Assembly: GCA_903939115.1 (NCBI GenBank)
Contig: CAJAFV010000056.1
Span: 62,001 to 126,000 of the forward strand
Direction: 5' to 3'
Length of the DNA: 64,000 nt
From: an uncultured Geobacteraceae bacterium
Lineage (GTDB): Bacteria; Desulfobacterota; Desulfuromonadia; Geobacterales; Pseudopelobacteraceae
In this document: piece after piece, positions 1 through 64,000 of the stretch
Layout of the letters: each line of letters opens with the position of its first letter
Numbering within the stretch: the first letter of the stretch is position 1
Notes under the pieces: generated by a model
What the model was told of the DNA's origin: nothing
Seen by the model: the letters and a program-made list of their open reading frames with translations, nothing else
Database searches by the model: none
Made by a program: the position numbers and the translations under genes

Positions 1-378
1 AAAGTTCCGCAGACTCCTGATTTCATGCGGGGAGTCATTAACTTGCGCGGCAGCGTCGTGCCGGTGATCGATCTGCGGCTCAAATTCGGTATGACCGAAA
101 CCGAGCGCACCGTCAATACCTGCATTATTGTGGTGGAAGTGACTATGGATGGTGAAACAAATGTCCTTGGTTTCCTTGCTGATTCAGTGCAGGAAGTAAT
201 AGAGATGGAGCAGGGTCATATCGAGGCCGTACCGCATATCGGTACTAAAATGAATACCGATTTCCTCAAGGGCATGGGTAAGCATGACGGAGGTTTTGTC
301 ATGATTCTGGATATTGACAAAGTGTTTTCATCGGATGAACTTGCTGCGGTGCAGGAAAATAATTGCGCCATTGATTGA
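1..378 (+). CDS. cheW: CheW chemotaxis coupling protein (5' end outside window)
   Basis: CheW-like SH3-type coupling protein that links chemoreceptors to CheA in the cytoplasm. The reading frame is open from base 1 and ends at TGA 376-378, so the N-terminus is missing. The visible 125 residues carry the CheW core '[18 protein letters not shown]', followed by '[11 protein letters not shown]', which matches the usual second subdomain. It is followed after 47 bp by a chemoreceptor gene, and cheY, cheA, cheR, cheB and cheD lie downstream on the same strand, so it is very likely the proximal part of the same chemotaxis operon. Only the missing start is uncertain; the family assignment is strong. 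Confidence 0.93.
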
Positions 379-425
379 AAATTTGCATATTTAATTCAAG
401 ACAATTCATAAATCGAGAGGATTGT

Positions 426-2108
426 ATGTTCGCAAATATGAAAATCGGCGTTAGGCTTGGCCTTGGATACGGTCTTCTCGTGGTGTTGATGGCGGTGCTC
501 ATTTGGGAGGGCGTCCATGGTATGAGCGGCATTAACGCTTCACTTGAGCGAATTGTAAAGGTTAATACGGTACGAATCCTGCTTGCCAATGACAGTGAAA
601 ACCAGATCGCTACAGTTACCTTGAACTTAAGAAACCTTATTATTGAGACTGACACCAATAAACATCCGCCGATGAATAAAATTATCGTGGATGCTCGTGC
701 CAAGTATGATGAAGATATGAAAAAACTGATGGAAATGACCGCGAGGGATGACTCCAAATCCCATGAGTTGTTTGCCAGGATAAAAGATGCCCAGGAGAAT
801 GCACGGCTGCTCAATAATAAAGTCGTTGAGCTTGTTGCCGCGAATAATAAAGCTGAAGCGATAGCCCTTCTGAACAGAGAGGCGGGGCCAGCTGTTGATA
901 AATGGCGGGAACTGGTTGCGAATCTGGTCGACCATAACGTGGAGCGCAGCAAAATGCGCTACGCAGAGTGTACTGAAGAATATGTAACCTCCAGAAATAT
1001 CATGTTTGGGGTGGGTGGGGCAGCAATCCTGATAGCCCTTATTACCTCACTCTTTCTGACCCGTAGCATCACGATTCCTCTAAAAGAGGCGGTTGGTGTT
1101 GCTAACAGGCTTGCTGCCGGCGATTTGACCGTAGAGGTCGAAGTAACGGGTGAGGATGAAACCGGTCAGCTTCTGACGGCGATGAAAGAAATGGTTGGAA
1201 AGTTGAGACAGGTTGTCGGTGAAGTATTTTCAGCTTCTGATAATGTAGCCTTCGGCAGTCAGGAACTTTCCGCTACCGCTCAGCAAATGTCGCAGGGAGC
1301 CACCGAGCAGGCAGCCTCCGCAGAAGAAATCTCTTCCAGCATGGAGGAGATGGCTTCTAACATCCGTCAGAACACCGACTACGCCATACAGACGGAAAAG
1401 ATTTCCATCAAGAGTTCGATAGCTGCCAAAGATGGTGGTAAAGCGGTTGTTGAAACCGTTGCCGCTATGAAGGAGATCGCCACCAGGATCAGCATCATCG
1501 AAGAGATCGCCCGCCAGACGAACCTGCTGGCTCTCAACGCCGCTATTGAAGCCGCCCGCGCCGGCGTGCACGGCAAAGGTTTTGCCGTAGTCGCTTCCGA
1601 AGTACGCAAGCTTGCTGAAAGGAGTCAGGCGGCAGCAGGTGAAATCTCCACTCTGTCCACCCACAGCGTTGCCATTGCCGAACGGGCCGGCGACATGCTG
1701 ACTAAAATGGTACCGGACATCGAGAAAACATCGGAACTGGTCCAGGAAATTACCGCTTCCAGCAGGGAGCAGGATTCCGGTGCCGAACAGGTCAACAAGG
1801 CTATTCAGCAGCTTGATCAGGTCATTCAGCAGAATGCGAGCGCCTCTGAAGAGATGGCCTCCACCTCGGAAGAGCTCTCCAGCCAGGCAAAACAGTTGCA
1901 AAGTGCAATCAGCTTCTTTGACATCGGAAATTCGGGATTGCGGACAGCAGCATCTGCAGGGCGCAAGTCGGCTCACAAGGTTCAGATTGCCCACAGCAAA
2001 AGCTCCTCTGTGGCATTTGCACCGGCGAAACGCACCGGTGGCGGCATAAATCTGCAGCTTGGCCAGGCAGGACCCGATCATTTGGATGACGAGTTTGAGA
2101 AATTCTGA
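426..2108 (+). CDS. Methyl-accepting chemotaxis protein (transmembrane)
   Basis: Transmembrane chemoreceptor of 560 residues. The start at 426 was chosen because GAGAGG (414-420) sits just upstream and the protein then begins with a short basic stretch and a membrane helix (about residues 8-28); an in-frame ATG at 375 would add 17 unlikely residues. A periplasmic helical domain follows, then a second membrane helix (about 190-212), a HAMP domain ('[13 protein letters not shown]') and the long cytoplasmic coiled coil. The hairpin tip reads '[17 protein letters not shown]', the classic CheA/CheW-binding motif. The C-terminus (DDEFEKF) lacks an obvious NWETF-type CheR tether. Its ligand cannot be inferred. 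Confidence 0.95.
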
Positions 2109-2141
2109 CGGTAGCACAACCTGGCTGCAATAGGACTATTT

Positions 2142-3953
2142 ATGGCTTCGCAAAATCAGAACAATTCTCCGCTGGCCGGTTGGAATTCTATTATTGTTCC
2201 GGCAATCGGCACGCTGCGGCAGATTGCCGGAACGACGGAAGACGAGTTTTTGCAGATCGGGGCTCAGCTGCAGTCGTTTTATCAGCGCTCGGCGGATATT
2301 TCCGGAATGGCCAATCAGCTGGTTTCGGTTGTGTCCGGTGAAAACGTGGTGTCGCTGACTTCGCGCCTGCAGAATATCATGTCAGCTATTGACGATTATT
2401 TGGCCAATGCCCGCTCTCGCAGCAATGATAGCCGTCGTACACTTGAGCGGGTGCTGGTGCTGCTGGATAAACTTTCCGATCAGTTGGAAGGTTTCCAGAA
2501 GATGAACAAATCGCTTCGCATGTTCAATATTTCAACCAAAATCGAGAGCGCCCGTCTGGGAGAGCTTGGCAGCGGTTTCGTTGACCTGGCCTTGGATGTT
2601 GAAAAACTTTCTTATCAGGTACATGAAAAATCCGCTGCAATCCTTGCTCATCGCCAGCGGTTGGTGACGATGATTGCCGGCAATCTGACCAATGTTCATT
2701 CAACCGAGACAGAACATGACGCTAAAGTGACGTCAATTCTCCGGGATACCGCAGATAACCTGCGGGCACTTGTCGCGGTGAATGAACGTTGTACCCGGTT
2801 CGGCTATACTGTCTCAATGATATCTGGTGAGGTAACGGGCAGCATCAGTGAAGTCGTCTCTTCGATGCAGATGCATGACATGACCCGTCAGCAACTGGAA
2901 CACATTATCGAAGCGCTGAAACGACTTTCCGGCGACCTTGCAGATTCATCAGCTCCTGAAAAAGAGAACGACAGCATGCGTAGAGTAATCGTGGAAGCGG
3001 GTGATGTCTGCGAACTGCAGGAAGCTTCGCTTCGATATGCTACAAGCGAACTTTACTCGGCTGTTTGCACGATCATTGACAACCTCCGTGAGGTCGCCCG
3101 AAAGCAGGCCATGATTGCACAGGAGAGTATTTCTATCAGCGGTTCCAGCGATACAACCGGCACTTCGTTTCTGGATGTTATGAGTCGCGGCATGCTTACT
3201 GTGACATCCGAATTGACCTCATGTGCGTGGGCCGATCAGAATTTGACCGATACTATGAAGCGGGTTGCTCAGACAATCGATGAGATCGCAGCGTTTGTTA
3301 CCGACATAGAAGCAATCGGTTCCGAAATTGAACTGATTGCGCTCAACTCGCAGATCAAGGCGGCACTTACCGGCAGTGAGGGGGCTGCCCTCGGTGTTCT
3401 GGCTGAAGCGATCAAACGTCTCTCGGATGAGGCTGTTCACCAAATTGATGATGTTGCAGAAACACTGTCAGGAATTCATACAGTGACGGAGCATCTGCTG
3501 GCTGACGCTGAAAATGAAGACAATCAGCTTGGTGCACGCGTTGCCACAATTCAGGAAGAGCTGGAGGGGATTCTGCGCAGCATGGGAGTCATGAACACAG
3601 AGATGCGTGCCGTCCTCTCCGGTTTGAACGACCGGGTACTCAGTTTGACAGAGGATGTGGAGCGGGTTACTGCAAACGTTGATGTGCATGAACGAATAAA
3701 AACGATGTCGGGGTCTGTTCTTTCCGGCCTTGATCAGATAGTTTTCCAGGCACGTCAGATTGAGCCGGCCAACAACGAGTTTAAGGAGCACCTCAGGCAT
3801 TTGGAAGAACGTTACACCATGGAAAGTGAACGTCATATTCACGGGGCGCTCGCTCGCAGGCGCAGCGGCCAGAAAGCTGATTCAGTTCAAACAACAACGA
3901 GGACCAGTACCCAGGATGATGCTAAATTCGGCGACAACTTTGATTTGTTTTAA
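2142..3953 (+). CDS. Soluble MCP-like signalling protein with two hairpin-like segments
   Basis: A 603-residue, probably cytoplasmic, largely alpha-helical protein with no membrane segment or signal peptide. Two separate segments resemble the chemoreceptor hairpin tip: around residues 121-165 ('FNISTKIESARLGELGSGF') and around 390-436 ('LIALNSQIKAALTGSEG'). Both keep the pattern of a hydrophobic residue followed by N/S, I and A and a glycine turn, but differ clearly from the canonical tip in the preceding gene. The ATG at 2142 follows the receptor by 33 bp. I infer a receptor-like scaffold or input protein for the adjacent CheA/CheW; it is not a standard MCP. Function is unproven, and the family name is only by similarity of the helical pattern. 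Confidence 0.7.
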   Translation: MASQNQNNSPLAGWNSIIVPAIGTLRQIAGTTEDEFLQIGAQLQSFYQRSADISGMANQLVSVVSGENVVSLTSRLQNIMSAIDDYLANARSRSNDSRRTLERVLVLLDKLSDQLEGFQKMNKSLRMFNISTKIESARLGELGSGFVDLALDVEKLSYQVHEKSAAILAHRQRLVTMIAGNLTNVHSTETEHDAKVTSILRDTADNLRALVAVNERCTRFGYTVSMISGEVTGSISEVVSSMQMHDMTRQQLEHIIEALKRLSGDLADSSAPEKENDSMRRVIVEAGDVCELQEASLRYATSELYSAVCTIIDNLREVARKQAMIAQESISISGSSDTTGTSFLDVMSRGMLTVTSELTSCAWADQNLTDTMKRVAQTIDEIAAFVTDIEAIGSEIELIALNSQIKAALTGSEGAALGVLAEAIKRLSDEAVHQIDDVAETLSGIHTVTEHLLADAENEDNQLGARVATIQEELEGILRSMGVMNTEMRAVLSGLNDRVLSLTEDVERVTANVDVHERIKTMSGSVLSGLDQIVFQARQIEPANNEFKEHLRHLEERYTMESERHIHGALARRRSGQKADSVQTTTRTSTQDDAKFGDNFDLF

Positions 3954-3965
3954 CAGGAGACCCGT

Positions 3966-4313
3966 ATGCCTTTAAGCAGTTCTGTTCGGGAAAACGGCGC
4001 AATTATTATTACCAGCGGCGCCCGCCTGACGATTGAAAATGCTGCAGAGTTTTCACGGATTGCCCGTGAAGCCCTGGAAGCTTCTGATAACGTTGCGATA
4101 GAATTTGATCCGGAGGTTGAGATCGACATCACCGGTGTTCAGATTCTCTGCTCAGCCTGTAGAAGCGCTGCTGCAAGCGGCGCCATTTTTACATACCACG
4201 GAGCTCAACCGCAGGCGCTGGCGGACATCATCACCAGCAGCGGCGCCGGGCGTTACTCCGTATGCAAGCACAACAACGATTCCACCTGTATCTGGTTTGG
4301 AGGTGCCAACTAA
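3966..4313 (+). CDS. STAS-domain protein
   Basis: Small 115-residue single-domain protein resembling STAS domains (SpoIIAA or MlaB-like fold). A strong ribosome binding site AGGAGA lies at 3955-3960. The segment 'EIDITGVQILCSACRSA' matches the conserved loop and helix where anti-anti-sigma factors carry their phosphorylated Ser/Thr; here a Thr follows the acidic-hydrophobic pair. Its stop codon overlaps the cheY start (TAATG at 4311-4315), so the two are probably translationally coupled. STAS proteins are found in several non-enteric chemotaxis clusters, where they may act as phospho-switches or partners of kinases; which partner it has here is unknown. Confidence 0.8.
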   Translation: MPLSSSVRENGAIIITSGARLTIENAAEFSRIAREALEASDNVAIEFDPEVEIDITGVQILCSACRSAAASGAIFTYHGAQPQALADIITSSGAGRYSVCKHNNDSTCIWFGGAN

Positions 4314-4678
4314 TGGCAAAATTAATCATGTCGGCAGACGATTCTGCCAGTGTTCGGCAGATGGTGGCATTTACCCTTAGACAGAACGGCTATGACGTTG
4401 TTGAAGCTGTTGACGGCGCAGACGCCCTCAATAAACTTAACTCCATGAAAGTCGACATGCTGCTGACCGACCTCAACATGCCCAACTTGGACGGCATCGG
4501 CCTTATCAAAGGTGTCCGCGCCGGCACCCTCAATAGATTTATCCCGATTGTCATGCTGACTACCGAATCAAACGACGCCAAAAAGGCCGAAGGCAAAGCT
4601 GCCGGGGCCACCGGCTGGATTGTCAAACCCTTCAAGCCGGAACAGTTGATCGCTGTTATTAAAAAGGTATTGGGATGA
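4313..4678 (+). CDS. cheY: CheY-like single-domain response regulator
   Basis: Stand-alone receiver domain of 121 residues. The start at ATG 4313 overlaps the stop of the STAS gene; an upstream in-frame alternative at 4262 would add a non-conserved tail. Visible receiver features are 'MSADDSASVRQMV' (acidic pocket), 'DMLLTDLNMPNLDGIGLI' (phospho-acceptor Asp in 'LLTDLNMP'), 'MLTTES' (Thr switch) and 'GWIVKPF' (Lys switch). There is no output domain. The gene lies 4 bp before cheA, so it is the likely direct phosphorylation target of this CheA. Confidence 0.94.
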   Translation: MAKLIMSADDSASVRQMVAFTLRQNGYDVVEAVDGADALNKLNSMKVDMLLTDLNMPNLDGIGLIKGVRAGTLNRFIPIVMLTTESNDAKKAEGKAAGATGWIVKPFKPEQLIAVIKKVLG

Positions 4679-4682
4679 GATT

Positions 4683-6791
4683 ATGATGGAAGAAGCCATT
4701 GCAACGTATCGAGAGGAAGCCGGTGAACTTCTTGCAGAGCTGGAAACCTCTCTGCTGGAACTCGAAGAAACCCCCGATGACAACGAACTTATCAACCGGG
4801 TATTCAGAGCCATGCACACCATCAAAGGCTCTGGAGCGATGTTCGGCTTCGACGAAATCGCCTCCTTTACTCATGAAGTCGAAACCGTCTTCGATATGGT
4901 TCGTAACGGTAAGATGGCAGTCACCAAACGCCTGCTGGACCTGGCGCTTAAATCCCGGGACCACATAATCTACCTGCTCAGCTGTCCGCTTGGAGAAGAA
5001 GTTGACCGCAGAGATGGTAACGAGATTATTGCCGGTCTGCGCCATCTGGTGCCGCAGGCAGAAATGCCGGAACAAGGTCCCAGCGAAGTACCGGTAAATT
5101 GCCTGCTGACGGCCTTAGTAGACGAACCGGCCGACGAATACACCTGGCGTATCCGCTTTCGTCCCGCCGCCAATATCCTTATGTGCGGAACCAATCCGCT
5201 TATCCTGTTCAATGAGCTTCGTGGCCTGGGAAACGTACACATTGTTGCCCAGCTCGATGAAATTCCTCCGCTCGACAGCCTGGTCGGCGAGAACTGTTAT
5301 ATCTACTGGGACATTATACTGACGACGACTCGTGGTGAGGACGCCATTAAGGACGTCTTCATCTTTGTTGAAGATGACTGCTATGTCAAAATAGAACTGA
5401 TAGACAAAAGTGGCTTGATAGACAAAGAGCAGGGCTACAAAAAACTGGGCGACATTCTGGTTGAGCGAGGTGACCTTTCTCCGGTAGAGATGCAGAAAAT
5501 AATTATGCTGCAGAAGCGTTTTGGAGAACTGCTGGTTGAACAGGGTATCGTCTCCTCCGAAAAAGTCCATTCGGCTCTTGTTGAACAGGAACATGTCAAA
5601 AGCGTCCGCAAAGATCGGAGTGAAACTCCGTCGGTTGAAGTTGCCGCCAGTGTTCGCGTCCCGGTCGAACGCCTCTATCAACTCACCAACCTCGTCGGCG
5701 AAATAGTTACCGTTCAATCACACCTCTCTCAGGTCTCTTTGGCCGGAGGCGATGCGACATTTATCGCCATATCAGAAGAGGTCGAGCGTCTCACCAATGA
5801 ACTCAGGGATACTGCACTCAACATCTGCATGCTTCCGATCGGCAGTACCTTCAGTAAATTCAGGCGCTTCGTTCGTGATCTCTCCAGCGAACTCGGTAAA
5901 GAGGTCGAAATGGAAACCTTCGGTGCTGACACCGAACTGGACAAGACCGTTATCGAAAAGCTTAACGATCCGCTGTTGCACATCATACGGAACAGCATCG
6001 ATCACGGCATCGAAATGCCTGAAGTTCGAATGGCGGCCGGTAAATCTTCACGAGGCACGGTCTTCTTGAGAGCGGAACACTCCGGCGACTCGGTACTGGT
6101 GTCCATTCGTGATGACGGAGCCGGTCTCAATCGGGATCTCATTCTCGCGAAAGCTGTTGAGAGGGGTCTTCTATCGGCCACGGCGGATGTCTCGGACAAG
6201 GAAATCTATGCACAGATTTTTACCCCCGGTTTTTCGACTGCCGAAAAGATAACCAGTATCTCCGGTCGCGGGGTAGGGATGGATGTCGTCAAACGGAGTA
6301 TCGATAGTTTGCGGGGAACAATCAGTGTGAACAGTGTGCGGTGTGTCGGCACGACCATCACCCTTAAAATTCCGTTGACTCTGGCTATCATCGACAGCCT
6401 GCTGGTCAAAATCGGCAATGACCATTTTGTTCTGCCGCTGGCGGAGGTTGAGGAGTGCATTGAACTGACCAGGGAGGATATAAAAAAATCGCACGGCCGC
6501 AATCTGGCAAATGTGCGCGGCGCAATCATCCCCTATATCCCGTTGCGACAGCTCTTTAACATCACTGGCCAATGCCCTGACGTTGAACAGATTGTTATTG
6601 CCAATATCCACGGCACCAAGGTCGGCTTTGTGGTGGATCAAGTAGTGGGAGAGCATCAGGCCGTCATAAAGTCGCTTGGTAAAATGTACCGTGACGTAAA
6701 GGGTGTTTCCGGTGCGACCATGCTGGGTGATGGAACTGTCGCATTGATTCTTGATATGAGTTTTCTGCTGCTAGCGGTGGAGGGGTCTTAG
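4683..6791 (+). CDS. cheA: CheA chemotaxis histidine kinase with tandem MshEN-like motifs
   Basis: Chemotaxis kinase of 702 residues that autophosphorylates on an HPt histidine and passes phosphate to CheY and CheB. Residues 1-105 form the HPt domain with His45 in 'MHTIKGSGAMFGF'. Residues about 150-240 form a region that may replace P2. Residues 254-302 hold two tandem 24-residue motifs ('KLGDILVERGDLS' and 'RFGELLVEQGIVS', each ending in Gln). Then come the P3 dimerization helices, the HATPase domain with N-box 'NDPLLHIIRNSIDHG' and G-box 'SGRGVGMDVV', and a C-terminal CheW-like domain from about residue 565. The stop overlaps the cheR GTG start by one base. Kinase function is well supported; the role of the insert is unknown. 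Confidence 0.95.
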   Translation: MMEEAIATYREEAGELLAELETSLLELEETPDDNELINRVFRAMHTIKGSGAMFGFDEIASFTHEVETVFDMVRNGKMAVTKRLLDLALKSRDHIIYLLSCPLGEEVDRRDGNEIIAGLRHLVPQAEMPEQGPSEVPVNCLLTALVDEPADEYTWRIRFRPAANILMCGTNPLILFNELRGLGNVHIVAQLDEIPPLDSLVGENCYIYWDIILTTTRGEDAIKDVFIFVEDDCYVKIELIDKSGLIDKEQGYKKLGDILVERGDLSPVEMQKIIMLQKRFGELLVEQGIVSSEKVHSALVEQEHVKSVRKDRSETPSVEVAASVRVPVERLYQLTNLVGEIVTVQSHLSQVSLAGGDATFIAISEEVERLTNELRDTALNICMLPIGSTFSKFRRFVRDLSSELGKEVEMETFGADTELDKTVIEKLNDPLLHIIRNSIDHGIEMPEVRMAAGKSSRGTVFLRAEHSGDSVLVSIRDDGAGLNRDLILAKAVERGLLSATADVSDKEIYAQIFTPGFSTAEKITSISGRGVGMDVVKRSIDSLRGTISVNSVRCVGTTITLKIPLTLAIIDSLLVKIGNDHFVLPLAEVEECIELTREDIKKSHGRNLANVRGAIIPYIPLRQLFNITGQCPDVEQIVIANIHGTKVGFVVDQVVGEHQAVIKSLGKMYRDVKGVSGATMLGDGTVALILDMSFLLLAVEGS

Positions 6792-7657
6792 TGGTACACC
6801 AGAGTGACTATATGATTACTCGTCTGCCGGCTACACTGTCCGATAAGGAATTTGTTCGATTCAGTACATTTATTAGCGACCATGCGGGCATTAAAATGCC
6901 TTACACCAAGAAGACTATGCTTGAAGCACGTCTGCAGAAGCGGTTGAAGGCCAACAATATTCATTCATTTGAGGAATACGGCGATTTTGTTTTCAGTAGA
7001 GAGGGGTGTCCCAGCGAGCTCATCCATCTGATTGATGTTGTGACTACGAATAAAACAGATTTCTTCCGTGAATCCGGTCACTTTGATTTTTTGGTAAAAA
7101 CAGCATTACCGAATATTCTTGAGTCACGCGTGGATGTAGTACGAGATCCGATCCGGATCTGGAGCGCCGGCTGTTCGACCGGTGAAGAACCGTATACCAT
7201 AGCCATGGTGCTCTCCGAGTTCGCTATCGGGCGTCCCAACTTTCGGGCCGCAATAACTGCTTCAGATATCTCTACGCAGGTTTTGCAGACGGCAAAAACA
7301 GGCATCTATCCTGAAGAACGAACCGATCCCATTCCTCTGAACCTGAAGAAAAAGTATCTGATGCGCAGTCGCGAAAAATCAAAGTCTCTTGTACGGATTT
7401 CCTCTGCGGTACGTTCACTGGTTACTTTCAAACGTATTAATTTCATGGATGACGACTTTGGCATAGCTGAAAAAATGGATGTTATTTTCTGCCGCAATGT
7501 TGTGATTTACTTCGATAAACCGACCCAACAGACCCTGATGAGGAATTTTTACAAACAGCTGAGGCCGGGAGGCTACCTTTTTATCGGACATTCAGAAACG
7601 CTGAGCGGGCTGAATGTTGATTTTAAGGCGGTAGCTTCAACGGTGTACAGGAAGTAG
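6791..7657 (+). CDS. cheR: CheR protein-glutamate methyltransferase
   Basis: S-adenosylmethionine-dependent methyltransferase that methylates receptor glutamates during adaptation. The protein has 288 residues with an N-terminal helical CheR_N domain and a SAM-binding domain carrying 'WSAGCSTGEEPYT' and 'VIFCRNVVIYFDK'. The likely start is GTG 6791, which overlaps the cheA stop (TAGTG); an internal ATG seven codons later is the alternative. There are no tetratricopeptide or C-terminal accessory domains. It directly abuts cheB, consistent with paired methylation and demethylation. Confidence 0.95.
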   Translation: MVHQSDYMITRLPATLSDKEFVRFSTFISDHAGIKMPYTKKTMLEARLQKRLKANNIHSFEEYGDFVFSREGCPSELIHLIDVVTTNKTDFFRESGHFDFLVKTALPNILESRVDVVRDPIRIWSAGCSTGEEPYTIAMVLSEFAIGRPNFRAAITASDISTQVLQTAKTGIYPEERTDPIPLNLKKKYLMRSREKSKSLVRISSAVRSLVTFKRINFMDDDFGIAEKMDVIFCRNVVIYFDKPTQQTLMRNFYKQLRPGGYLFIGHSETLSGLNVDFKAVASTVYRK

Positions 7658-8752
7658 ATGAGACCCATTACCCCCTCACATAAACACAAAATTACGGTCT
7701 TGGTAATAGACGATTCAGCTCTGGTTCGTCAGACTCTGTGCGATATCCTGAACTCAGACCCGGAAATCGAGGTTATCGGCTCTGCCGGTGATCCGATTCT
7801 GGCTGCAGAGTTTATGAGAACAGTAGTCCCCGATGTGATTACGCTGGATGTTGAAATGCCACGCATGGATGGTTTGGCTTTTCTTCAAAAACTGATGAGT
7901 CAACATCCGATCCCGGTGGTTATGTGTTCCAGTCTCACCGAACGAGGCAATGAAACGTCGCTCAAGGCGCTTGAATACGGAGCTGTAGATATTATAACCA
8001 AGCCTAAAATGGGGACGAAACGGTTTATTGAGGAATCCCGGGTACGTATCTGCGATGCAGTGAAAGGTGCTGCAGTAGCCCGCCTGGGCAAAATGCGGGC
8101 GATGCGTACCATGCGGGAAGTCCAGCCGAAATACACCGCTGATGTCATCATGGAAAAACCGAATTCAAACGCGATGATTCAGACGACCGAAAAGGTTGTC
8201 GTGGTGGGGGCTTCAACTGGTGGTACTGTAGCACTCAGGGTTTTTCTTGAAATGCTGCCGGAGGATACCCCTGGTATTGTCATAGTGCAACATATGCCGG
8301 AAAACTTCACAACTGCCTTTGCCAAGAGCCTTGACTCAAACTGCCGTGTGACCGTAAAAGAAGCCCAGGATAATGACACTGTGATGCGCGGCAGAGTTCT
8401 GATCGCACCCGGCAACCATCACGTGCTGCTCAAAAGGAGCGGTTCCCGTTATTACGTCGAGATAAAAGACGGCCCTCTTGTTTCACGTCACCGGCCGTCA
8501 GTCGATGTGCTGTTCCGGTCGGCAGCCCGCTATGCCGGTAAAAACGCAGTTGGTGTAATCATGACCGGTATGGGGGATGACGGCGCTCGCGGCATGAAGG
8601 AGATGTTCGATGCCGGGGCAGTCACCATTGCTCAGGATGAAGCGACCTGTGTGGTTTACGGCATGCCGTGCGAGGCGGTAAAATCCGGCGGCGTCGACAG
8701 GATCATGCCGCTGCAGAATATAGCTCATGAAGTACTGAGGCTATGCAGCTGA
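7658..8752 (+). CDS. cheB: CheB receptor methylesterase/deamidase
   Basis: Two-domain adaptation enzyme of 364 residues that removes receptor methyl groups. The N-terminal receiver domain shows '[14 protein letters not shown]' and '[14 protein letters not shown]', where the Asp is phosphorylated by CheA. The C-terminal esterase domain keeps the catalytic triad regions: '[11 protein letters not shown]' (Ser), '[10 protein letters not shown]' (His) and '[12 protein letters not shown]' (Asp). The start codon follows the cheR stop with no gap. The protein is the usual family length, with no sign of damage. Confidence 0.95.
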
Positions 8753-8770
8753 ATTTACAAGGAGTCATGC

Positions 8771-9661
8771 ATGAACGCAACCGATGATGCTCTGATTGAA
8801 GAACTGTCAAAACGATTCGCCCAAAGCCGCAAGGCTTTTTCTGATTTGAGCGTGGTCAATCGTAAACTGTTAGAGATGAACGAACGGCTGGAGCGTTCTG
8901 AATCCCTTAAAAGCAGCTTCCTCTCTAATATTCGCAACGAAATTATCAATCCCCTCAACGCGATTATGGGCATGGCCGGACAGTTGGCTCAGATTGGTGC
9001 GGGTAATGAAGAAATCACGTCGCTCTCTTCACTGATTGGAGCGGAAGCCTATCACCTTGATTTTCAGTTGCGGAATATCTTCATGGCGGCGGAACTGGAA
9101 GCGGGGGAAGTCAGCCCTCACTGCATTAAAGTTCATATAGCCGGGGTGTTGCGCGATCTGGTGGATTCGTTCCTGCACAGTGCGACAAAAAAGAACGTGA
9201 CACTTACCCTGCATCAGTCAAAGGTCGATGACAGTAGTCTTGTGGTCGTTGATTTGGATAAAATTCAGATTATCATCTCCAATCTGCTGTCTAACGCCAT
9301 TGAATTCAGCTGTATCGGTGGTGCTGTTGATGTTTCGTACGCAATTTCAGGAGATGGTTCCTTGCAGGTATTTGTTCAGGATCAAGGTATCGGGATCGCT
9401 GTGAAAGATCAGCAACGCATATTCGACCGCTTCGTGCAACTGGATGCAGGGACCACTCGCTCGCATCTGGGGCATGGCCTTGGGCTCAGTATTTCCAAGG
9501 CGCTTGTTGATCTTCTGCAAGGCGATATCAGCCTGATCAGTACTCCCGGTGATGGTACGCTGTTTACGGTGACGATTCCACCCCACTCACTATTGGACGA
9601 TGATGATTCGTTTTCGGAAGCCGGTAACCTGTTTGTTTTCAGTGACTTGAGAGAGGCATAG
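8771..9661 (+). CDS. Histidine-kinase-like protein lacking the phospho-acceptor histidine
   Basis: Cytoplasmic protein of 296 residues with an N-terminal coiled coil (about 1-48), a HisKA-like helical domain and a complete-looking HATPase domain (about 150-275). The X-region motif reads 'FLSNIRNEIINPLNAIMG', where usual kinases have a His at the position occupied here by Asn56 (codon 8936-8938). ATP-site features remain: N-box 'IISNLLSNAIEFS', 'DQGIGIAVKDQ', and 'GLGLSISKALVDLL'. The gene follows cheB by 18 bp and precedes cheD, inside the chemotaxis operon. It may act as an ATP-dependent regulator or as a phosphatase of a receiver, or phosphorylate elsewhere. Loss of the His is seen directly; the role is inference. 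Confidence 0.85.
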   Translation: MNATDDALIEELSKRFAQSRKAFSDLSVVNRKLLEMNERLERSESLKSSFLSNIRNEIINPLNAIMGMAGQLAQIGAGNEEITSLSSLIGAEAYHLDFQLRNIFMAAELEAGEVSPHCIKVHIAGVLRDLVDSFLHSATKKNVTLTLHQSKVDDSSLVVVDLDKIQIIISNLLSNAIEFSCIGGAVDVSYAISGDGSLQVFVQDQGIGIAVKDQQRIFDRFVQLDAGTTRSHLGHGLGLSISKALVDLLQGDISLISTPGDGTLFTVTIPPHSLLDDDDSFSEAGNLFVFSDLREA

Positions 9662-9666
9662 TCAAC

Positions 9667-10185
9667 GTGAGCAGTGAAGGCAGGCCCAACAAACATTTTC
9701 TCTTTCCCGGTACTATCTTTGCCGAACCGCTTGAATATGAGATCAGTACGGTACTCGGTTCATGTGTGGCGGTCTGCCTGTGGGATCAGGTAATCCGCAG
9801 AGGCGGAATGAACCACATGATGCTACCGCTCTGGAATGGCGAGGGGTTGGCAACGCCCAAATACGGCAACATTGCTATGGAGAAACTGTTTGCCAAAGTG
9901 TTGTCAATCGGCTGCCATCGCGAACACCTGGTCGCCAAGGTTTTCGGCGGAGCCAATGTTACCGGAACCGGTCTCGAAGTATTCATGATTGGTGATCGCA
10001 ATATTACGCTGGCATTTCAACTCCTCGATGAATTCCGGATTCCTGTTGTTGCCAAAGATATTGGTGGCCAGGTCGGCAGGAAAATTATTATGAATACCGA
10101 AACTGGTGTTGTACTGGTTGGTAAAGGGAAAAAGACAGGATCCGATTCTTGTTCGTACCTTGACACCCCAGGCCTTTTAAGGTAA
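9667..10185 (+). CDS. cheD: CheD receptor glutamine deamidase
   Basis: Receptor-modifying deamidase of 172 residues that converts specific receptor glutamines to glutamates and, in other bacteria, also interacts with CheC. The catalytic Cys and His are visible in 'TVLGSCVAVCLWD' and 'RGGMNHMMLP', and 'AKVFGGANVTG' is also typical. The start is GTG 9667, five bases after the previous stop. No CheC or CheX phosphatase gene is visible in the window. It is the last gene of the chemotaxis cluster; 71 bp then separate it from kdsB. Confidence 0.93.
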   Translation: MSSEGRPNKHFLFPGTIFAEPLEYEISTVLGSCVAVCLWDQVIRRGGMNHMMLPLWNGEGLATPKYGNIAMEKLFAKVLSIGCHREHLVAKVFGGANVTGTGLEVFMIGDRNITLAFQLLDEFRIPVVAKDIGGQVGRKIIMNTETGVVLVGKGKKTGSDSCSYLDTPGLLR

Positions 10186-10256
10186 CTTGGCACGTCCTAC
10201 CACTGGACACCTGACGTTTTCGTCATAATCCCCGTACGTATAAAAGGTTGTCCGGC

Positions 10257-11021
10257 ATGAAAATTACAGCGGTTATCCCCGCCCGTTATGCATCGACACG
10301 TTTTCCAGGTAAAGCATTGGCGGAAATTGACGGTCGCCCGATGATCCAGCATGTCTATGAGCGTGCTGTTCAGTCAAAACTGGTGAGCCGGGTTATTGTC
10401 GCCACTGATGATCCGCGTATTGCCGAGGCGGTCCGCTCAATAGGCGGCGAAGCAGTAATGACTTCAGTCGGTCATGAAACTGGAACCGATCGCCTCGCTG
10501 AAGTTGCCGCCGGATTGGATTCTGACATAATCGTCAATGTTCAGGGTGATGAACCGCTGATCGACCCGGCCATGATTGACCAGGCACTACAGCCGTTTTT
10601 GGAAGAGCCCGGTCTCCTGATGGGAACAGTCAAGACGCGCATTAAATGCCTCCATGATTTTCTCTCGCCCAATGTGGTCAAGGTGGTAACGAATAACCTC
10701 GGCGATGCCCTCTACTTTTCCCGTTCACCACTCCCCTTTTTTCGCGATAAATGGAAAGATCTTAAAGATGACTCCTTCTGTTGTGGCAAGCTCATCTGCT
10801 ATAAACACGTCGGCATGTACGTCTATCGCCGTGATTTTTTATTAAAATTTGCCGCTATGCCGGCGACGTTTCTGGAAATATCAGAAAAACTGGAACAGCT
10901 GCGTGCCCTTGAAAATGGTATTAAAATCAGGGTTGTTGAGACCGGATTTGAGTCGATAGGCGTCGACACGCCCGACGATCTAATCAAAGCTCAGGAACAG
11001 TATCGTAAATTTCATAAATAG
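10257..11021 (+). CDS. kdsB: 3-deoxy-manno-octulosonate cytidylyltransferase
   Basis: CMP-Kdo synthetase that activates Kdo with CTP before transfer to lipid A. The start is ATG 10257, preceded by AAAAGG (10242-10247); a TTG nine bases upstream is less likely. This gives 254 residues, the usual size. The N-terminus '[16 protein letters not shown]' is the nucleotide-binding signature, with '[10 protein letters not shown]' further on. It opens the Kdo block, with pyrG, which makes its CTP substrate, next. The lower spacing of chemotaxis genes upstream suggests a new transcription unit, but no clear promoter was recognised. Confidence 0.95.
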
Positions 11022-11038
11022 CCCCCAACCCGACCTAA

Positions 11039-12688
<1,650 letters not shown>

Positions 12689-12691
12689 AGT

Positions 12692-13525
12692 ATGACTCGT
12701 GAAATTATTTCCGGAAATGTTAAAATTGGCAACAATCGTCCGCTCGTATTGATTGCCGGTCCCTGTGTGATCGAGGATGAATCCGCGACCATGCGCCATG
12801 CCGAGCGGCTGATGACTATTTGTAATGGCCTTTCCGTGCCATTGATCTTTAAGGCCTCCTACGACAAGGCCAACCGCACTTCCATCAACGCCTATCGCGG
12901 TCCCGGTATGAAGGCGGGGCTTGCGATTCTCCGCAAGGTTAAGGAGTCACTCGGTGTCCCGGTGATCTCGGATATTCATTCAATCGAGCAGATAGCTCCT
13001 GCGGCAGAGGTGCTTGACATTCTGCAGATTCCCGCTTTTCTCTGCCGTCAGACGGACCTTTTGATTGCTGCAGCAGAGAGCGGCCGGATTATCAACGTCA
13101 AAAAAGGTCAGTTTCTGGCCCCGTGGGATATGAAAAATGTCGCCGGTAAAATTGCGGCCAGCGGCAATGAGAACATTATTCTCACTGAGCGTGGCGCTTC
13201 TTTCGGCTATAACAATCTGGTGGTGGATATGCGCAGTTTTCCGGTCATGCGCGCTACCGGGTATCCGGTCGTTTTCGATGCAACTCACAGTGTGCAGCTG
13301 CCGGGTGGCCAGGGTGACAGTTCGGGCGGTCAGCGTGAATTTGTCGAGTATTTATCGCGGGCAGCCGTTGCTACCGACATTGACGGCATCTTCATGGAGG
13401 TACATGAAGACCCTGACAAGGCGCTCTGTGACGGACCGAATTCAATTCCACTGAGTGATCTGCCGCTGCTGCTGAAGACCCTTAAGGCGCTTGATTTTGT
13501 AGTCAAACAGAGGCCGGCACAATGA
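12692..13525 (+). CDS. kdsA: 3-deoxy-8-phosphooctulonate synthase
   Basis: Condenses phosphoenolpyruvate with arabinose 5-phosphate to give Kdo 8-phosphate. The protein has 277 residues with the TIM-barrel signatures 'LIAGPCVIEDE', 'FKASYDKANRTS' and 'VVFDATHSVQLPGG'. It starts 4 bp after the pyrG stop and overlaps kdsD by 4 bp (ATGA), so it is part of a tightly packed operon. No damage or unusual features were seen. Confidence 0.96.
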   Translation: MTREIISGNVKIGNNRPLVLIAGPCVIEDESATMRHAERLMTICNGLSVPLIFKASYDKANRTSINAYRGPGMKAGLAILRKVKESLGVPVISDIHSIEQIAPAAEVLDILQIPAFLCRQTDLLIAAAESGRIINVKKGQFLAPWDMKNVAGKIAASGNENIILTERGASFGYNNLVVDMRSFPVMRATGYPVVFDATHSVQLPGGQGDSSGGQREFVEYLSRAAVATDIDGIFMEVHEDPDKALCDGPNSIPLSDLPLLLKTLKALDFVVKQRPAQ

Positions 13526-14490
13526 CCGCTATTGATGAGGCGCGCCGGGTAATCCGGGTTGAGGCGGACGCACTTTTAGCGATGGCTGATCGCATTGATA
13601 CTTCGTTCGAGCACGCAATTGACGTGATTGTGGGGAGTCCCGGCAGAGTGATCGTTAGTGGTATGGGTAAATCCGGACTGGTTGGGCAGAAGATCGCCTC
13701 CACGATGGCTTCAACCGGCACGCCCGCCTTCTTTCTTCACCCGGCAGAAGGGATTCATGGCGACCTCGGCATGATCATGAAGGGTGATGTCGTAATTGCC
13801 ATTTCCAACAGTGGTGAAACAGAAGAAATCCTTCGGATTCTCCCTTCAATCAAGAGACTGGGAGCGCATCTTATTGCAATGAGCGGCAATCCGACGTCGA
13901 ATCTGGCCCGTTCAAGCGACGTCTTTCTTGACGTCTCTGTTGCAGAGGAGGCGTGCCCTCTCGGCCTTGCCCCCACCGCATCGACAACGGCCACTCTGGC
14001 AATGGGTGACGCTCTGGCCGTTGCGCTGCTGGTAAAGCGCGGTTTTAAGGCGGAAGATTTTGCCATATTCCACCCCGGCGGGTCACTGGGGAAAAAACTG
14101 ATTCTGAGAGTTGAAGACCTGATGCATTCCGGCGACGCTATACCGTTGGTCCAGGAAGATGCTGTCATGAAGGATGCCCTGTTCGTGATCACTGCAAAGG
14201 GTCTTGGCGTTACCGGTGTCTGTGATGCGGGCGGTGCGCTGAAAGGTGTTATCACCGACGGTGACCTGCGCCGTGCGCTCGAAAAAGGGTTCGATATTCT
14301 CAATCAGCATGCCTCGGAAATTATGAAGTGCGGACCGTTGCGCATAAAACGGTCGGAACTCGCCGCCGCCGCCTTGCAGATTATGGAGCAGCGAGCCATC
14401 ACGTCGTTGTTCGTGTTTGAAAACGATCAGATATCGTCACCATGCGGCATTATCCATCTCCATGACATTCTCAAGTCCGGTATCGCTTAG
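13522..14490 (+). CDS. kdsD: Arabinose-5-phosphate isomerase (SIS and CBS domains)
   Basis: Isomerises ribulose 5-phosphate to arabinose 5-phosphate, the sugar substrate of KdsA. The 322 residues comprise an N-terminal SIS domain ('VSGMGKSGLVGQKIASTM', 'ISNSGETEEIL', 'FHPGGSLGKKL') and two C-terminal CBS motifs (about 205-322). Start and stop are tightly coupled to the neighbours: ATGA overlap with kdsA, and kdsC starts at the next base after the stop. The KpsF/GutQ paralogues share the fold, but the operon context argues for the LPS isozyme. Confidence 0.95.
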   Translation: MTAIDEARRVIRVEADALLAMADRIDTSFEHAIDVIVGSPGRVIVSGMGKSGLVGQKIASTMASTGTPAFFLHPAEGIHGDLGMIMKGDVVIAISNSGETEEILRILPSIKRLGAHLIAMSGNPTSNLARSSDVFLDVSVAEEACPLGLAPTASTTATLAMGDALAVALLVKRGFKAEDFAIFHPGGSLGKKLILRVEDLMHSGDAIPLVQEDAVMKDALFVITAKGLGVTGVCDAGGALKGVITDGDLRRALEKGFDILNQHASEIMKCGPLRIKRSELAAAALQIMEQRAITSLFVFENDQISSPCGIIHLHDILKSGIA

Positions 14491-15006
14491 ATGATAGATA
14501 AATTAAAAGATATACGCCTCTTACTGCTTGATGTTGATGGCGTCATGACCGATGGCGGTATTATCTATGACGGCAATGGTCTGGAAACCAAAACATTTAA
14601 TGTCAAAGATGGCCACGGCATTAAAATGCTGCAGCGTTACGGCATTGAAGTCGGTATCATAACCGGTCGAACCTCGTTGGTTGTTGACATCAGGGCGAGA
14701 GAACTCGGGATTGATCTGGTTTATCAAGGGGCGTTGAAAAAACTCGAGAGCTACGATGATATAAAAGAGAAAACGGGATTTACCGACAGCCAGATAGGCT
14801 ACATTGGTGATGACGTTATTGATGTTCCGGTAATGCGCCGGGTAATATTTGCTGCTGCTCCTGCCGATGGTTTGCTCGAAGCCAGGAATGTTGCCCACTA
14901 TGTTACAACCTGTGCCGGCGGACGTGGTGCCGTACGCGAAGTATGCGATCTGATTCTTAAAGGGCGCGGTTTGTGGGATGAAATTGCGGCCCGCTATGAG
15001 CTGTGA
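14491..15006 (+). CDS. kdsC: Kdo-8-phosphate phosphatase (HAD family)
   Basis: Hydrolyses Kdo 8-phosphate to Kdo. The protein has 171 residues, a minimal C0-type HAD phosphatase without cap. Motif I is 'LLLDVDGVMTDGGI' with the nucleophile Asp, followed by 'ITGRTS' (motif II) and 'GYIGDDVIDVPVM' (motif IV). It begins immediately after kdsD, completing the set kdsB, kdsA, kdsD and kdsC in one block. An 82 bp gap then precedes lptC. Confidence 0.95.
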   Translation: MIDKLKDIRLLLLDVDGVMTDGGIIYDGNGLETKTFNVKDGHGIKMLQRYGIEVGIITGRTSLVVDIRARELGIDLVYQGALKKLESYDDIKEKTGFTDSQIGYIGDDVIDVPVMRRVIFAAAPADGLLEARNVAHYVTTCAGGRGAVREVCDLILKGRGLWDEIAARYEL

Positions 15007-15088
15007 TACAAACTCTATGCCAAAAGCTTCAACGCGTTCACGTTATGCTGGACAGTCCCGCTCCTCAATGGTATAGTTCCGCCCTATT

Positions 15089-15658
15089 ATGGTGTCGTCC
15101 GTTTATATCAGGCCTTTACTGGCACTACTTGTGATGGCGGCGATTATCGGTATCGCGGTCGTCGTTTTCCGCAATGGTTCTCAGGAACCAAAACCGGTGC
15201 CGTTGGCTAATCAGCAGCTTCCCCAAAACATAGATATTGCCCTGAAGAAAGCCCGCTTTTCTGAGATTAAAGACGGTCTTCTTGAATGGGAACTCATTGC
15301 AGAGCGTGCTGAATACGATAAGACCGGAGAGACGGCCTATCTGAAAGTTGTCCGCATGGAATTCCAGAAAACGCCGACCCAGGGCGCGATAACGGTTACA
15401 GCGGATAATGGTGAGTACTTCAGTGCGCGAAAAGATATTTTTCTTAAAGGCAATGTTCATGTCGTAACGGAAGAGGGCGCACGTTTTGATACGGAGTCGA
15501 TAACCTATGTAGGTGCAATCGCTCAGTTTACAACGAAAGTTCCCGTTGTGTTTCGGCAGGAGCGCATGCAGTTAACTGCGATCGGCATGGATCTGGGCGT
15601 AAAAAGTCAGAAGGCGCATTTTAAATCCGCAGTTGCTGCTTCAGTTGTCATGAATTAG
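15089..15658 (+). CDS. lptC: LPS export protein LptC
   Basis: Inner-membrane-anchored component of the Lpt bridge that passes LPS from LptBFG to LptA. The 189 residues start with one membrane helix ('PLLALLVMAAIIGIAVVVF', about residues 9-27) followed by a periplasmic beta-jellyroll with repeated strands. No strong ribosome binding site is visible before ATG 15089, so the start is moderately certain. Assignment rests on size, topology and position directly before lptA and lptB; the sequence of this family is weakly conserved. Confidence 0.85.
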   Translation: MVSSVYIRPLLALLVMAAIIGIAVVVFRNGSQEPKPVPLANQQLPQNIDIALKKARFSEIKDGLLEWELIAERAEYDKTGETAYLKVVRMEFQKTPTQGAITVTADNGEYFSARKDIFLKGNVHVVTEEGARFDTESITYVGAIAQFTTKVPVVFRQERMQLTAIGMDLGVKSQKAHFKSAVAASVVMN

Positions 15659-15666
15659 GTGTCGTA

Positions 15667-16185
15667 ATGAAATTGGCTTTTATCTATAGTATGTTGTTTG
15701 TTTTATGGCTGCCAATTACGGTATCGGCAATGCCTCATGCTGCAGCGCCAAAAGATAGATCCACTCTGCCGATTACCGTTAAATCAAATGAGATGAATGC
15801 TGACAATGTCGGAAGAACTGCTGTTTTCACCGGTAAAGTTGTTTCAAAACAGGGAGATGTTACCATTTTTTCCGATAAGCTCGTCGTCAGGTATGCTGAC
15901 AAAGGCGACGGTGTGGAGAAGATTGAAGCGTCTGGTAATGTCAGGATCGTCCAGCTTAACAGGACCGGTTTTTCCGACCAAGCGGTGTATGAAAGCAGTA
16001 CAGGGCGTATCGTTATGACCGGATCTCCCCGTGTTTTACAGGGAGATGACCGCATTAGCGGAAAAGTTATTACCTATTACGTTGATGATGAAAAAAGTTA
16101 TGTAACAAGCGATGGTGATCCAAAAGCACGAGTCGAGGCGGTCATAAATCCGGTTGCAAGGAAGAAAGATGCCGGGAAACCGTAA
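15667..16185 (+). CDS. lptA: LPS transport periplasmic protein LptA
   Basis: Periplasmic bridge protein of 172 residues. An N-terminal signal peptide (about 1-21, ending 'ITVSAMP') precedes an OstA-like beta-jellyroll: 'PITVKSNEMNADNVGRTAVF' is the typical opening, with further repeats such as 'IEASGNVRIVQ'. The stop lies inside the lptB gene (17 bp overlap), indicating coupled translation. Conserved order lptC-lptA-lptB supports the call. Confidence 0.92.
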   Translation: MKLAFIYSMLFVLWLPITVSAMPHAAAPKDRSTLPITVKSNEMNADNVGRTAVFTGKVVSKQGDVTIFSDKLVVRYADKGDGVEKIEASGNVRIVQLNRTGFSDQAVYESSTGRIVMTGSPRVLQGDDRISGKVITYYVDDEKSYVTSDGDPKARVEAVINPVARKKDAGKP

Positions 16186-16909
16186 CTCTTCAAAGCTTTG
16201 GACGAAAGCTCTCAAGAAATGCTACGGCAGTCGCAATGTGGTTGGAGGTGTAGATATTTCAATTACATCCGGTTCTGTCGTCGGCCTGCTGGGGCCGAAC
16301 GGGGCTGGCAAAACGACTACATTTTATATGGTTGTCGGGTTGGCGCAACCAGACAGTGGCCAGGTTTTTCTGGGTGACGAAGAGATAACTGCGCTCCCGA
16401 TGTACCAGAGGGCAAGGCGTGGCATCAGTTATCTCCCGCAGGAAGCATCCGTTTTTCGTAAACTGACAGTTGCTGATAATTTAATGGCCATTATTGAAAC
16501 CATCGAACCTGATAAGAACGTCGGTCGCCAGAGAATGGCACAGCTTCTTGAGGAATTTTCGATAACGCACATCGCCTCATCCATGGGATATGCGCTTTCC
16601 GGTGGCGAACGACGTCGGGTGGAAATTGCCCGGGCGCTGATCACCAACCCGTCATTTATTCTGCTGGATGAGCCGTTTGCCGGGATTGACCCGATAGCGG
16701 TCGCCGATATTCAAGGATTAATTGTTTCTCTGAAAAACAAAAATATCGGTGTTTTGATTTCGGATCATAACGTGCGGGAAACCCTGGGCGTTTGTGATTC
16801 AGCATATATTTTGAACAGTGGTGTGGTGCTTGAGTACGGAACGCCCGACGAGATTGCAACGAGTAAGAAAGCCCAGGAAATTTATCTGGGGAAAGATTTC
16901 CGCCTCTGA
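16169..16909 (+). CDS. lptB: LPS export ATPase LptB
   Basis: Cytoplasmic ABC ATPase that powers LPS extraction together with LptF and LptG (not in this window). The start is ATG 16169 with AAGGAAG at 16158-16164; an upstream TTG at 16154 is unlikely. The 246 residues show Walker A 'GPNGAGKTTTF', signature 'LSGGERRRVEIARAL', Walker B 'ILLDEPFAGID' and the switch His in 'LISDHNVRE'. rpoN follows 58 bp later, an arrangement common in proteobacteria. Confidence 0.96.
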   Translation: MPGNRNSSKLWTKALKKCYGSRNVVGGVDISITSGSVVGLLGPNGAGKTTTFYMVVGLAQPDSGQVFLGDEEITALPMYQRARRGISYLPQEASVFRKLTVADNLMAIIETIEPDKNVGRQRMAQLLEEFSITHIASSMGYALSGGERRRVEIARALITNPSFILLDEPFAGIDPIAVADIQGLIVSLKNKNIGVLISDHNVRETLGVCDSAYILNSGVVLEYGTPDEIATSKKAQEIYLGKDFRL

Positions 16910-16967
16910 ATTTTTCACTGTTGTTGCTGATTTATAATTTAAATACTGGTTTTGAGGTCACTGTTTC

Positions 16968-18410
16968 ATGGCAATGGAGATGCGCCAACAACTGAAAATG
17001 TCGCAGCAACTGGTGATGACCCCCCAGTTGCAGCAGGCAATCAAGCTGCTTCAGTTGACTCGTCTTGAACTTCAGGATTTGGTCGTTCAGGAGCTTGAGG
17101 AAAATCCGCTGCTTGAAGAAACCACTGATATGGAAGAAATCCGTGAGCCGGATGCGCTTGAAGCAGCGGAGCAGGAGCTTGAGCCGTTGCAGGACAGTGC
17201 CGATTTCCGTGAAGTGGAAGCAGGTGAGGAGACCCTTCGTGATTGGGACAGCTATCTTGACGGCTATAACTACAGCTCCGGAGAACAGCAGTATGGCGGC
17301 GAAGATGAACGCCCATCATTTGAAAACCTTCTGACAAAAAAAGGGACCCTGATCGACCATCTGTTGTGGCAGCTTCACATGGGACAGTATTCAGAAATGG
17401 ATGTTCGCGTCGGTGAGGTAATCATTGGCAACGTAGATGATTATGGGTATCTGCGGGCGTCACTTTCGGAAATTGCTGCAGCAAGTTCTGCGACTGAAGA
17501 GGATGTCCAGGATGTACTTGATTGTATCCAGGAGTTCGACCCGCCTGGCGTCGCCGCCCGTGATTTAAAAGAATGTCTTCTTATTCAGGCGCGGAATCTT
17601 GGCATGAAGGGGAGTGTGGTTGAAAATATCCTGCTGCATCATCTTGGCGATTTAGAAAAACGAAACTACAAGCAGATTGTCCGCTCGTTAAAGATCGATA
17701 TAAATCAGGTGCTGATGGCTTCAAAGATTATTTCCGGGTTTGATCCGCGCCCCGGATCGTCTTTCAGCACCGATGATGTTCATTATATTTCTCCGGATAT
17801 TTTTGTGCATAAAGTTGGCGACGATTACGTCGTCATGCTGAATGAAGAAGGATTGCCCAACCTGAAAGTCAGTACCCAGTATTCTGATGCTCGCGGGAAT
17901 GGAACGATCGACTCACAGGCGGAGCATTATATTAACGACAAGGCGCGTGCAGCAGCCTGGCTTATCAAAAGTATTCAGCAGCGCCAGAGAACTATTTATA
18001 AGGTCGCAAAGAGCATCATCCGTTTTCAGCGCGAATATTTTGATCGTGGAATTGAGTATCTCAGGCCGCTGGTGCTGCGCGATATCGCCGACGATATCGG
18101 TATGCACGAATCAACAATAAGCCGGGTTACCACCAACAAATATATGCAGACGCCACAGGGTTTACTGGAACTGAAATACTTCTTTAACAGCGGTCTCTCG
18201 ACGAGCGAGGGTGACTTTGTTGCTTCCGAGAGTGTTAAAAACAGAATCAAAGAAATCATCGAAAAGGAAAACCCCAAAAAACCATATTCCGATCAAAAAA
18301 TTGCTGAGTTGCTGGGAGGGCAGACGGTCAATATTGCCAGGCGGACAGTAACAAAATATCGTGAGATGCTAAACATGGGATCATCTTCTGAACGTAAAAA
18401 ACATTTTTGA
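16968..18410 (+). CDS. rpoN: RNA polymerase sigma-54 factor
   Basis: Sigma-54, which directs RNA polymerase to -24/-12 promoters and needs an AAA+ activator. The 480 residues include the Gln/Leu-rich region I ('QQLKMSQQLVMTPQLQQAIK'), an acidic region II (about 45-115), the core-binding domain, a helix-turn-helix ('MHESTISRVTTNKYMQT') and the RpoN box 'ARRTVTKYRE' near the C-terminus. A sigma-54 activator gene (25569-26939) and a good -24/-12 site (27976-27991) lie within 11 kb, so a local regulon is plausible. Confidence 0.97.
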   Translation: MAMEMRQQLKMSQQLVMTPQLQQAIKLLQLTRLELQDLVVQELEENPLLEETTDMEEIREPDALEAAEQELEPLQDSADFREVEAGEETLRDWDSYLDGYNYSSGEQQYGGEDERPSFENLLTKKGTLIDHLLWQLHMGQYSEMDVRVGEVIIGNVDDYGYLRASLSEIAAASSATEEDVQDVLDCIQEFDPPGVAARDLKECLLIQARNLGMKGSVVENILLHHLGDLEKRNYKQIVRSLKIDINQVLMASKIISGFDPRPGSSFSTDDVHYISPDIFVHKVGDDYVVMLNEEGLPNLKVSTQYSDARGNGTIDSQAEHYINDKARAAAWLIKSIQQRQRTIYKVAKSIIRFQREYFDRGIEYLRPLVLRDIADDIGMHESTISRVTTNKYMQTPQGLLELKYFFNSGLSTSEGDFVASESVKNRIKEIIEKENPKKPYSDQKIAELLGGQTVNIARRTVTKYREMLNMGSSSERKKHF

Positions 18411-18467
18411 CGTACGGTCGTTTCGGCCGTCGTCCATTTCGCAGCACCAAACACACAGGAGGATTTT

Positions 18468-19016
18468 ATGCAGGTCACTATGACATTCAGGCACATGGAA
18501 CAAAGCGATGCCCTCAAAGCATATGCTGAGGAAAAACTTGAGCGGGTTACAAAGTATATTGATAGCCCGATTAATGTGCAGGTTTATTTTTCCGTTGAGA
18601 AAAAGATTCGCCACATCGTCGAAATAGTTATTAATTCAAAGGGAATCAGCACAAAAGCGTCTGAAGCGACACATGACATGTATGCCGCCATCGATGCGGT
18701 AATTGATAAAATTGAGCGTCAGCTGGTACGCTACAAGGAAAAAATTAAAGCCCATAAGCCAAATGGTGACGAACATGGGCGTCAGCTCTCAAAAAGGATT
18801 TTTGAAGCCGATAGTATCGAAGCGAGTACCGGTTCAGTTGTGATTAAAACGACGACAGAAACCGCAAAACCAATGTCCGTGGAAGAGGCCGTCATGCAGA
18901 TGGATCTGCTTCACAAAGATTTTATCGTGTTTACTGACGCCGACAGTAGTGAGATCAACGTGCTGTATCGTCGTAAAGACGGAAATTATGGCCTGATTGA
19001 GCCGCAGCGCGCCTGA
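18468..19016 (+). CDS. hpf: Ribosome hibernation promoting factor, long form
   Basis: Ribosome-associated factor that inactivates ribosomes as dimers in stationary phase. A strong GGAGG (18456-18460 region) precedes the start. The 182 residues contain an N-terminal S30AE domain (about 1-100) and a short C-terminal dimerization domain ('MSVEEAVMQMDLLHKDFIVF' and 'NVLYRRKDGNYGLIEP'), the mark of the long HPF form that joins 70S ribosomes into 100S. Location right after rpoN is conserved in many proteobacteria. Confidence 0.95.
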   Translation: MQVTMTFRHMEQSDALKAYAEEKLERVTKYIDSPINVQVYFSVEKKIRHIVEIVINSKGISTKASEATHDMYAAIDAVIDKIERQLVRYKEKIKAHKPNGDEHGRQLSKRIFEADSIEASTGSVVIKTTTETAKPMSVEEAVMQMDLLHKDFIVFTDADSSEINVLYRRKDGNYGLIEPQRA

Positions 19017-19030
19017 TAGACAGAAAACGT

Positions 19031-19990
19031 ATGGACGGTATTTCACTCTCGATACAAGACCTGCTGACAGACAATGAGTATGGTCTTGGTTTGTCTCTTC
19101 TGGCTGGCAAGAAGGGGCTCACACATCGCGTCTCCAGTTCCCGGATTCAAAAGCCGGGGCTGGCCCTGGCCGGTTACACCGAGCACCTGCATCCGGAACG
19201 GTTACAGGTGCTCGGCAACACGGAAATATCGTATCTCCAGCAGAGTGATAAACAGGTCGTCGTTGAAAAACTTACTGCACTCTGTAATTTTCCAATCTCC
19301 TGTTTTATTGTAACCAAGGGTCTGCGGCCGCCGCAGATCCTGCTCGAACTGACTGAGGCCCGCTCGATTCCTGTGCTTGCCACCCCTCATCAATCGTCAA
19401 CGTTTATATCACTGATAACTAAATTTCTTGAAGAGCGGTTGCTCCCGACGACCCATCTTCATGGTGTTTTGATAGATGTCCTGGGTGTCGGCGTCCTGCT
19501 GTCTGGAAAAAGCGGTATCGGCAAAAGTGAATGTGCTCTTGATCTCGTTATCCGTGGTCACCGCCTGGTTGCCGATGATATGGTCTTTATAAAGAAAAAG
19601 ATGCCTGCGGTGCTGATCGGCCAAGCAGAGGAGGCGTTACAGTATCTGATGGAAATCCGTGGTCTTGGTATAATCAACATCAAGGACCTCTACGGGGTTT
19701 CAGCGATTAGAGATAAAAAAATAATCGATATGCAGTTGGAACTGATGGAATGGGATGAATCACATGAATATGATAGATTGGGCATTGATGATCAGACGGT
19801 GACTATTCTTGGTATTGAGATACCCCACATCGTCATTCCGGTCCGTCCCGGCAGAAATCTGGGCTCAATAATCGAAGTAGCCGCACGAAATCATCTCCTT
19901 AAGGGGATGGGCTATCATTCGGCTCGCGATTTCCAGGAACGGTTACTGGCGCGTATTGAAGCCAGGCCGCTTGGGGATGAGGTAGAGTAG
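19031..19990 (+). CDS. hprK: HPr kinase/phosphorylase
   Basis: Bifunctional enzyme that phosphorylates HPr on Ser46 using ATP or pyrophosphate and reverses it with phosphate. The 319 residues have an N-terminal domain and a C-terminal catalytic domain with Walker A 'GKSGIGKSE' (about 159-167), catalytic His in 'THLHGVLIDV' (about 141-150), and the signature 'MEIRGLGIINIKDLYG'. Its target site is present in the HPr encoded 1.3 kb downstream. The gene is 14 bp after hpf and 3 bp before rapZ. Confidence 0.96.
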   Translation: MDGISLSIQDLLTDNEYGLGLSLLAGKKGLTHRVSSSRIQKPGLALAGYTEHLHPERLQVLGNTEISYLQQSDKQVVVEKLTALCNFPISCFIVTKGLRPPQILLELTEARSIPVLATPHQSSTFISLITKFLEERLLPTTHLHGVLIDVLGVGVLLSGKSGIGKSECALDLVIRGHRLVADDMVFIKKKMPAVLIGQAEEALQYLMEIRGLGIINIKDLYGVSAIRDKKIIDMQLELMEWDESHEYDRLGIDDQTVTILGIEIPHIVIPVRPGRNLGSIIEVAARNHLLKGMGYHSARDFQERLLARIEARPLGDEVE

Positions 19991-19993
19991 GGT

Positions 19994-20857
19994 ATGCGTA
20001 TTATCGTTATTACCGGCATGTCTGGTTCCGGAAAATCTACTGCGGTCAGAGCCTTGGAAGATGAAGGGTATTACTGCATTGACAATCTCCCTGTACGGCT
20101 GTTCAAACGTTTTGTAGATTTGATCGGCAAATCGGGAGAGAGCTTCAAAGGTATCGTACTGGTTGCAGACATTCGTGGGCGGGAATTTTTTAAGGGATAT
20201 GAAGCGGCCTTTCTCAAGATTACCGAAGTTGGGCACACGGTAGAAATACTCTTCTTTGATTGTTTGGACGATGTTCTGGTGCGGCGCTTTTCTGAAACAC
20301 GTCGCCGCCACCCCGTTGATGAGCAGTGCACGGTTGCCGAAGGTATTCGCATCGAAAGAGAACGGCTGAGCGGTCTGCGGCAGATTGCGACCAGAATAAT
20401 TGATACCTCTGAGTTTACGGTGCACCAGCTTAAGGAATTCATCCTGAGGATAGTAAGGGGTGAAGAAAAAGAAAATCAGCTGGTAGTCGAAGTTCAGTCT
20501 TTTGGCTTTAAATATGGAGTGCCACTGGAGTCAAGTATCGTCATGGATGTCCGCTTTCTCCCGAACCCGTTTTTTGTTCCGGAATTGAAAGACGGTTCCG
20601 GCCTTGATGACAAGGTTCGTGATTATGTTATGGATAATGTTGTTACGGCACAGTTTGTTGATCACTTTTTTCCGCTGCTCGATATGCTGCTGCCGGCACA
20701 CCGTCAGGAAGGGAAATCTTATTTAACTATTTCTATCGGTTGTACCGGAGGTCGCCATCGCTCTGTAGCTATAGCCGAGGCCACCGGAATGCATCTGCAG
20801 GAAATATGGCCCTCAGTGCGAATCATTCACAGGGATATTGAAAAGGGGCATAAATGA
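19994..20857 (+). CDS. rapZ: RapZ-type nucleotide-binding RNase adapter
   Basis: P-loop protein of 287 residues of the RapZ (YvcJ/YhbJ) family. Walker A 'GMSGSGKS' is at residues 8-15, and the C-terminal domain carries the conserved 'GCTGGRHRSVAI', which in E. coli RapZ takes part in metabolite sensing. In E. coli it guides RNase E to the GlmZ small RNA; whether that holds here is unknown. The stop overlaps the EIIA start by 4 bp (ATGA). Confidence 0.94.
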   Translation: MRIIVITGMSGSGKSTAVRALEDEGYYCIDNLPVRLFKRFVDLIGKSGESFKGIVLVADIRGREFFKGYEAAFLKITEVGHTVEILFFDCLDDVLVRRFSETRRRHPVDEQCTVAEGIRIERERLSGLRQIATRIIDTSEFTVHQLKEFILRIVRGEEKENQLVVEVQSFGFKYGVPLESSIVMDVRFLPNPFFVPELKDGSGLDDKVRDYVMDNVVTAQFVDHFFPLLDMLLPAHRQEGKSYLTISIGCTGGRHRSVAIAEATGMHLQEIWPSVRIIHRDIEKGHK

Positions 20858-21246
20858 TTGGATTAGTACTTGTTACCCATGCCGGTCTTGCGACCGCTCT
20901 TAAAATGTCGGCAGAGATGATTGTCGGCCCCATTGAGCGCTGTACGGCAGTAGAAGTAGTACCTGATGATCGGGCGGATGACATCATGGCACGTGTTGTT
21001 GCTGCCGTTGAAACGGTGCAATCAGAGGGTGCTATTATCATGACTGATCTTTTTGGAGGCACGCCGTCTAATATGGCACTATCTTTTTTGAAAGAAGGGT
21101 GTGTTGAAGTTGTCACCGGGGCAAATTTGCCGATGTTGATTGAATTTTGTTCGCGCCGTGATAAGATGCCGGTTGCTGAACTTGCGGCAGGTTTGCAGCG
21201 CAGCGGCCGAGAAGGAATCATCGTCGCTGGAGAATTTCTGAAGTAA
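20854..21246 (+). CDS. PTS EIIA component, mannose/fructose type
   Basis: Small phosphocarrier of 130 residues, of the EIIA-Man family. The phosphorylated His is His9 in 'GLVLVTHAGLATAL', and 'MTDLFGGTPSNMAL' is the family signature. There are no EIIB, EIIC or EIID genes adjacent, so it is more likely a regulatory output of the PTS than part of a sugar importer. It sits between rapZ and the HPr gene, both on the same strand, separated from HPr by 27 bp. Confidence 0.92.
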   Translation: MIGLVLVTHAGLATALKMSAEMIVGPIERCTAVEVVPDDRADDIMARVVAAVETVQSEGAIIMTDLFGGTPSNMALSFLKEGCVEVVTGANLPMLIEFCSRRDKMPVAELAAGLQRSGREGIIVAGEFLK

Positions 21247-21273
21247 AAAGTGAATGCCGGGGAACCAGGGATT

Positions 21274-21540
21274 ATGCTCCAAAAAGATTTTATGATCATA
21301 AACAAGCTCGGATTGCATGCTCGCGCGTCAGCTCTTTTTGTAAAAACAGCCAGCCGTTTTAGTTCTAATGTCATGCTTTCCCGCGAGGATGTTGAAGTTA
21401 ACGGAAAAAGCATAATGGGTATCATGATGCTCGCTGCCTCAAAAGGCTCTTTAGTATGCCTGACCGTTGCCGGCGCAGATGAAGATGATGCATTTCAGAC
21501 CATCGGCGACCTTATAGCCAACGGGTTTGGAGAGGAATAA
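21274..21540 (+). CDS. ptsH: HPr phosphocarrier protein
   Basis: Phosphocarrier that accepts phosphate from EI on His15 and passes it to EIIA. The start at ATG 21274 gives an 88-residue protein in which the active histidine in 'KLGLHARAS' is exactly residue 15 and the regulatory serine in 'NGKSIMGIMML' is exactly residue 46, which supports this start over the GTG at 21250. Ser46 is the target of the HprK encoded upstream. The ptsI start follows 2 bp after the stop. Confidence 0.95.
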   Translation: MLQKDFMIINKLGLHARASALFVKTASRFSSNVMLSREDVEVNGKSIMGIMMLAASKGSLVCLTVAGADEDDAFQTIGDLIANGFGEE

Positions 21541-21541
21541 T

Positions 21542-23284
21542 ATGCAGATTTTCTCTGGAATCGCGGCTTCGCCCGGGATTGCAATGGGAAGATTGTGTAT
21601 TATTGATCGTCATCACACCGTTGTATCAGAATATCCGATTCCTTCAGATGCAGTTAGCCACGAAATTGCCCGCCTGGCCAGGGCGATAGAAGATACCCGC
21701 CTTGAACTTGAAAGCCTGAAATCCCACCTTGCAGAAACAAACGGTGAAGATCACCTCTTTTTTATTGAAACCCACCTGATGATTCTGGCTGATGAACGTC
21801 TGGTCTCTGAAGCCTCCGAGATCATCAGGACCGGTTTGATCAATGCGGAAGGTGCTTTGCGGCGTACTCTTCATCGCTACCGTGAAACGTTTGCACGTAT
21901 TGATGATCCGTATTTGCGTGAACGTATCAGCGATGTTGAGACCGTTATCGAGCGGGTATTACGCAGCATGAACGGTGACGTTGCAGAGCCGCTTCCGCAA
22001 AATGATGATCTGATGATTATTGCCGCCCACGATTTCACCCCCGCCGATATGCTTCAGATCAATCGTAATCATGTACTTGCTATCATAACAGAGATTGGCG
22101 GCCGGACTTCCCATACGGCAATATTGGCGCGTGCTCTTGACCTGCCGGCGGTCATGGGGGTTGAGGGGATAACAGATCTGCTCCCGGATGGTATCGTCGT
22201 TATTGTTGACGGGTTATCCGGAACGGTGACAGTTGATCCCGATCAGGAAACGTTCCAATCTGCGCTGCGTCGCAAGCAGCATTATGAATATGTTGAATCT
22301 GAACTTCTGAAATTCGCCCCCCTTCCTGCGGTTACCCGTGATGGCCACCAGATGCATCTGCGTGGAAATGTCGAGATACCGGAGGAAGGTGCTTCTCTGC
22401 TGGAGCACGGCGGGAGTGGCGTCGGTCTGTACCGGACCGAAATGCTTTTTATGAACCGCCCTTTCATGCCGGATGAAGAGGAACAGGTGCAGATTTACCG
22501 TTCGATGCAGTTGGCTATTGCGCCTCATCCGCTCACCATTAGAACTCTTGATGCAGGAGGCGATAAACTTCTGGAAGGCATGGACCATTCCGCAGAAGCA
22601 AATCCGGCTCTTGGGGCTCGTGCTATCCGTCTTTCACTGAGTATGCCGGAAGAATTTAAAAAACAGCTGCGGGCTATATTGCGGGTCAGCGTTGATGGCC
22701 CCGTCAGAATCATGTTCCCGATGATTTCGGGAATGGAAGAGGTCCGCACGGCAAAAGCTCTGCTCGAAGAAGCTAAGCGTGAGTTGACCGCATCCGGTAT
22801 TTCTTTTGATAGTACGGTTCAAGTCGGAATTATGATTGAAATACCGGCTGCAGTTACCCTTGCCGACCTGCTTGCGCGTGAAGTTGATTTTTTCAGTGTC
22901 GGTACGAACGACCTGATTCAATATACTCTGGCGATTGATCGAAGCAACGAACAGCTCTCACATATGTATCAGCCGCTCCATCCAGCTGTACTGAGATCGC
23001 TGCGCCGGATTGTTCAGGCCGCACATGGCGCCGGAATCCCGGCGGGTCTCTGCGGTGAAATGGCCGGAGAACCTCTCTATCTGCCGGTTCTGTTAGGCCT
23101 TGGTTTTGATGAACTCTCAATGGGTGCCGGTTCAATCCTCCGGGTGAAGCAGATTCTCCGCCGCTGCACTCTCGAGCGCGCCGCCAGAATAGCCGAAGGC
23201 TGTTTTGCCTTTTCCACCGCTGCCGAAGTCGAAATGTATCTGAAATCTCAAATTACTCTGGATGTTGCCGAAAGTATCGACTGA
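21542..23284 (+). CDS. ptsI: PTS enzyme I
   Basis: Phosphoenolpyruvate:protein phosphotransferase that starts the PTS cascade. The start is ATG 21542 with AGAGGA at 21531-21536, giving 580 residues. The phospho-His is about residue 191 in 'GGRTSHTAILARAL', and the PEP-binding domain shows 'GVGLYRTEMLFMNR', 'MFPMISGMEE', 'VGIMIEIPAAV' and 'AGLCGEMAGEP'. No N-terminal GAF domain is present, so this is the sugar-type rather than the nitrogen-type enzyme. The stop overlaps the pilD start (TGATG). Confidence 0.96.
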   Translation: MQIFSGIAASPGIAMGRLCIIDRHHTVVSEYPIPSDAVSHEIARLARAIEDTRLELESLKSHLAETNGEDHLFFIETHLMILADERLVSEASEIIRTGLINAEGALRRTLHRYRETFARIDDPYLRERISDVETVIERVLRSMNGDVAEPLPQNDDLMIIAAHDFTPADMLQINRNHVLAIITEIGGRTSHTAILARALDLPAVMGVEGITDLLPDGIVVIVDGLSGTVTVDPDQETFQSALRRKQHYEYVESELLKFAPLPAVTRDGHQMHLRGNVEIPEEGASLLEHGGSGVGLYRTEMLFMNRPFMPDEEEQVQIYRSMQLAIAPHPLTIRTLDAGGDKLLEGMDHSAEANPALGARAIRLSLSMPEEFKKQLRAILRVSVDGPVRIMFPMISGMEEVRTAKALLEEAKRELTASGISFDSTVQVGIMIEIPAAVTLADLLAREVDFFSVGTNDLIQYTLAIDRSNEQLSHMYQPLHPAVLRSLRRIVQAAHGAGIPAGLCGEMAGEPLYLPVLLGLGFDELSMGAGSILRVKQILRRCTLERAARIAEGCFAFSTAAEVEMYLKSQITLDVAESID

Positions 23285-24072
23285 TGACCCCACCTCTTCT
23301 CTTTCCAGCGTTTGCATTTATTTTCGGTATGGTTGTCGGCTCGTTTCTAAACGTCTGCATCTGCCGTATACCGAAAGACGAGTCAATCGTTTCCCCCCCT
23401 TCGCACTGTCCCGTCTGTTCCTATCAGATTCGTTGGTATGACAATATCCCGGTCGTTAGCTACATTCTTTTGCGGGGAAAATGCCGAGGGTGTGGTGCTC
23501 ACATTTCACTTCAGTACCCGTTAGTCGAACTGCTCAACGGTACACTGACACTTTTACTTTTCCTCCGCTTTGGCCCGACGCTCGCTTTTGCAGCGCTCTT
23601 TCTGCTCTGCTCATCTCTTGTTGTTGTCACATTTATCGATATTGAGCACCAGATAATACCTGATGAAATATCGCTGTCCGGCATTGTGATAGGGTTTGTT
23701 CTCTCTTTCTTTCTGAAAGGCCACTCCTGGCTGAATTCTCTGCTCGGTATTCTGCTTGGTGGCGGCACTCTGCTGCTGGTTGCCTACGCGTATCAGCGCT
23801 TGACCGGCAAAGATGGTATGGGGGGGGGAGATATCAAGCTGCTGGCTATGATGGGCGCTTATCTGGGATGGAAATCAGTGCCGTTTATCATATTTGCCAG
23901 CTCATTGGTCGGCTCGCTGGTAGGTATTTCGATTATGCTGTTTCAGAAAAAAGATTCCAAGCTGGCAATCCCGTTTGGACCGTATCTTGCTTTTGGTGCT
24001 CTGTTGTACATATTCTACGGTAAGCCGCTCATCCGGTGGTATCTGGGTTTGAGCGGTTTTGGCCAGGGGTAG
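23284..24072 (+). CDS. pilD: Prepilin peptidase / N-methyltransferase
   Basis: Inner-membrane aspartic protease that cleaves and methylates type IV prepilins. The 262 residues show two zinc CxxC pairs in the N-terminal cytosolic loop ('CPVC' and 'CRGC'), several membrane helices, the first catalytic Asp in 'FIDIEHQIIPDEIS' and the second in 'GMGGGDIKLLAMMGAYLG' (GxGD type). It opens the pilus block; its substrates are likely the minor pilins encoded at 32960-35880 as well as the major pilin, which is not in the window. Confidence 0.95.
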   Translation: MTPPLLFPAFAFIFGMVVGSFLNVCICRIPKDESIVSPPSHCPVCSYQIRWYDNIPVVSYILLRGKCRGCGAHISLQYPLVELLNGTLTLLLFLRFGPTLAFAALFLLCSSLVVVTFIDIEHQIIPDEISLSGIVIGFVLSFFLKGHSWLNSLLGILLGGGTLLLVAYAYQRLTGKDGMGGGDIKLLAMMGAYLGWKSVPFIIFASSLVGSLVGISIMLFQKKDSKLAIPFGPYLAFGALLYIFYGKPLIRWYLGLSGFGQG

Positions 24073-24075
24073 GCC

Positions 24076-25572
24076 ATGACCGGCTATCGTCCCAGTTTAA
24101 CCGTTTCAATTCTGGCTTTTCTGGGATCACTGCTTGTATTAACCTGGCTCCTCTTCAGTCTGTTGGCATTTAACACTGCGGCCAGCGATCTGTATTTTCA
24201 AAAAGGAGAACATGCCCGCACGTTACTCAACTCTTTTGTGAGCCTTCTCCCAGACTCAATTCCGACCTATCCGGAAGGATTTATCCCCTCCGATTCACAG
24301 GCCTCACGATATATTCAAAAGCTTTCTGAAGAGTCCGCCTTCAGCCGTTTGACGCTGCTTGATAGAAACGGCACGGTGCTTTTAAGCGCCGGTCGAGATG
24401 GTAGTGATCTGTATGCTCCGTTTCAGGAGCATACAAAAACTGCGGATGGGAGTTTTATTCTTCCGGACGGCAGCGGGCTGGTTCATCTTATATCCATAAC
24501 GCGTGATGGCCAAATTGTCGGCAAGGCCGGACTGCTGCTCTCACTTGCTCCCGAAAAAGCGCGCCTGAATCGCTCGCGGGAAATTCTGATGGTCTATTTT
24601 GTACTCGACTTTATTTTGTTGCTCGGGCTAGGCTCCTTTGTTCTGTCCCGCATTGTGGTCAATCCGATAAACAGACTCCTGTCAGCTACCGAAAAAATAA
24701 CCGGTGGTCAGTATCGACAGAGGTTGAAGGTATCCGGAAGCGTGGAGCTCGCCCGACTTGCGCACGCATTTAATGAAATGGCCTCAGCGCTTGATAATAA
24801 GGATAGGCTGGTTACCGAACAGATGGCGGCTCTTGAAAGAGCAAACAGTGATCTTCGCCAGGCCCGGGAGGAGTCGCTTCGCATCGAAAAAATGGCTTCC
24901 ATCGGGCTGCTGGCGGCCGGTATGGCTCACGAAATAGGAACACCTCTCGCATCGATCATGGGGTATGCCGAGCTCGCTGCCGGTGAGCAGTCGGACAATC
25001 CTGCTATTCAGGATTATGCCCGGCGTATCACTGACGATTGTTCCCGCATTGACCGGATCGTGCGGGGCCTTCTGGATTTTTCCCGACCGCGAACGGCGAG
25101 TGGAGCGCATGCCGATATTCGTGATGTAATAATGTCAACCGTTGATTTGATGAGCCAGCAGGGTGTTTTTAAACAGTTGAATCTCAGCGTGGCAATCGAT
25201 GATGGACTCCTCCCTGCCAGATGTGATCAGCACCAGCTGCAGCAGGTAATTATCAACCTGCTCCTCAACAGCCGTGAGGCAACCCCGGCAGGAGGGACCA
25301 TAAACATCAGGGCCTGCCAAAAAACATCTCACATCCGTTTGGATGTCATTGACAGTGGCGCCGGTATTCCCGACGAGTCCATGAAACATATTTTTGACCC
25401 GTTTTATACGACCAGACAGCCCGGCAAGGGGACAGGTCTCGGGTTGGCGATATCTGCGCGGATTGTTGAGGGGTTCGGCGGACGCATATCGGCATCAAGT
25501 GTTGTTGGTGAAGGGAGCTGTTTCACCGTTCTGCTGCCGCTGGCAGCTGCGGAAGAGGGGGGAGATGCGTGA
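24076..25572 (+). CDS. Membrane sensor histidine kinase (NtrB/PilS-like)
   Basis: Membrane sensor of 498 residues. There are two membrane helices (about residues 9-33 and 170-192) enclosing a periplasmic sensor domain, then a HAMP domain, a coiled coil, a HisKA motif 'AAGMAHEIGTPLASIMG' with intact His, and a HATPase domain ('QVIINLLLNSREATPAGG', 'GTGLGLAISARIVEG'). The stop overlaps the start of the sigma-54 response regulator by 4 bp (GTGA), so the two form a two-component pair. Signal unknown. It is different from the usual PilS next to pilA, so the pilus role is inferred from location. Confidence 0.93.
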   Translation: MTGYRPSLTVSILAFLGSLLVLTWLLFSLLAFNTAASDLYFQKGEHARTLLNSFVSLLPDSIPTYPEGFIPSDSQASRYIQKLSEESAFSRLTLLDRNGTVLLSAGRDGSDLYAPFQEHTKTADGSFILPDGSGLVHLISITRDGQIVGKAGLLLSLAPEKARLNRSREILMVYFVLDFILLLGLGSFVLSRIVVNPINRLLSATEKITGGQYRQRLKVSGSVELARLAHAFNEMASALDNKDRLVTEQMAALERANSDLRQAREESLRIEKMASIGLLAAGMAHEIGTPLASIMGYAELAAGEQSDNPAIQDYARRITDDCSRIDRIVRGLLDFSRPRTASGAHADIRDVIMSTVDLMSQQGVFKQLNLSVAIDDGLLPARCDQHQLQQVIINLLLNSREATPAGGTINIRACQKTSHIRLDVIDSGAGIPDESMKHIFDPFYTTRQPGKGTGLGLAISARIVEGFGGRISASSVVGEGSCFTVLLPLAAAEEGGDA

Positions 25573-26939
25573 GCGGCTGTCAGTATATTCTCATTATTGA
25601 TGATGAAGAAAATATGCGCCATATGTTATCGGTCATGCTGACCCGCCAGGGGTATCGCGTTGATCAGGCGGCAAACGGCGCAGAAGGTTTAGCCCGTCTT
25701 GGAACAAACGCCTATGATTTTATTCTCTGTGACATCCGCATGCCTGAAATGGATGGAAAAACCTTTTTGGCAGGAGCCCTTGAACAGCACGTTTCCGCTC
25801 CGATTATTATGATGTCCGCCTATGGTTCCGTGGAAACGGCAATTGAGTGTTTGAAGCTTGGCGCCTACGATTTTATCTCAAAGCCGTTTAAAAAAGATGA
25901 GATCGTTATGGTGTTAAAAAAAGCCGAGGAGCGTGAACATCTGAAAGCAGAAAACATCCACCTGCGCGAAGTAGCCGCCGGCCAGTTTTCATTTAGTGGT
26001 ATTCTCAGCCGCAATGCCGCAATGCAGGAGCTCTTCAGCCAGATTAAAAGGGTTGCAGATTTAAAAACGACGATTCTGGTACTGGGTGAGTCCGGAACCG
26101 GAAAAGAGCTTGTTGCCCGTGCCCTTCACCAGACCGGCAGGCGCTCTGACAAACCATTTGTGGCTGTTAATTGTGGAGCGATTCCGGAAAATCTTCTTGA
26201 AAGTGAGTTGTTCGGGCATGTCAGGGGAGCGTTTACTGACGCATCCAGCGATAAAGCCGGACTTTTTGAGCAGGCAGACGGGGGTACACTGTTTCTCGAC
26301 GAGATTGGGGAGATGCCGCTTCCGTTACAGGTCAAATTGTTGCGGGTACTTCAGGAGGGTGAAATAAAACGGGTAGGAGGAACAGCCTCGAAGAAAGTCG
26401 ACGTCAGAGTGATTTCTGCCACCTCGCGTGATTTATCTGCTGATGTTGTTAGCGGCCGTTTCCGTGAAGATCTCTATTTCCGGTTGAATGTATTTTGCCT
26501 GCAGCTGCCGTCGCTGCGCGAACGGGTGGAGGATATCCCTCTGCTCGCAGAGCATTTTCTGAAACGCTATGGGAGCGACACTGATAGTCAGCCATTGCGC
26601 ATTGAGCCGGAAACAATGCGCAGCCTGATGGCACATCGCTGGCCAGGCAATGTTCGGGAACTTGAAAATGCCATCGAGCGCGCCTGCATCCTCTGTGACG
26701 GTGGTCGTATTACTCCCTCCTGTCTCCCGTCATCTATCCGCCTGCATGATGGGCCGCATTCGGTCGAGTCAACCGGTGAAGAAAGTCTTTCCATCAAAAA
26801 GGCCGAGGACGCCATTGAACGTGAATTGATCCGGAAAGCGCTTGCCAAGACAAGCGGCAATCGGACCCAGGCGGCAAAAATTCTAGAAATAAGTCATCGC
26901 TCACTGCTTTACAAACTTAAGGAATATGGCATAGAGTGA
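25569..26939 (+). CDS. Sigma-54-dependent response regulator (NtrC family)
   Basis: Transcription activator of 456 residues with a receiver domain ('[15 protein letters not shown]'), a AAA+ domain (Walker A '[15 protein letters not shown]', Walker B '[13 protein letters not shown]', Arg finger region near '[13 protein letters not shown]') and a Fis-type helix-turn-helix ('[20 protein letters not shown]'). The sigma-54-contacting loop reads GAFTDA rather than the more usual GAFTGA. The likely start is GTG 25569, coupled to the kinase gene. Its nearest candidate target is the -24/-12 promoter at 27976-27991, but direct binding sites were not identified. Confidence 0.95.
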
Positions 26940-26968
26940 CAAATAAAAAAACCCAGAAAGGAATTATC

Positions 26969-27754
26969 ATGTTTAAAGAACTCTGTATCGCAACTGCTGT
27001 CACCGGTATTCTCGCCGCATCCTCTTACGCCATGGCCAAAGAAGGGTGCGGCGGTGTTTGTGCAGCCTGTCACACCCTCACTGAAAAAGAGGCTACTGAT
27101 GTTCTCAAGAAAATTGGCGGGACCGTTACATCAGTCAAGCAATCGCCTGCTAAAGGGCTTTTTGAACTTCTTGTGGAAAAGGATGGGCAAAAAGGCATTC
27201 TCTTGATGGATTATGGCAAGAAACACCTGATTCAAGGAATGGTAGTTGATATTGAGACGCTACAGCCAGCCTCGGCACACCAGCAAAATATCACTACGCC
27301 CAAACAGCAGACCTCAGTTGATGTAACGACCATTCCGGTGAGTAATGCAGTTATTATAGGTAATCCGAAGGGTTCCAAAAAGATATATGTCTTTACCGAT
27401 CCGGACTGCCCGTACTGTCGGAAAGGTCATGAAGAACTGAATAAACTTGCGAAGATCGCCCCGGATGTAGCAATCCACATTATGCTGTTTCCGCTGCCTA
27501 TGCATCCGGCAGCCTATGATAAATCGAGAGCGATCATTGAAACTCAGGATCATGACCTGCTTGACAAGGCTTTTTCAGGCAAGGAAATAGCGAAGCCGAC
27601 CAAGGAAAGCAGTAAGAAAGCGGTTGATGAGATTGTAAAATTTGCCAATGCTCATGGTATTTCCGGTACACCGACGATGGTGATGCCCGACGGCACGATA
27701 CAGGTCGGGATGCGTGATGCCGAAACGATGAAGAAGATGATAGAAGGGAAGTAG
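26969..27754 (+). CDS. DsbC-like periplasmic thioredoxin-fold protein with N-terminal CxxCH
   Basis: Exported disulfide-exchange protein of 261 residues. The start at ATG 26969 has AGAAAGGA just upstream; an upstream GTG would place 11 polar residues before the signal peptide. A signal peptide (about 1-23) is followed by 'GVCAACHTLTEKEA', a CxxCH (residues 31-35) that could bind c-type haem, then a DsbC-type dimerization region (about 35-100) and a thioredoxin domain with active site C147-P-Y-C150 in 'FTDPDCPYCRKG' and the cis-Pro loop 'GISGTPTMVMPDG'. It lies between the two-component pair and pilY1, suggesting that it folds Cys-containing pilus proteins. Haem attachment is unproven. Confidence 0.88.
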   Translation: MFKELCIATAVTGILAASSYAMAKEGCGGVCAACHTLTEKEATDVLKKIGGTVTSVKQSPAKGLFELLVEKDGQKGILLMDYGKKHLIQGMVVDIETLQPASAHQQNITTPKQQTSVDVTTIPVSNAVIIGNPKGSKKIYVFTDPDCPYCRKGHEELNKLAKIAPDVAIHIMLFPLPMHPAAYDKSRAIIETQDHDLLDKAFSGKEIAKPTKESSKKAVDEIVKFANAHGISGTPTMVMPDGTIQVGMRDAETMKKMIEGK

Positions 27755-27850
27755 AAGGGGGCTGGAGCTGTTCCGTGTTCAGGGCGTAGGAGCTTCTGGT
27801 TCAACGGTTGCAAGGTGAATTCTTTTGGAAAACAGTGAACGTTATTTACT

Positions 27851-27889
27851 CCGTGCTATGCATTTTTTTCATAGCACGGGGTTTTTTTT
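27851..27889 (+). terminator. Rho-independent terminator after the DsbC-like gene
   Basis: A perfect 10 bp stem (27851-27860 paired with 27870-27879) with a 9-base loop is followed by a run of eight T (27882-27889). It separates the two-component/DsbC unit from the pilY1 unit, which has its own promoter. Confidence 0.93.
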
Positions 27890-27975
27890 GTCTAAAATTA
27901 TGACCTTTTTGCGCAGGAATAATTAGCAATCATAAAAAGCATAGTAAATCAAGGTGAATAGGTGATTTTTAGCGG

Positions 27976-27991
27976 TGGCACTGAATATGCT
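27976..27991 (+). promoter_or_regulatory. Sigma-54 (-24/-12) promoter for pilY1 and minor pilins
   Basis: The site TGGCACTGAATATGCT matches the consensus TGGCAC-N5-TTGCT, with the GG and GC dinucleotides correctly spaced by 10 bases and one mismatch (A for T in the -12 element). Transcription would begin near 28002, about 40 bp before the pilY1 ATG. The gene for an NtrC-type activator ends about 1 kb upstream and rpoN is in the same window. Confidence 0.8.
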
Positions 27992-28041
27992 TTGACGCGT
28001 TATAGATGTTATTGGAGTCGTTTGTATGGGAGGTAGAAGTC

Positions 28042-31000
28042 ATGAAAAGGATTCATTTTCTATCTGTTTCAGTGGTTCTGTGCTTTGTAATGACAAGTAT
28101 TGTGTTGTTGTCTGCCTCTGCGTCCCATGCGGGTGTCACTCACATTAATGCGGCATTCGGCACCAATAATGATGGCCTCATTACTGATACAACTGCTTAC
28201 TGGCCGGCAAATGGCATCGGAGGTACTGTGGAGTTCCATTCCAGAACCTGCACGGCTACATCGCACGGTAATTGCACCAACTATAGCTATAGCTGGACGG
28301 AGATGAATTCAGGGAATAACACCGCTCAATCGCCCTACAGCAGTACGCCCGAGTTCAGGGTTACGCCAAATAATGGATTCCGGATTAAGTTCATCAGGTA
28401 TGCACAGTATTCAGAAAGTCACTGGAGCTGGGGTGACAGTATATCTTCCTGGACTCAAATTGCCATTTCCGATCAAACCGTAGCGAATACTATTAACCTG
28501 TCAAATATTGATACATCGGATACATATTATGCTCTATGGGTCTGTTTTGAGGCGGTTTCTACCAACTACACAGTCACTGCTACTGTTTATCAGGATGCAA
28601 CACCCACTACTTGTCAGGCCAATAGCTTTGTAACCCAGATCGGTTCGGTGACCGGCAACAGTGTCTACACATTGAACACATCGGTTGCATCGGGTAACAC
28701 GGTAACCGTCAAATACGTTGCCGGTTCCGGGTGCGAAGTTCAGGATGTGCTGTTCAACGGCAACTCTGTCGGTGCGCAGTCGAGTCCGTACACGACCACG
28801 TCGACGATCATCGGAACTTCCACAATTGTGATCAAATTCAGACCGGTTTCTTATATCATAACATCTTCCATAAATGCTGCCAGTCCTGGATATGCGTCAG
28901 GAACCGGACTCGCGACCTCCGGAACCATTAGCCCCATGGGAGCAACTTCGGTTGGCAAGACTGCCAGTCAGATGTTTACCATTACTCCGGCAACCGGTTA
29001 CCGGATTCTTAATGTGAGGGTAACAGATACCAATGTTGCCGGGTATACCAACAAGGATTTGGGATCAATTTCAAATCAGTACGGAACGTCGTATACCTTC
29101 AATAATGTAACGGCCGACGGGACACTTATTGTTACTTTTGCCGTTGATTCGACAACGTTAGACAACTACTGCCAGACGCCGCAGTTTCTTTCAAGTCAGA
29201 CCAACCTGAAACCAAATGTACTGATCATTTTTGATACATCGGGCAGTATGGGTGACTCCGCATATTCTATAAACAATGCTTCATATTCATCGAGTAAAAC
29301 CTATTACGGCTATTATGATACCACCAAGATGTACAAAATCACCTCCAGCACAGTTCATACTATCAATAGTGCCGGCTTGAACAAGGCAGCGGCATGCTCT
29401 TCTCAATCTACAAACAATATCTGCTCGGGCAATGAGTTGAATTTCAGAAATATGAAGAAGGTTGACGTTATCCGTAAAATACTGATGGGGGGGAAAGTCA
29501 AGGATCGCACCGCCACTACCAAATATCTGGTCACCAATAACAGCAAAGAAGTTGAATACGGCGCCGATCTGCCGACCGGAATAGTCCAGAAATTAAAGGA
29601 CAAGGTACGTTTTGGTCTGATGGTGTTTAATGATAACAATAATAGCGTGGCAAGTATGGGTGGGGGGGATGGCGGCAGGATAGTGACACAATTGGGTCCG
29701 ACAATTACCGCAGGCACTAGTCTGACTGATGCCGCCACTGCAGTTGACGCGCATGTCAGTACACTGGTGGCGGTGATGGAAGGTTCAGACACAAATCCGG
29801 GTGGTAACACACCGCTGGGTGAAAGCCTGTATGAAGCGATCAGGTATTTTGAAGCCAAACCGAGCGCTTATAATACCGGTGTAGATTACGGCACTATGGA
29901 TCCGATCGAGTATCCCTGTCAAAAACATTTCATCCTGTTGATAACTGATGGCCAGCCTACCAGCGATGGCAATGTGCCGGGTCAGTCAGGTTCCAACGTA
30001 ACCGATTCTGCTTTTACAACGTGGTGGAACACAGCCAAAACAAAGGCGGTCAAACCAACGGTGACTACGGACAGCTTTTTATCAGTGGCAGCCTTTTATG
30101 CCCATGTCAACGATCTGCGCAGTGCAACTGTTGGAAAAACATCCATTCTGGGCAAGCAGAGTCTGACCATCTTTACGATCTATACTTTTGGCGACGGTTC
30201 GGGAACGTCTATTTTGCAAGAGGCCGCCAAGTTTGGTGGTTTCAATGACCTGGATGAATCCGGCACGGCTGGCTATATGGTGCCTGATCAGTTGAAAGAA
30301 TATCACGCCGCAGGCACGACTGATGCGCCAAATACAGACCCTGATAATTACTATGAGGCAAGCGAAGGGGATGTGCTTGAGACAAACATAACCCAGGCTA
30401 TGTCGGACATCCTGGCGAAGGTTGCTTCGGGCACGGCTGCTTCAATTCTCAGCAACAGCGAGGGGAGCGGGGCAAATCTTCTTCAGGCGGTATTCTATCC
30501 CAACAAGATTTTTAAAAATGCTACCGAAGTGAACTGGATTGGAGAGATGCAGAACCTCTGGTATTACGTTGATCCCTTCCTTTCCAACAGCTCAATTCGC
30601 GAAGATACAGATTACACCTCTGGGAGTCACGTACTCAACCTGAAGAGCGATTATGTTACCCGGTTTTACTTCAACGATTCAGAAACGCTTGCAGAATTGA
30701 AACAGGATACCAATGGGGACGGTGCAGGTGAAACGATAAGGGCGACAGACGTTAATCCCGATGATGTCAAGAGCATCTGGAGGGCTGGCAAACTTCTCTG
30801 GGCTCGCACAGCGGAGCGCACCATTCACACCAGTTTGGATGGGCTGTCACTATACACTCCCGTTGCTGATAGCATCCCCCCCAAAGGCGGCTTTTATTCC
30901 GGAGGCACGGGGGCAACAGGCCTGATACCGTATCTTCAGGCTGCGGATCTTGCTGAAGCACAAAAACTGATTGACTATATCCGGGGAACTGACCAGACCG

Positions 31001-32958
31001 GTTATCGCAGTCGCACCGTATCGCTGGTGGCAAACACCGCAACAGTCACTAACCCGGCAAATGTCTGGAAACTGGGTGACATCATCTCCTCAACTCCTCG
31101 TATCCAGTCAACCATAAAGCTGCACACCTATAATCTCGACACACCTGCGGGCTATGGCGACAAGAGTTATTCTGCATTTATTAACACAGCTGAATACAAG
31201 AAAAGAGGAATGGTGTATGTCGGTGCCAACGATGGAATGCTACATGCTTTCAAGCTAGGTACGCTCTCAGTCTCCGGTTCATCAATTACCGGTGATACTA
31301 AAGCAATCCTCTCTGGAACCGGTCTTGGAGAGGAACAGTGGGCGTATATTCCTCGCAATGCGCTGCCATATCTAAAATATTACGCCGATCCTAACAGCTA
31401 CAAGCATATCTACTATGTTGATGGCCCTACTGTTCTGCTGGATGCGGCCATTGCCAAGCCGTCCGCTTGCACGTCAAGTGATTATACAGATTGTTTGAAG
31501 GATGAAACTGGCGGTACCAACTGGAAATCGGTTCTAATCGGCAGCATGGGTCTGGGTGGAGCTTCAAGAATAAAGGGGAACGGCTGCACGAACGGTTCTG
31601 GTGGAACGTGCGTGAAAACACCGATTTATGAGCCTGTACCCATTTCCAGTACAACCGGTTATACAGGCAATAACAGTGCGAAGGGTGTGGGATACTCGTC
31701 CTATTTCGCACTTGATATAACCGGTCAATACTTTAACAGTAGTACCGGTGTTCTTGAGAACCAGCCGACACTGAAATGGGAGTTCAGCCACCCCGAACTT
31801 GGTTATGCAACATCGGGGGCGGCAATTGTGCGTATCAGTGCCAAGAAAACAGTGCCGGATCCGGCAAACCCGTCCCAAACGATTTCCGTGGCTGACACGA
31901 CCAAAAACGGGAAATATTTTGCCGTGTTCGCATCCGGCTCAACCGGGCCGATTGACGAGGTTGCTCACCAGTTTTTAGGCAGATCCGATCAGAATCTGAA
32001 GCTCTTTGTCGTCGATATCGGCGCAACGGGAGCGCTCACGGAAGGAACGAATTTTTGGGTTATTGATACCGGCATCACCCAGGCGTTCGGTGGAAGTATG
32101 GTGAATGCTTCGATCGATACGGACAGATGGAAAAAAACCACAGACGGCAATTATCAGGATGATGCCCTTTATGTCGGGTATGCCCAGTATAACTCCTCTG
32201 AGAATAACTCCGAAGGGCACAATTGGACCAAAGGAGGCGTGATCCGCCTGATCACCAAGGAAGATATCAACCCGGCAAACTGGAGAACCAGTACCGTTAT
32301 TTCCGGTGTTGGGCCGGTAACAAGTGGCGTTTCACGCTTACAGGACCGGAAGAATCATAAACTCTGGCTCTATTTTGGTAGTGGTCGCTTCTACTTTGGC
32401 GGTGACGACCCCAGTAACAGGCGTTACATCATGGGCGTCACCGATTCCTGCTATATGGCCAACGACAGCATGAACAAGGAGTGTGCTGCCACGCCGCCTG
32501 CGGTACTAACCATGTCTGACTTGAAACAACAAGATACGATCGGTTCCTTAAGCAGCGAAAAAGGGTGGTACATCACCCTTGATGCAGAAAGTACGGCAAC
32601 TTCAATGGGAGCCGAGAGGGACATCACGGATCCTGTCGCTCTTACCAACGGTCTTGTGCAATTCACAACGTTTAAGCCGACATCCGATGTCTGTAAATTT
32701 GGTGGAGACTCCTACGTCTGGGGAGTCAAGTACGATACCGGTGGCGCTGCCCCGGTTGCCACGCTTGATTCCAAAGTACTGGTACAGGTGTCAACCGGTG
32801 CATTTGAAGAGGTAACATTGAGGACCGCTTTGACTGCTAAGGATGGCAGGAAAATGGGAACTCCGATGGTTGGTAAACCGCCGTCAGATCCACCGCCGAT
32901 TATTAGCAATGCGGGCAACAAACCACCCAAGAAGATTCTGCATCTTCAGGAAAAGTAA
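28042..32958 (+). CDS. pilY1: PilY1-like pilus tip/assembly protein with von Willebrand A domain
   Basis: Large exported protein of 1638 residues. The start at ATG 28042 is preceded by GGGAGGT (28028-28034) and begins a signal peptide ending near residue 30 ('ASASHAG'). Residues about 150-390 hold two beta-rich InlB-like repeats ('FTITPATGYRILNVRV', 'YTFNNVTADGTLIVTF'). A VWA domain begins near residue 392 with MIDAS motif 'DTSGSMG'. The C-terminal half is a PilY1 beta-propeller ('GMVYVGANDGMLHAFKLG') and includes a calcium-loop-like 'DTNGDGAGE'. In other species PilY1 promotes pilus extension and adhesion. It leads the minor pilin genes, which follow with almost no gap. Confidence 0.93.
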   Translation: MKRIHFLSVSVVLCFVMTSIVLLSASASHAGVTHINAAFGTNNDGLITDTTAYWPANGIGGTVEFHSRTCTATSHGNCTNYSYSWTEMNSGNNTAQSPYSSTPEFRVTPNNGFRIKFIRYAQYSESHWSWGDSISSWTQIAISDQTVANTINLSNIDTSDTYYALWVCFEAVSTNYTVTATVYQDATPTTCQANSFVTQIGSVTGNSVYTLNTSVASGNTVTVKYVAGSGCEVQDVLFNGNSVGAQSSPYTTTSTIIGTSTIVIKFRPVSYIITSSINAASPGYASGTGLATSGTISPMGATSVGKTASQMFTITPATGYRILNVRVTDTNVAGYTNKDLGSISNQYGTSYTFNNVTADGTLIVTFAVDSTTLDNYCQTPQFLSSQTNLKPNVLIIFDTSGSMGDSAYSINNASYSSSKTYYGYYDTTKMYKITSSTVHTINSAGLNKAAACSSQSTNNICSGNELNFRNMKKVDVIRKILMGGKVKDRTATTKYLVTNNSKEVEYGADLPTGIVQKLKDKVRFGLMVFNDNNNSVASMGGGDGGRIVTQLGPTITAGTSLTDAATAVDAHVSTLVAVMEGSDTNPGGNTPLGESLYEAIRYFEAKPSAYNTGVDYGTMDPIEYPCQKHFILLITDGQPTSDGNVPGQSGSNVTDSAFTTWWNTAKTKAVKPTVTTDSFLSVAAFYAHVNDLRSATVGKTSILGKQSLTIFTIYTFGDGSGTSILQEAAKFGGFNDLDESGTAGYMVPDQLKEYHAAGTTDAPNTDPDNYYEASEGDVLETNITQAMSDILAKVASGTAASILSNSEGSGANLLQAVFYPNKIFKNATEVNWIGEMQNLWYYVDPFLSNSSIREDTDYTSGSHVLNLKSDYVTRFYFNDSETLAELKQDTNGDGAGETIRATDVNPDDVKSIWRAGKLLWARTAERTIHTSLDGLSLYTPVADSIPPKGGFYSGGTGATGLIPYLQAADLAEAQKLIDYIRGTDQTGYRSRTVSLVANTATVTNPANVWKLGDIISSTPRIQSTIKLHTYNLDTPAGYGDKSYSAFINTAEYKKRGMVYVGANDGMLHAFKLGTLSVSGSSITGDTKAILSGTGLGEEQWAYIPRNALPYLKYYADPNSYKHIYYVDGPTVLLDAAIAKPSACTSSDYTDCLKDETGGTNWKSVLIGSMGLGGASRIKGNGCTNGSGGTCVKTPIYEPVPISSTTGYTGNNSAKGVGYSSYFALDITGQYFNSSTGVLENQPTLKWEFSHPELGYATSGAAIVRISAKKTVPDPANPSQTISVADTTKNGKYFAVFASGSTGPIDEVAHQFLGRSDQNLKLFVVDIGATGALTEGTNFWVIDTGITQAFGGSMVNASIDTDRWKKTTDGNYQDDALYVGYAQYNSSENNSEGHNWTKGGVIRLITKEDINPANWRTSTVISGVGPVTSGVSRLQDRKNHKLWLYFGSGRFYFGGDDPSNRRYIMGVTDSCYMANDSMNKECAATPPAVLTMSDLKQQDTIGSLSSEKGWYITLDAESTATSMGAERDITDPVALTNGLVQFTTFKPTSDVCKFGGDSYVWGVKYDTGGAAPVATLDSKVLVQVSTGAFEEVTLRTALTAKDGRKMGTPMVGKPPSDPPPIISNAGNKPPKKILHLQEK

Positions 32959-32959
32959 T

Positions 32960-33511
32960 ATGGACAGCCACGTATTATATAGAAGCGGACTACCAGGTGC
33001 GGGTTCTCCGGGAATAAACGCGATTTCGGGTTTTTCGTTGATCGAATTGATAATTGTGATTGCCATCATGGGTATCGTGATGGCAATTGCAACACTGAAT
33101 TTCCAATCATGGCAGGTTAAGAACAGAGTGGAGGGACAGACCCGCGAGATATTTGCAGATCTGAACGAGGCTCGTACCAATTCCTTTACCCAGAAAAAAC
33201 AGTACGGCATCGTTTTTCAACCAAACGGCTATGTCATTACGTCCTACAGCAGTGCATCAGCAGCGGCTGCTCCATTAACCGCCGGTAACACGTTGACTGC
33301 CAAGAATGTGAAGTACGGGCTAACTAAGGCAGGCGCAAGTATTGTTGATACTCCTGTTGTTTTTGAAACCACCGGTATTACCTTCAACTGGTTTACAATT
33401 TTTGTCAACCAGAGTAGCGCCGACCAGTCTGCGGCAGTTAACTGCATTGTTATTTCAACTGCACGGGTAAATATGGGGAAAATAAATGGAACAGCATGTG
33501 AGTTCAGATAA
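32960..33511 (+). CDS. Type IV pilus minor pilin, FimT/GspH-like
   Basis: Pseudopilin of 183 residues starting at ATG 32960, one base after the pilY1 stop. The leader is unusually long, 24 residues, before the cleavage site G|FSLIE; Glu5 of the mature protein is present and 'IELIIVIAIMGIVMAIA' forms the hydrophobic helix. The C-terminal domain shows a GspH/FimT-type region with two Cys (about residues 166 and 181) near its end. It overlaps the next gene by 26 bp. Likely part of the tip complex primed together with PilY1. Confidence 0.9.
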   Translation: MDSHVLYRSGLPGAGSPGINAISGFSLIELIIVIAIMGIVMAIATLNFQSWQVKNRVEGQTREIFADLNEARTNSFTQKKQYGIVFQPNGYVITSYSSASAAAAPLTAGNTLTAKNVKYGLTKAGASIVDTPVVFETTGITFNWFTIFVNQSSADQSAAVNCIVISTARVNMGKINGTACEFR

Positions 33512-33908
33512 TCACGCAGGTTTTACCCTGATTGAATTTTGTGTAGCGGTTTTAATTATGATGGTTGGCTTGTTGGGACTCCTGCAAGCGGTCAACATGG
33601 CGACAGTACACAATCTGGGAAATCTATTACGGAACGAAGCAATTACCCTTGCCGACGACAGGATGCTGCGTGCAAAAGCCTCAGTATATGATGCTCCCAC
33701 ATTTGCCGCTCTTGCCAGTGATACGACCAGTGCGGCAAATCTGGTTTCAAGGGGTGTCCGCTCCGGTTTTGCCAATTATTCTGTTGTCCTGACTGTGGTG
33801 GCGGTCGGGGTTAACACCAAAGAGCTGACTTCCAGGGTGGTATGGAGATACAAGGGCATTAAGCAGACCCATACAATATCTTCAATTGTCGCAAACCCCA
33901 ATCTATAA
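33486..33908 (+). CDS. Type IV pilus minor pilin, PilV-like
   Basis: Small prepilin of 140 residues. After an 12-residue leader the processing site is G|FTLIE, followed by 'FCVAVLIMMVGLLGLLQ', the PilV-type hydrophobic helix. The start overlaps the end of the preceding pilin gene by 26 bp. The operon order with PilW and PilX follows, which supports the PilV assignment although the C-terminal part is poorly conserved. Confidence 0.88.
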   Translation: MEQHVSSDNHAGFTLIEFCVAVLIMMVGLLGLLQAVNMATVHNLGNLLRNEAITLADDRMLRAKASVYDAPTFAALASDTTSAANLVSRGVRSGFANYSVVLTVVAVGVNTKELTSRVVWRYKGIKQTHTISSIVANPNL

Positions 33909-33922
33909 CAGGTGATTTATTC

Positions 33923-35200
33923 ATGAAAAATATCAGTGGTTTTACATTGTTAGAGATTATTATTACCATGGCTCTGGTCATAGTTGTCGTCGGCATAACC
34001 GGTTCGGCATTCAACTCAATTCAGAAAACCTCCGGACGTCTCGTAGCCAGTGAAGAAAGCAATATTGAGGGGGTAGTGGGGCTTGAGATGTTCCGGCATG
34101 ATATCCAGCAAGCCGGTTTCGGCTTGGCCCACGCTTTTTCCGATCCAGCACCAAGCTATGCGGAAGCGACTGTCTTACCAGCCAGCAAGTTGAATGACGG
34201 CAAGGGAACTTCTGCTGCGCCCACAGCCGGAAATGTGCCGCGTGCCATTGTCTCGTGGAATGATCTGACGACAAATTTGTCGGATGCAACTTCAGAGACA
34301 GGAGTAACATACAATGTAATAAGCGGAACTGATTATCTTGCTATCAAGGCAACTACAGTGGGTACAAGTACAGCTGCCCGTAAATGGACCTATTTGACGT
34401 ACTCTTCCGGCGGCAAAGCGGCAAAATCATGGCCAGATGCCGAAGATAATCTGACCGCATCCACTGATCGGGTAATTATGATGAACCGGACGTTTAAAAT
34501 GACCGGAGGGGTAACGAACACCCTGGTCTATGACACGAGTACTCCTGGTACCTATTGGGTTAATTTCACCAACAGCCTGTTTAACTCCGCATTTTCTCCG
34601 TTAAGTCCCCAGCAGGTTTATTATATTTACGGAATAGTTAAAAGCAAGGCTCTGGCAATGCCCTTCAACCGGGCAGATTTTTTTGTGGCCCGGCCAACGA
34701 ATACAGCAAAAATTCCTTCATCCTGTGCACCGGGTACCGGTATTCTGTACAAAACGAACGTGAATCACAGTGATTCAAATACTACAAGAGGTCGAATGAC
34801 CTATATGCCGCTTCTGGACTGTGTGGCTGATATGCAGGTTGTTTTCGGGTGGGATCTCAACGGTAACGGCATTATCGAAGAGTCTTCTGCCTATGAGAGT
34901 GATTCTACTAAAATTTCTGTATCGGGCCCCACCATTACGGCAGCAGGAATCAAGACGATTCTGGAGAGTCCAGATGAAATCAGAAACAAATTAAAATACG
35001 TCAAAGTGTATATCATGGCCCAGGAAGGTCGCAAGGACAGCGGATTTACCAATGTTTCGCCGATTAATGTTGGCGATGTGGCAAGTCTAACTAAACAGTA
35101 TTCGGTTGCAAACCTTTCCGAAAACGGCAGAGATTGGCTTCACTATCGCTGGAAGATATTCAGAATTGTTGTCCACCCCAACAATCTTTCAATCAATTGA
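33923..35200 (+). CDS. Type IV pilus minor pilin, PilW-like
   Basis: Prepilin of 425 residues with a six-residue leader and cleavage site G|FTLLE, followed by 'IIITMALVIVVVGITGSAF'. The size is large for a minor pilin and fits PilW. 'DMQVVFGWDLNGNGIIEE' contains an acidic, calcium-loop-like stretch. ATG 33923 follows the previous stop by 14 bp. It is expected to be cleaved by the PilD encoded upstream. Confidence 0.9.
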   Translation: MKNISGFTLLEIIITMALVIVVVGITGSAFNSIQKTSGRLVASEESNIEGVVGLEMFRHDIQQAGFGLAHAFSDPAPSYAEATVLPASKLNDGKGTSAAPTAGNVPRAIVSWNDLTTNLSDATSETGVTYNVISGTDYLAIKATTVGTSTAARKWTYLTYSSGGKAAKSWPDAEDNLTASTDRVIMMNRTFKMTGGVTNTLVYDTSTPGTYWVNFTNSLFNSAFSPLSPQQVYYIYGIVKSKALAMPFNRADFFVARPTNTAKIPSSCAPGTGILYKTNVNHSDSNTTRGRMTYMPLLDCVADMQVVFGWDLNGNGIIEESSAYESDSTKISVSGPTITAAGIKTILESPDEIRNKLKYVKVYIMAQEGRKDSGFTNVSPINVGDVASLTKQYSVANLSENGRDWLHYRWKIFRIVVHPNNLSIN

Positions 35201-35217
35201 CCACTAGGCAGGAAACC

Positions 35218-35880
35218 ATGAAACTTTTGACTGATAATAAGGGTATTGCCTTAGTTACTTCGCTTCTGTTGACCCTGATATCGCTGACGATCGTTATGTA
35301 TCTGCTACTCACAGTAATGACTGGTGCAAAGATATCAGGCGCTAACAAACGTTATCGCACCGTGCTTGAGGCATCATACGGCGGAACGGAGCTAATTCTA
35401 AAAGAAGTGATTCCAACAATATTTACTACAACACTTTCAAGCAGTCTTGCTAACCCCACAGCTGCACTTGCCGGTTTATATCCAACATCATTCAATTTTA
35501 CTACCGGAACAGATGCTTGCATAATGGACAAACTGACGAAACCCTCCTCACAATGGGGCACAGGGTGTAGTACTTCATCCGATCCAAAAATTCTTCCTGA
35601 TTTTTCTTTGCGTCTCAATTCTGCAGCTACGGATACCTATGCAGTCTACGCAAAGATTGTGGATTCAGTTTGCGCAGACAAACGCCCCTATCCCTCCGGA
35701 AAGTGTACCGGAAGCGACCTCTCCGGCTATGAGCTTCTTGATGGTGGACAGGGGACAGCTGCAGGTTCATCGGGAGTTACCCCTCAGTCAATGCCTGCAA
35801 CCTACCGCATTGAAATAGCAGGGGAAAAAACAAGTAATCCAAAAGAAAAATCCCAATTGTCAGTATTATACGCTTATTAA
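35218..35880 (+). CDS. Type IV pilus minor pilin-like protein, PilX-like
   Basis: Protein of 220 residues starting at ATG 35218, preceded by GGCAGGAAA. The N-terminus 'NKGIALVTSLLLTLISL' resembles PilX, which has the hydrophobic helix but often a non-canonical start; here the residue five after the glycine is Thr, not Glu. The following pattern 'YRTVLEASYGGTELILKE' is typical of PilX. It is the last gene of the pilY1/minor pilin unit; a 223 bp intergenic region follows. Confidence 0.85.
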   Translation: MKLLTDNKGIALVTSLLLTLISLTIVMYLLLTVMTGAKISGANKRYRTVLEASYGGTELILKEVIPTIFTTTLSSSLANPTAALAGLYPTSFNFTTGTDACIMDKLTKPSSQWGTGCSTSSDPKILPDFSLRLNSAATDTYAVYAKIVDSVCADKRPYPSGKCTGSDLSGYELLDGGQGTAAGSSGVTPQSMPATYRIEIAGEKTSNPKEKSQLSVLYAY

Positions 35881-35921
35881 AATGGGAACATTGACTCTCT
35901 GATACACCAATTTTCAGCCGG

Positions 35922-35987
35922 TTATGCATAATTATGCAAAATTAGCTGTAAAATTAGCTTGACATGATCCTATATTATTGTAAATGT
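35922..35987 (+). promoter_or_regulatory. Candidate promoter region upstream of pilM with direct repeats
   Basis: Two direct repeats lie in front of a TTGACA (35959-35964): TTATGCA at 35922-35928 and 35932-35938 (10 bp period), and AAAATTAGCT at 35938-35947 and 35950-35959 (12 bp period). The -10 element at the expected spacing is weak (around 35981-35987). The region lies in the 223 bp gap between pilX and pilM. I see no other gene or RNA there. The promoter is likely but its -10 is uncertain. Confidence 0.45.
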
Positions 35988-36103
35988 CGCATGACTTTAA
36001 TTTTGTTTGCGGAACAAGTGTCTATGAAGAGTAATATGGCCTTGGGTTACAGCTTAGAGGATAAAACCAAAGTATTTCAGGATCAAGATTAACGGGACTG
36101 GAT

Positions 36104-37159
36104 ATGTTTCTTTTTAAGAAGAAAAAAGAGGTTGTAGGAATAGACATTGGCTCAAGTTCCGTCAAGATTGTCCAGCTAAAGGACAATAATGGCTCTTTCC
36201 AGTTGTTGAATGCCGGGATATTGCCATTGCCACCAGAGGCGATTGTTGACAATACACTTATGGACAGTGCTGCTGTTGTCGGAGTAATAAAAAATCTTGT
36301 TTCAAGTCTTGGAATTAAGATTAAGGATGTTGTTTGTTCGATCTCCGGGAATTCTGTTATTATCAGGAAAATAGTGTTGCCAACAATGCCTCAGGAAGAG
36401 TTGGAAGACCAGATCTCCTGGGAAGCTGAACAATACATCCCTTTTGATATCAATGATGTAAACATGGATTTTCAAATTTTATCGCCTGACAGTAATGATC
36501 CATCAAAAATGAATGTCCTGCTTGTGGCAAGCAAGAAGGATATTATTAACGATTATGTATCCGTGTTTAGTGAGGCCGGAATGCATCTTTCAGTTGTTGA
36601 TGTAGATTCTTTCGCCGTGCAAAATGCATTTGAAGCAAATCACGATTTTAGCTCAGAAGATATACTCGCGCTTGTAAATATTGGTGCCAGTATTATGAAT
36701 ATCAATGTTGTCAAGGATGGCATTACGCTTTTCACCCGCGATGTACAGATGGGCGGTAATCTTTACACTGAGGAAATTCAGAAGCAGATCGGTCTTAGTC
36801 GAGAAGAGGCCGAAACGGGTAAACTCCTTGCGCACGAGAGTGCTAATAACCAACTGATAAATGTAATTTTAAAGGTTAATGAAACGATTACTCAAGAAAT
36901 CAGGCGTTCGCTTGATTTTTATAATTCGACTGCAACCGACACTCGCATATCGGGTGTGTATATTTGCGGTGGATGCTCCAAGGTTTACAAACTTATTGAC
37001 ACTATTTCTGAAAAAATCGGATTGCCGATTGAGAAGCTTAATCCTTTTGCAAAAATTGCATATAATACAAAAGACTTTGACCCTGAATACCTTCAGGAAA
37101 TCGCTCAAATTATGGCTGTGCCGATTGGACTTGCTATCAGGAGGGTAGGGGATAAATGA
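36104..37159 (+). CDS. pilM: Type IV pilus assembly ATPase-like protein PilM
   Basis: Cytoplasmic, actin-like protein of 351 residues that binds the N-terminal tail of PilN. The ATP-binding fold shows 'VGIDIGSSSVKIVQL' near the N-terminus and 'GVYICGGCSKV' further on. The pattern 'ALVNIGASIMNINVVKDG' is typical. Start ATG 36104; stop overlaps pilN by 4 bp (ATGA). It opens the pilMNOPQ unit. Confidence 0.95.
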   Translation: MFLFKKKKEVVGIDIGSSSVKIVQLKDNNGSFQLLNAGILPLPPEAIVDNTLMDSAAVVGVIKNLVSSLGIKIKDVVCSISGNSVIIRKIVLPTMPQEELEDQISWEAEQYIPFDINDVNMDFQILSPDSNDPSKMNVLLVASKKDIINDYVSVFSEAGMHLSVVDVDSFAVQNAFEANHDFSSEDILALVNIGASIMNINVVKDGITLFTRDVQMGGNLYTEEIQKQIGLSREEAETGKLLAHESANNQLINVILKVNETITQEIRRSLDFYNSTATDTRISGVYICGGCSKVYKLIDTISEKIGLPIEKLNPFAKIAYNTKDFDPEYLQEIAQIMAVPIGLAIRRVGDK

Positions 37160-37725
37160 TAAAAATTAATCTTTTACCCGTACGGTCATCCAAGAAAAAA
37201 GAAACTGCTATCCAGGAATTAGCTATTGCCGGGGTTGTAATTGTTGCTATTGCACTTATAGTAACGTCTCTGTATGTTTTTAAACGGGTTCAGGTTGCCA
37301 CTGCTAATGAGAACATAGCGTCCGCGAATAATAAAATCAGTGAGCTGAAAGCAAAAATAGGCAAGCTTGAAGAACTTAAGACCCTTAAAGAACAGGTCAG
37401 AAAAAAACTTGATGTACTTATTCAGTTACGAAAAAATAAAACGGGTCCGGCGCAGCGTTTAGCAACTTTAAGTGACCTTGCTCCCGAACAGCTATGGCTC
37501 ACAAACTACAGTGAAACAGGCCAGGATGTTAAGATATCCGGAATCGCATCCAATGAAGATCTTATCGCACAGTTCATGAAGTCTCTTGAAGCTTCCAGTG
37601 ACTTTATGGCAGTAGAGTTAGTCGTCTCTGAACAGACGGTTGTTGGCGAGACAAAATTGAAAAAGTTTGATATCACGATGAAGTTAGAATCAGCAACACC
37701 ACCAGTTGCAGCAGATAAAAAATAA
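37156..37725 (+). CDS. pilN: Type IV pilus assembly protein PilN
   Basis: Inner-membrane protein of 189 residues. The N-terminal tail 'MIKINLLPVR' is the PilM-binding motif, followed by one membrane helix (about 21-45) and a periplasmic coiled coil plus ferredoxin-like domain. The start is coupled to pilM; pilO starts 25 bp after the stop. Topology and order give a confident assignment. Confidence 0.94.
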   Translation: MIKINLLPVRSSKKKETAIQELAIAGVVIVAIALIVTSLYVFKRVQVATANENIASANNKISELKAKIGKLEELKTLKEQVRKKLDVLIQLRKNKTGPAQRLATLSDLAPEQLWLTNYSETGQDVKISGIASNEDLIAQFMKSLEASSDFMAVELVVSEQTVVGETKLKKFDITMKLESATPPVAADKK

Positions 37726-37750
37726 TGAGCATTTTTCAGGTGGTCTGAAT

Positions 37751-38359
37751 ATGGATCCAAATATAGAGAAAATACTTAAGCTCCCCCAAAAACAGAAAAT
37801 TCTGATTCTTGTGTTAGTTTCTATTCTTGAAGCAGCAGCTCTACTGTGGTTTTTATATATTCCTAAGCACAATGAACTCGAAGGACTGAAAACCAAACTT
37901 ACCCAGTTAGAGGGTGAGATTACTGAAAAAACAAGAATCGCAAATAATCTTCCTAAATTACAGATTGAATATGAAAAACTAAATCAGGAGTTAGCGCAGG
38001 CGCTGACCGAGTTGCCGAATTCTAAAGAGATCCCGACTTTGTTGACCAGTATTACAACAACGGGAAAATCTTCAGGTCTCGACTTTTTAACATTCCGGCC
38101 TAAGCCGGAGGTCCCAAAAGATTTTTATGCCGATGTCCCGGTTGATATAATAGTTTCAGGATCATACTTCAGTGTTGCAAATTTTTTTGCTGCTGTAGCT
38201 AACCTGCCACGTATCGTTAATATAACAAATGTCGCGTTTTCAGATATTAAGAGTGTAAATAATCGTATGATGACCAAGGTTACGTGTCTCGCAACCACAT
38301 TCCGGTTCCTTGATAAGAAAGAGATTAAGGATGATAAAAAAGCTGCTCAAAAGAAATAG
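37751..38359 (+). CDS. pilO: Type IV pilus assembly protein PilO
   Basis: Inner-membrane partner of PilN, 202 residues from ATG 37751, which has AGGTGG upstream; a longer upstream reading (ATG 37706) would add residues before the membrane helix and overlap pilN. One membrane helix (about 18-36) is followed by a coiled coil and a periplasmic PilO-type domain. The last bases overlap the start of pilP, indicating tight coupling. Confidence 0.92.
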   Translation: MDPNIEKILKLPQKQKILILVLVSILEAAALLWFLYIPKHNELEGLKTKLTQLEGEITEKTRIANNLPKLQIEYEKLNQELAQALTELPNSKEIPTLLTSITTTGKSSGLDFLTFRPKPEVPKDFYADVPVDIIVSGSYFSVANFFAAVANLPRIVNITNVAFSDIKSVNNRMMTKVTCLATTFRFLDKKEIKDDKKAAQKK

Positions 38360-38891
38360 TTCGTTTTCGACGTCCGCTGGAGTTTTGATCTGCGCCCTTG
38401 TCTTAACAGGGTGCGGCAAGGATCAACCGGCTGTCTCGCCTGCTCAGACTCCAATAGCAGCCGTCGCTGTGCCTAAACCTGTTCAAAAGGCTGTTAGTTC
38501 CGTGTCACGTCTAACCACCCCGCCGGCAAACCAATTCGACTTCAGTAATAAAAAAGATCCTTTCAAACCTTTTGTTGTAGTTAAAGTTGAATCTAAAAGA
38601 CCATCTGACTCGATAAAAAATGAGCAGCATGATTCATTACCCATTCACAGCTTTGACGTAAGTCAATTCAAGCTCATTGGAATAGTCACCGGCGTTCGTG
38701 AAAACAAGGCAATGGTTACTGATCCGGGTGGAAAAGGGTATGTGTTGAAAGCCGGCATGACTATAGGAAAAAATAATGGCAAGATTATTTTGATTAATTC
38801 GAGTGGTGTTGATGTTGTTGAGCAGTTTAAAGATGAAAGCGGTAAAACCCGTAAAGAAACTATAAAACTTACCCTTCCAAGGAAGCAATAA
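38331..38891 (+). CDS. pilP: Type IV pilus lipoprotein PilP
   Basis: Inner-membrane-attached periplasmic lipoprotein of 186 residues. The start ATG 38331 lies inside pilO, preceded by AGAAAGAGA; the lipobox is 'LVLTGC' with Cys28. The C-terminal beta-domain ('FKLIGIVTGVRENKAMVTDP', 'YVLKAGMTIG') is the PilP fold that connects PilNO to the PilQ secretin. A Pro/Val-rich linker separates lipobox and domain. Confidence 0.94.
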   Translation: MIKKLLKRNSSFSTSAGVLICALVLTGCGKDQPAVSPAQTPIAAVAVPKPVQKAVSSVSRLTTPPANQFDFSNKKDPFKPFVVVKVESKRPSDSIKNEQHDSLPIHSFDVSQFKLIGIVTGVRENKAMVTDPGGKGYVLKAGMTIGKNNGKIILINSSGVDVVEQFKDESGKTRKETIKLTLPRKQ

Positions 38892-38901
38892 GGAGTTCCG
38901 C

Positions 38902-41592
38902 ATGAAATGGAAGATACATACACTGAAAAATTTGCTTATGACAGTTTCAATAGGGATAAGCTGTTTAGTTTCAGTGCCTTACAATGCCGTTAGTGCTGAA
39001 CTGACCAAGGCAGCAAAAACTGCCGGAATAGAATCTGTTGTTTCGTCAGGTGAAGGTATCGCAACCGAACTGATAATCAAGCTCACTTCTCCGGCTACGT
39101 ACACCAGTTACAAAACCATATCGCCACTGCGACTGGTTATTGATTTTTCCCAAGTTTCTCAGGGGAATATCTCTTCGCCAATCAATGTAAATAAAGGTAA
39201 TTTCAAAACGGTAACTGCAAGTCGCTTTGATACGGATGCAGGGGTTTTAACTCGCGTAGAAATAGGTCTTGTAAGTGACGGTGAAGCGGTAATTTCAACT
39301 CATCCATCAAATCCAGGTGAGTTGAAAATAGCTTTTCCTCAACTGAAAGTCAGCGAACTATCCGCAGTTTCAAGCAGTGCTGTAAACAAGGTTGTTGATT
39401 CTGCCGCAGCAGCGGCTGTATCCATGGAGCCAACGCCTTCAGCCGGTATTAATGCTGCAACCAGAACGTTAACTTCGATTGCGGTCAAAGACAACACGAT
39501 ACTCTTTGCTCTTGATGGTGTTGCCGGAGATTTTAAAACTTTCAGACTCAATAATCCTGAGCGTTTTGTTGTTGATTTAATGAATGTAAAGAGCGGGTTG
39601 CCGGTCAGACTGTTGCCATTAAATGCTTCAGGCGTAGCTTCTGCGCGTATTGGACTTTACCCGGACAAGGTACGTATTGTTCTTGATTCCGTTGACGGCA
39701 CTTTTCCGGAAGCGACTGCTGTCAAGGCTGATTCCGGAGTTGTTGTTACTCTTGGTTCAAAACTACTGTTGACTCAAGAAGTTAAGCCTGAAGTTAAGCC
39801 AGAAGTTAAGCCAGAAGTTAAGCCAGAAGTTAAGCCAGCTCCAGCAAAGCAAGTGGTGCTTGAAAAGCAGACTCCTGTGGCTGACAGTAAAACGGTTAAG
39901 TCCTTTGGTAACTCAACAATTGAGATGATTGATTTCCAGGTTATAGAGGGAATTTCAAGAGTTTCAATCAAGATAAATGGAAATATAAATGCTGAGGCAC
40001 CGGCTAAAACACCCGGTTATGTTACCCTGACAATAAAAAATTCAATACTTCCTAAAAATCTTCAGCGATCACTTGAAACACGCAATTTTGTTTCTCCCGT
40101 TTTGCGTATTACCCCGTTGTCAATTAAAACAAAAAAGAGTACTGACACTAAAATACGTATTGCTACGCGCATAGAAGCTCCTTTCGATTATCGTCAGGAA
40201 GGCGACATGGTGTATCTCGACTTTAAACACCCGGAAGGGATAAGCAGTGATAAGCTCTTTATAGAAGCTACTGATCAGAAAAAAACACCGGTTCGTCAAA
40301 AAGCAGACATAGCGTCTGGTGGAGATATCTCCTCCGATTTATCATCAGCTTCTGATTCAACCGTCAAATCAGCAGGCACATCAGGAAATTATAAGGGACG
40401 TAAAGTAACTCTTGAATTTGCTGATGCCGAAGTCAGGAAAATATTTCAGCTGCTTGCAGAAGTAAGTAACAAAAATTTTGTACTTGGTGATGATGTTACC
40501 GGAACAATAAGTATTAAACTTGTAAATGTTCCGTGGGATCAGGCTCTTGACATCATCCTTGATACAAAAAATCTCGATAAACGTGAAGATGGCAATATTC
40601 TGCTAATAAAAGGTAAGGGTAAGTTCAAGTCACAGGCTGAGGAAGAGCTGGAAATTAAAAAAACAGCGGCTAAGTCTATTGAGCTCAAAACAGAAACGTT
40701 CTCGGTTAATTATGCAGATCTTGCATCGATAGCGTCTCAATTTGAAAAATTAAAAACTCCTGACAGAGGACAGATCGCATCTGATCCTCGGACAAGTAAG
40801 GTGATTGTTAAAGATACGCCGCAGGCACTGAGTGATATGAGAGCGTTACTCAGCCAGCTTGATCTTCCTGAACGCCAGGTAATGATCGAGGCTCGAATTA
40901 TTGAAGCAACATCTTCCTTCAGCCGCAATTTGGGAGTCAGTTGGGGGGTGCATTATCGTGATGGTTCAGCATCAGCCATGAACATCAATTCACTGGATAC
41001 TTCTTTTGGCGGGTTGACCTCAGCACCTCCGGTGGTTGGAATTGCCGCTGCATCGGGTGCCAGTGCGGGGATTTCTTTCGGTAAGCTAGCAAGTAACCTC
41101 AAGGTTGATATGCGTCTTAATGCTGCGGCAAGCGCAGGTATGATAAAAATTATTTCATCACCAAAGGTTGCGACACTTAATCATAAACCGGCGAAAATAT
41201 CACAGGGACAACAGATACCGTATCAGAACACAACGTCGACAGCCGGTGCTGTCACTGCCTTTGTTGCAGCAACTCTATCACTTGAAGTAACTCCGCATAT
41301 CAACGCTAACGGCACCATAATGATGAAAATCGATGCTAAAAATGATGCCCCAGGTCAAGGTAGTCCTCCGCCGATAAACACAAAACAGGCCACAACAGAG
41401 ATGCTTTTGCGCGATGGTGAAACAACGGTTATTGGCGGAATTTTTGTTGACAGTGATATAGAAGGTGATGAAGGCGTGCCGTTTCTGATGGATATTCCTT
41501 ACCTTGGAAAATTGTTTAAGTCGAGTACGAAGACAAAGATCAAAACAGAACTGCTTATTTTTATTACGCCGCGAATTCTGGATGCTGTTTAG
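38902..41592 (+). CDS. pilQ: Type IV pilus secretin PilQ
   Basis: Outer-membrane secretin of 896 residues through which the pilus exits. A signal peptide (about 1-32) is followed by AMIN domains (about 40-145, 185-290 and a third at about 335-450), a KPEV repeat linker (about 293-312), an STN domain (about 500-570), a secretin N domain and the secretin pore (about 700-896) ending 'LLIFITPRIL'. ATG 38902 has AAGGAG upstream. It closes pilMNOPQ. No lipidation site is visible. The repeat linker is unusual and recorded separately. Confidence 0.95.
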   Translation: MKWKIHTLKNLLMTVSIGISCLVSVPYNAVSAELTKAAKTAGIESVVSSGEGIATELIIKLTSPATYTSYKTISPLRLVIDFSQVSQGNISSPINVNKGNFKTVTASRFDTDAGVLTRVEIGLVSDGEAVISTHPSNPGELKIAFPQLKVSELSAVSSSAVNKVVDSAAAAAVSMEPTPSAGINAATRTLTSIAVKDNTILFALDGVAGDFKTFRLNNPERFVVDLMNVKSGLPVRLLPLNASGVASARIGLYPDKVRIVLDSVDGTFPEATAVKADSGVVVTLGSKLLLTQEVKPEVKPEVKPEVKPEVKPAPAKQVVLEKQTPVADSKTVKSFGNSTIEMIDFQVIEGISRVSIKINGNINAEAPAKTPGYVTLTIKNSILPKNLQRSLETRNFVSPVLRITPLSIKTKKSTDTKIRIATRIEAPFDYRQEGDMVYLDFKHPEGISSDKLFIEATDQKKTPVRQKADIASGGDISSDLSSASDSTVKSAGTSGNYKGRKVTLEFADAEVRKIFQLLAEVSNKNFVLGDDVTGTISIKLVNVPWDQALDIILDTKNLDKREDGNILLIKGKGKFKSQAEEELEIKKTAAKSIELKTETFSVNYADLASIASQFEKLKTPDRGQIASDPRTSKVIVKDTPQALSDMRALLSQLDLPERQVMIEARIIEATSSFSRNLGVSWGVHYRDGSASAMNINSLDTSFGGLTSAPPVVGIAAASGASAGISFGKLASNLKVDMRLNAAASAGMIKIISSPKVATLNHKPAKISQGQQIPYQNTTSTAGAVTAFVAATLSLEVTPHINANGTIMMKIDAKNDAPGQGSPPPINTKQATTEMLLRDGETTVIGGIFVDSDIEGDEGVPFLMDIPYLGKLFKSSTKTKIKTELLIFITPRILDAV
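39781..39840 (+). repeat. Tandem 12-bp repeat coding for KPEV units in pilQ
   Basis: Five near-identical 12-bp units (GTTAAGCCNGAA, the last one diverging) encode a Val-Lys-Pro-Glu repeat in the linker between AMIN domains. Copy number could vary by slippage in steps of four residues without changing frame. Confidence 0.95.
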
Positions 41593-41606
41593 CTGAGAGT
41601 CGCTTT

Positions 41607-42197
41607 ATGAATGCTCTTATCCAACATACTTTTTCGCCTCAAGATTATCTCGAATGGGAAGACCTCCAGGATCACAAAAGTGAATACTTTGCTGGTGAGG
41701 TCTTTGCTCAGGCTGGTGCTTCGTCAAAGCATACAGAAATAGCCGGTAATTTGTTTGCGTTCGCTCATGCGCATCTGAAAGGCAAACCCTGTCGAGCATA
41801 TATTGCCGATATGAAGCTGCGTGTCTCTGAAGTTGATGCTTTTTTTTACCCGGACGTTATGGTTACCTGCGACCTGCGTGATCGTGATACTGACATGTAT
41901 AAGCAGTACCCGGTGCTGATTGCTGAGATTCTTTCTGAAAGTACCGCCGAGTATGATCGCACCTTCAAATTTACCTGTTACCAGAAGATAACAACTTTAC
42001 GGGATTATCTGCTGATAAGTCAGGATGTTTATTCAATTGAACATTTTCACCTGAATGACAGCGGTGAGTGGGTACGCATAGTCTACACCTTTAATGATCT
42101 GTTTCATCTTGGTTGCATACATCTTGATGTTGCAGTCTCTGATGTGTATGCGGATGTGGTTGGTGTTATGACACTGGAAGAAAAGTTCCGGAGATAG
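41607..42197 (+). CDS. Uma2 family (DUF820) putative endonuclease, copy 1
   Basis: Protein of 196 residues of the Uma2 family, which has a PD-(D/E)xK-like fold. The start lies 14 bp after pilQ. 'DYLEWEDLQDHKSEYFAGEVFAQAGAS' is the typical opening and 'FFYPDVMVTCD', then 'VLIAEILSEST', contain the acidic residues expected for the nuclease core. Despite the fold, members are mostly uncharacterised. It is adjacent to a second, diverged copy. Its place after pilQ does not by itself imply a pilus role. Confidence 0.85.
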   Translation: MNALIQHTFSPQDYLEWEDLQDHKSEYFAGEVFAQAGASSKHTEIAGNLFAFAHAHLKGKPCRAYIADMKLRVSEVDAFFYPDVMVTCDLRDRDTDMYKQYPVLIAEILSESTAEYDRTFKFTCYQKITTLRDYLLISQDVYSIEHFHLNDSGEWVRIVYTFNDLFHLGCIHLDVAVSDVYADVVGVMTLEEKFRR

Positions 42198-42203
42198 GCG
42201 TTT

Positions 42204-42788
42204 ATGCCTCTTGCACTTAAAAATAATTGCGAAAAATGGACATACGCGGATTACCTTACCTGGCCTGATGATGAGCGTTGGGAGATTATTGAAGGTGTGG
42301 CGTATCCAATGTCACCTTCTCCAACAACAACTCATCAAAGGATTTTGAGTAAGCTTGCTTTGCCCTTACTCGCTCATCTTGAGGGGAAACGCTGCGAACT
42401 GTTTTTGGCTCCTTTTGATGTGCGCTTTTCAGAGCAACAAAATGCAAGTGATAATTATATCGACACTGTTGTTCAGCCTGATATTTTAGTCGTGTGTGAT
42501 AAAAGCAAGGTGGACGAACGTGGGTGCAACGGTCCCCCTGATTTTATTATCGAAATAACCTCACCATCAACCGGCAAGAATGATCTGATACGAAAATTCG
42601 ATCTGTATCAACATCATGGTGTTAAGGAATATTGGATTGTACATCCTGAACAGCAGACTGTGATGGTGTTTAAAATTGGTGAAGATGGTCTATATGGAAA
42701 ACCGGAGCGTTATGCTGGTGATGATACAATTTCTGTATTGTTTTTTGGGGATCTGGTTGTTGACCTGAATGGCGTTTTTGCTGAGTAA
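42204..42788 (+). CDS. Uma2 family (DUF820) putative endonuclease, copy 2
   Basis: Second Uma2-type protein, 194 residues, starting 6 bp after the first copy. The segment 'DERWEIIEGVAYPMSPSPTT' is the typical opening; 'VVQPDILVVCDKSKV' and 'FIIEITSPSTGKNDLIRKF' provide the core acidic residues and the lysine of the putative PD-(D/E)xK site. It is clearly diverged from copy 1, so it is unlikely to be a recent duplication. Biological role unknown. Confidence 0.87.
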   Translation: MPLALKNNCEKWTYADYLTWPDDERWEIIEGVAYPMSPSPTTTHQRILSKLALPLLAHLEGKRCELFLAPFDVRFSEQQNASDNYIDTVVQPDILVVCDKSKVDERGCNGPPDFIIEITSPSTGKNDLIRKFDLYQHHGVKEYWIVHPEQQTVMVFKIGEDGLYGKPERYAGDDTISVLFFGDLVVDLNGVFAE

Positions 42789-42837
42789 AAGCTTCTCGTT
42801 TTGTATATTTTATATGTTGTAAGCATAAGGAGATTGT

Positions 42838-43221
42838 ATGTTAAAGCAGATTACTCGGTTCCTCTTAATTTTCTTGGTATTTTCTGTCGCAGTTGTTGGA
42901 TGTGGAAGTGTTGATGAAAATTCAGGTTCAATATCTTTAGCTTCTCCAACGTATTCAAACAATGTAGTTACCGCATCCGCAACATATAAACCCACTATAG
43001 GTGTTGCGTTACCAAACCAAAAAATTACTTTTTATTGGCATACTATTGGCCAAACATCAGGTACCGTAGTTTATCCGTCAAGTGATGGATACACGGATTC
43101 TACAGGTACGGCGTTAAGTAATTTACCTCTTCCAACTTCGCGCACTGAAGCATTGACTGTCTACGTCAAAGCAGTGACGGGAGACCTTACAACCGGTTTA
43201 CAGTCTGTAAATGCGCCGTAG
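42838..43221 (+). CDS. Hypothetical lipoprotein
   Basis: I do not recognise this protein. It has 127 residues, with a lipoprotein signal ending in lipobox 'VVGC' (Cys22). The rest is a beta-rich, Ser/Thr-rich domain resembling an Ig-like fold ('[23 protein letters not shown]'), with no Cys or catalytic motif. Start ATG 42838 is preceded by AAGGAG. It is followed after 50 bp by another lipoprotein gene, so they may be co-transcribed. Outer-membrane or surface location is likely. Confidence 0.6.
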
Positions 43222-43271
43222 AGGTATTTCTGTTTGTCCGTTTATTCTTCTCATGGTACCCGGAGGCTTGT

Positions 43272-46271
43272 ATGAAATTATTTAAATCTCTATCATTGCT
43301 TGTTTTTGTGCTCATGCTTGCAAGCCTCTGGGGGTGCTCAGGTAGCCCCGAAAGCGGAAAAAAAACTTCAAAAGCTAGTAATAAGACAACCTCAAAACTT
43401 GTTGGTACAGAGATCACGGTGACTGCTAACGCTGATGATCAGCAGAACCCACAGGTGATTTATCTTGCCGATAATAATATTTATTTTTCGGTTTGGGAGG
43501 ATTGGCGCGACCGTATTAAAACAGGAGCTGATATATACGGACAATTTCTTAATCCAGATGGTACTTCATGCGGCACTGCATTTATCATTACAAACGCTAC
43601 AGGTAATCAAACAGTGCCTAACGCTGCCTATCGTCCAGGAGGCAATATTGCAGTAGTTTGGCAGAATTCCAGTGGGTCAACCGCTAGTGGTTATGTGCAG
43701 TATGTCGGGATAACGGGCATTCCGACAGGTAACTCATGTACGGCGGTTAATCCGGTAGTCGGAACTGTTTCGGATGCCGGCTTCGTCCAATCCAAGAAAT
43801 ATGGGCAATCAGGGAGTCAAAGCAAGACAGGGGCTGTTTTTTCTAATACATCAGGCGCCACAGGGCCGTTTACTGGTTTCTTGACACCGGCATTGATACA
43901 GGCAACATCGGTCAAGGTGAAACGGAATGCAAATATCGTTCTGCAGGACGATGGGGTCGGTGGTCTCATTGGGTCTGAAGGAAGCGGAACCGTCAATTAC
44001 CGTACCGGTGCGATCTCCATCACCAGAACCGATCCGATTACAAAGGCTGGTATTAGTTATGATGTCGAGTGGAACAGTTTTTTTACAACTGCGGTCGCTG
44101 CGGGAGATAAGCTGTTATCAAGGAAAAGTCCTAAAATCAGTTATGATTTGCCGAGAGATCAGTTTTGGGTAACCTGGAATGAGTCGCGAGACACTATTAA
44201 TTTTGCCTCGGTACTCTGTTTCGGAGCTGCTCCTATTACCTGGACGTATGGGGACACAACTTTTGCCGGGTTGATGAAGCTGAGTCCCGATTTGAAAGAA
44301 CGGGTTGTCTATTCTCCAGAACATCTGGACGGACTACCAGAAGTGATCCGTAACCAAGAGACATCCTTGAGCCGCTTGATTGAACGATCTTCATCCGCAA
44401 CTACGGAAACGTATACGTATGAGTATTTTACCTCGCTGAACAACCCTACGGTTGGCTCCGATACCTCTTCACCTGAATCGTTCTTTGCCTGGGAGGGAAT
44501 ACGAAACAAGGGAGTGATCACATGTACCCTTGACCCAGCAAAAGGTGTTATAACTTCTGCATTTGCCAATTCCAATTATGATGATGGGAAACTGCATATA
44601 TATGGACTGTTTGACAAGCAGATCAGCCAGGGATCTCTCAATTCACTGTTGTTGAGTGATCTGGGTGCTACCGGATCAAATCCCGCTGTAGCTGTTGATG
44701 ATGTCAGTGTCCCCAGAAAATTTCTGGTCGCATGGGAAGACAACCGTGATGGTTCCAATACGAAAATTTACGGACAATTGGTTAACTCAGGTGGGGGGCT
44801 GTATAATACAAACAAGATAATTTCATATTCAGACACCAACGGCGACAATAAACAGGATGACTATGTTGTAAATTCCCGACAGACAAAGCCTGTAATATCC
44901 TACGATTCGGTAAATCAGCGCTATTTTGTTGCGTGGCAGGATGGGAGAAACGGCTCTGTTTCACTAGAGAACCTCGACATATTCGGCCAGTACGTCGATT
45001 TAGAGGGAACTCTGCGTGGGGGGAATTATGCAATCGCCACGGCCCCAGGCAGTCAGATTGCTCCCAACCTTGCCTATGACTCAAAATTAAATCAGTTCCT
45101 TGCACTTTGGAAAGATGCAGGTGGTATCAATGCCACCCCACCCACGGCATCCGATGTAAAAGGACAGCTGTTTTCTCTTGGCCAGCCGAATTTAACGCTG
45201 CTAAAAATAGACAATAGTTCACTTGGGGGGCTTATCGATTTTGGTAGTATTACCGCCAACCAGATACAGCGGGTTACCTTCAAGGTGCGCAACAGTGGTG
45301 ATGCTGCGCTGAAGATTGATTGTATTTCACCGCTTCCGGCTTCGCCATTCAGTTTCGAAAATCTTCCCACAGCTCTCAACAGCTGCGATGAAGGTCAGAC
45401 CTTTGATCTCCCACCTTCCGGCGAGACGACATTAACGGTCAAATTTTCGCCAACATCAGGGGGATCCTATAACAGTAACTTCACCATCAAGAGCGACGGA
45501 GGCGAAAGTCTGGTTTCCTTGCTCGGACAGGGAATCCCTCCCACCATGACCTTGACCGATGGTGACGGAACGAATGATGGTACTCTTAATTTTGCCAATG
45601 TTCAGACAAGCCAGACCAAGGACATAACGCTTACGATAACCAATAACAGCTCCGTCACGTATAACATTACATCAATAAGCGGTGTCAATGCACCATTCAG
45701 TCTTGTTAACTCACCCACTTTCCCAGTGGCCATGTCACCTTCAGCAACTTTGCTTCTCAATATACGGTACTCCCCTACTGTTGTGGCAAATGATACTGCC
45801 CAGTTGACAATATTGACGGACAAGTCTCTGTCACAGACCGTTAATCTTGTTGGCACTGGCACTTCAATAGGTACCTCAACGCCTCCATCAAATGGCGGTG
45901 GCGGTACAAATGTGCCACCAGTCTCGTCTAGTGGCGGTGGCGGCGGTTGTTTCATCGCCACTGCAGCCTACGGCAGCTATCTTGATCCACATGTTATGGT
46001 GCTGCGTCACTTCCGTGACAGCGTGTTGCTTCAATCTGAGCTCGGCACAGCGTTTGTGACGTTCTACTACAAACACAGTCCACCGATAGCTGACTTTATT
46101 GCACAGCACGACACTTTGAGAATGTTGTTCCGCTTTGCCCTGACACCACTGATATTCGGTGCAGAATATCCGCTTGCCTTAGGTCTGTTTTTTGCTTCAG
46201 CTACAGTCTGGTACATCAGGAGACGTCTGGGCGCAAAGGCTCAAGCAGAAATGGTGCAGTTAGCGGGGTAG
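43272..46271 (+). CDS. Large lipoprotein with choice-of-anchor D domains and CFI-box C-terminus
   Basis: A 999-residue exported protein with lipobox 'LWGC' (Cys22). The N-terminal part has repeats such as '[17 protein letters not shown]' and '[10 protein letters not shown]', suggestive of a beta-propeller. Two 'choice-of-anchor D'-type (ASH/HYDIN-like) beta domains follow ('[18 protein letters not shown]' pattern) from about residue 640 to 860. After a Gly/Pro-rich linker there is '[17 protein letters not shown]' (Cys893), the CFI-box, followed by a hydrophobic helix and a basic tail. The CFI-box is a recurrent C-terminal sorting-like motif in exported proteins; its processing is not known. 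A strong terminator follows. Confidence 0.82.
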
Positions 46272-46302
46272 GGTAAGGTAAGAAAGCGTAAGGTTCCAAA
46301 CC

Positions 46303-46339
46303 AAACCTCCGAGATATTCAATACCTCGGAGGTTTTTTT
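46303..46339 (+). terminator. Rho-independent terminator after the CFI-box lipoprotein
   Basis: An 11 bp perfect stem (46303-46313 with 46325-46335), an 11-base loop and a T-tract (46333-46339) end the + strand unit. The opposite strand begins with a transposase relic just beyond, so it also insulates the convergent minus-strand genes. Confidence 0.95.
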
Positions 46340-46344
46340 ATGAC

Positions 46345-46711
46345 TCATATTACCCGATGACTGTACAGATCGATCACATTCATCGAGTAAAATCGACCGT
46401 CTCCCTTTATGTAGCGGGGACCAACGAGATCCATTTTACAGCACAGGGCTTCGGTAAAAGAGGGATACTCAACGCCTTTGGGCGAATAAAGTGTTTTTTT
46501 TAACGATGCCTTCCCATTTCAAAGTTCGGTTGATGGTGCTGCCAGAACATAACGGAAGCCCCAACTTGTGTAGCTCCCACTTGAAAGCGGACACCCCAAT
46601 TTGTGCAAATTGCGCGGCATCCAAGCGTTGTCTGGTGGCGGTAATGAGCTCCTTATCTGTCAGTACTGAGTTCAGATGGCCTTGTAGCGGTGCTCTTGAA
46701 CGTCCCTTATA
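46345..46711 (-). pseudogene. Frameshifted and truncated DDE/integrase-type transposase relic
   Basis: The minus strand of this otherwise empty 417 bp gap encodes the middle of an integrase-core (rve) transposase, recognisable in two frames. The upstream part (from 46711) reads 'RQRLDAAQFAQIGVSAFKWE' and 'LGLPLCSGSTINRTLKWEG'; the downstream part reads 'TLYSPKGVEYPSF' and then 'MDLVGPRYIKGDGRFYSMNV', which is the start of the catalytic core with its first Asp. The frames are joined by a run of eight A (46494-46501 on the minus strand), so one extra A explains the break. Both ends are missing: the frame starts after a stop and ends at TGA 46345-46347, just past 'IDLYSHRV', so the rest of the DDE core is lost. 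Exact IS family was not identified. Confidence 0.75.
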
Positions 46712-46757
46712 TCAGTCGTCTGTGGCAGATGTCTTGATATTTGTCACCTATTATTTG

Positions 46758-47093
46758 TTATCCGCCGGCAAGTTTTACCTTGAAACCGCGAGCCTGCAGC
46801 TCTGCCAGTAACGAATCACGATGATCACCCTGTATTTCTACAACACCCTCTTTAACGGTTCCGCCGCAGCCGCATTTTTTCTTAAGCACCCCTGCCAGTT
46901 CCTTGATCTCCGGAGCGGAAAGCGGGATACCGCTGATGACTATAACCGTGCCGCCACCCCGGCCCTTAACTTCTCGCCGCAAGCGCACGATGCCGTCGCT
47001 CTTTTGAGGTGTTGGCTTTTGTGTTGGGGCGTTCTGCTTAATGCGCCCCGATTCTGTCGAATAGACAGGGATACTGTCAGACCAGTTTGTCAT
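46758..47093 (-). CDS. SUI1/YciH-type translation initiation factor-like protein
   Basis: A 111-residue protein of the eIF1/SUI1/YciH family. The conserved core is '[20 protein letters not shown]' and '[20 protein letters not shown]', with the CxC-G pattern of the family. The N-terminal 35 residues are variable. The start overlaps the nadE stop by 4 bp (ATGA on the minus strand). Its bacterial role (initiation fidelity in E. coli YciH) is known only by homology; the transposase relic lies just after its stop. Confidence 0.9.
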
Positions 47094-47911
47094 TTGCCCC
47101 AGTCCCGTGCATATCTGAAATCCCGGTCAATCGTGCGGTTGGAAACTTTGGCAATGACCGGAAGACGGCGTTTAAAATGAGAATTCTGAATCTTTGCGTA
47201 AATTGAATCTACAAATTCACTCTCAAATCCGTCCGTAACCAGTTCCTGTTTTGTCAGGCGCTGATCTACCATGCGATAGAGAAGTTCATCAACCTGACGA
47301 TACGAGAAACCCAGTTCCTCCTCATCGGTCTGTCCGGCCCAAAGATCTGCCGATGGCTGCTTTTCGATAACCACAGCCGGTATACCCATTGCAGCGGAGA
47401 GCTGCCAGACCTGGCTTTTGTAAATGTCGCCGATTGGGTTGAGCGCCGAAGCCATATCGCCGTAGAGGGTGCCGTAGCCGAGCAGCAGTTCGGTTTTATT
47501 ACTGGTGCCAAGTACCAGAGCCCTCAGCAGTGCTGAATGGTCAAACAGAATAGTCATCCGCTCGCGGGCCATTTTATTGCCGCGCCGCATGTTATCTGCA
47601 TCAGGAAATGTGTCGAAATAGGCGTCCACCATAGCTGTTATCGGCACCACCGAAAAATTGACGCCACATGCCGTTGCCACCAAACGGGCATGTGTCTCAC
47701 TTTCCGGATTGCTTGTCTTGTAGGGCATACAGATAGCATGAACGTTCTCAGGTCCCAACGCTTCAGCAGCGATGAACACCACCAGTGCCGAATCAATGCC
47801 GCCTGAAAGGCCAAGCACCACTTTACTGATACCTACTTTACGCACCTCATCCCGGACGAAACCGACGAGGAGTTTTCTCAGCAACTCCATGTTTGCGTGT
47901 AATGCTGACAT
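47090..47911 (-). CDS. nadE: NAD(+) synthetase, synthetase subunit (separate gene)
   Basis: ATP-pyrophosphatase that amidates deamido-NAD+ to NAD+. The start chosen is ATG 47911, which overlaps the upstream stop by one base (TGATG) with AGGAGGGG ahead; a TTG one codon upstream would be the longer alternative. The 273 residues include the P-loop '[14 protein letters not shown]' (about 34-45) and '[18 protein letters not shown]'. In most bacteria using glutamine the nitrilase domain is fused to this one; here it is the neighbouring gene. Confidence 0.95.
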
Positions 47912-48759
47912 CAACCCCTCCTCTTCTCTGCGATACGCAGCAATTCCTGCATCGTGACAAAAAGATTCTCATCACGCATCAGCGGTGAAATGATGCGTTC
48001 TCTGCGCAGTGCCCCTTCGGCAACCCGTACGGTGAGAAAATCTTCTTCAAGAAGAGCAGCGCGGACAATTGACTCTCCTGATGGTGCAACATATTCCGAT
48101 CCACCCCAAAAGTTGACGCCATCCTCAAAGCCGACCCGGTTACTGTAGAGTACCCGGCAGTTAAGGAACAGTGCAGTGGTTGAGACGAGCTTTTGCCAGG
48201 CTGAAGCTGATCCGGGAGAATCGCCCTCAATGCCGCGGGCAGGACTGCTTGAAAGGCATATCAGTGTTGTCGCCCCGTCCATAGCGAGAATGTACGAAGC
48301 AGACAGGTGCCACATGTCTTCACAGATCACGATGCCAAAGCGTCCGAACCTGGTATCAAAGGCACGAAATGACTCGCCGCGGGCAAGGTAGCGCTGTTCA
48401 TCAAACAGGCCGTACGTCGGGAGATACACTTTGCGGTGCAGATGGCATATAGCTCCGTCTTCAAGGTACAGAGCCGAGTTATAAAAATTGTAGTCATCGG
48501 TCTCTTCGACAAAGCCGATGGCAATCGATATGCCACGGGAAAGCTCAATAAGACGAAGAATTTCGGGAGAGTCCGTCCGCAGCGCCACTTCCGGTACGAG
48601 GTCTTTCAGGAAATAGCCCGACAGTGCCAGTTCGGGGAAGACGATCAGGTCGGCACCGGCATCCCGCGCTTTTGTTATCTGCTCTTCTATGAGCGTCAGG
48701 TTATCGGCAACGCAGCCGAGCTTCGGTTTTATTTGAGCCAGAACAGCGGTAAAATCCAT
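47911..48759 (-). CDS. Nitrilase-family amidase, probable glutaminase partner of NadE
   Basis: Carbon-nitrogen hydrolase of 282 residues with the complete Glu-Lys-Cys triad: Glu43 in 'FPELALSGY', Lys110 in '[11 protein letters not shown]' and Cys146 in 'VICEDMWH'. It overlaps nadE by one base (TGATG), so the two are made together. Such a domain provides ammonia from glutamine in fused NadE enzymes; here the two halves are separate, which I infer to be a heteromeric or channel-coupled enzyme. No ammonia-channel residues were traced. Confidence 0.9.
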
Positions 48760-48771
48760 GGCGACTCCTTT

Positions 48772-49194
48772 TTAATAAGCCTGATCGAAGGCGTTCTTTA
48801 TGTGATCGATGGCATGCTGGCCGTCAGTATGCAGCAGAATGGCTATTACGTCAAACCGTGCGTTGGTATCATGAAGCCGGTTTTTACTGAGCCAGGTCAA
48901 TGCCGCTTTAGAAATCTGGCGCTGCTTAAAGGGAGTCACCGCAAGTTGCGGCACTCCGTAGGAAAGCCCCCGGCGGGCTTTGACCTCGATAAAAACGAGA
49001 CTTTTGTCTTCCGGATCACGGGCGATAATATCAACTTCGCCCCCCTTGCAGCGAAAGTTGCGTTCCAGAATCCGGTAGCCGTGCGCGATCAGGAAATGTG
49101 CGGCAATCTCCTCGCCAAGTTCGCCAGTCCCCTTGTTGCCGCTGGCTTGGGGAGCAGGTGGCGTTTTAAAGAAGAGGCTTTTTAAGATGTTCAT
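48772..49194 (-). CDS. yraN: YraN/UPF0102 nuclease-like protein
   Basis: Protein of 140 residues with the UPF0102 pattern 'GEEIAAHFLIAHGYRILERN', 'GGEVDIIARD' and 'FIEVKAR', a PD-(D/E)xK-like arrangement (Glu, Asp, Glu-x-Lys). The function is unproven in most species. It starts at ATG 49194 and is followed by the nitrilase gene after 12 bp on the same strand. Confidence 0.9.
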   Translation of the reverse strand: MNILKSLFFKTPPAPQASGNKGTGELGEEIAAHFLIAHGYRILERNFRCKGGEVDIIARDPEDKSLVFIEVKARRGLSYGVPQLAVTPFKQRQISKAALTWLSKNRLHDTNARFDVIAILLHTDGQHAIDHIKNAFDQAY

Positions 49195-49248
49195 GGTTTT
49201 TGCCTTGATGGGGAAGAGTAATCCCCAGTATCACACAAGATGGTTTTC

Positions 49249-49279
49249 GTAGGAGCGGCATGTTGCCGCGATTTTCGCA
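49249..49279 (+). repeat. REP-like hairpin, copy A
   Basis: The unit starts GTAGGAGC and continues with a hairpin GCGGCA-TGT-TGCCGC, then GCGA. It lies in the 220 bp gap between yraN and mqsA, which contains no recognisable gene. Small plus-strand ORFs crossing it are an artefact of the repeat. Confidence 0.8.
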
Positions 49280-49414
49280 GGTTGATATTTCAAATCAGCC
49301 AGTTTGAACCTTTCTATTCAAGTGTGTTTTGCCAACCAGTCCGGGGAAATTTGGAATATCCTCACGGATCGAAAGGAAATACGGAGGATGTCCCGCTTTA
49401 TTCACATTTTTTCT

Positions 49415-49879
49415 TCAAGCGGTTCGCAACTTTTTTGTGGATACTGCTGAACGAGCTGCCAGACGTGTTTCTTTTTGCGGAGTAAAAGCTGGACTCATTT
49501 CTGCAAGCAGGTCCGGATGTTTCTCAACCAGCTTCAAAAGTTTAACCAACGGTGTTGGCGGCCTGGTTTCACCCCGCTCGTAACGGGAAAATGCAACTTT
49601 ACCAATACCGACTACTTCTGACAGTTCGGTTTGTGTAAGTTTAAGGTTCTTGCGGATACGCCGGATATCAGCGCTCACATCGCCTTTCACAGCTCGAATA
49701 ATCGCCGTTTGCGCTTCGGTGTAACGACGATAACTTTCTTCATCCCAAACTCCTTCGCCGCATGCCGGGCAGAAATCCCCCTTCATCGAATGCAGTGTCA
49801 AGGATTGTCCGGCGTAGGAAAGAGTTTCCTCCTGCACTCTGGTAAACGTTTCTAAATTTCCACAAGCTGGACACTTCAT
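49415..49879 (-). CDS. mqsA: MqsA-type antitoxin
   Basis: Antitoxin of 154 residues that binds and neutralises MqsR and autoregulates the operon. An N-terminal zinc-binding domain has Cys3, Cys6, Cys37 and Cys40 ('MKCPACGN' and 'DFCPACGEGVW'), the same spacing as E. coli MqsA. The C-terminal Xre helix-turn-helix is 'KLTQTELSEVVGIGKVAFSR'. About 20 residues of extra tail follow. It starts 9 bp after the mqsR stop; toxin-first order is as in E. coli. Confidence 0.94.
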   Translation of the reverse strand: MKCPACGNLETFTRVQEETLSYAGQSLTLHSMKGDFCPACGEGVWDEESYRRYTEAQTAIIRAVKGDVSADIRRIRKNLKLTQTELSEVVGIGKVAFSRYERGETRPPTPLVKLLKLVEKHPDLLAEMSPAFTPQKETRLAARSAVSTKKLRTA

Positions 49880-49888
49880 TGCTCTACC

Positions 49889-50197
49889 TCACTTTGCCTT
49901 GAACTGGATAACCGGAGGTCGGCCATCACTGTAGGCGGTAATCTTGATATATACTCCGGTTCCATCTTCTGTCACGCCGTGGTAAACATCCTGCCACTCC
50001 CTGTGATCAGCGTGGGTGGTCATCGACTTGTAAAAATTGCTGCGGGAAAGAGCACGAACCACAAGCCGCATTTCCGGTTCCGATAAGCCAAGCTCAAGGC
50101 CGCCACGCAAGGCAGTTGCCGTGAAAGGGCGACTTGTTGGAGCGGCAACAACAGTCTGTATATCGGCCAGACTATAGTGGGGAGTTCGCTTTTCCAT
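49889..50197 (-). CDS. mqsR: MqsR-type mRNA interferase toxin
   Basis: Ribonuclease toxin of 102 residues that cleaves mRNA at GCU in the E. coli member. The sequence shows 'MEKRTPHYSLADIQ', 'FYKSMTTHADHREWQDVYHG' and 'GVYIKITAYSDGRPPVIQFK', closely following the known family. The start is ATG 50197, only about 8 bp after the -10 element of a strong candidate promoter, so its mRNA may be almost leaderless. Confidence 0.95.
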   Translation of the reverse strand: MEKRTPHYSLADIQTVVAAPTSRPFTATALRGGLELGLSEPEMRLVVRALSRSNFYKSMTTHADHREWQDVYHGVTEDGTGVYIKITAYSDGRPPVIQFKAK

Positions 50198-50204
50198 TTA
50201 GCAA

Positions 50205-50233
50205 ATAATATCCAATTTGATTTAATTAGTCAA
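50205..50233 (-). promoter_or_regulatory. Strong candidate sigma-70 promoter for mqsRA with direct repeats
   Basis: On the minus strand TTGACT (50233-50228) and TATTAT (50210-50205) are separated by exactly 17 bp. Two direct repeats ATCAAATTG (50239-50231 and 50221-50213) overlap the -35 and spacer with an 18 bp period, a plausible operator. No AACCT-AGGTT palindrome, known from E. coli MqsA operators, was found. Confidence 0.65.
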
Positions 50234-50313
50234 TTTGATAAATTATGTGATGTCTTTTTGATTTGCAACCGTCCCCAGAAGAAAAACCAGGGAGTCCCGA
50301 TTTATTCCCGTAA

Positions 50314-50405
50314 GCCGCTCCTACGAAAGCAAACCTTCGAGTTTGGAAAACGCTCCTACTGAATCAACAATGCTCCCCGTAGGAGCGGCATGCTGCCGCG
50401 AATGG
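50314..50405. repeat. REP-like pair: partial inverted unit plus complete unit
   Basis: A complete unit GTAGGAGC + GCGGCA-TGC-TGCCGC + GCGAATG runs 50379-50405 on the + strand. Two inverted partial units (CGCTCCTAC at 50317-50325 region and 50351-50359) lie upstream. The segment is the 214 bp gap between mqsR and the small ORF at 50412 and contains nothing else recognised. Confidence 0.7.
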
Positions 50406-50411
50406 AGGATC

Positions 50412-50597
50412 TCATGCGTCTCGTTTCGATCTGGTAGTTTTCCGCTGGTTTCTAACATAGTGATCAACGCCACTTTGAAGCTCTGGGCGGTCTTCGTCTT
50501 TCCACGCCCCGAAAAAGGTCTTCAAGGCGTTTTTCATCCTCTCATGCTGCAATTTATTGCGCAGTGATTCGGCCACAATATGCCCAAGCAGATTCAT
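50412..50597 (-). CDS. Small antitoxin-like protein coupled to aor
   Basis: A 61-residue ORF whose ATG (50597) overlaps the aor stop by 4 bp (ATGA), typical of genuine translational coupling. Its sequence 'FGAWKDEDRPELQSGVDHYV' with a basic tail is reminiscent of small VapB-like antitoxins, but I do not recognise a family with certainty. No toxin ORF follows; the next 214 bp are REP-like repeats and the mqsRA promoter. It may be a solitary antitoxin, or a spurious ORF. Confidence 0.45.
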   Translation of the reverse strand: MNLLGHIVAESLRNKLQHERMKNALKTFFGAWKDEDRPELQSGVDHYVRNQRKTTRSKRDA

Positions 50598-52333
50598 GGC
50601 TGTTTTTCCAGAAAAGCAGCATCATCAAAGCAGCCATTCACATTCAAACCGCGGATGCGATAATATTTATCCAGCTCCTCTTCAAACCGAATCCTGTCAA
50701 TCGGGAGAATAGCAATGTCATCACCGCTGCTGCCTGGTTCGGTGAAAAAGCGCTCCGGCAGCACGTCATCGCTGCGCGTAAAGCCGTTACTGCAGTTGTA
50801 ATAGCGTTCAGTCAGGACAATCCTCCTGCCGATTTCCTTCAGGCGCTGTGGCGAATATACTACGCCAGTGACAGCGGTCAAAAGTTCTGCATACTCTTCC
50901 AGGCTGGCGCCAAAGAAGGCAAACTTGCAGGCGACCAGTGAATCAACGGCGGCGTTGGTGTCCTCGGCGATGCTGATAATGCGGGCTTTACCGGAAAAAG
51001 AAAACCGGTCGGTCGGCACCGGCTTGCGTAAAATTTCGTGAGAGACCGGATAGGCGCGGAGGTGGCAGCCGCCGCGATTACTCGTACAGTACGCCAGTGC
51101 CATGCCGTACGCTCCGCGTGGATCATATGCCGGAAGTTCCAGCGATTTAACGCTCATGGAAAGTTCCGGATGTCCCAACTCTTCCGCCAGTCGCCGGGAC
51201 CCAAGTGAGAGGAGGTTGCCGTCTCCATGCCGGTGGGCGATATCGTTCAGCAATCCCGGAATCTCCCCGGCTGTTGGGAAAGCCCCTTTAATCTCACCCC
51301 AGGCGGAGAGGGTGGCCGCAGCGGTAATGGTATCGATACCAAGTTCGTTGCAGAGGTTGTTTGCGGTGATAATTGCGTGTAAATCATGCACATTATTGAG
51401 CGCACCGAAATGGGAAACTGTTTCGTATTCCGGAAGCGGTTTGCCGGATGCAGATGATTTTTTGCATTGTATCGGGCAGCCGTAGCAGCCGTCTTTTTTT
51501 GCCCCGTAGACGTTTTTAATGGTAGGACCGGAATAGTTGCAGGAATGTTCGAAAAAGGTTTTGCGGAAGTTTTCCGTCGGGGCCATACGGCGCTGCGCCA
51601 TCAGATCCACCAGCACCGGGGTGCCGAATTCAGAAATCCCCAGCGGGCCGAAGATAACCGGAGAAGCTTTGAAAAGCCGCATGATGTCCTGACGGGCATT
51701 TTCAAACAGTGCCGGATCGGCGATGGCACCTTTTCTGTCGCCGTATACCGTCACCGCTTTAAGGTTTTTACTCCCCATGACAGCGCCCATGCCGCCACGT
51801 CCGACGGAATTTCCCTCTCCCATCATGATATTTGCAAACAGGACGCCGTTTTCACCAGCCGGGCCAATGGCAGCAACGCTGCCCAACTCTTTGAGGACGG
51901 CAATGGTTGTCGGGATATCAGAGCCCCAGAGGTGGCCTGCCGGTTTAATTTCAACAACATCCGCCGCTATGGTTACAATAACCGGCTTTGGGCTTCTGCC
52001 GCTGATGAACAGAACGTCAACACCGGCAGCTTTCAGACGCCAGGCAAAACGGCCACCTGCTGAACAATCATAGATAGTGCCGGTCAGTGGTGATCGAGAA
52101 ACAACGGCAAGACGGGCGGAAGTAGGAGACGGCGTGCCGCATAACGGCCCGACCGAGAAAATAAGCGGCATGGCAGGATCGAACGGATCAAGCTTGAAAT
52201 AGTCGCGCATCAGGCGTACACCCAGGCCGCGGCCGCCGAGATATTCCTCAAGTAACTGGCGAGGGATCTCTTCACGGCACGAAGTTCCCGTTGTCAGGTC
52301 AACCTTGAGCAGTGTGCCGGTCCAGCCATTCAT
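50594..52333 (-). CDS. aor: Aldehyde:ferredoxin oxidoreductase (tungsten/molybdenum-pterin)
   Basis: Tungsto-pterin enzyme of 579 residues that oxidises aldehydes to acids, or reduces acids with low-potential ferredoxin. The N-terminus 'MNGWTGTLLKVDLTTG' and 'YLGGRGLGVRLM' are typical, and 'CYGCPIQCKKSS' (about residues 282-290) with 'LVACKF' near the C-terminus supplies the four Cys for the [4Fe-4S] cluster. It overlaps the upstream phosphatase gene by 4 bp. Its electron partner is not adjacent. Cofactor genes are not in this window. Confidence 0.93.
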   Translation of the reverse strand: MNGWTGTLLKVDLTTGTSCREEIPRQLLEEYLGGRGLGVRLMRDYFKLDPFDPAMPLIFSVGPLCGTPSPTSARLAVVSRSPLTGTIYDCSAGGRFAWRLKAAGVDVLFISGRSPKPVIVTIAADVVEIKPAGHLWGSDIPTTIAVLKELGSVAAIGPAGENGVLFANIMMGEGNSVGRGGMGAVMGSKNLKAVTVYGDRKGAIADPALFENARQDIMRLFKASPVIFGPLGISEFGTPVLVDLMAQRRMAPTENFRKTFFEHSCNYSGPTIKNVYGAKKDGCYGCPIQCKKSSASGKPLPEYETVSHFGALNNVHDLHAIITANNLCNELGIDTITAAATLSAWGEIKGAFPTAGEIPGLLNDIAHRHGDGNLLSLGSRRLAEELGHPELSMSVKSLELPAYDPRGAYGMALAYCTSNRGGCHLRAYPVSHEILRKPVPTDRFSFSGKARIISIAEDTNAAVDSLVACKFAFFGASLEEYAELLTAVTGVVYSPQRLKEIGRRIVLTERYYNCSNGFTRSDDVLPERFFTEPGSSGDDIAILPIDRIRFEEELDKYYRIRGLNVNGCFDDAAFLEKQP

Positions 52334-52992
52334 GGCTGCTGACCACAGATGCGCGCGATTGCTTCACACAGTTCCGTGGGGGCATGTACAATCATATCGG
52401 CGCCGCTTAGTTCGGCCATATCGCCGTACCCCCATGAGCAGGCAATCGTCATCATAGCGGCACGCTGACCAGACTCAACATCGTGGATGCTGTCACCAAT
52501 CATTATGCACTCCTGAGGTGAGACCCCCATTTTCTCAGCTATTTTCAGCAAGGGGAGGGGGGACGGTTTTCTTTCCGGGTAGGTGTCTCCGCCGCACGCA
52601 CAATCAAAGAGAGTGTCAATTCCAAGATCCTGCAGCAGCAGAAGGCATAAATCTTCATTTTTGTTGGTAATGACAGCCAGCCTGATGTGACGTGCGACAA
52701 GGTCATGGAGGGTATTCAATACCCCCGGATACAGTCGGCTTTTTTCCGCAAGGTGCCGCCGATTATAATCAAGAAACATGGCAAGAGCGTGGGTAATATC
52801 AAATTCAGAAAAGCCGGGTAGTATCTGTTCTATAAGATTACGAGAACCCCTGCCGACTTTTAGACGGACATCTTTCTCGTCCAGAAGAGTCAGGGAAAAG
52901 GCCTCCCGGACATGGTTGACCGCATCGGTCAAATCTCCAAGCGAGTCAACCAGAGTGCCGTCGAGGTCAAAGAGAGCGGCACGGATCGTCAT
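52330..52992 (-). CDS. gph: Phosphoglycolate phosphatase-like HAD hydrolase
   Basis: HAD phosphatase of 220 residues with nucleophile motif 'ALFDLDGTLVDSLGDL', cap region, 'VITNKNEDLCLLLL' and 'PQECIMIGDSIHDVE'. The sequence is closest to Gph-type phosphatases, but HAD substrates cannot be fixed by sequence alone. ATGA overlaps at both ends (with yhbY and aor) indicate one operon. Confidence 0.85.
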   Translation of the reverse strand: MTIRAALFDLDGTLVDSLGDLTDAVNHVREAFSLTLLDEKDVRLKVGRGSRNLIEQILPGFSEFDITHALAMFLDYNRRHLAEKSRLYPGVLNTLHDLVARHIRLAVITNKNEDLCLLLLQDLGIDTLFDCACGGDTYPERKPSPLPLLKIAEKMGVSPQECIMIGDSIHDVESGQRAAMMTIACSWGYGDMAELSGADMIVHAPTELCEAIARICGQQP

Positions 52993-53285
52993 GCCGCTTT
53001 TGGAAGAACAATGACAGGCGGTTTGGCCGCCCGGTAGAGGAGAAAGGTCTTGCCAAGGATTTGGGCAATGTCGGCCTGGCAGGCTTCGGCCAGAGCCGCG
53101 GAAGCTTCATGTTTGTCGAGCATGCAGCTCTCCAGGAGTTTCACCTTGATCAGTTCGTGATGGTCAAGAGAAACGTTCAATTCAGCAATCAGAGCGGCCT
53201 CGATCTCTTTTTTTCCAATCTGGACAAGAGGTTTCAGTTTGTGCCCAAGGGCCCGCAGGTGTCGTTTCTGTTTTCCGGTCAACAT
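52989..53285 (-). CDS. yhbY: YhbY-type CRM-domain RNA-binding protein
   Basis: Small RNA-binding protein of 98 residues associated with ribosome assembly in E. coli. The start ATG 53285 is chosen because the conserved domain begins 'MLTGKQKRHLRALGHKLKP' and a GGAG lies about 11 bases upstream; the longer frame to 53405 is not conserved and runs into the REP region. The GxxG-type loop sits in 'VQIGKKE'. It overlaps gph by 4 bp. Confidence 0.9.
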   Translation of the reverse strand: MLTGKQKRHLRALGHKLKPLVQIGKKEIEAALIAELNVSLDHHELIKVKLLESCMLDKHEASAALAEACQADIAQILGKTFLLYRAAKPPVIVLPKAA

Positions 53286-53373
53286 ACGTTGGTCATCTCC
53301 TGATGGTATAATGTAAAAACGTCTGAACCTATAACATATCGGGTGAGCTGCTGGCAAATGACAAAATTTGTTT

Positions 53374-53458
53374 GTAGGAGCGTCTTTCAGACGCGAATGT
53401 TGCAATAGTCACTTGTTTCAGGCCACTGAGGCAATCGCGGCAGGATGCCGCTCCTACG
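53374..53458. repeat. REP-like inverted pair (BIME-like)
   Basis: Two units face each other: on the + strand GTAGGAGC with hairpin GCGTCT-TTC-AGACGC (53374-53399), and on the minus strand GTAGGAGC with hairpin GCGGCA-TCC-TGCCGC (53457-53435). They lie between yhbY and the YyaL-type gene. The stem sequence differs from the other copies but remains paired. Confidence 0.8.
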
Positions 53459-53459
53459 A

Positions 53460-55595
53460 TTATGACAGCAGTCGGTTCAATTCATCGATCGTGGTAACGG
53501 CGGGGTAGCAGGTGCCTGGTACGCAGAGTGATAGTGAGAGGGGTGACGGCCCCTTCTCGTACCGGATAATCAGGTCCTTGATGGCGTGACTGTGGAGGGC
53601 CGCATTGAGTGCGAACGCTTCAGGGCTGCTCGTATCTCCGGAGAATGTTGCCGTAGGCGGATCCGCTGCCAAGAGTGTGAGGAGTTGCAGGGCGCCCAGA
53701 TGGCCCAGCGGGTTCTGCTCCATATCGCTCAGGATTCCGCCCAGTGCCGCGCGTGCGAAGTCAAGGAGCTCCGGTCTGTCCTCAACCCAGGCCAGTCTAT
53801 AAAGTAGATGGGCGGTGCGAGTAAATGCCGATGGCGTAACGCCGTCATGGTCAGATGATACGCGTGTCGGCATCTGCTCGGCGTCGTGTCCGGTGAGAGT
53901 GAATTCGCCGGAGTCGGAATCACGAAAAAGGTTCAGCATGTCTTCAGCAAGCGCTCGCGCCTCTGCCAACCAGCTCTTATCAAGAGTTGCCTCAAACAGG
54001 TCCAGCACCCCTCCGGCCAGAAAGGCATAATCCTCTAGAAAACCGGGCACATCCGATGCCCCATTCAGATAGCTGCGCAGCACTCTGCCGTCTTCACGGC
54101 GGAGCCTGTTGATGACAAACGTTGCTGCCCGGGCGGCAGTGATGGCGTATTCCGGCTTGTTGAAGGTGACCGCCGCTGTGGCGAGTGCCGAAATCATCAG
54201 ACCGTTCCAGGAGGTGATGATTTTGTCATCCCTCAGCGGGTGGACACGCTCTTCCCGCTGCTTCAGCAGTTTCGCACGACAGTGTGCCAATCGTTCGCTT
54301 GTCTCGTCTTCATGTAGTCGGTGCCGTCGGCAAAAATCATCCAGGGCGACCGGGGCGGTAAGAATGGTCTCTCCTTCAAAATTTCCCTCTTCTTTCACCG
54401 CATGGAAGAGGCAGAACAACCCGGCGTCAGATCCCAGACAGGCATCGATTACGCTCTTGTCCCATACATAAGATTTGCCTTCAACCCCTTCAGAATCGGC
54501 ATCAAGGGCCGAACAAAAGGCGCCTTCCGCAGTTTGAAGTTCCCGTGCGACAAACGTGAAAATCTCTTCAGTCATGGTGCGGTAAAAAGGTTCTCCCGTA
54601 GCCAGGAAGGCATCAGTCGTAACCCGGGCCAGCATGGCCTGATCGTACAGCATCTTCTCAAAGTGAGGCGCCAGCCAGAACTGATCGACGGAGTAACGGT
54701 GCAGTCCACCACCAAGCTGGTCCCAGATGCCGCCGGCCCGCATCTTCCGCAGAGTATGGAGTGCCATTTGAAGAGTCCCTTCCCCTTCATGAAGCAGGGA
54801 AAAAATTCCCTCCCTTTCAAGGGGAGGGTTAGGGTGGGGATGGGGTAGGTGTTTCCCCTGCCCGATCAGCCAAATCAGATACATCGGCATCGGGAATTTC
54901 GGGGCACTCCCAAAGCCGCCGTGTGTCGGGTCATAGATTCTCTTCAGGGTCTGCAGCGCTTTTTCGGTAATGGCCGTTATGTCAGGTGCACTCTCGTTTC
55001 CCACCTGCCTCCGCCCACTATCCAGCGCCTCCATGATTCCCTTGCAGTTTTTTTCAATCATGTCCGGACGTTGCCGCCAGAGTGTTGCGATATTTGTCAA
55101 CAGTTCCATCAGGCCGCTCATGCCACGACCTCCTCGCTTGGGGAGGTAGGTAATCGCCATAAAAGGCCGTTTCTCGGGCGTCATGAAAATATTCAGTGGC
55201 CAGCCGCCACTCCCGGTCAACGCCTGCGCCACAGCCATATAAAAATCATCAATGTCGGGGCGCTCCTCCCGATCGACTTTAATGCAGACAAAATAGCGGT
55301 TCAGGAGCGCCGCAACTTCTTCATCCTCAAATGATTCATGGGCCATGACGTGGCACCAGTGGCAGGTCGCGTAACCGATTGAAAGCAGAATCGGCAGACT
55401 CTCGGAGCGCGCTCTTTCAAAGGCTGCCGGACTCCATTCATACCAGGCCACCGGGTTTTCCGCGTGCTGCAGCAGGTAGGGGGAACGGGCGAAAATCAGG
55501 CGGTTGAAACGTTCGCCGCCGTCAGCGGGAAGAGTTGTCTTGTCAATCGCCATCAGGCCGGCGACGTAGGCGGCGGTGTTGATAGAGGAAGTCAT
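53460..55595 (-). CDS. YyaL-type thioredoxin-domain protein (DUF255)
   Basis: A 711-residue member of the YyaL/spermatogenesis-associated-20-like family: N-terminal thioredoxin fold with 'ATCHWCHVM' (Cys78 and Cys81) and '[15 protein letters not shown]', then an (alpha/alpha)6-type barrel ('[17 protein letters not shown]', '[13 protein letters not shown]'). The biochemical role is uncertain. A 13-residue stretch at 251-263 ('[13 protein letters not shown]') is derived from an inserted DNA repeat and enlarges a loop. The start ATG 55595 has AAGGAG upstream. Confidence 0.9.
54806..54850 (-). repeat. Intragenic palindromic repeat inside the YyaL-type gene
   Basis: A hairpin CCCTCCCTTT / AAGGGGAGGG around 54810-54828 followed by a GGGT/GGGG-rich tail encodes the peptide [13 protein letters not shown] on the minus strand. 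The same peptide is a well-known signature of dispersed bacterial repeats. It is in frame and does not break the gene. Confidence 0.75.
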
Positions 55596-55714
55596 GAGGT
55601 TCTCCTTAGTTGATTCTTTTACACTATCTCGATTGGGGGTGTCAGTACAACGAAGGGGGCATACAACAATGGGGTCACTTGCTATGTGGCTTTATCTCCA
55701 GAAAACAGTTGAGA

Positions 55715-56062
55715 TCAGTCCTGATTTTCAGAAGTTTGAATATTCAATAACTCATCCTGCAACATCGGTACATCCTCCACAACCGACCTCCATACCGTCG
55801 CAAGATCTACGCCGAAATATTGATGTATCAGCTTGTCTCGAAAACCCGCCAGGTCTCTCCAGGGAATAAAAGGGTAACGATCCCTAAAGGGTGTAGAAAT
55901 ATTTTTGGTCGCCTCACCGACAATCTCGAACTGCCTGATCACTCCATCTTGCACCAGGCGGTTCTCCAAAAAAGATTCCTGACCCATTCTGCTGGTATAT
56001 ATTGTTATCTGTCGCAAGGCATCAATGATATGCGCGAGATAGACCAGATCATCTCGAATCAT
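55715..56062 (-). CDS. hepT: HepT-type (DUF86) toxin
   Basis: HEPN-family RNase toxin of 115 residues with the motif R-x4-H-x-Y in 'GFRDKLIHQYFG'. It starts with an ATGA overlap with the upstream nucleotidyltransferase gene. Helical content and size match DUF86. In characterised systems MntA modifies the motif tyrosine of HepT and blocks its RNase activity. Confidence 0.93.
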   Translation of the reverse strand: MIRDDLVYLAHIIDALRQITIYTSRMGQESFLENRLVQDGVIRQFEIVGEATKNISTPFRDRYPFIPWRDLAGFRDKLIHQYFGVDLATVWRSVVEDVPMLQDELLNIQTSENQD

Positions 56063-56346
56063 AAAGAGATTACCTTCATCTCGCGCCGTATGCGGTCAAT
56101 GAGATACGGGCTGACAGCCTGTTCAGTCAATAGATCGATTTTTACACCGAGTAGTTCTGACAGCTCACGTTCAATACGAATAATTCCGAGAAGGCTTTTC
56201 TGCTCTTTGAACCAGACCATGAGATCAAGGTCGCTGTCTGGTCGCGCCTCGTTCCGCGCATAAGATCCAAAAACGCCTACTTTTTCAGCGCCCTGCTGGT
56301 GCATAAAACTGATAATTTTATCGTCAAACGGGGTGATCTGCGCCAT
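56059..56346 (-). CDS. mntA: MntA-type minimal nucleotidyltransferase antitoxin
   Basis: Protein of 95 residues with the nucleotidyltransferase signature 'GVFGSYARNEARPDSDLDLMV' shortened here to its core 'GSYARNEARPDSDLDL', containing GS and the D-x-D pair, and no further domain. It is translationally coupled to the hepT downstream. The family inactivates HepT by adding AMP to a tyrosine. Confidence 0.93.
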   Translation of the reverse strand: MAQITPFDDKIISFMHQQGAEKVGVFGSYARNEARPDSDLDLMVWFKEQKSLLGIIRIERELSELLGVKIDLLTEQAVSPYLIDRIRREMKVISL

Positions 56347-56468
56347 GTCTTAAATATCCTTCCGGATGAAGCGTGCAAGAAGTTACAAGTCACTAACTGA
56401 TACCACAATATAGTGTTCTCAACAATTGCTAAACAATAAAACGTACCATTGACTTCCCGCTATACATC

Positions 56469-58469
56469 CTAATCTCCCAACATTTGGGCAAAAAAATCAG
56501 CGGCCAGATCTCGAGGTGCTTCATCTTCCGCAGTAACTGTTGTTCCACTCAGCAGATGTCCCGGAATTTCGGCGAGGAAGCGACTCGGCTTTTGCCTTTC
56601 CACCGCGCCGTATTTGCGCCGCGTCATGCAGCGCGAGATAGTCAGGAATTTTCTGGCCCGCGTGATTCCTACGTAACAGAGGCGGCGCTCTTCAGCTACC
56701 GTCGGGTCTTCTTCGATCGAACGTTTGTGGGGCAGCAGATTTTCCTCCATCCCGACCAGCCAGACATGGCTGAACTCCAGTCCCTTACTCGAGTGCAGCG
56801 ACATCAGTGTGACAGCATTAGTCCCATGTTCCTTGCCATCCTCAGCCGGCTTTTCCTCGTCCAGTAACGAGATCCGCTCAAGGAATGCCGAGAGGGTCGC
56901 CCGTGGGGTCTGGGCTTCATAGGCCGCCAGCGAGTTTACTACCTGTTCGATATTCTCGATCCGTTTGCGGGCCTGGGGGGCATCATTCAGGGTTCGATAC
57001 AGCTCGTCTTCAATTCTCAGGCGGTTGAAGAGTGCGTTGACCTGTGCTCCCATATTGAAACTGGTAAAGCCCGCCATAACCTCTTTCATCATGGTGTGAA
57101 AACCGAGTACCGTTTTCCGGCACGAGGGGGAAATTTCTTCAATTTCACCTACCCGGCCCAGAGTCTCAAAGAGTGGAATGTCGTGATTCATTGACCACTG
57201 GTTCAGTTTTATCAGTGTCGTATCGCCGATTCCCCGGCGGGGAAAGTTGATGATGCGCAGTAATGAGGCCTCATCGCTCGGGTTATCGATCACCTTGAGA
57301 TAGGCAATGGCATCTTTGACCTCTTTGCGCTCATAGAACTGCTGGCCGCCGATGACGACATAGGGGATGCGCTCAAGCCGCAGTTTCTCTTCAAAAGCCC
57401 TGCTTTGCGCGTTGGAACGGTACAGGATAGCCAAGTCTGCCCAGCGCAGCTTTTCCCGATACTGCTCAAGCATGATCTGTTCAACGACCTTTGCCGCCTC
57501 GTCCTCTTCGCTGTCAGCTATAATCAGATCGATCTCACGCCCTTTGCCGTCTGATGTCCAGAGCGCTTTATCCGTGCGCACCGTATTGTTTTTGATGACA
57601 CTGTTGGCGGCGTCCAGAATAGCTCCGGTGGAGCGATAGTTCTGTTCCAGCTTGATGGTCACGCAGCCGGGGTGGTCCTGGGCAAAATTGAGGATGTTCT
57701 GTACCTCTGCTCCGCGCCAGCCGTAGATGGACTGGTCATCATCGCCGACGACACAGATGTTGCCATGCTTCCGTGCCAGGAGTGAAATCAGCAGATATTG
57801 CGAGGCGTTGGTGTCCTGATATTCATCGACCATAATATAGCGAAAGCGCTGCTGCCAGTGATCAAGAATAGCCGGAGTGGTTTGCAGGAGCCGCACGGAG
57901 AGCATGATGATGTCGTCGAAATCGATGGCATTAAAGCCCTTCAGCAGCTCCTGGTAGCGCGGGTACACTGCGGCGGTCGCGATTTCCAGCGGATCATTCC
58001 TGTCCGGGGTAAATTCTTTCGGACCGATAAGGCGGTTTTTCAGGCCGGATATTTTCCAGAGAATCCGGTCAGGATCAATCTTCTTCGGGTCGATATCGCG
58101 TTCGCGAACCGCTTGACGAATGACCCCGGACTGATCGGAGGTGGAGTAGATCGAAAAATTCGGCTTGAAGCCGAGCGCCCGGATGTCGCGTCGGAGGATG
58201 CGTACGCCAAGTGAATGGAATGTTGATATTACGATATCTTTTGCAAGCGCTCCCGCCATGCCACGCACGCGTTCGTTCATCTCCTTGGCAGCCTTGTTGG
58301 TAAAGGTGACCGCTAGAATGTTTTCAGCCGGAACGTGCAGATCTTTCAAAAAATGGACAATGCGGGTTGTTATAACCTGGGTCTTGCCCGAACCGGCCCC
58401 GGCCAGAATCAGCAGGGGGCCGTCTACCGTGTTGACGGCGCGTTGTTGTGGTGGATTGAGTCTTTTCAT
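56469..58469 (-). CDS. rep: Rep/UvrD-type superfamily 1A DNA helicase
   Basis: DNA helicase of 666 residues, motor protein for replication restart or repair. The N-terminus 'MKRLNPPQQRAVNTVDGP' and overall length are closest to Rep. Motifs seen: I 'LAGAGSGKT', Ia 'AVTFTNKAAKEM', II 'VDEYQDTN', III 'VVGDDDQSIYGWRGA', IV 'KLEQNYRSTG', V 'LMSLHSSKGLEF' and VI 'YVGITRAR'. The usual PcrA or UvrD C-terminal extension is absent or short. Rep, PcrA and UvrD cannot be fully separated from sequence alone. It is divergent from ppk across a 142 bp region. Confidence 0.93.
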   Translation of the reverse strand: MKRLNPPQQRAVNTVDGPLLILAGAGSGKTQVITTRIVHFLKDLHVPAENILAVTFTNKAAKEMNERVRGMAGALAKDIVISTFHSLGVRILRRDIRALGFKPNFSIYSTSDQSGVIRQAVRERDIDPKKIDPDRILWKISGLKNRLIGPKEFTPDRNDPLEIATAAVYPRYQELLKGFNAIDFDDIIMLSVRLLQTTPAILDHWQQRFRYIMVDEYQDTNASQYLLISLLARKHGNICVVGDDDQSIYGWRGAEVQNILNFAQDHPGCVTIKLEQNYRSTGAILDAANSVIKNNTVRTDKALWTSDGKGREIDLIIADSEEDEAAKVVEQIMLEQYREKLRWADLAILYRSNAQSRAFEEKLRLERIPYVVIGGQQFYERKEVKDAIAYLKVIDNPSDEASLLRIINFPRRGIGDTTLIKLNQWSMNHDIPLFETLGRVGEIEEISPSCRKTVLGFHTMMKEVMAGFTSFNMGAQVNALFNRLRIEDELYRTLNDAPQARKRIENIEQVVNSLAAYEAQTPRATLSAFLERISLLDEEKPAEDGKEHGTNAVTLMSLHSSKGLEFSHVWLVGMEENLLPHKRSIEEDPTVAEERRLCYVGITRARKFLTISRCMTRRKYGAVERQKPSRFLAEIPGHLLSGTTVTAEDEAPRDLAADFFAQMLGD

Positions 58470-58611
58470 GAAGTAAGGTGTAGCATAAAGAGGGAGGAGG
58501 ATGCAAATTGCGATGAATCAGCTGTACGGAAAACATGATCCTGCGGAACTATTCCTCAATTTACGATGAAACGTGTTGCAGTCGCAGTTAAATTGGGTAC
58601 AATCATGACAT

Positions 58612-60900
58612 GTGGTTAATTTTACTGAAACTGGAGAGCATGTGAAAGTCACCCAAGCCAAAAAGAAACAGCCTGCCAAAAAAATAAAAAAAGCACCGGG
58701 TGCGACAGTTTCAGTAAAGCCGGTGAAAGTCAAAAAAATAAAAACAGTTAAAGCCGCCAAGCCGGTTGAACCGTTATCTGCCCCGATACCAACAGTCCCT
58801 CAATTCGATCTTCACGACAGTCAATGGTTTTTAAACCGTGAGCTGACCTGGCTCTCTTTCAACCGCCGGGTACTCCACGAAGCGGAGGATGATCGTACGC
58901 CGCTGCTTGAGCGACTCAAATTCATAGCTATTGTCAGTGCTAATCTGGATGAATTTTTTATGAAGCGCATTGGCGGCCTGAAGCAGCAGATCGGTGCCGG
59001 AATGCGGGAACTGTCGCTTGATGGCCGCACCGCCCGCCAGCAGGTGACGGAATGTCAGGCTGAAGTGCGCGATATTGAGGCCCGCAAGGAGCGGGAGTTC
59101 CAAAATATATGCACTCTGCTGGAAGATAAAAATATCCTGATTGAGAATTATGATGAATTGACACCCAAAGAAAAGAAGCTGCTGCGAGAATTTTATTATG
59201 CAAACATATTTCCGCTGTTGACGCCGCAATCAATAGATCCCGCTCACCCATTCCCATTTATCTCAAACCTGTCGCTCAATCTGCTGGTCTCTCTGCAGTA
59301 CCCCAAGGCCAGGCTAAACTCACTGGTACGGATCAAAGTGCCGGTTAATGCCGGAACTCCGCGCTTTATAAGGATCGGCAAGGGCGACCATTTCATCCGG
59401 CTTGAAGAGGTCATGATGAACAACCTGGATATGCTGTTTCCAGGTATGGATATTATGTCGTGCGAGCTTTTTCGTGTGACCAGAAATGCCAATACCGAAA
59501 AGGATGAAGAGGAGGCCGACGATCTGATGGAGATGATCGAATCGGAGCTGAAGGAACGGAAATTTGCCCCGATTGTGCGACTGGAGATTGTCGCCGGCAT
59601 GAATCCGGTTCATCGTGGGCGTCTTGCTGCCGAGTTGGAACTCAATGAAGAAACTGACGTTTTTGAAGTCCCCGGTCTGCTTGCGATGCGGGACCTTTTT
59701 GAGCTGACAAAACTCGACTTTCCTCGCCTGCATGACCCGCCGCATCACCCGGTTGATCATCCGAAGCTGCAAACGCAGCGTAACATTTTTCATGTCATAC
59801 GGGAGGTCGGCTCGATTCTGCTGCAGCATCCGTATGAATCATTTTCTACCTCTGTTGAACGCTTTCTGCGTGAGGCGGCGACTGATCCCAAGGTGCGTGG
59901 TATTAAAATGACGCTCTACCGCACTTCAAAGCAGAGCCGGATTATTGATGCTCTGATACTGGCAGCTCACAACGGTAAACAGGTTGCCGTCGTTGTCGAG
60001 TTGAAAGCCCGCTTTGATGAGGCGACCAACATCAGTCTCGCAGAGCGGATGGAAGAAGCGGGAGTACACGTCACGTATGGTGTCATCGGCTTGAAGACCC
60101 ACGGCAAGGTTATTCTGGTCGTTCGCCAGGATTACAATGCCCTGCGCCGCTATTTCCATATCGGCACCGGCAATTATCATTCAGATACCGCCCGGCTGTA
60201 CAGTGATGTCGGGATGTTGTCCTGTGATCAGTTCATCGCTGAGGATGTTACCGAACTGTTCAATTTTCTCACTACCGGTTTTATGCTGAAACGAAAATAC
60301 TCCAAGCTCGCTCTCGCCCCTCGAATGCTTAAACAAGCGCTTCTTGAAAAAATAGAGCGTGAGATTTGTTGCCATCGTACCGCCGGTGGCGGACTCATTC
60401 AGTTTAAAATCAATGCTCTTGAAGATGGCGATGTTGTAAAGGCGCTCTATCGGGCCTCCATGGCCGGAGTCAAGATCGATCTTATTGTGCGTGATACCTG
60501 CCGTTTGCGGCCGGGGATTCCCGGGCTTTCCGAAACTGTCACGGTCATAAGTATTGTCGGCCGGTTTCTGGAACACGCACGAATCTATTATTTTCACAAC
60601 GGTGGCGCCGATGAATATTTTATCGCTTCTGCCGATGCCATGAAGCGCAATCTGGAAGCCCGCGTAGAAATTCTTTGCCCTGTGGAGCCGGTGGAGTTGA
60701 CCAGGGAGCTGCGCATCATATTTGATACGCATCTGGCTGACCAGCGTTCTGCGTGGGAAATGCAGCCGGATGGCACCTATGTTCAGCGCACCCCTGCTGA
60801 TGGCAATGGTGATGGGAGCCATCGCTTACTGATAGCGAGAGCTTTGAAAAGAGTTACTGATAATATGAAAAAGAGGAAGGTCAAAAAAATAAGAAAGTAG
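58612..60900 (+). CDS. ppk: Polyphosphate kinase 1 with lysine-rich N-terminal extension
   Basis: Reversible polymerisation of ATP gamma-phosphate into polyphosphate. The protein is up to 762 residues; the start is uncertain (GTG 58612, or GTG 58642 which has GGAGAG just upstream). The catalytic core begins near residue 73 ('NRELTWLSFNRRVLHEAE'), and the phospho-His is in 'GLKTHGKVILVVRQ' near residue 496. Before the core are about 55 residues with very many Lys and Val/Pro ('KKKQPAKKIKKAPG'), and the C-terminus is again Lys-rich. The typical family members start near the core. Confidence 0.95.
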   Translation: MVNFTETGEHVKVTQAKKKQPAKKIKKAPGATVSVKPVKVKKIKTVKAAKPVEPLSAPIPTVPQFDLHDSQWFLNRELTWLSFNRRVLHEAEDDRTPLLERLKFIAIVSANLDEFFMKRIGGLKQQIGAGMRELSLDGRTARQQVTECQAEVRDIEARKEREFQNICTLLEDKNILIENYDELTPKEKKLLREFYYANIFPLLTPQSIDPAHPFPFISNLSLNLLVSLQYPKARLNSLVRIKVPVNAGTPRFIRIGKGDHFIRLEEVMMNNLDMLFPGMDIMSCELFRVTRNANTEKDEEEADDLMEMIESELKERKFAPIVRLEIVAGMNPVHRGRLAAELELNEETDVFEVPGLLAMRDLFELTKLDFPRLHDPPHHPVDHPKLQTQRNIFHVIREVGSILLQHPYESFSTSVERFLREAATDPKVRGIKMTLYRTSKQSRIIDALILAAHNGKQVAVVVELKARFDEATNISLAERMEEAGVHVTYGVIGLKTHGKVILVVRQDYNALRRYFHIGTGNYHSDTARLYSDVGMLSCDQFIAEDVTELFNFLTTGFMLKRKYSKLALAPRMLKQALLEKIEREICCHRTAGGGLIQFKINALEDGDVVKALYRASMAGVKIDLIVRDTCRLRPGIPGLSETVTVISIVGRFLEHARIYYFHNGGADEYFIASADAMKRNLEARVEILCPVEPVELTRELRIIFDTHLADQRSAWEMQPDGTYVQRTPADGNGDGSHRLLIARALKRVTDNMKKRKVKKIRK

Positions 60901-60925
60901 CTGGTTCGCCCCCCCTCCCATATCG

Positions 60926-60981
60926 CGTCCTTCAGCCGGCCGGCTTTGCCCTTGTCGAGATGAAGGACGTGTCCTTTTTTT
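60926..60981 (+). terminator. Rho-independent terminator after ppk
   Basis: A 9-bp stem CGTCCTTCA (60926-60934) with TGAAGGACG (60961-60969) and a nested smaller hairpin AAGGA-CGTG-TCCTT is followed by seven T (60975-60981). The overall form supports termination before the hydrogenase operon. Confidence 0.7.
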
Positions 60982-61011
60982 AAAAAACGCCCCTGAAAAT
61001 GAAAAAAACAG

Positions 61012-61042
61012 TTGCTATATAACAATTTTATATTTATATAAA
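61012..61042 (+). promoter_or_regulatory. Candidate sigma-70 promoter of the hydrogenase operon
   Basis: TTGCTA (61012-61017) and an AT-rich TATATA/TATAAA (61035-61042) are 17-19 bp apart. No -24/-12 site was seen. The region between the ppk terminator and the start codon is AT-rich and about 130 bp. Confidence 0.35.
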
Positions 61043-61113
61043 CGCTACCATAAGAATAAAGAATAAATTCAGATAGATTTACATCAGCAGAAGCTTCTGA
61101 AAGGGGGTTAGGA

Positions 61114-62250
61114 ATGAGTAAGCAAAATAATTGTGATGTTTTTGAAAAAGCAGAACAAAGTTTAGAAACACGGGAATACTCGATTGGCGAGGTTCTCAAA
61201 CAGCGAGGGGTCTCCCGGCGTGACTTCCTCAAGTTCTGTACCGCAATGACGGCGGCACTGTCGCTGCCGGCATCATTTGCTCCCTCCGTAGCTCAGGCCT
61301 TGGACGAGGTGAAGCGTCCGACGCTGGTCTGGATGAACTTCCAGGATTGCACCGGTGATACAGAAGCGCTGCTGCGTGCCGCCAATCCGACCGTCGGTGA
61401 GATCATTCTTGATATTCTGTCAGTAGATTATCACGAAACGATTATGGCCGCTGCCGGGCATCAGGCCGATGAAGCGCTGGAAGCTACAATTACCAAATAC
61501 AAAGGCAAGTACCTCTGTGTTGTTGAAGGTTCCATTTCAATGAAAGATGATGGTGTGTATGGCTGCACCAGCGGTAAAACACATCTGGAACTGGCCCGCA
61601 AGGTATGTGGCAGTGCCCTGGCAACGATTGCCATTGGAACCTGTGCTGCGTATGGCGGTATTGCCGCTGCTGTTCCCAATCCGACCGGTGCCGTCGGCGT
61701 TAAAGAGGCGGTCCCCGGCGCCACCGTCATCAACCTGCCCGGTTGCCCGTGCAACGCTGATAACCTGACCGCTACGATAGTGCATTATCTGGTCTTCGGC
61801 AAAATACCCGCCATGGACAGCAAAGGTCGTCCACTCTTTGCCTATGGGAAGCGCATTCATGATAACTGCGAGCGGCGTCCGCATTTCGATGCCGGCCAGT
61901 ATGTTGAACATTGGGGTGATGATGCCCATCGCAAAGGCTTCTGTCTGTACAAGATGGGATGCAAGGGGCCGGCCACGTTCCACAACTGTCCGACCCAGCG
62001 GTACAATGAAAAAACCAGCTGGCCCGTTGCTTCCGGGCATGGCTGTGCAGGCTGCTCCGAACCGCAATTCTGGGATACCATGTCACCGCTGTACCGTCGC
62101 CTGCCCAATGTTCCCGGTTTCGGTATTGAAGCAACTGCCGACAAAATCGGGCTCGGCCTGGTGGCTGGAGTCGGTGCGGCATTCGCTGTTCATGGCGCTC
62201 TGAATGCGCTGCGTAAAGACAAAGAACCTGAAGAAACTAAGGAGGGATAA
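61114..62250 (+). CDS. Periplasmic [NiFe] hydrogenase small subunit (Tat-exported, membrane-anchored)
   Basis: Iron-sulfur subunit of 378 residues of an uptake [NiFe] hydrogenase. A Tat signal 'RRDFLKF' (residues 35-41) leads a twin-Arg export peptide ending near residue 62. The proximal-cluster motif reads 'DCTGDTEALL': the first Cys is Cys79, but the position that is usually Cys carries Asp82. Other cluster Cys are visible ('IGTCAAYGG', 'PGCPC', 'FCLYKMGCKGP', 'GCAGCSEPQFWD'). A C-terminal hydrophobic helix (about 345-365) anchors it. Strong AAAGGGGG precedes ATG 61114. The large subunit gene follows by 3 bp. Confidence 0.95.
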   Translation: MSKQNNCDVFEKAEQSLETREYSIGEVLKQRGVSRRDFLKFCTAMTAALSLPASFAPSVAQALDEVKRPTLVWMNFQDCTGDTEALLRAANPTVGEIILDILSVDYHETIMAAAGHQADEALEATITKYKGKYLCVVEGSISMKDDGVYGCTSGKTHLELARKVCGSALATIAIGTCAAYGGIAAAVPNPTGAVGVKEAVPGATVINLPGCPCNADNLTATIVHYLVFGKIPAMDSKGRPLFAYGKRIHDNCERRPHFDAGQYVEHWGDDAHRKGFCLYKMGCKGPATFHNCPTQRYNEKTSWPVASGHGCAGCSEPQFWDTMSPLYRRLPNVPGFGIEATADKIGLGLVAGVGAAFAVHGALNALRKDKEPEETKEG

Positions 62251-62253
62251 CAT

Positions 62254-63951
62254 ATGGCCAGGATTGTCGTAGATCCGATTACCCGCATCGAGGGGCATCT
62301 CCGCATTGAAGCCGAGATTGAAGGGGGCTTTATAAAAGACGCCTGGAGTTCCGCCACCATGTTTCGTGGTATTGAAAAGATCCTGAAGGGGCGTGACCCG
62401 CGTGATGCCTGGTTCTGGACGCAGCGTTTCTGCGGAGTCTGCACAACCGTTCATTCGATTGCTTCAGTCCGGGCGGTTGAAGATGCGCTTAAAATCAAGA
62501 TCCCGCCAAACGCCCAGCTGATTCGAAATATCATCATGGGTATCCAGAATGTGCAGGATCATGTCATCCATTTCTATCACCTCCATGCACTTGACTGGGT
62601 TGATATCACATCAGGCCTGAAAGCCGACCCGACTAAAACTGCAGCCCTTGCCGCGTCACTGTCCGATTGGCCCAATAACTCGGCCACCTACTTTAAGGCG
62701 ATTCAGGACAAGGTAAAGGCGTTTGTTGCGTCCGGTCGACTGGGCCCTTTTGCCAACGCGTACTGGGGTCACCCCGCCTATAAACTGCCGCCTGAAGCAA
62801 ACCTCATGGCGACTGCCCATTATCTTGAAGCGCTTGAATGGCAAAAGGATGTCATCAAAATTCACGCGATTCTCGGGAGTAAGAACCCGCATCCGCAATC
62901 GTTCCTCGTCGGTGGTATGTCAATCCCGATCGATCCTGATTCCCAGAATGCTCTCAACGCGGACAAGCTGATGGAAATCAAGCGTCTGCTGAAAAAGGCG
63001 CAGGACTTCGTCGAGAAAGTGTACATCCCTGATCTGCTGGCAGTTGCCTCCTTTTACAAAGAGTGGGCGGCAATCGGTGGTGGTCTCGGAAATTATATGT
63101 CGTACGGTGAATTCCCGGATGCCAACGGCAACCTCTGGTTTCCTTCCGGTGCCCTGCTCGACAAGGATCTTTCCAAAGTCATCAAGATTGACCAGGGCAA
63201 AATAGCCGAATATGTTGATCATTCCTGGTTTGAAAACAGCGCTGGAGCCGGAAAAGGTCTGCATCCGTATGAAGGTGAAACGGAAGTGCGCTATACCGGC
63301 CCGAAACCTCCATACACAAATCTTGATACCAACGCGAAATATTCATTTGCCAAGTCTCCGCGCTATGAAGAGAAAGCGATGGAGGTTGGCCCTCTGGCAC
63401 GCATTCTGGTCGCCTATGCGTCCGGTCACAAAGAGACCAAGGCGGTTGTCGATCTGGTGCTCGGCAAGTTGGGGGTCGGTGCTCCGGCGCTCTTCTCAAC
63501 GCTTGGGCGTACCGCTGCCCGCGGGATTGATGCCCTGTTGATTGCCCAGCAGACACCAAAGTGGCTTGATGAATTAATCGGCAATATTTCCAAGGGTGAT
63601 TATCGTATCCATAATAATGAGAGCTGGGACCCATCCACCTGGCCGGTTGAAGCGAAAGGGTACGGCTTCCACGAAGCACCCCGTGGCGCTCTTGGTCACT
63701 GGATCAAGATCAAGGATCAAAAGATTCTCAACTATCAGGCCGTTGTTCCTTCAACCTGGAACTCGTCTCCGCGTGACGCCAAAGGGCAGCGCGGCGCGTA
63801 TGAAGCAGCTCTGGTTGGTACGCCGGTGGCCGATGCAAACAAGCCGCTTGAAATTCTGCGCACCATTCACTCCTTTGACCCCTGTATGGCCTGCGCAGTC
63901 CATGTGATGGATGTTGACGGCAATGAAGTGGTCAAGGTCAAGGTGTCCTAG
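62254..63951 (+). CDS. [NiFe] hydrogenase large subunit
   Basis: Catalytic subunit of 565 residues. The four Ni-Fe ligands are in 'RFCGVCTTVHS' (near residues 57-66) and 'DPCMACAVHV' (near 548-555). A 17-residue C-terminal extension after the His would be removed by a maturation protease. It has no signal of its own and is exported together with the small subunit. The next gene starts 11 bp downstream. Confidence 0.96.
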   Translation: MARIVVDPITRIEGHLRIEAEIEGGFIKDAWSSATMFRGIEKILKGRDPRDAWFWTQRFCGVCTTVHSIASVRAVEDALKIKIPPNAQLIRNIIMGIQNVQDHVIHFYHLHALDWVDITSGLKADPTKTAALAASLSDWPNNSATYFKAIQDKVKAFVASGRLGPFANAYWGHPAYKLPPEANLMATAHYLEALEWQKDVIKIHAILGSKNPHPQSFLVGGMSIPIDPDSQNALNADKLMEIKRLLKKAQDFVEKVYIPDLLAVASFYKEWAAIGGGLGNYMSYGEFPDANGNLWFPSGALLDKDLSKVIKIDQGKIAEYVDHSWFENSAGAGKGLHPYEGETEVRYTGPKPPYTNLDTNAKYSFAKSPRYEEKAMEVGPLARILVAYASGHKETKAVVDLVLGKLGVGAPALFSTLGRTAARGIDALLIAQQTPKWLDELIGNISKGDYRIHNNESWDPSTWPVEAKGYGFHEAPRGALGHWIKIKDQKILNYQAVVPSTWNSSPRDAKGQRGAYEAALVGTPVADANKPLEILRTIHSFDPCMACAVHVMDVDGNEVVKVKVS

Positions 63952-63961
63952 GAGGGTAACC

Positions 63962-64000
63962 ATGCCTAATCAAGCAAAATTCAAACGCTATATATGGGAG
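63962..64000 (+). CDS. Start of the next hydrogenase gene, probable cytochrome b (cut by window end)
   Basis: ATG 63962 follows an excellent AGGAGGGTAA and encodes 'MPNQAKFKRYIWE' to the window edge. This resembles the N-terminus of HyaC-type cytochrome b subunits, which pass electrons from the hydrogenase to quinones. With only 13 residues, the identity is inferred from context. Confidence 0.5.
   Translation, partial: MPNQAKFKRYIWE

Follow-up and report, generated by a model that had tools for sequence, protein, structure and literature searches.

A histidine kinase-like protein with asparagine at the phosphoacceptor position is encoded next to cheD in several phyla

We found that a gene located between cheB and cheD in an uncultured Geobacteraceae bacterium encodes a HisKA/HATPase_c protein, named NHK, which bears an asparagine at the position of the phosphorylated histidine, and that both this asparagine and the downstream cheD gene recur in every distinct homologue counted. 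These observations suggest that NHK is an old kinase that now reads or erases a phosphate signal, and that it works with CheD.

The NHK gene and its product

NHK is encoded on the forward strand of the window (the whole stretch of 64,000 nucleotides analyzed here) at positions 8771–9661, as are all other features described below. Its reading frame extends from an ATG at 8771 to a stop codon at 9661, with the sequence AAGGAG lying upstream at 8759–8764. As originally described, the gene is inserted between cheB (7658–8752) and cheD (9667–10185; PF03975, 1e-25), and the packing is close, with cheD starting 5 nt downstream of NHK. Pfam searches revealed the following gene order upstream of NHK: cheW (incomplete at the start of the window), an MCP gene, a second MCP-like gene, a STAS gene, cheY, cheA (4683–6791), cheR (6791–7657) and cheB, the labels of the cheW fragment and of the first MCP gene being assigned by eye. 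The cheA, cheR and cheB genes constitute local context. The product of the cheY-like gene (4262–4678) is a receiver (PF00072, 6.1e-25 at aa 22–133) and a candidate substrate of NHK; its start is uncertain, and its ORF overlaps the STAS gene.

The 296-aa NHK protein matches Pfam HATPase_c (PF02518) above the cut-off (6.8e-27) at aa 161–271 (9251–9583). The match to HisKA (PF00512) scored 21.5 bits, below the cut-off of 26.9, and corresponds to a DHp domain at aa 47–112 (8909–9106) that is modeled as two long helices. In the AlphaFold2 model (mean pLDDT of 80.4), helices span residues 5–75 and 80–111 and are followed by the ATPase domain, while confidence is low at the ATP lid and at the tail from about residue 276 on. 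Foldseek placed DivL (4q20 as the top match) and HK853-RR468 complexes, including HK853 H260A with its receiver, at the head of the solved structures. No sensor domain was found, and Pfam returned no PAS match. The domain set of CheA (Hpt, dimerisation, HATPase and CheW-like) is absent as a whole, and the profile similarity of NHK to the CheA of the window is confined to the ATPase.

Conservation of the acceptor asparagine and of other NHK residues

Asn56 (codon AAC, 8936–8938) lies in the helix KSSFLSNIRNEIINPLNAIMG. When a profile of 64 homologues was aligned to HK853, Asn56 fell opposite the histidine of NISHELRTPL, E57 opposite the glutamate and N60 opposite the threonine; we take the corresponding HK853 residues to be H260, E261 and T264. 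The replacement of the phospho-histidine reported by the original prediction was borne out by this alignment and by the homologues, as the acceptor position is Asn in 130 of 130 distinct proteins, all lacking the phospho-histidine of active HisKA kinases. One scan of relatives used the Asn-containing FLSNIRNE beside an Asn-free pattern and gave the best 80 of 187 relatives, and its loci are biased; the other family searches used no acceptor pattern, yet the profile column contains Asn in some of them, and Asn was present in every family row read. Among the first 98 homologues, the codon is AAC in 56 and AAT in 42. The use of both indicates that the amino acid, not the codon, is held.

The adjacent residues E57-I-I-N60 (8939–8950) provide an acidic residue at H+1 and, at H+4, the asparagine of HisKA phosphatases, in which this position is Thr or Asn. 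Glu occupies H+1 in 128 of the 130 homologues, with Gln in L220 and L221, and Asn occupies H+4 in 124, the NHK of the window included (Asp in 3, Ser in 3). Most family members read Asn-Glu-x-x-Asn-Pro. With Asp or Ser at H+4 in six members and Gln at H+1 in two, the residues proposed below as catalytic vary more than Asn56 does. Since Asn56 is more constant even than Asn60, its side-chain amide may have a role of its own, for instance in receiver docking.

A histidine conserved elsewhere in the same helix had been named as a finding that would count against the prediction. Across 64 members, no conserved column of the DHp helices is a histidine, and this objection therefore falls away. In these members, the near-invariant histidines are H232 and H235, both in the ATP lid. 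H235 (9473–9475) belongs to the G2 box, GHGLGL, at a position where HK853 carries Thr. Furthermore, the N-box and G-boxes are as intact as first thought: the N, G1, F and G2 motifs are all present in the HATPase_c domain, and eleven ATP-site residues (N171, N175, D204, G206, G208, F218, R220, F221, G234, G236 and G238) are invariant in 98 of 98 homologues.

In its own genome, the NHK gene is the single site matching F[LF]xN[IM]xNE, compared to 31 sites for F[LF]xN[IM]xHE. Across 141 genomes, the Asn pattern occurs at 69 sites (5 for a reversed-pattern control), 52 of which are NHK genes; the remaining ones, G096:C413 and 16 others, lie outside this set of NHK genes. In a quick FastTree phylogeny, 103 Asn proteins were separated from 14 His-bearing kinases by a branch with full local support, and the branches are long. 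These 14 kinases (L002–L004 and L150–L160), which served as the outgroup, are outside the NHK counts, scoring at most 136 bits versus at least 175 for the family.

Past the ATPase domain, in a part of the model of low confidence, NHK carries the linear motif FSEAGNLFVF (aa 281–290, 9611–9640), in which G285, N286, F288 and F290 are conserved in 90, 91, 94 and 91 of 98 homologues, respectively. The resulting GN-x-F-x-F C-terminus (9611–9661) lies outside the catalytic fold, and Phe is the last residue in 44 of the 98 proteins. The terminal Phe often follows an acidic run, mostly outside Geobacterales (tails L055–L134 and L202–L252). Judging from its sequence, this tail is a possible docking peptide, and a likeness of its aromatic end to the C-terminal pentapeptides of receptors may be considered.

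CheD is the constant neighbor of NHK

Using tblastn, we found cheD directly downstream of NHK in 98 of 98 distinct loci. The same arrangement was observed in 32 further distinct loci (30 by tblastn, L220 and L221 by motif), for a total of 130/130, and in 49 of 49 strict-motif loci from the searches of the Nitrospirota and Magnetococcales phyla, which are partly repeats of the 98. Within 900 nt downstream of NHK, a single regular expression, T..LGSC...[NA]H, matched in 94 of the 98 loci and the looser G[SP]C...H in all of them, in keeping with the catalytic Thr, Cys and His of CheD, which we took from the T. maritima protein.

Conversely, the surroundings of the gene pair vary, from cheB-NHK-cheD in the window to cheW-NHK-cheD-cheR-cheB and cheR-NHK-cheD-cheB elsewhere. 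At least one core che gene (CheA, CheB, CheR, CheW or MCP) was found within 8 kb of NHK in 61 of the 98 loci. In 20 others, tblastn with the proteins of the window detected none over at least 4.4 kb on each side, a search by which distant che genes could be missed, and the remaining 17 were unscored because contig or stretch ends were too near. In several loci, NHK and CheD were the only che proteins found among those sought, CheY included. Eight Nitrospirota loci (L098, L101, L102, L108, L111, L113, L114 and L132), Ca. Magnetominusculus among them, carry NHK-cheD between dnaN and gyrB, and in the three of the eight whose ORFs were listed a dnaA-like ORF lies upstream; the names dnaA, dnaN and gyrB were given by eye in three loci, after which dnaN and gyrB were traced by tblastn.

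The comparison of homologues that had been suggested as a check thus gave a divided answer, as the asparagine is conserved and the gene does not always stay in the che operon. Of the roles first put forward, pseudokinase and receiver phosphatase remain the right candidates; the tie to the che operon and CheA is not supported, given the loci in which no core che gene was detected. The observation is therefore stronger than first claimed, and its interpretation is right in kind but has to be moved to CheD. Since cheD is constant and the core che genes are not, CheD is the first functional partner to look for. We set aside a role as a partner of CheA because in some NHK loci no cheA was detected in the vicinity.

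Ten genomes were looked up for CheD; four of them (L133, L122, L117 and Trichlorobacter thiogenes L086) yielded one CheD each, whose coordinates place it just downstream of NHK. We also built a tree of the 99 linked CheDs (98 and the window copy) with 39 other CheDs of the order; L195 was excluded from the latter because the best CheD there is the NHK-linked one. Linkage to NHK changes 2 times on this tree, compared to a mean of 34.3 in 500 shuffles. The smallest branch side containing all 99 linked CheDs adds just L165 and L187 (local support of 97), from genomes G008 and G007, respectively, which are 52–53% identical to the CheD of the window and have no NHK upstream. The history of the linkage can be read as one gain and one loss. 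L165 and L187 would represent natural losses of NHK, useful for probing CheD dependence. Pairwise distances of NHK and CheD are correlated (r = 0.896, best of 999 permutations 0.137), a pattern that shared vertical history alone would also produce.

The other CheDs of NHK-bearing genomes are encoded beside a match to the CheC model, between cheR and cheB, or without any of the sought che genes nearby. This model is short (38 positions), and its matches may also include CheX-like or FliN-like genes. Among the matches listed, one lies directly upstream of a CheD match in at least seven genomes of the order. The genome of the window yielded no CheC-model match, no CheZ match and one CheX. CheC-model matches occur in some NHK genomes, in G026 and G027 beside a different CheD, which argues against a simple replacement of CheC by NHK at the genome level, an idea that we consider unsupported.

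Distribution of the family

Homologues of NHK were found in 51 of 141 genomes of the order (E ≤ 1e-38). In a draw from the phylum, 26 of 395 genomes matched at E ≤ 1e-55, 11 of these matches being the long His-bearing kinases L150–L160. At E ≤ 1e-65, matches were obtained in 20 of 198 genomes from the phylum of a Nitrospirota genome and in 39 of 299 from the phylum of a Magnetococcales genome. The latter 39 fall at about every fourth genome in the order of the set, as if one class in an even draw carried the NHK gene almost always. Members of the family occur in Geobacterales, other Desulfuromonadia, Nitrospirota, Magnetococcales, and MAGs labelled Bacteroidota and KSB1, and record titles add MAGs named Cyclobacteriaceae, Bacteroidetes, KSB1 and Desulfuromonas; such MAG labels may be wrong.

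The 130 distinct members, counted on one anchored stretch, consist of the 98 and a further 32, which include L220 and L221. Nineteen of the 51 loci obtained from the searches of the Nitrospirota and Magnetococcales phyla repeat proteins of the 98. A weaker match, G130:C73 (592 aa), and nine NHK matches without a locus are outside the counts.

Pfam recognized general domains only in 64 members (HATPase_c in 64, HisKA in 62), and neither CheC nor CheX domains (PF04509, PF13690) among them. No family-specific model was found in Pfam or NCBIfam, the best NCBIfam scores of five members scanned being far below the cut-offs. A gene that the general models scanned could call just a 'sensor histidine kinase' now has a function that can be tested. 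Titles, abstract starts and passages of the open-access literature yielded no paper on the NHK family or on His-less kinases beside CheD. In the accessible main text of a survey of Geobacter chemotaxis, 'histidine kinase' appears once, for CheA (PMC2577667). Both kinds of protein concerned, pseudo-histidine kinases and CheD regulators, are already known; the NHK family itself is not in print as far as open-access searches tell.

A candidate receiver phosphatase coupled to CheD

Our proposal is that NHK, as a pseudo-histidine kinase, has a part beside CheD resembling that of CheC in Bacillus, namely that of a phosphatase of a phosphorylated receiver coupled to CheD, and we give this proposal slightly less than an even chance. 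From the residues, the gene linkage and the co-ancestry observed in the sequences, we infer receiver binding, hydrolysis, contact with CheD and a role for ATP. Having lost its histidine, NHK would be unable to phosphorylate a receiver in the usual way and would be left with reading or erasing the phosphate signal. The DHp dimer would dock a phosphorylated CheY-type receiver, either CheY or the receiver of CheB, and Asn60, perhaps together with Glu57 in an ExxN dyad, would orient a water molecule for hydrolysis of the aspartyl phosphate. Whether CheD is free to act on the chemoreceptors would then depend on the binding of receiver and nucleotide to NHK.

The kinase CrdS provides a precedent. 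Its H371A mutation abolished autophosphorylation and left the phosphatase mostly intact, as the half-life of the phosphorylated regulator was 2.6 min with the mutant, 0.7 min with the wild type and 53.5 min for the regulator alone; mutation of H+4 (N375A) abolished the phosphatase, with a half-life of 47.6 min (PMC3510030, Willett and Kirby). The histidine is thus needed for HisKA kinase activity and the H+4 asparagine for phosphatase activity, and ExxN is the active dyad of the CheY phosphatase CheX (PMC3510030). By analogy, NHK would keep exactly the half of the residues that CrdS H371A is left with for its phosphatase. In B. subtilis, where cheC and cheD are adjacent, CheC dephosphorylates CheY~P, and its binding to CheD tightens upon phosphorylation of CheY, whereby CheD is controlled (PMC3513319).

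Several results weigh against the phosphatase proposal. The adjacency of NHK and cheD is no proof of contact, and CheDs of the same clade are encoded without NHK in G007 and G008. The variation at H+4 and H+1 described above, beside an unvarying Asn56, also counts against it. The CheD site pattern of receptors and CheC, taken here as [AST]xx[QE][QE]x[AST], did not emerge as a conserved feature of the NHK proteins (no 3-residue bin had more than 9 matches over 98 proteins), so that NHK would need another mode of CheD binding than CheC. Glu at H+1 is kept in nearly all members although it is required for the kinase and not for the phosphatase of HisKA proteins (PMC3510030). Furthermore, both activities were lost in PleC H610A (PMC3510030), and a phosphatase without histidine is therefore not guaranteed.

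In its broadest form, the proposal holds that the acceptor was lost once in an ancestor and that NHK-CheD would be a branch of adaptation undescribed in the papers searched, in which NHK, depending on nucleotide, both reads and erases CheY~P and gates CheD in the role of CheC, as a two-gene cassette spread over several phyla, magnetotactic lineages included. We regard this form as possible but somewhat doubtful. CheC is the known protein partner of the adaptation enzyme CheD, as established mainly in Bacillus and Thermotoga; a partner derived from a histidine kinase throughout the family, if true, would mean that the same control problem has been solved a second time by unrelated means. NHK also amounts to a natural single-substitution experiment, a HisKA protein whose histidine is permanently gone, and being devoid of a sensor domain it offers a clean setting for questions about Asn56 and Asn60.

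NHK shares with HisKA phosphatase-type kinases (the HK853, CrdS and EnvZ class) the DHp and CA fold, Glu at H+1, Thr or Asn at H+4, and the N, G1, F and G2 boxes. Unlike them, it has no phospho-histidine, no sensor or membrane part was found in it, and it is fixed beside cheD. With CheC, CheX and FliY, it has in common the pairing with CheD (by gene linkage for NHK), the Glu-x-x-Asn pattern and the CheY~P phosphatase activity proposed here; the folds are unrelated, as NHK matches HisKA and HATPase_c and neither the CheC nor the CheX model, and the CheD site pattern of CheC is not conserved in NHK. A dedicated CheY~P phosphatase role, conceivable for NHK, is that of CheZ, which has a C-terminal tail outside its catalytic helices, as the NHK tail lies outside the fold, and which is not known to have an ATP domain. 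The active site of CheZ is DxxxQ (PMC3510030), unlike the one proposed for NHK.

Alternative readings

NHK could instead bind the phosphorylated receiver without hydrolysing it and signal to CheD by a change of shape, its enzyme activity being vestigial. DivL of Caulobacter, a His-less kinase retained for reading a phosphorylated receiver, behaves in this manner: it binds DivK~P specifically, showed no kinase or phosphatase activity, and can dispense with its CA domain (PMC4211667). DivL has a kinase fold and a non-His acceptor position like NHK, whose top Foldseek match it is, and the main role of CheC/CheD in B. subtilis is binding rather than enzyme activity (PMC3513319). However, DivL has Tyr instead of Asn at the acceptor position, PAS domains, which Pfam did not find in the 296 aa of NHK, and a DivK/CckA setting, and it binds nucleotide weakly (PMC4211667), whereas the ATP-site residues checked are invariant in NHK and the phosphatase asparagine at H+4 is retained in all but six of the 130 members. 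We consider this reading rather unlikely. Another His-less kinase is a Caulobacter hybrid kinase (PMC11481889).

A switch driven by nucleotide, with no receiver involved, has a small chance of being correct. NHK would bind or hydrolyse ATP and thereby control the deamidase activity of CheD or the way in which CheD reaches receptors, possibly by means of the GN-x-F-x-F tail. CheD as the sole constant neighbor, the conserved tail outside the catalytic fold, and the loci where NHK and CheD stand alone among the che proteins sought are all consistent with such a switch. However, the part of helix 1 at which receivers dock ranks with the best-conserved stretches of NHK, which argues that NHK still docks something receiver-like.

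Slightly less probable still is a trans kinase, in which the ATP domain of NHK would phosphorylate the histidine of the CheA Hpt domain or that of a HisKA kinase in a mixed dimer. Rhodobacter CheA3/CheA4 is an example of trans phosphorylation between partners, and the conserved ATP-site residues and E57, together with cheA in the gene cluster of the window, would agree with this activity. However, 20 of the 98 loci (those described above, over 4.4–8 kb on each side) show no CheA or other core che gene, inspection by eye of the ORFs listed for 17 loci revealed no recurrent kinase neighbor, and the constant neighbor is CheD. Finally, decay into a functionless kinase, which the loss of the acceptor alone and a stop codon inside the match of one copy (L222) would fit, is hardly credible given the same substitute residue in all 130 homologues and an ATP site and linkage that persist across phyla.

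Minor features of NHK and CheA

Close to its N-terminus, NHK bears the sequence TDxELIxEL (8780–8815, aa 4–15), which may resemble the CheY-binding peptide of FliM and CheZ. In the CheA of the window, a segment between the Hpt and dimerisation domains (aa 254–302) scored 34.9 bits against a MshE-type c-di-GMP-binding motif model with a cut-off of 38, and this CheA is possibly c-di-GMP-responsive.
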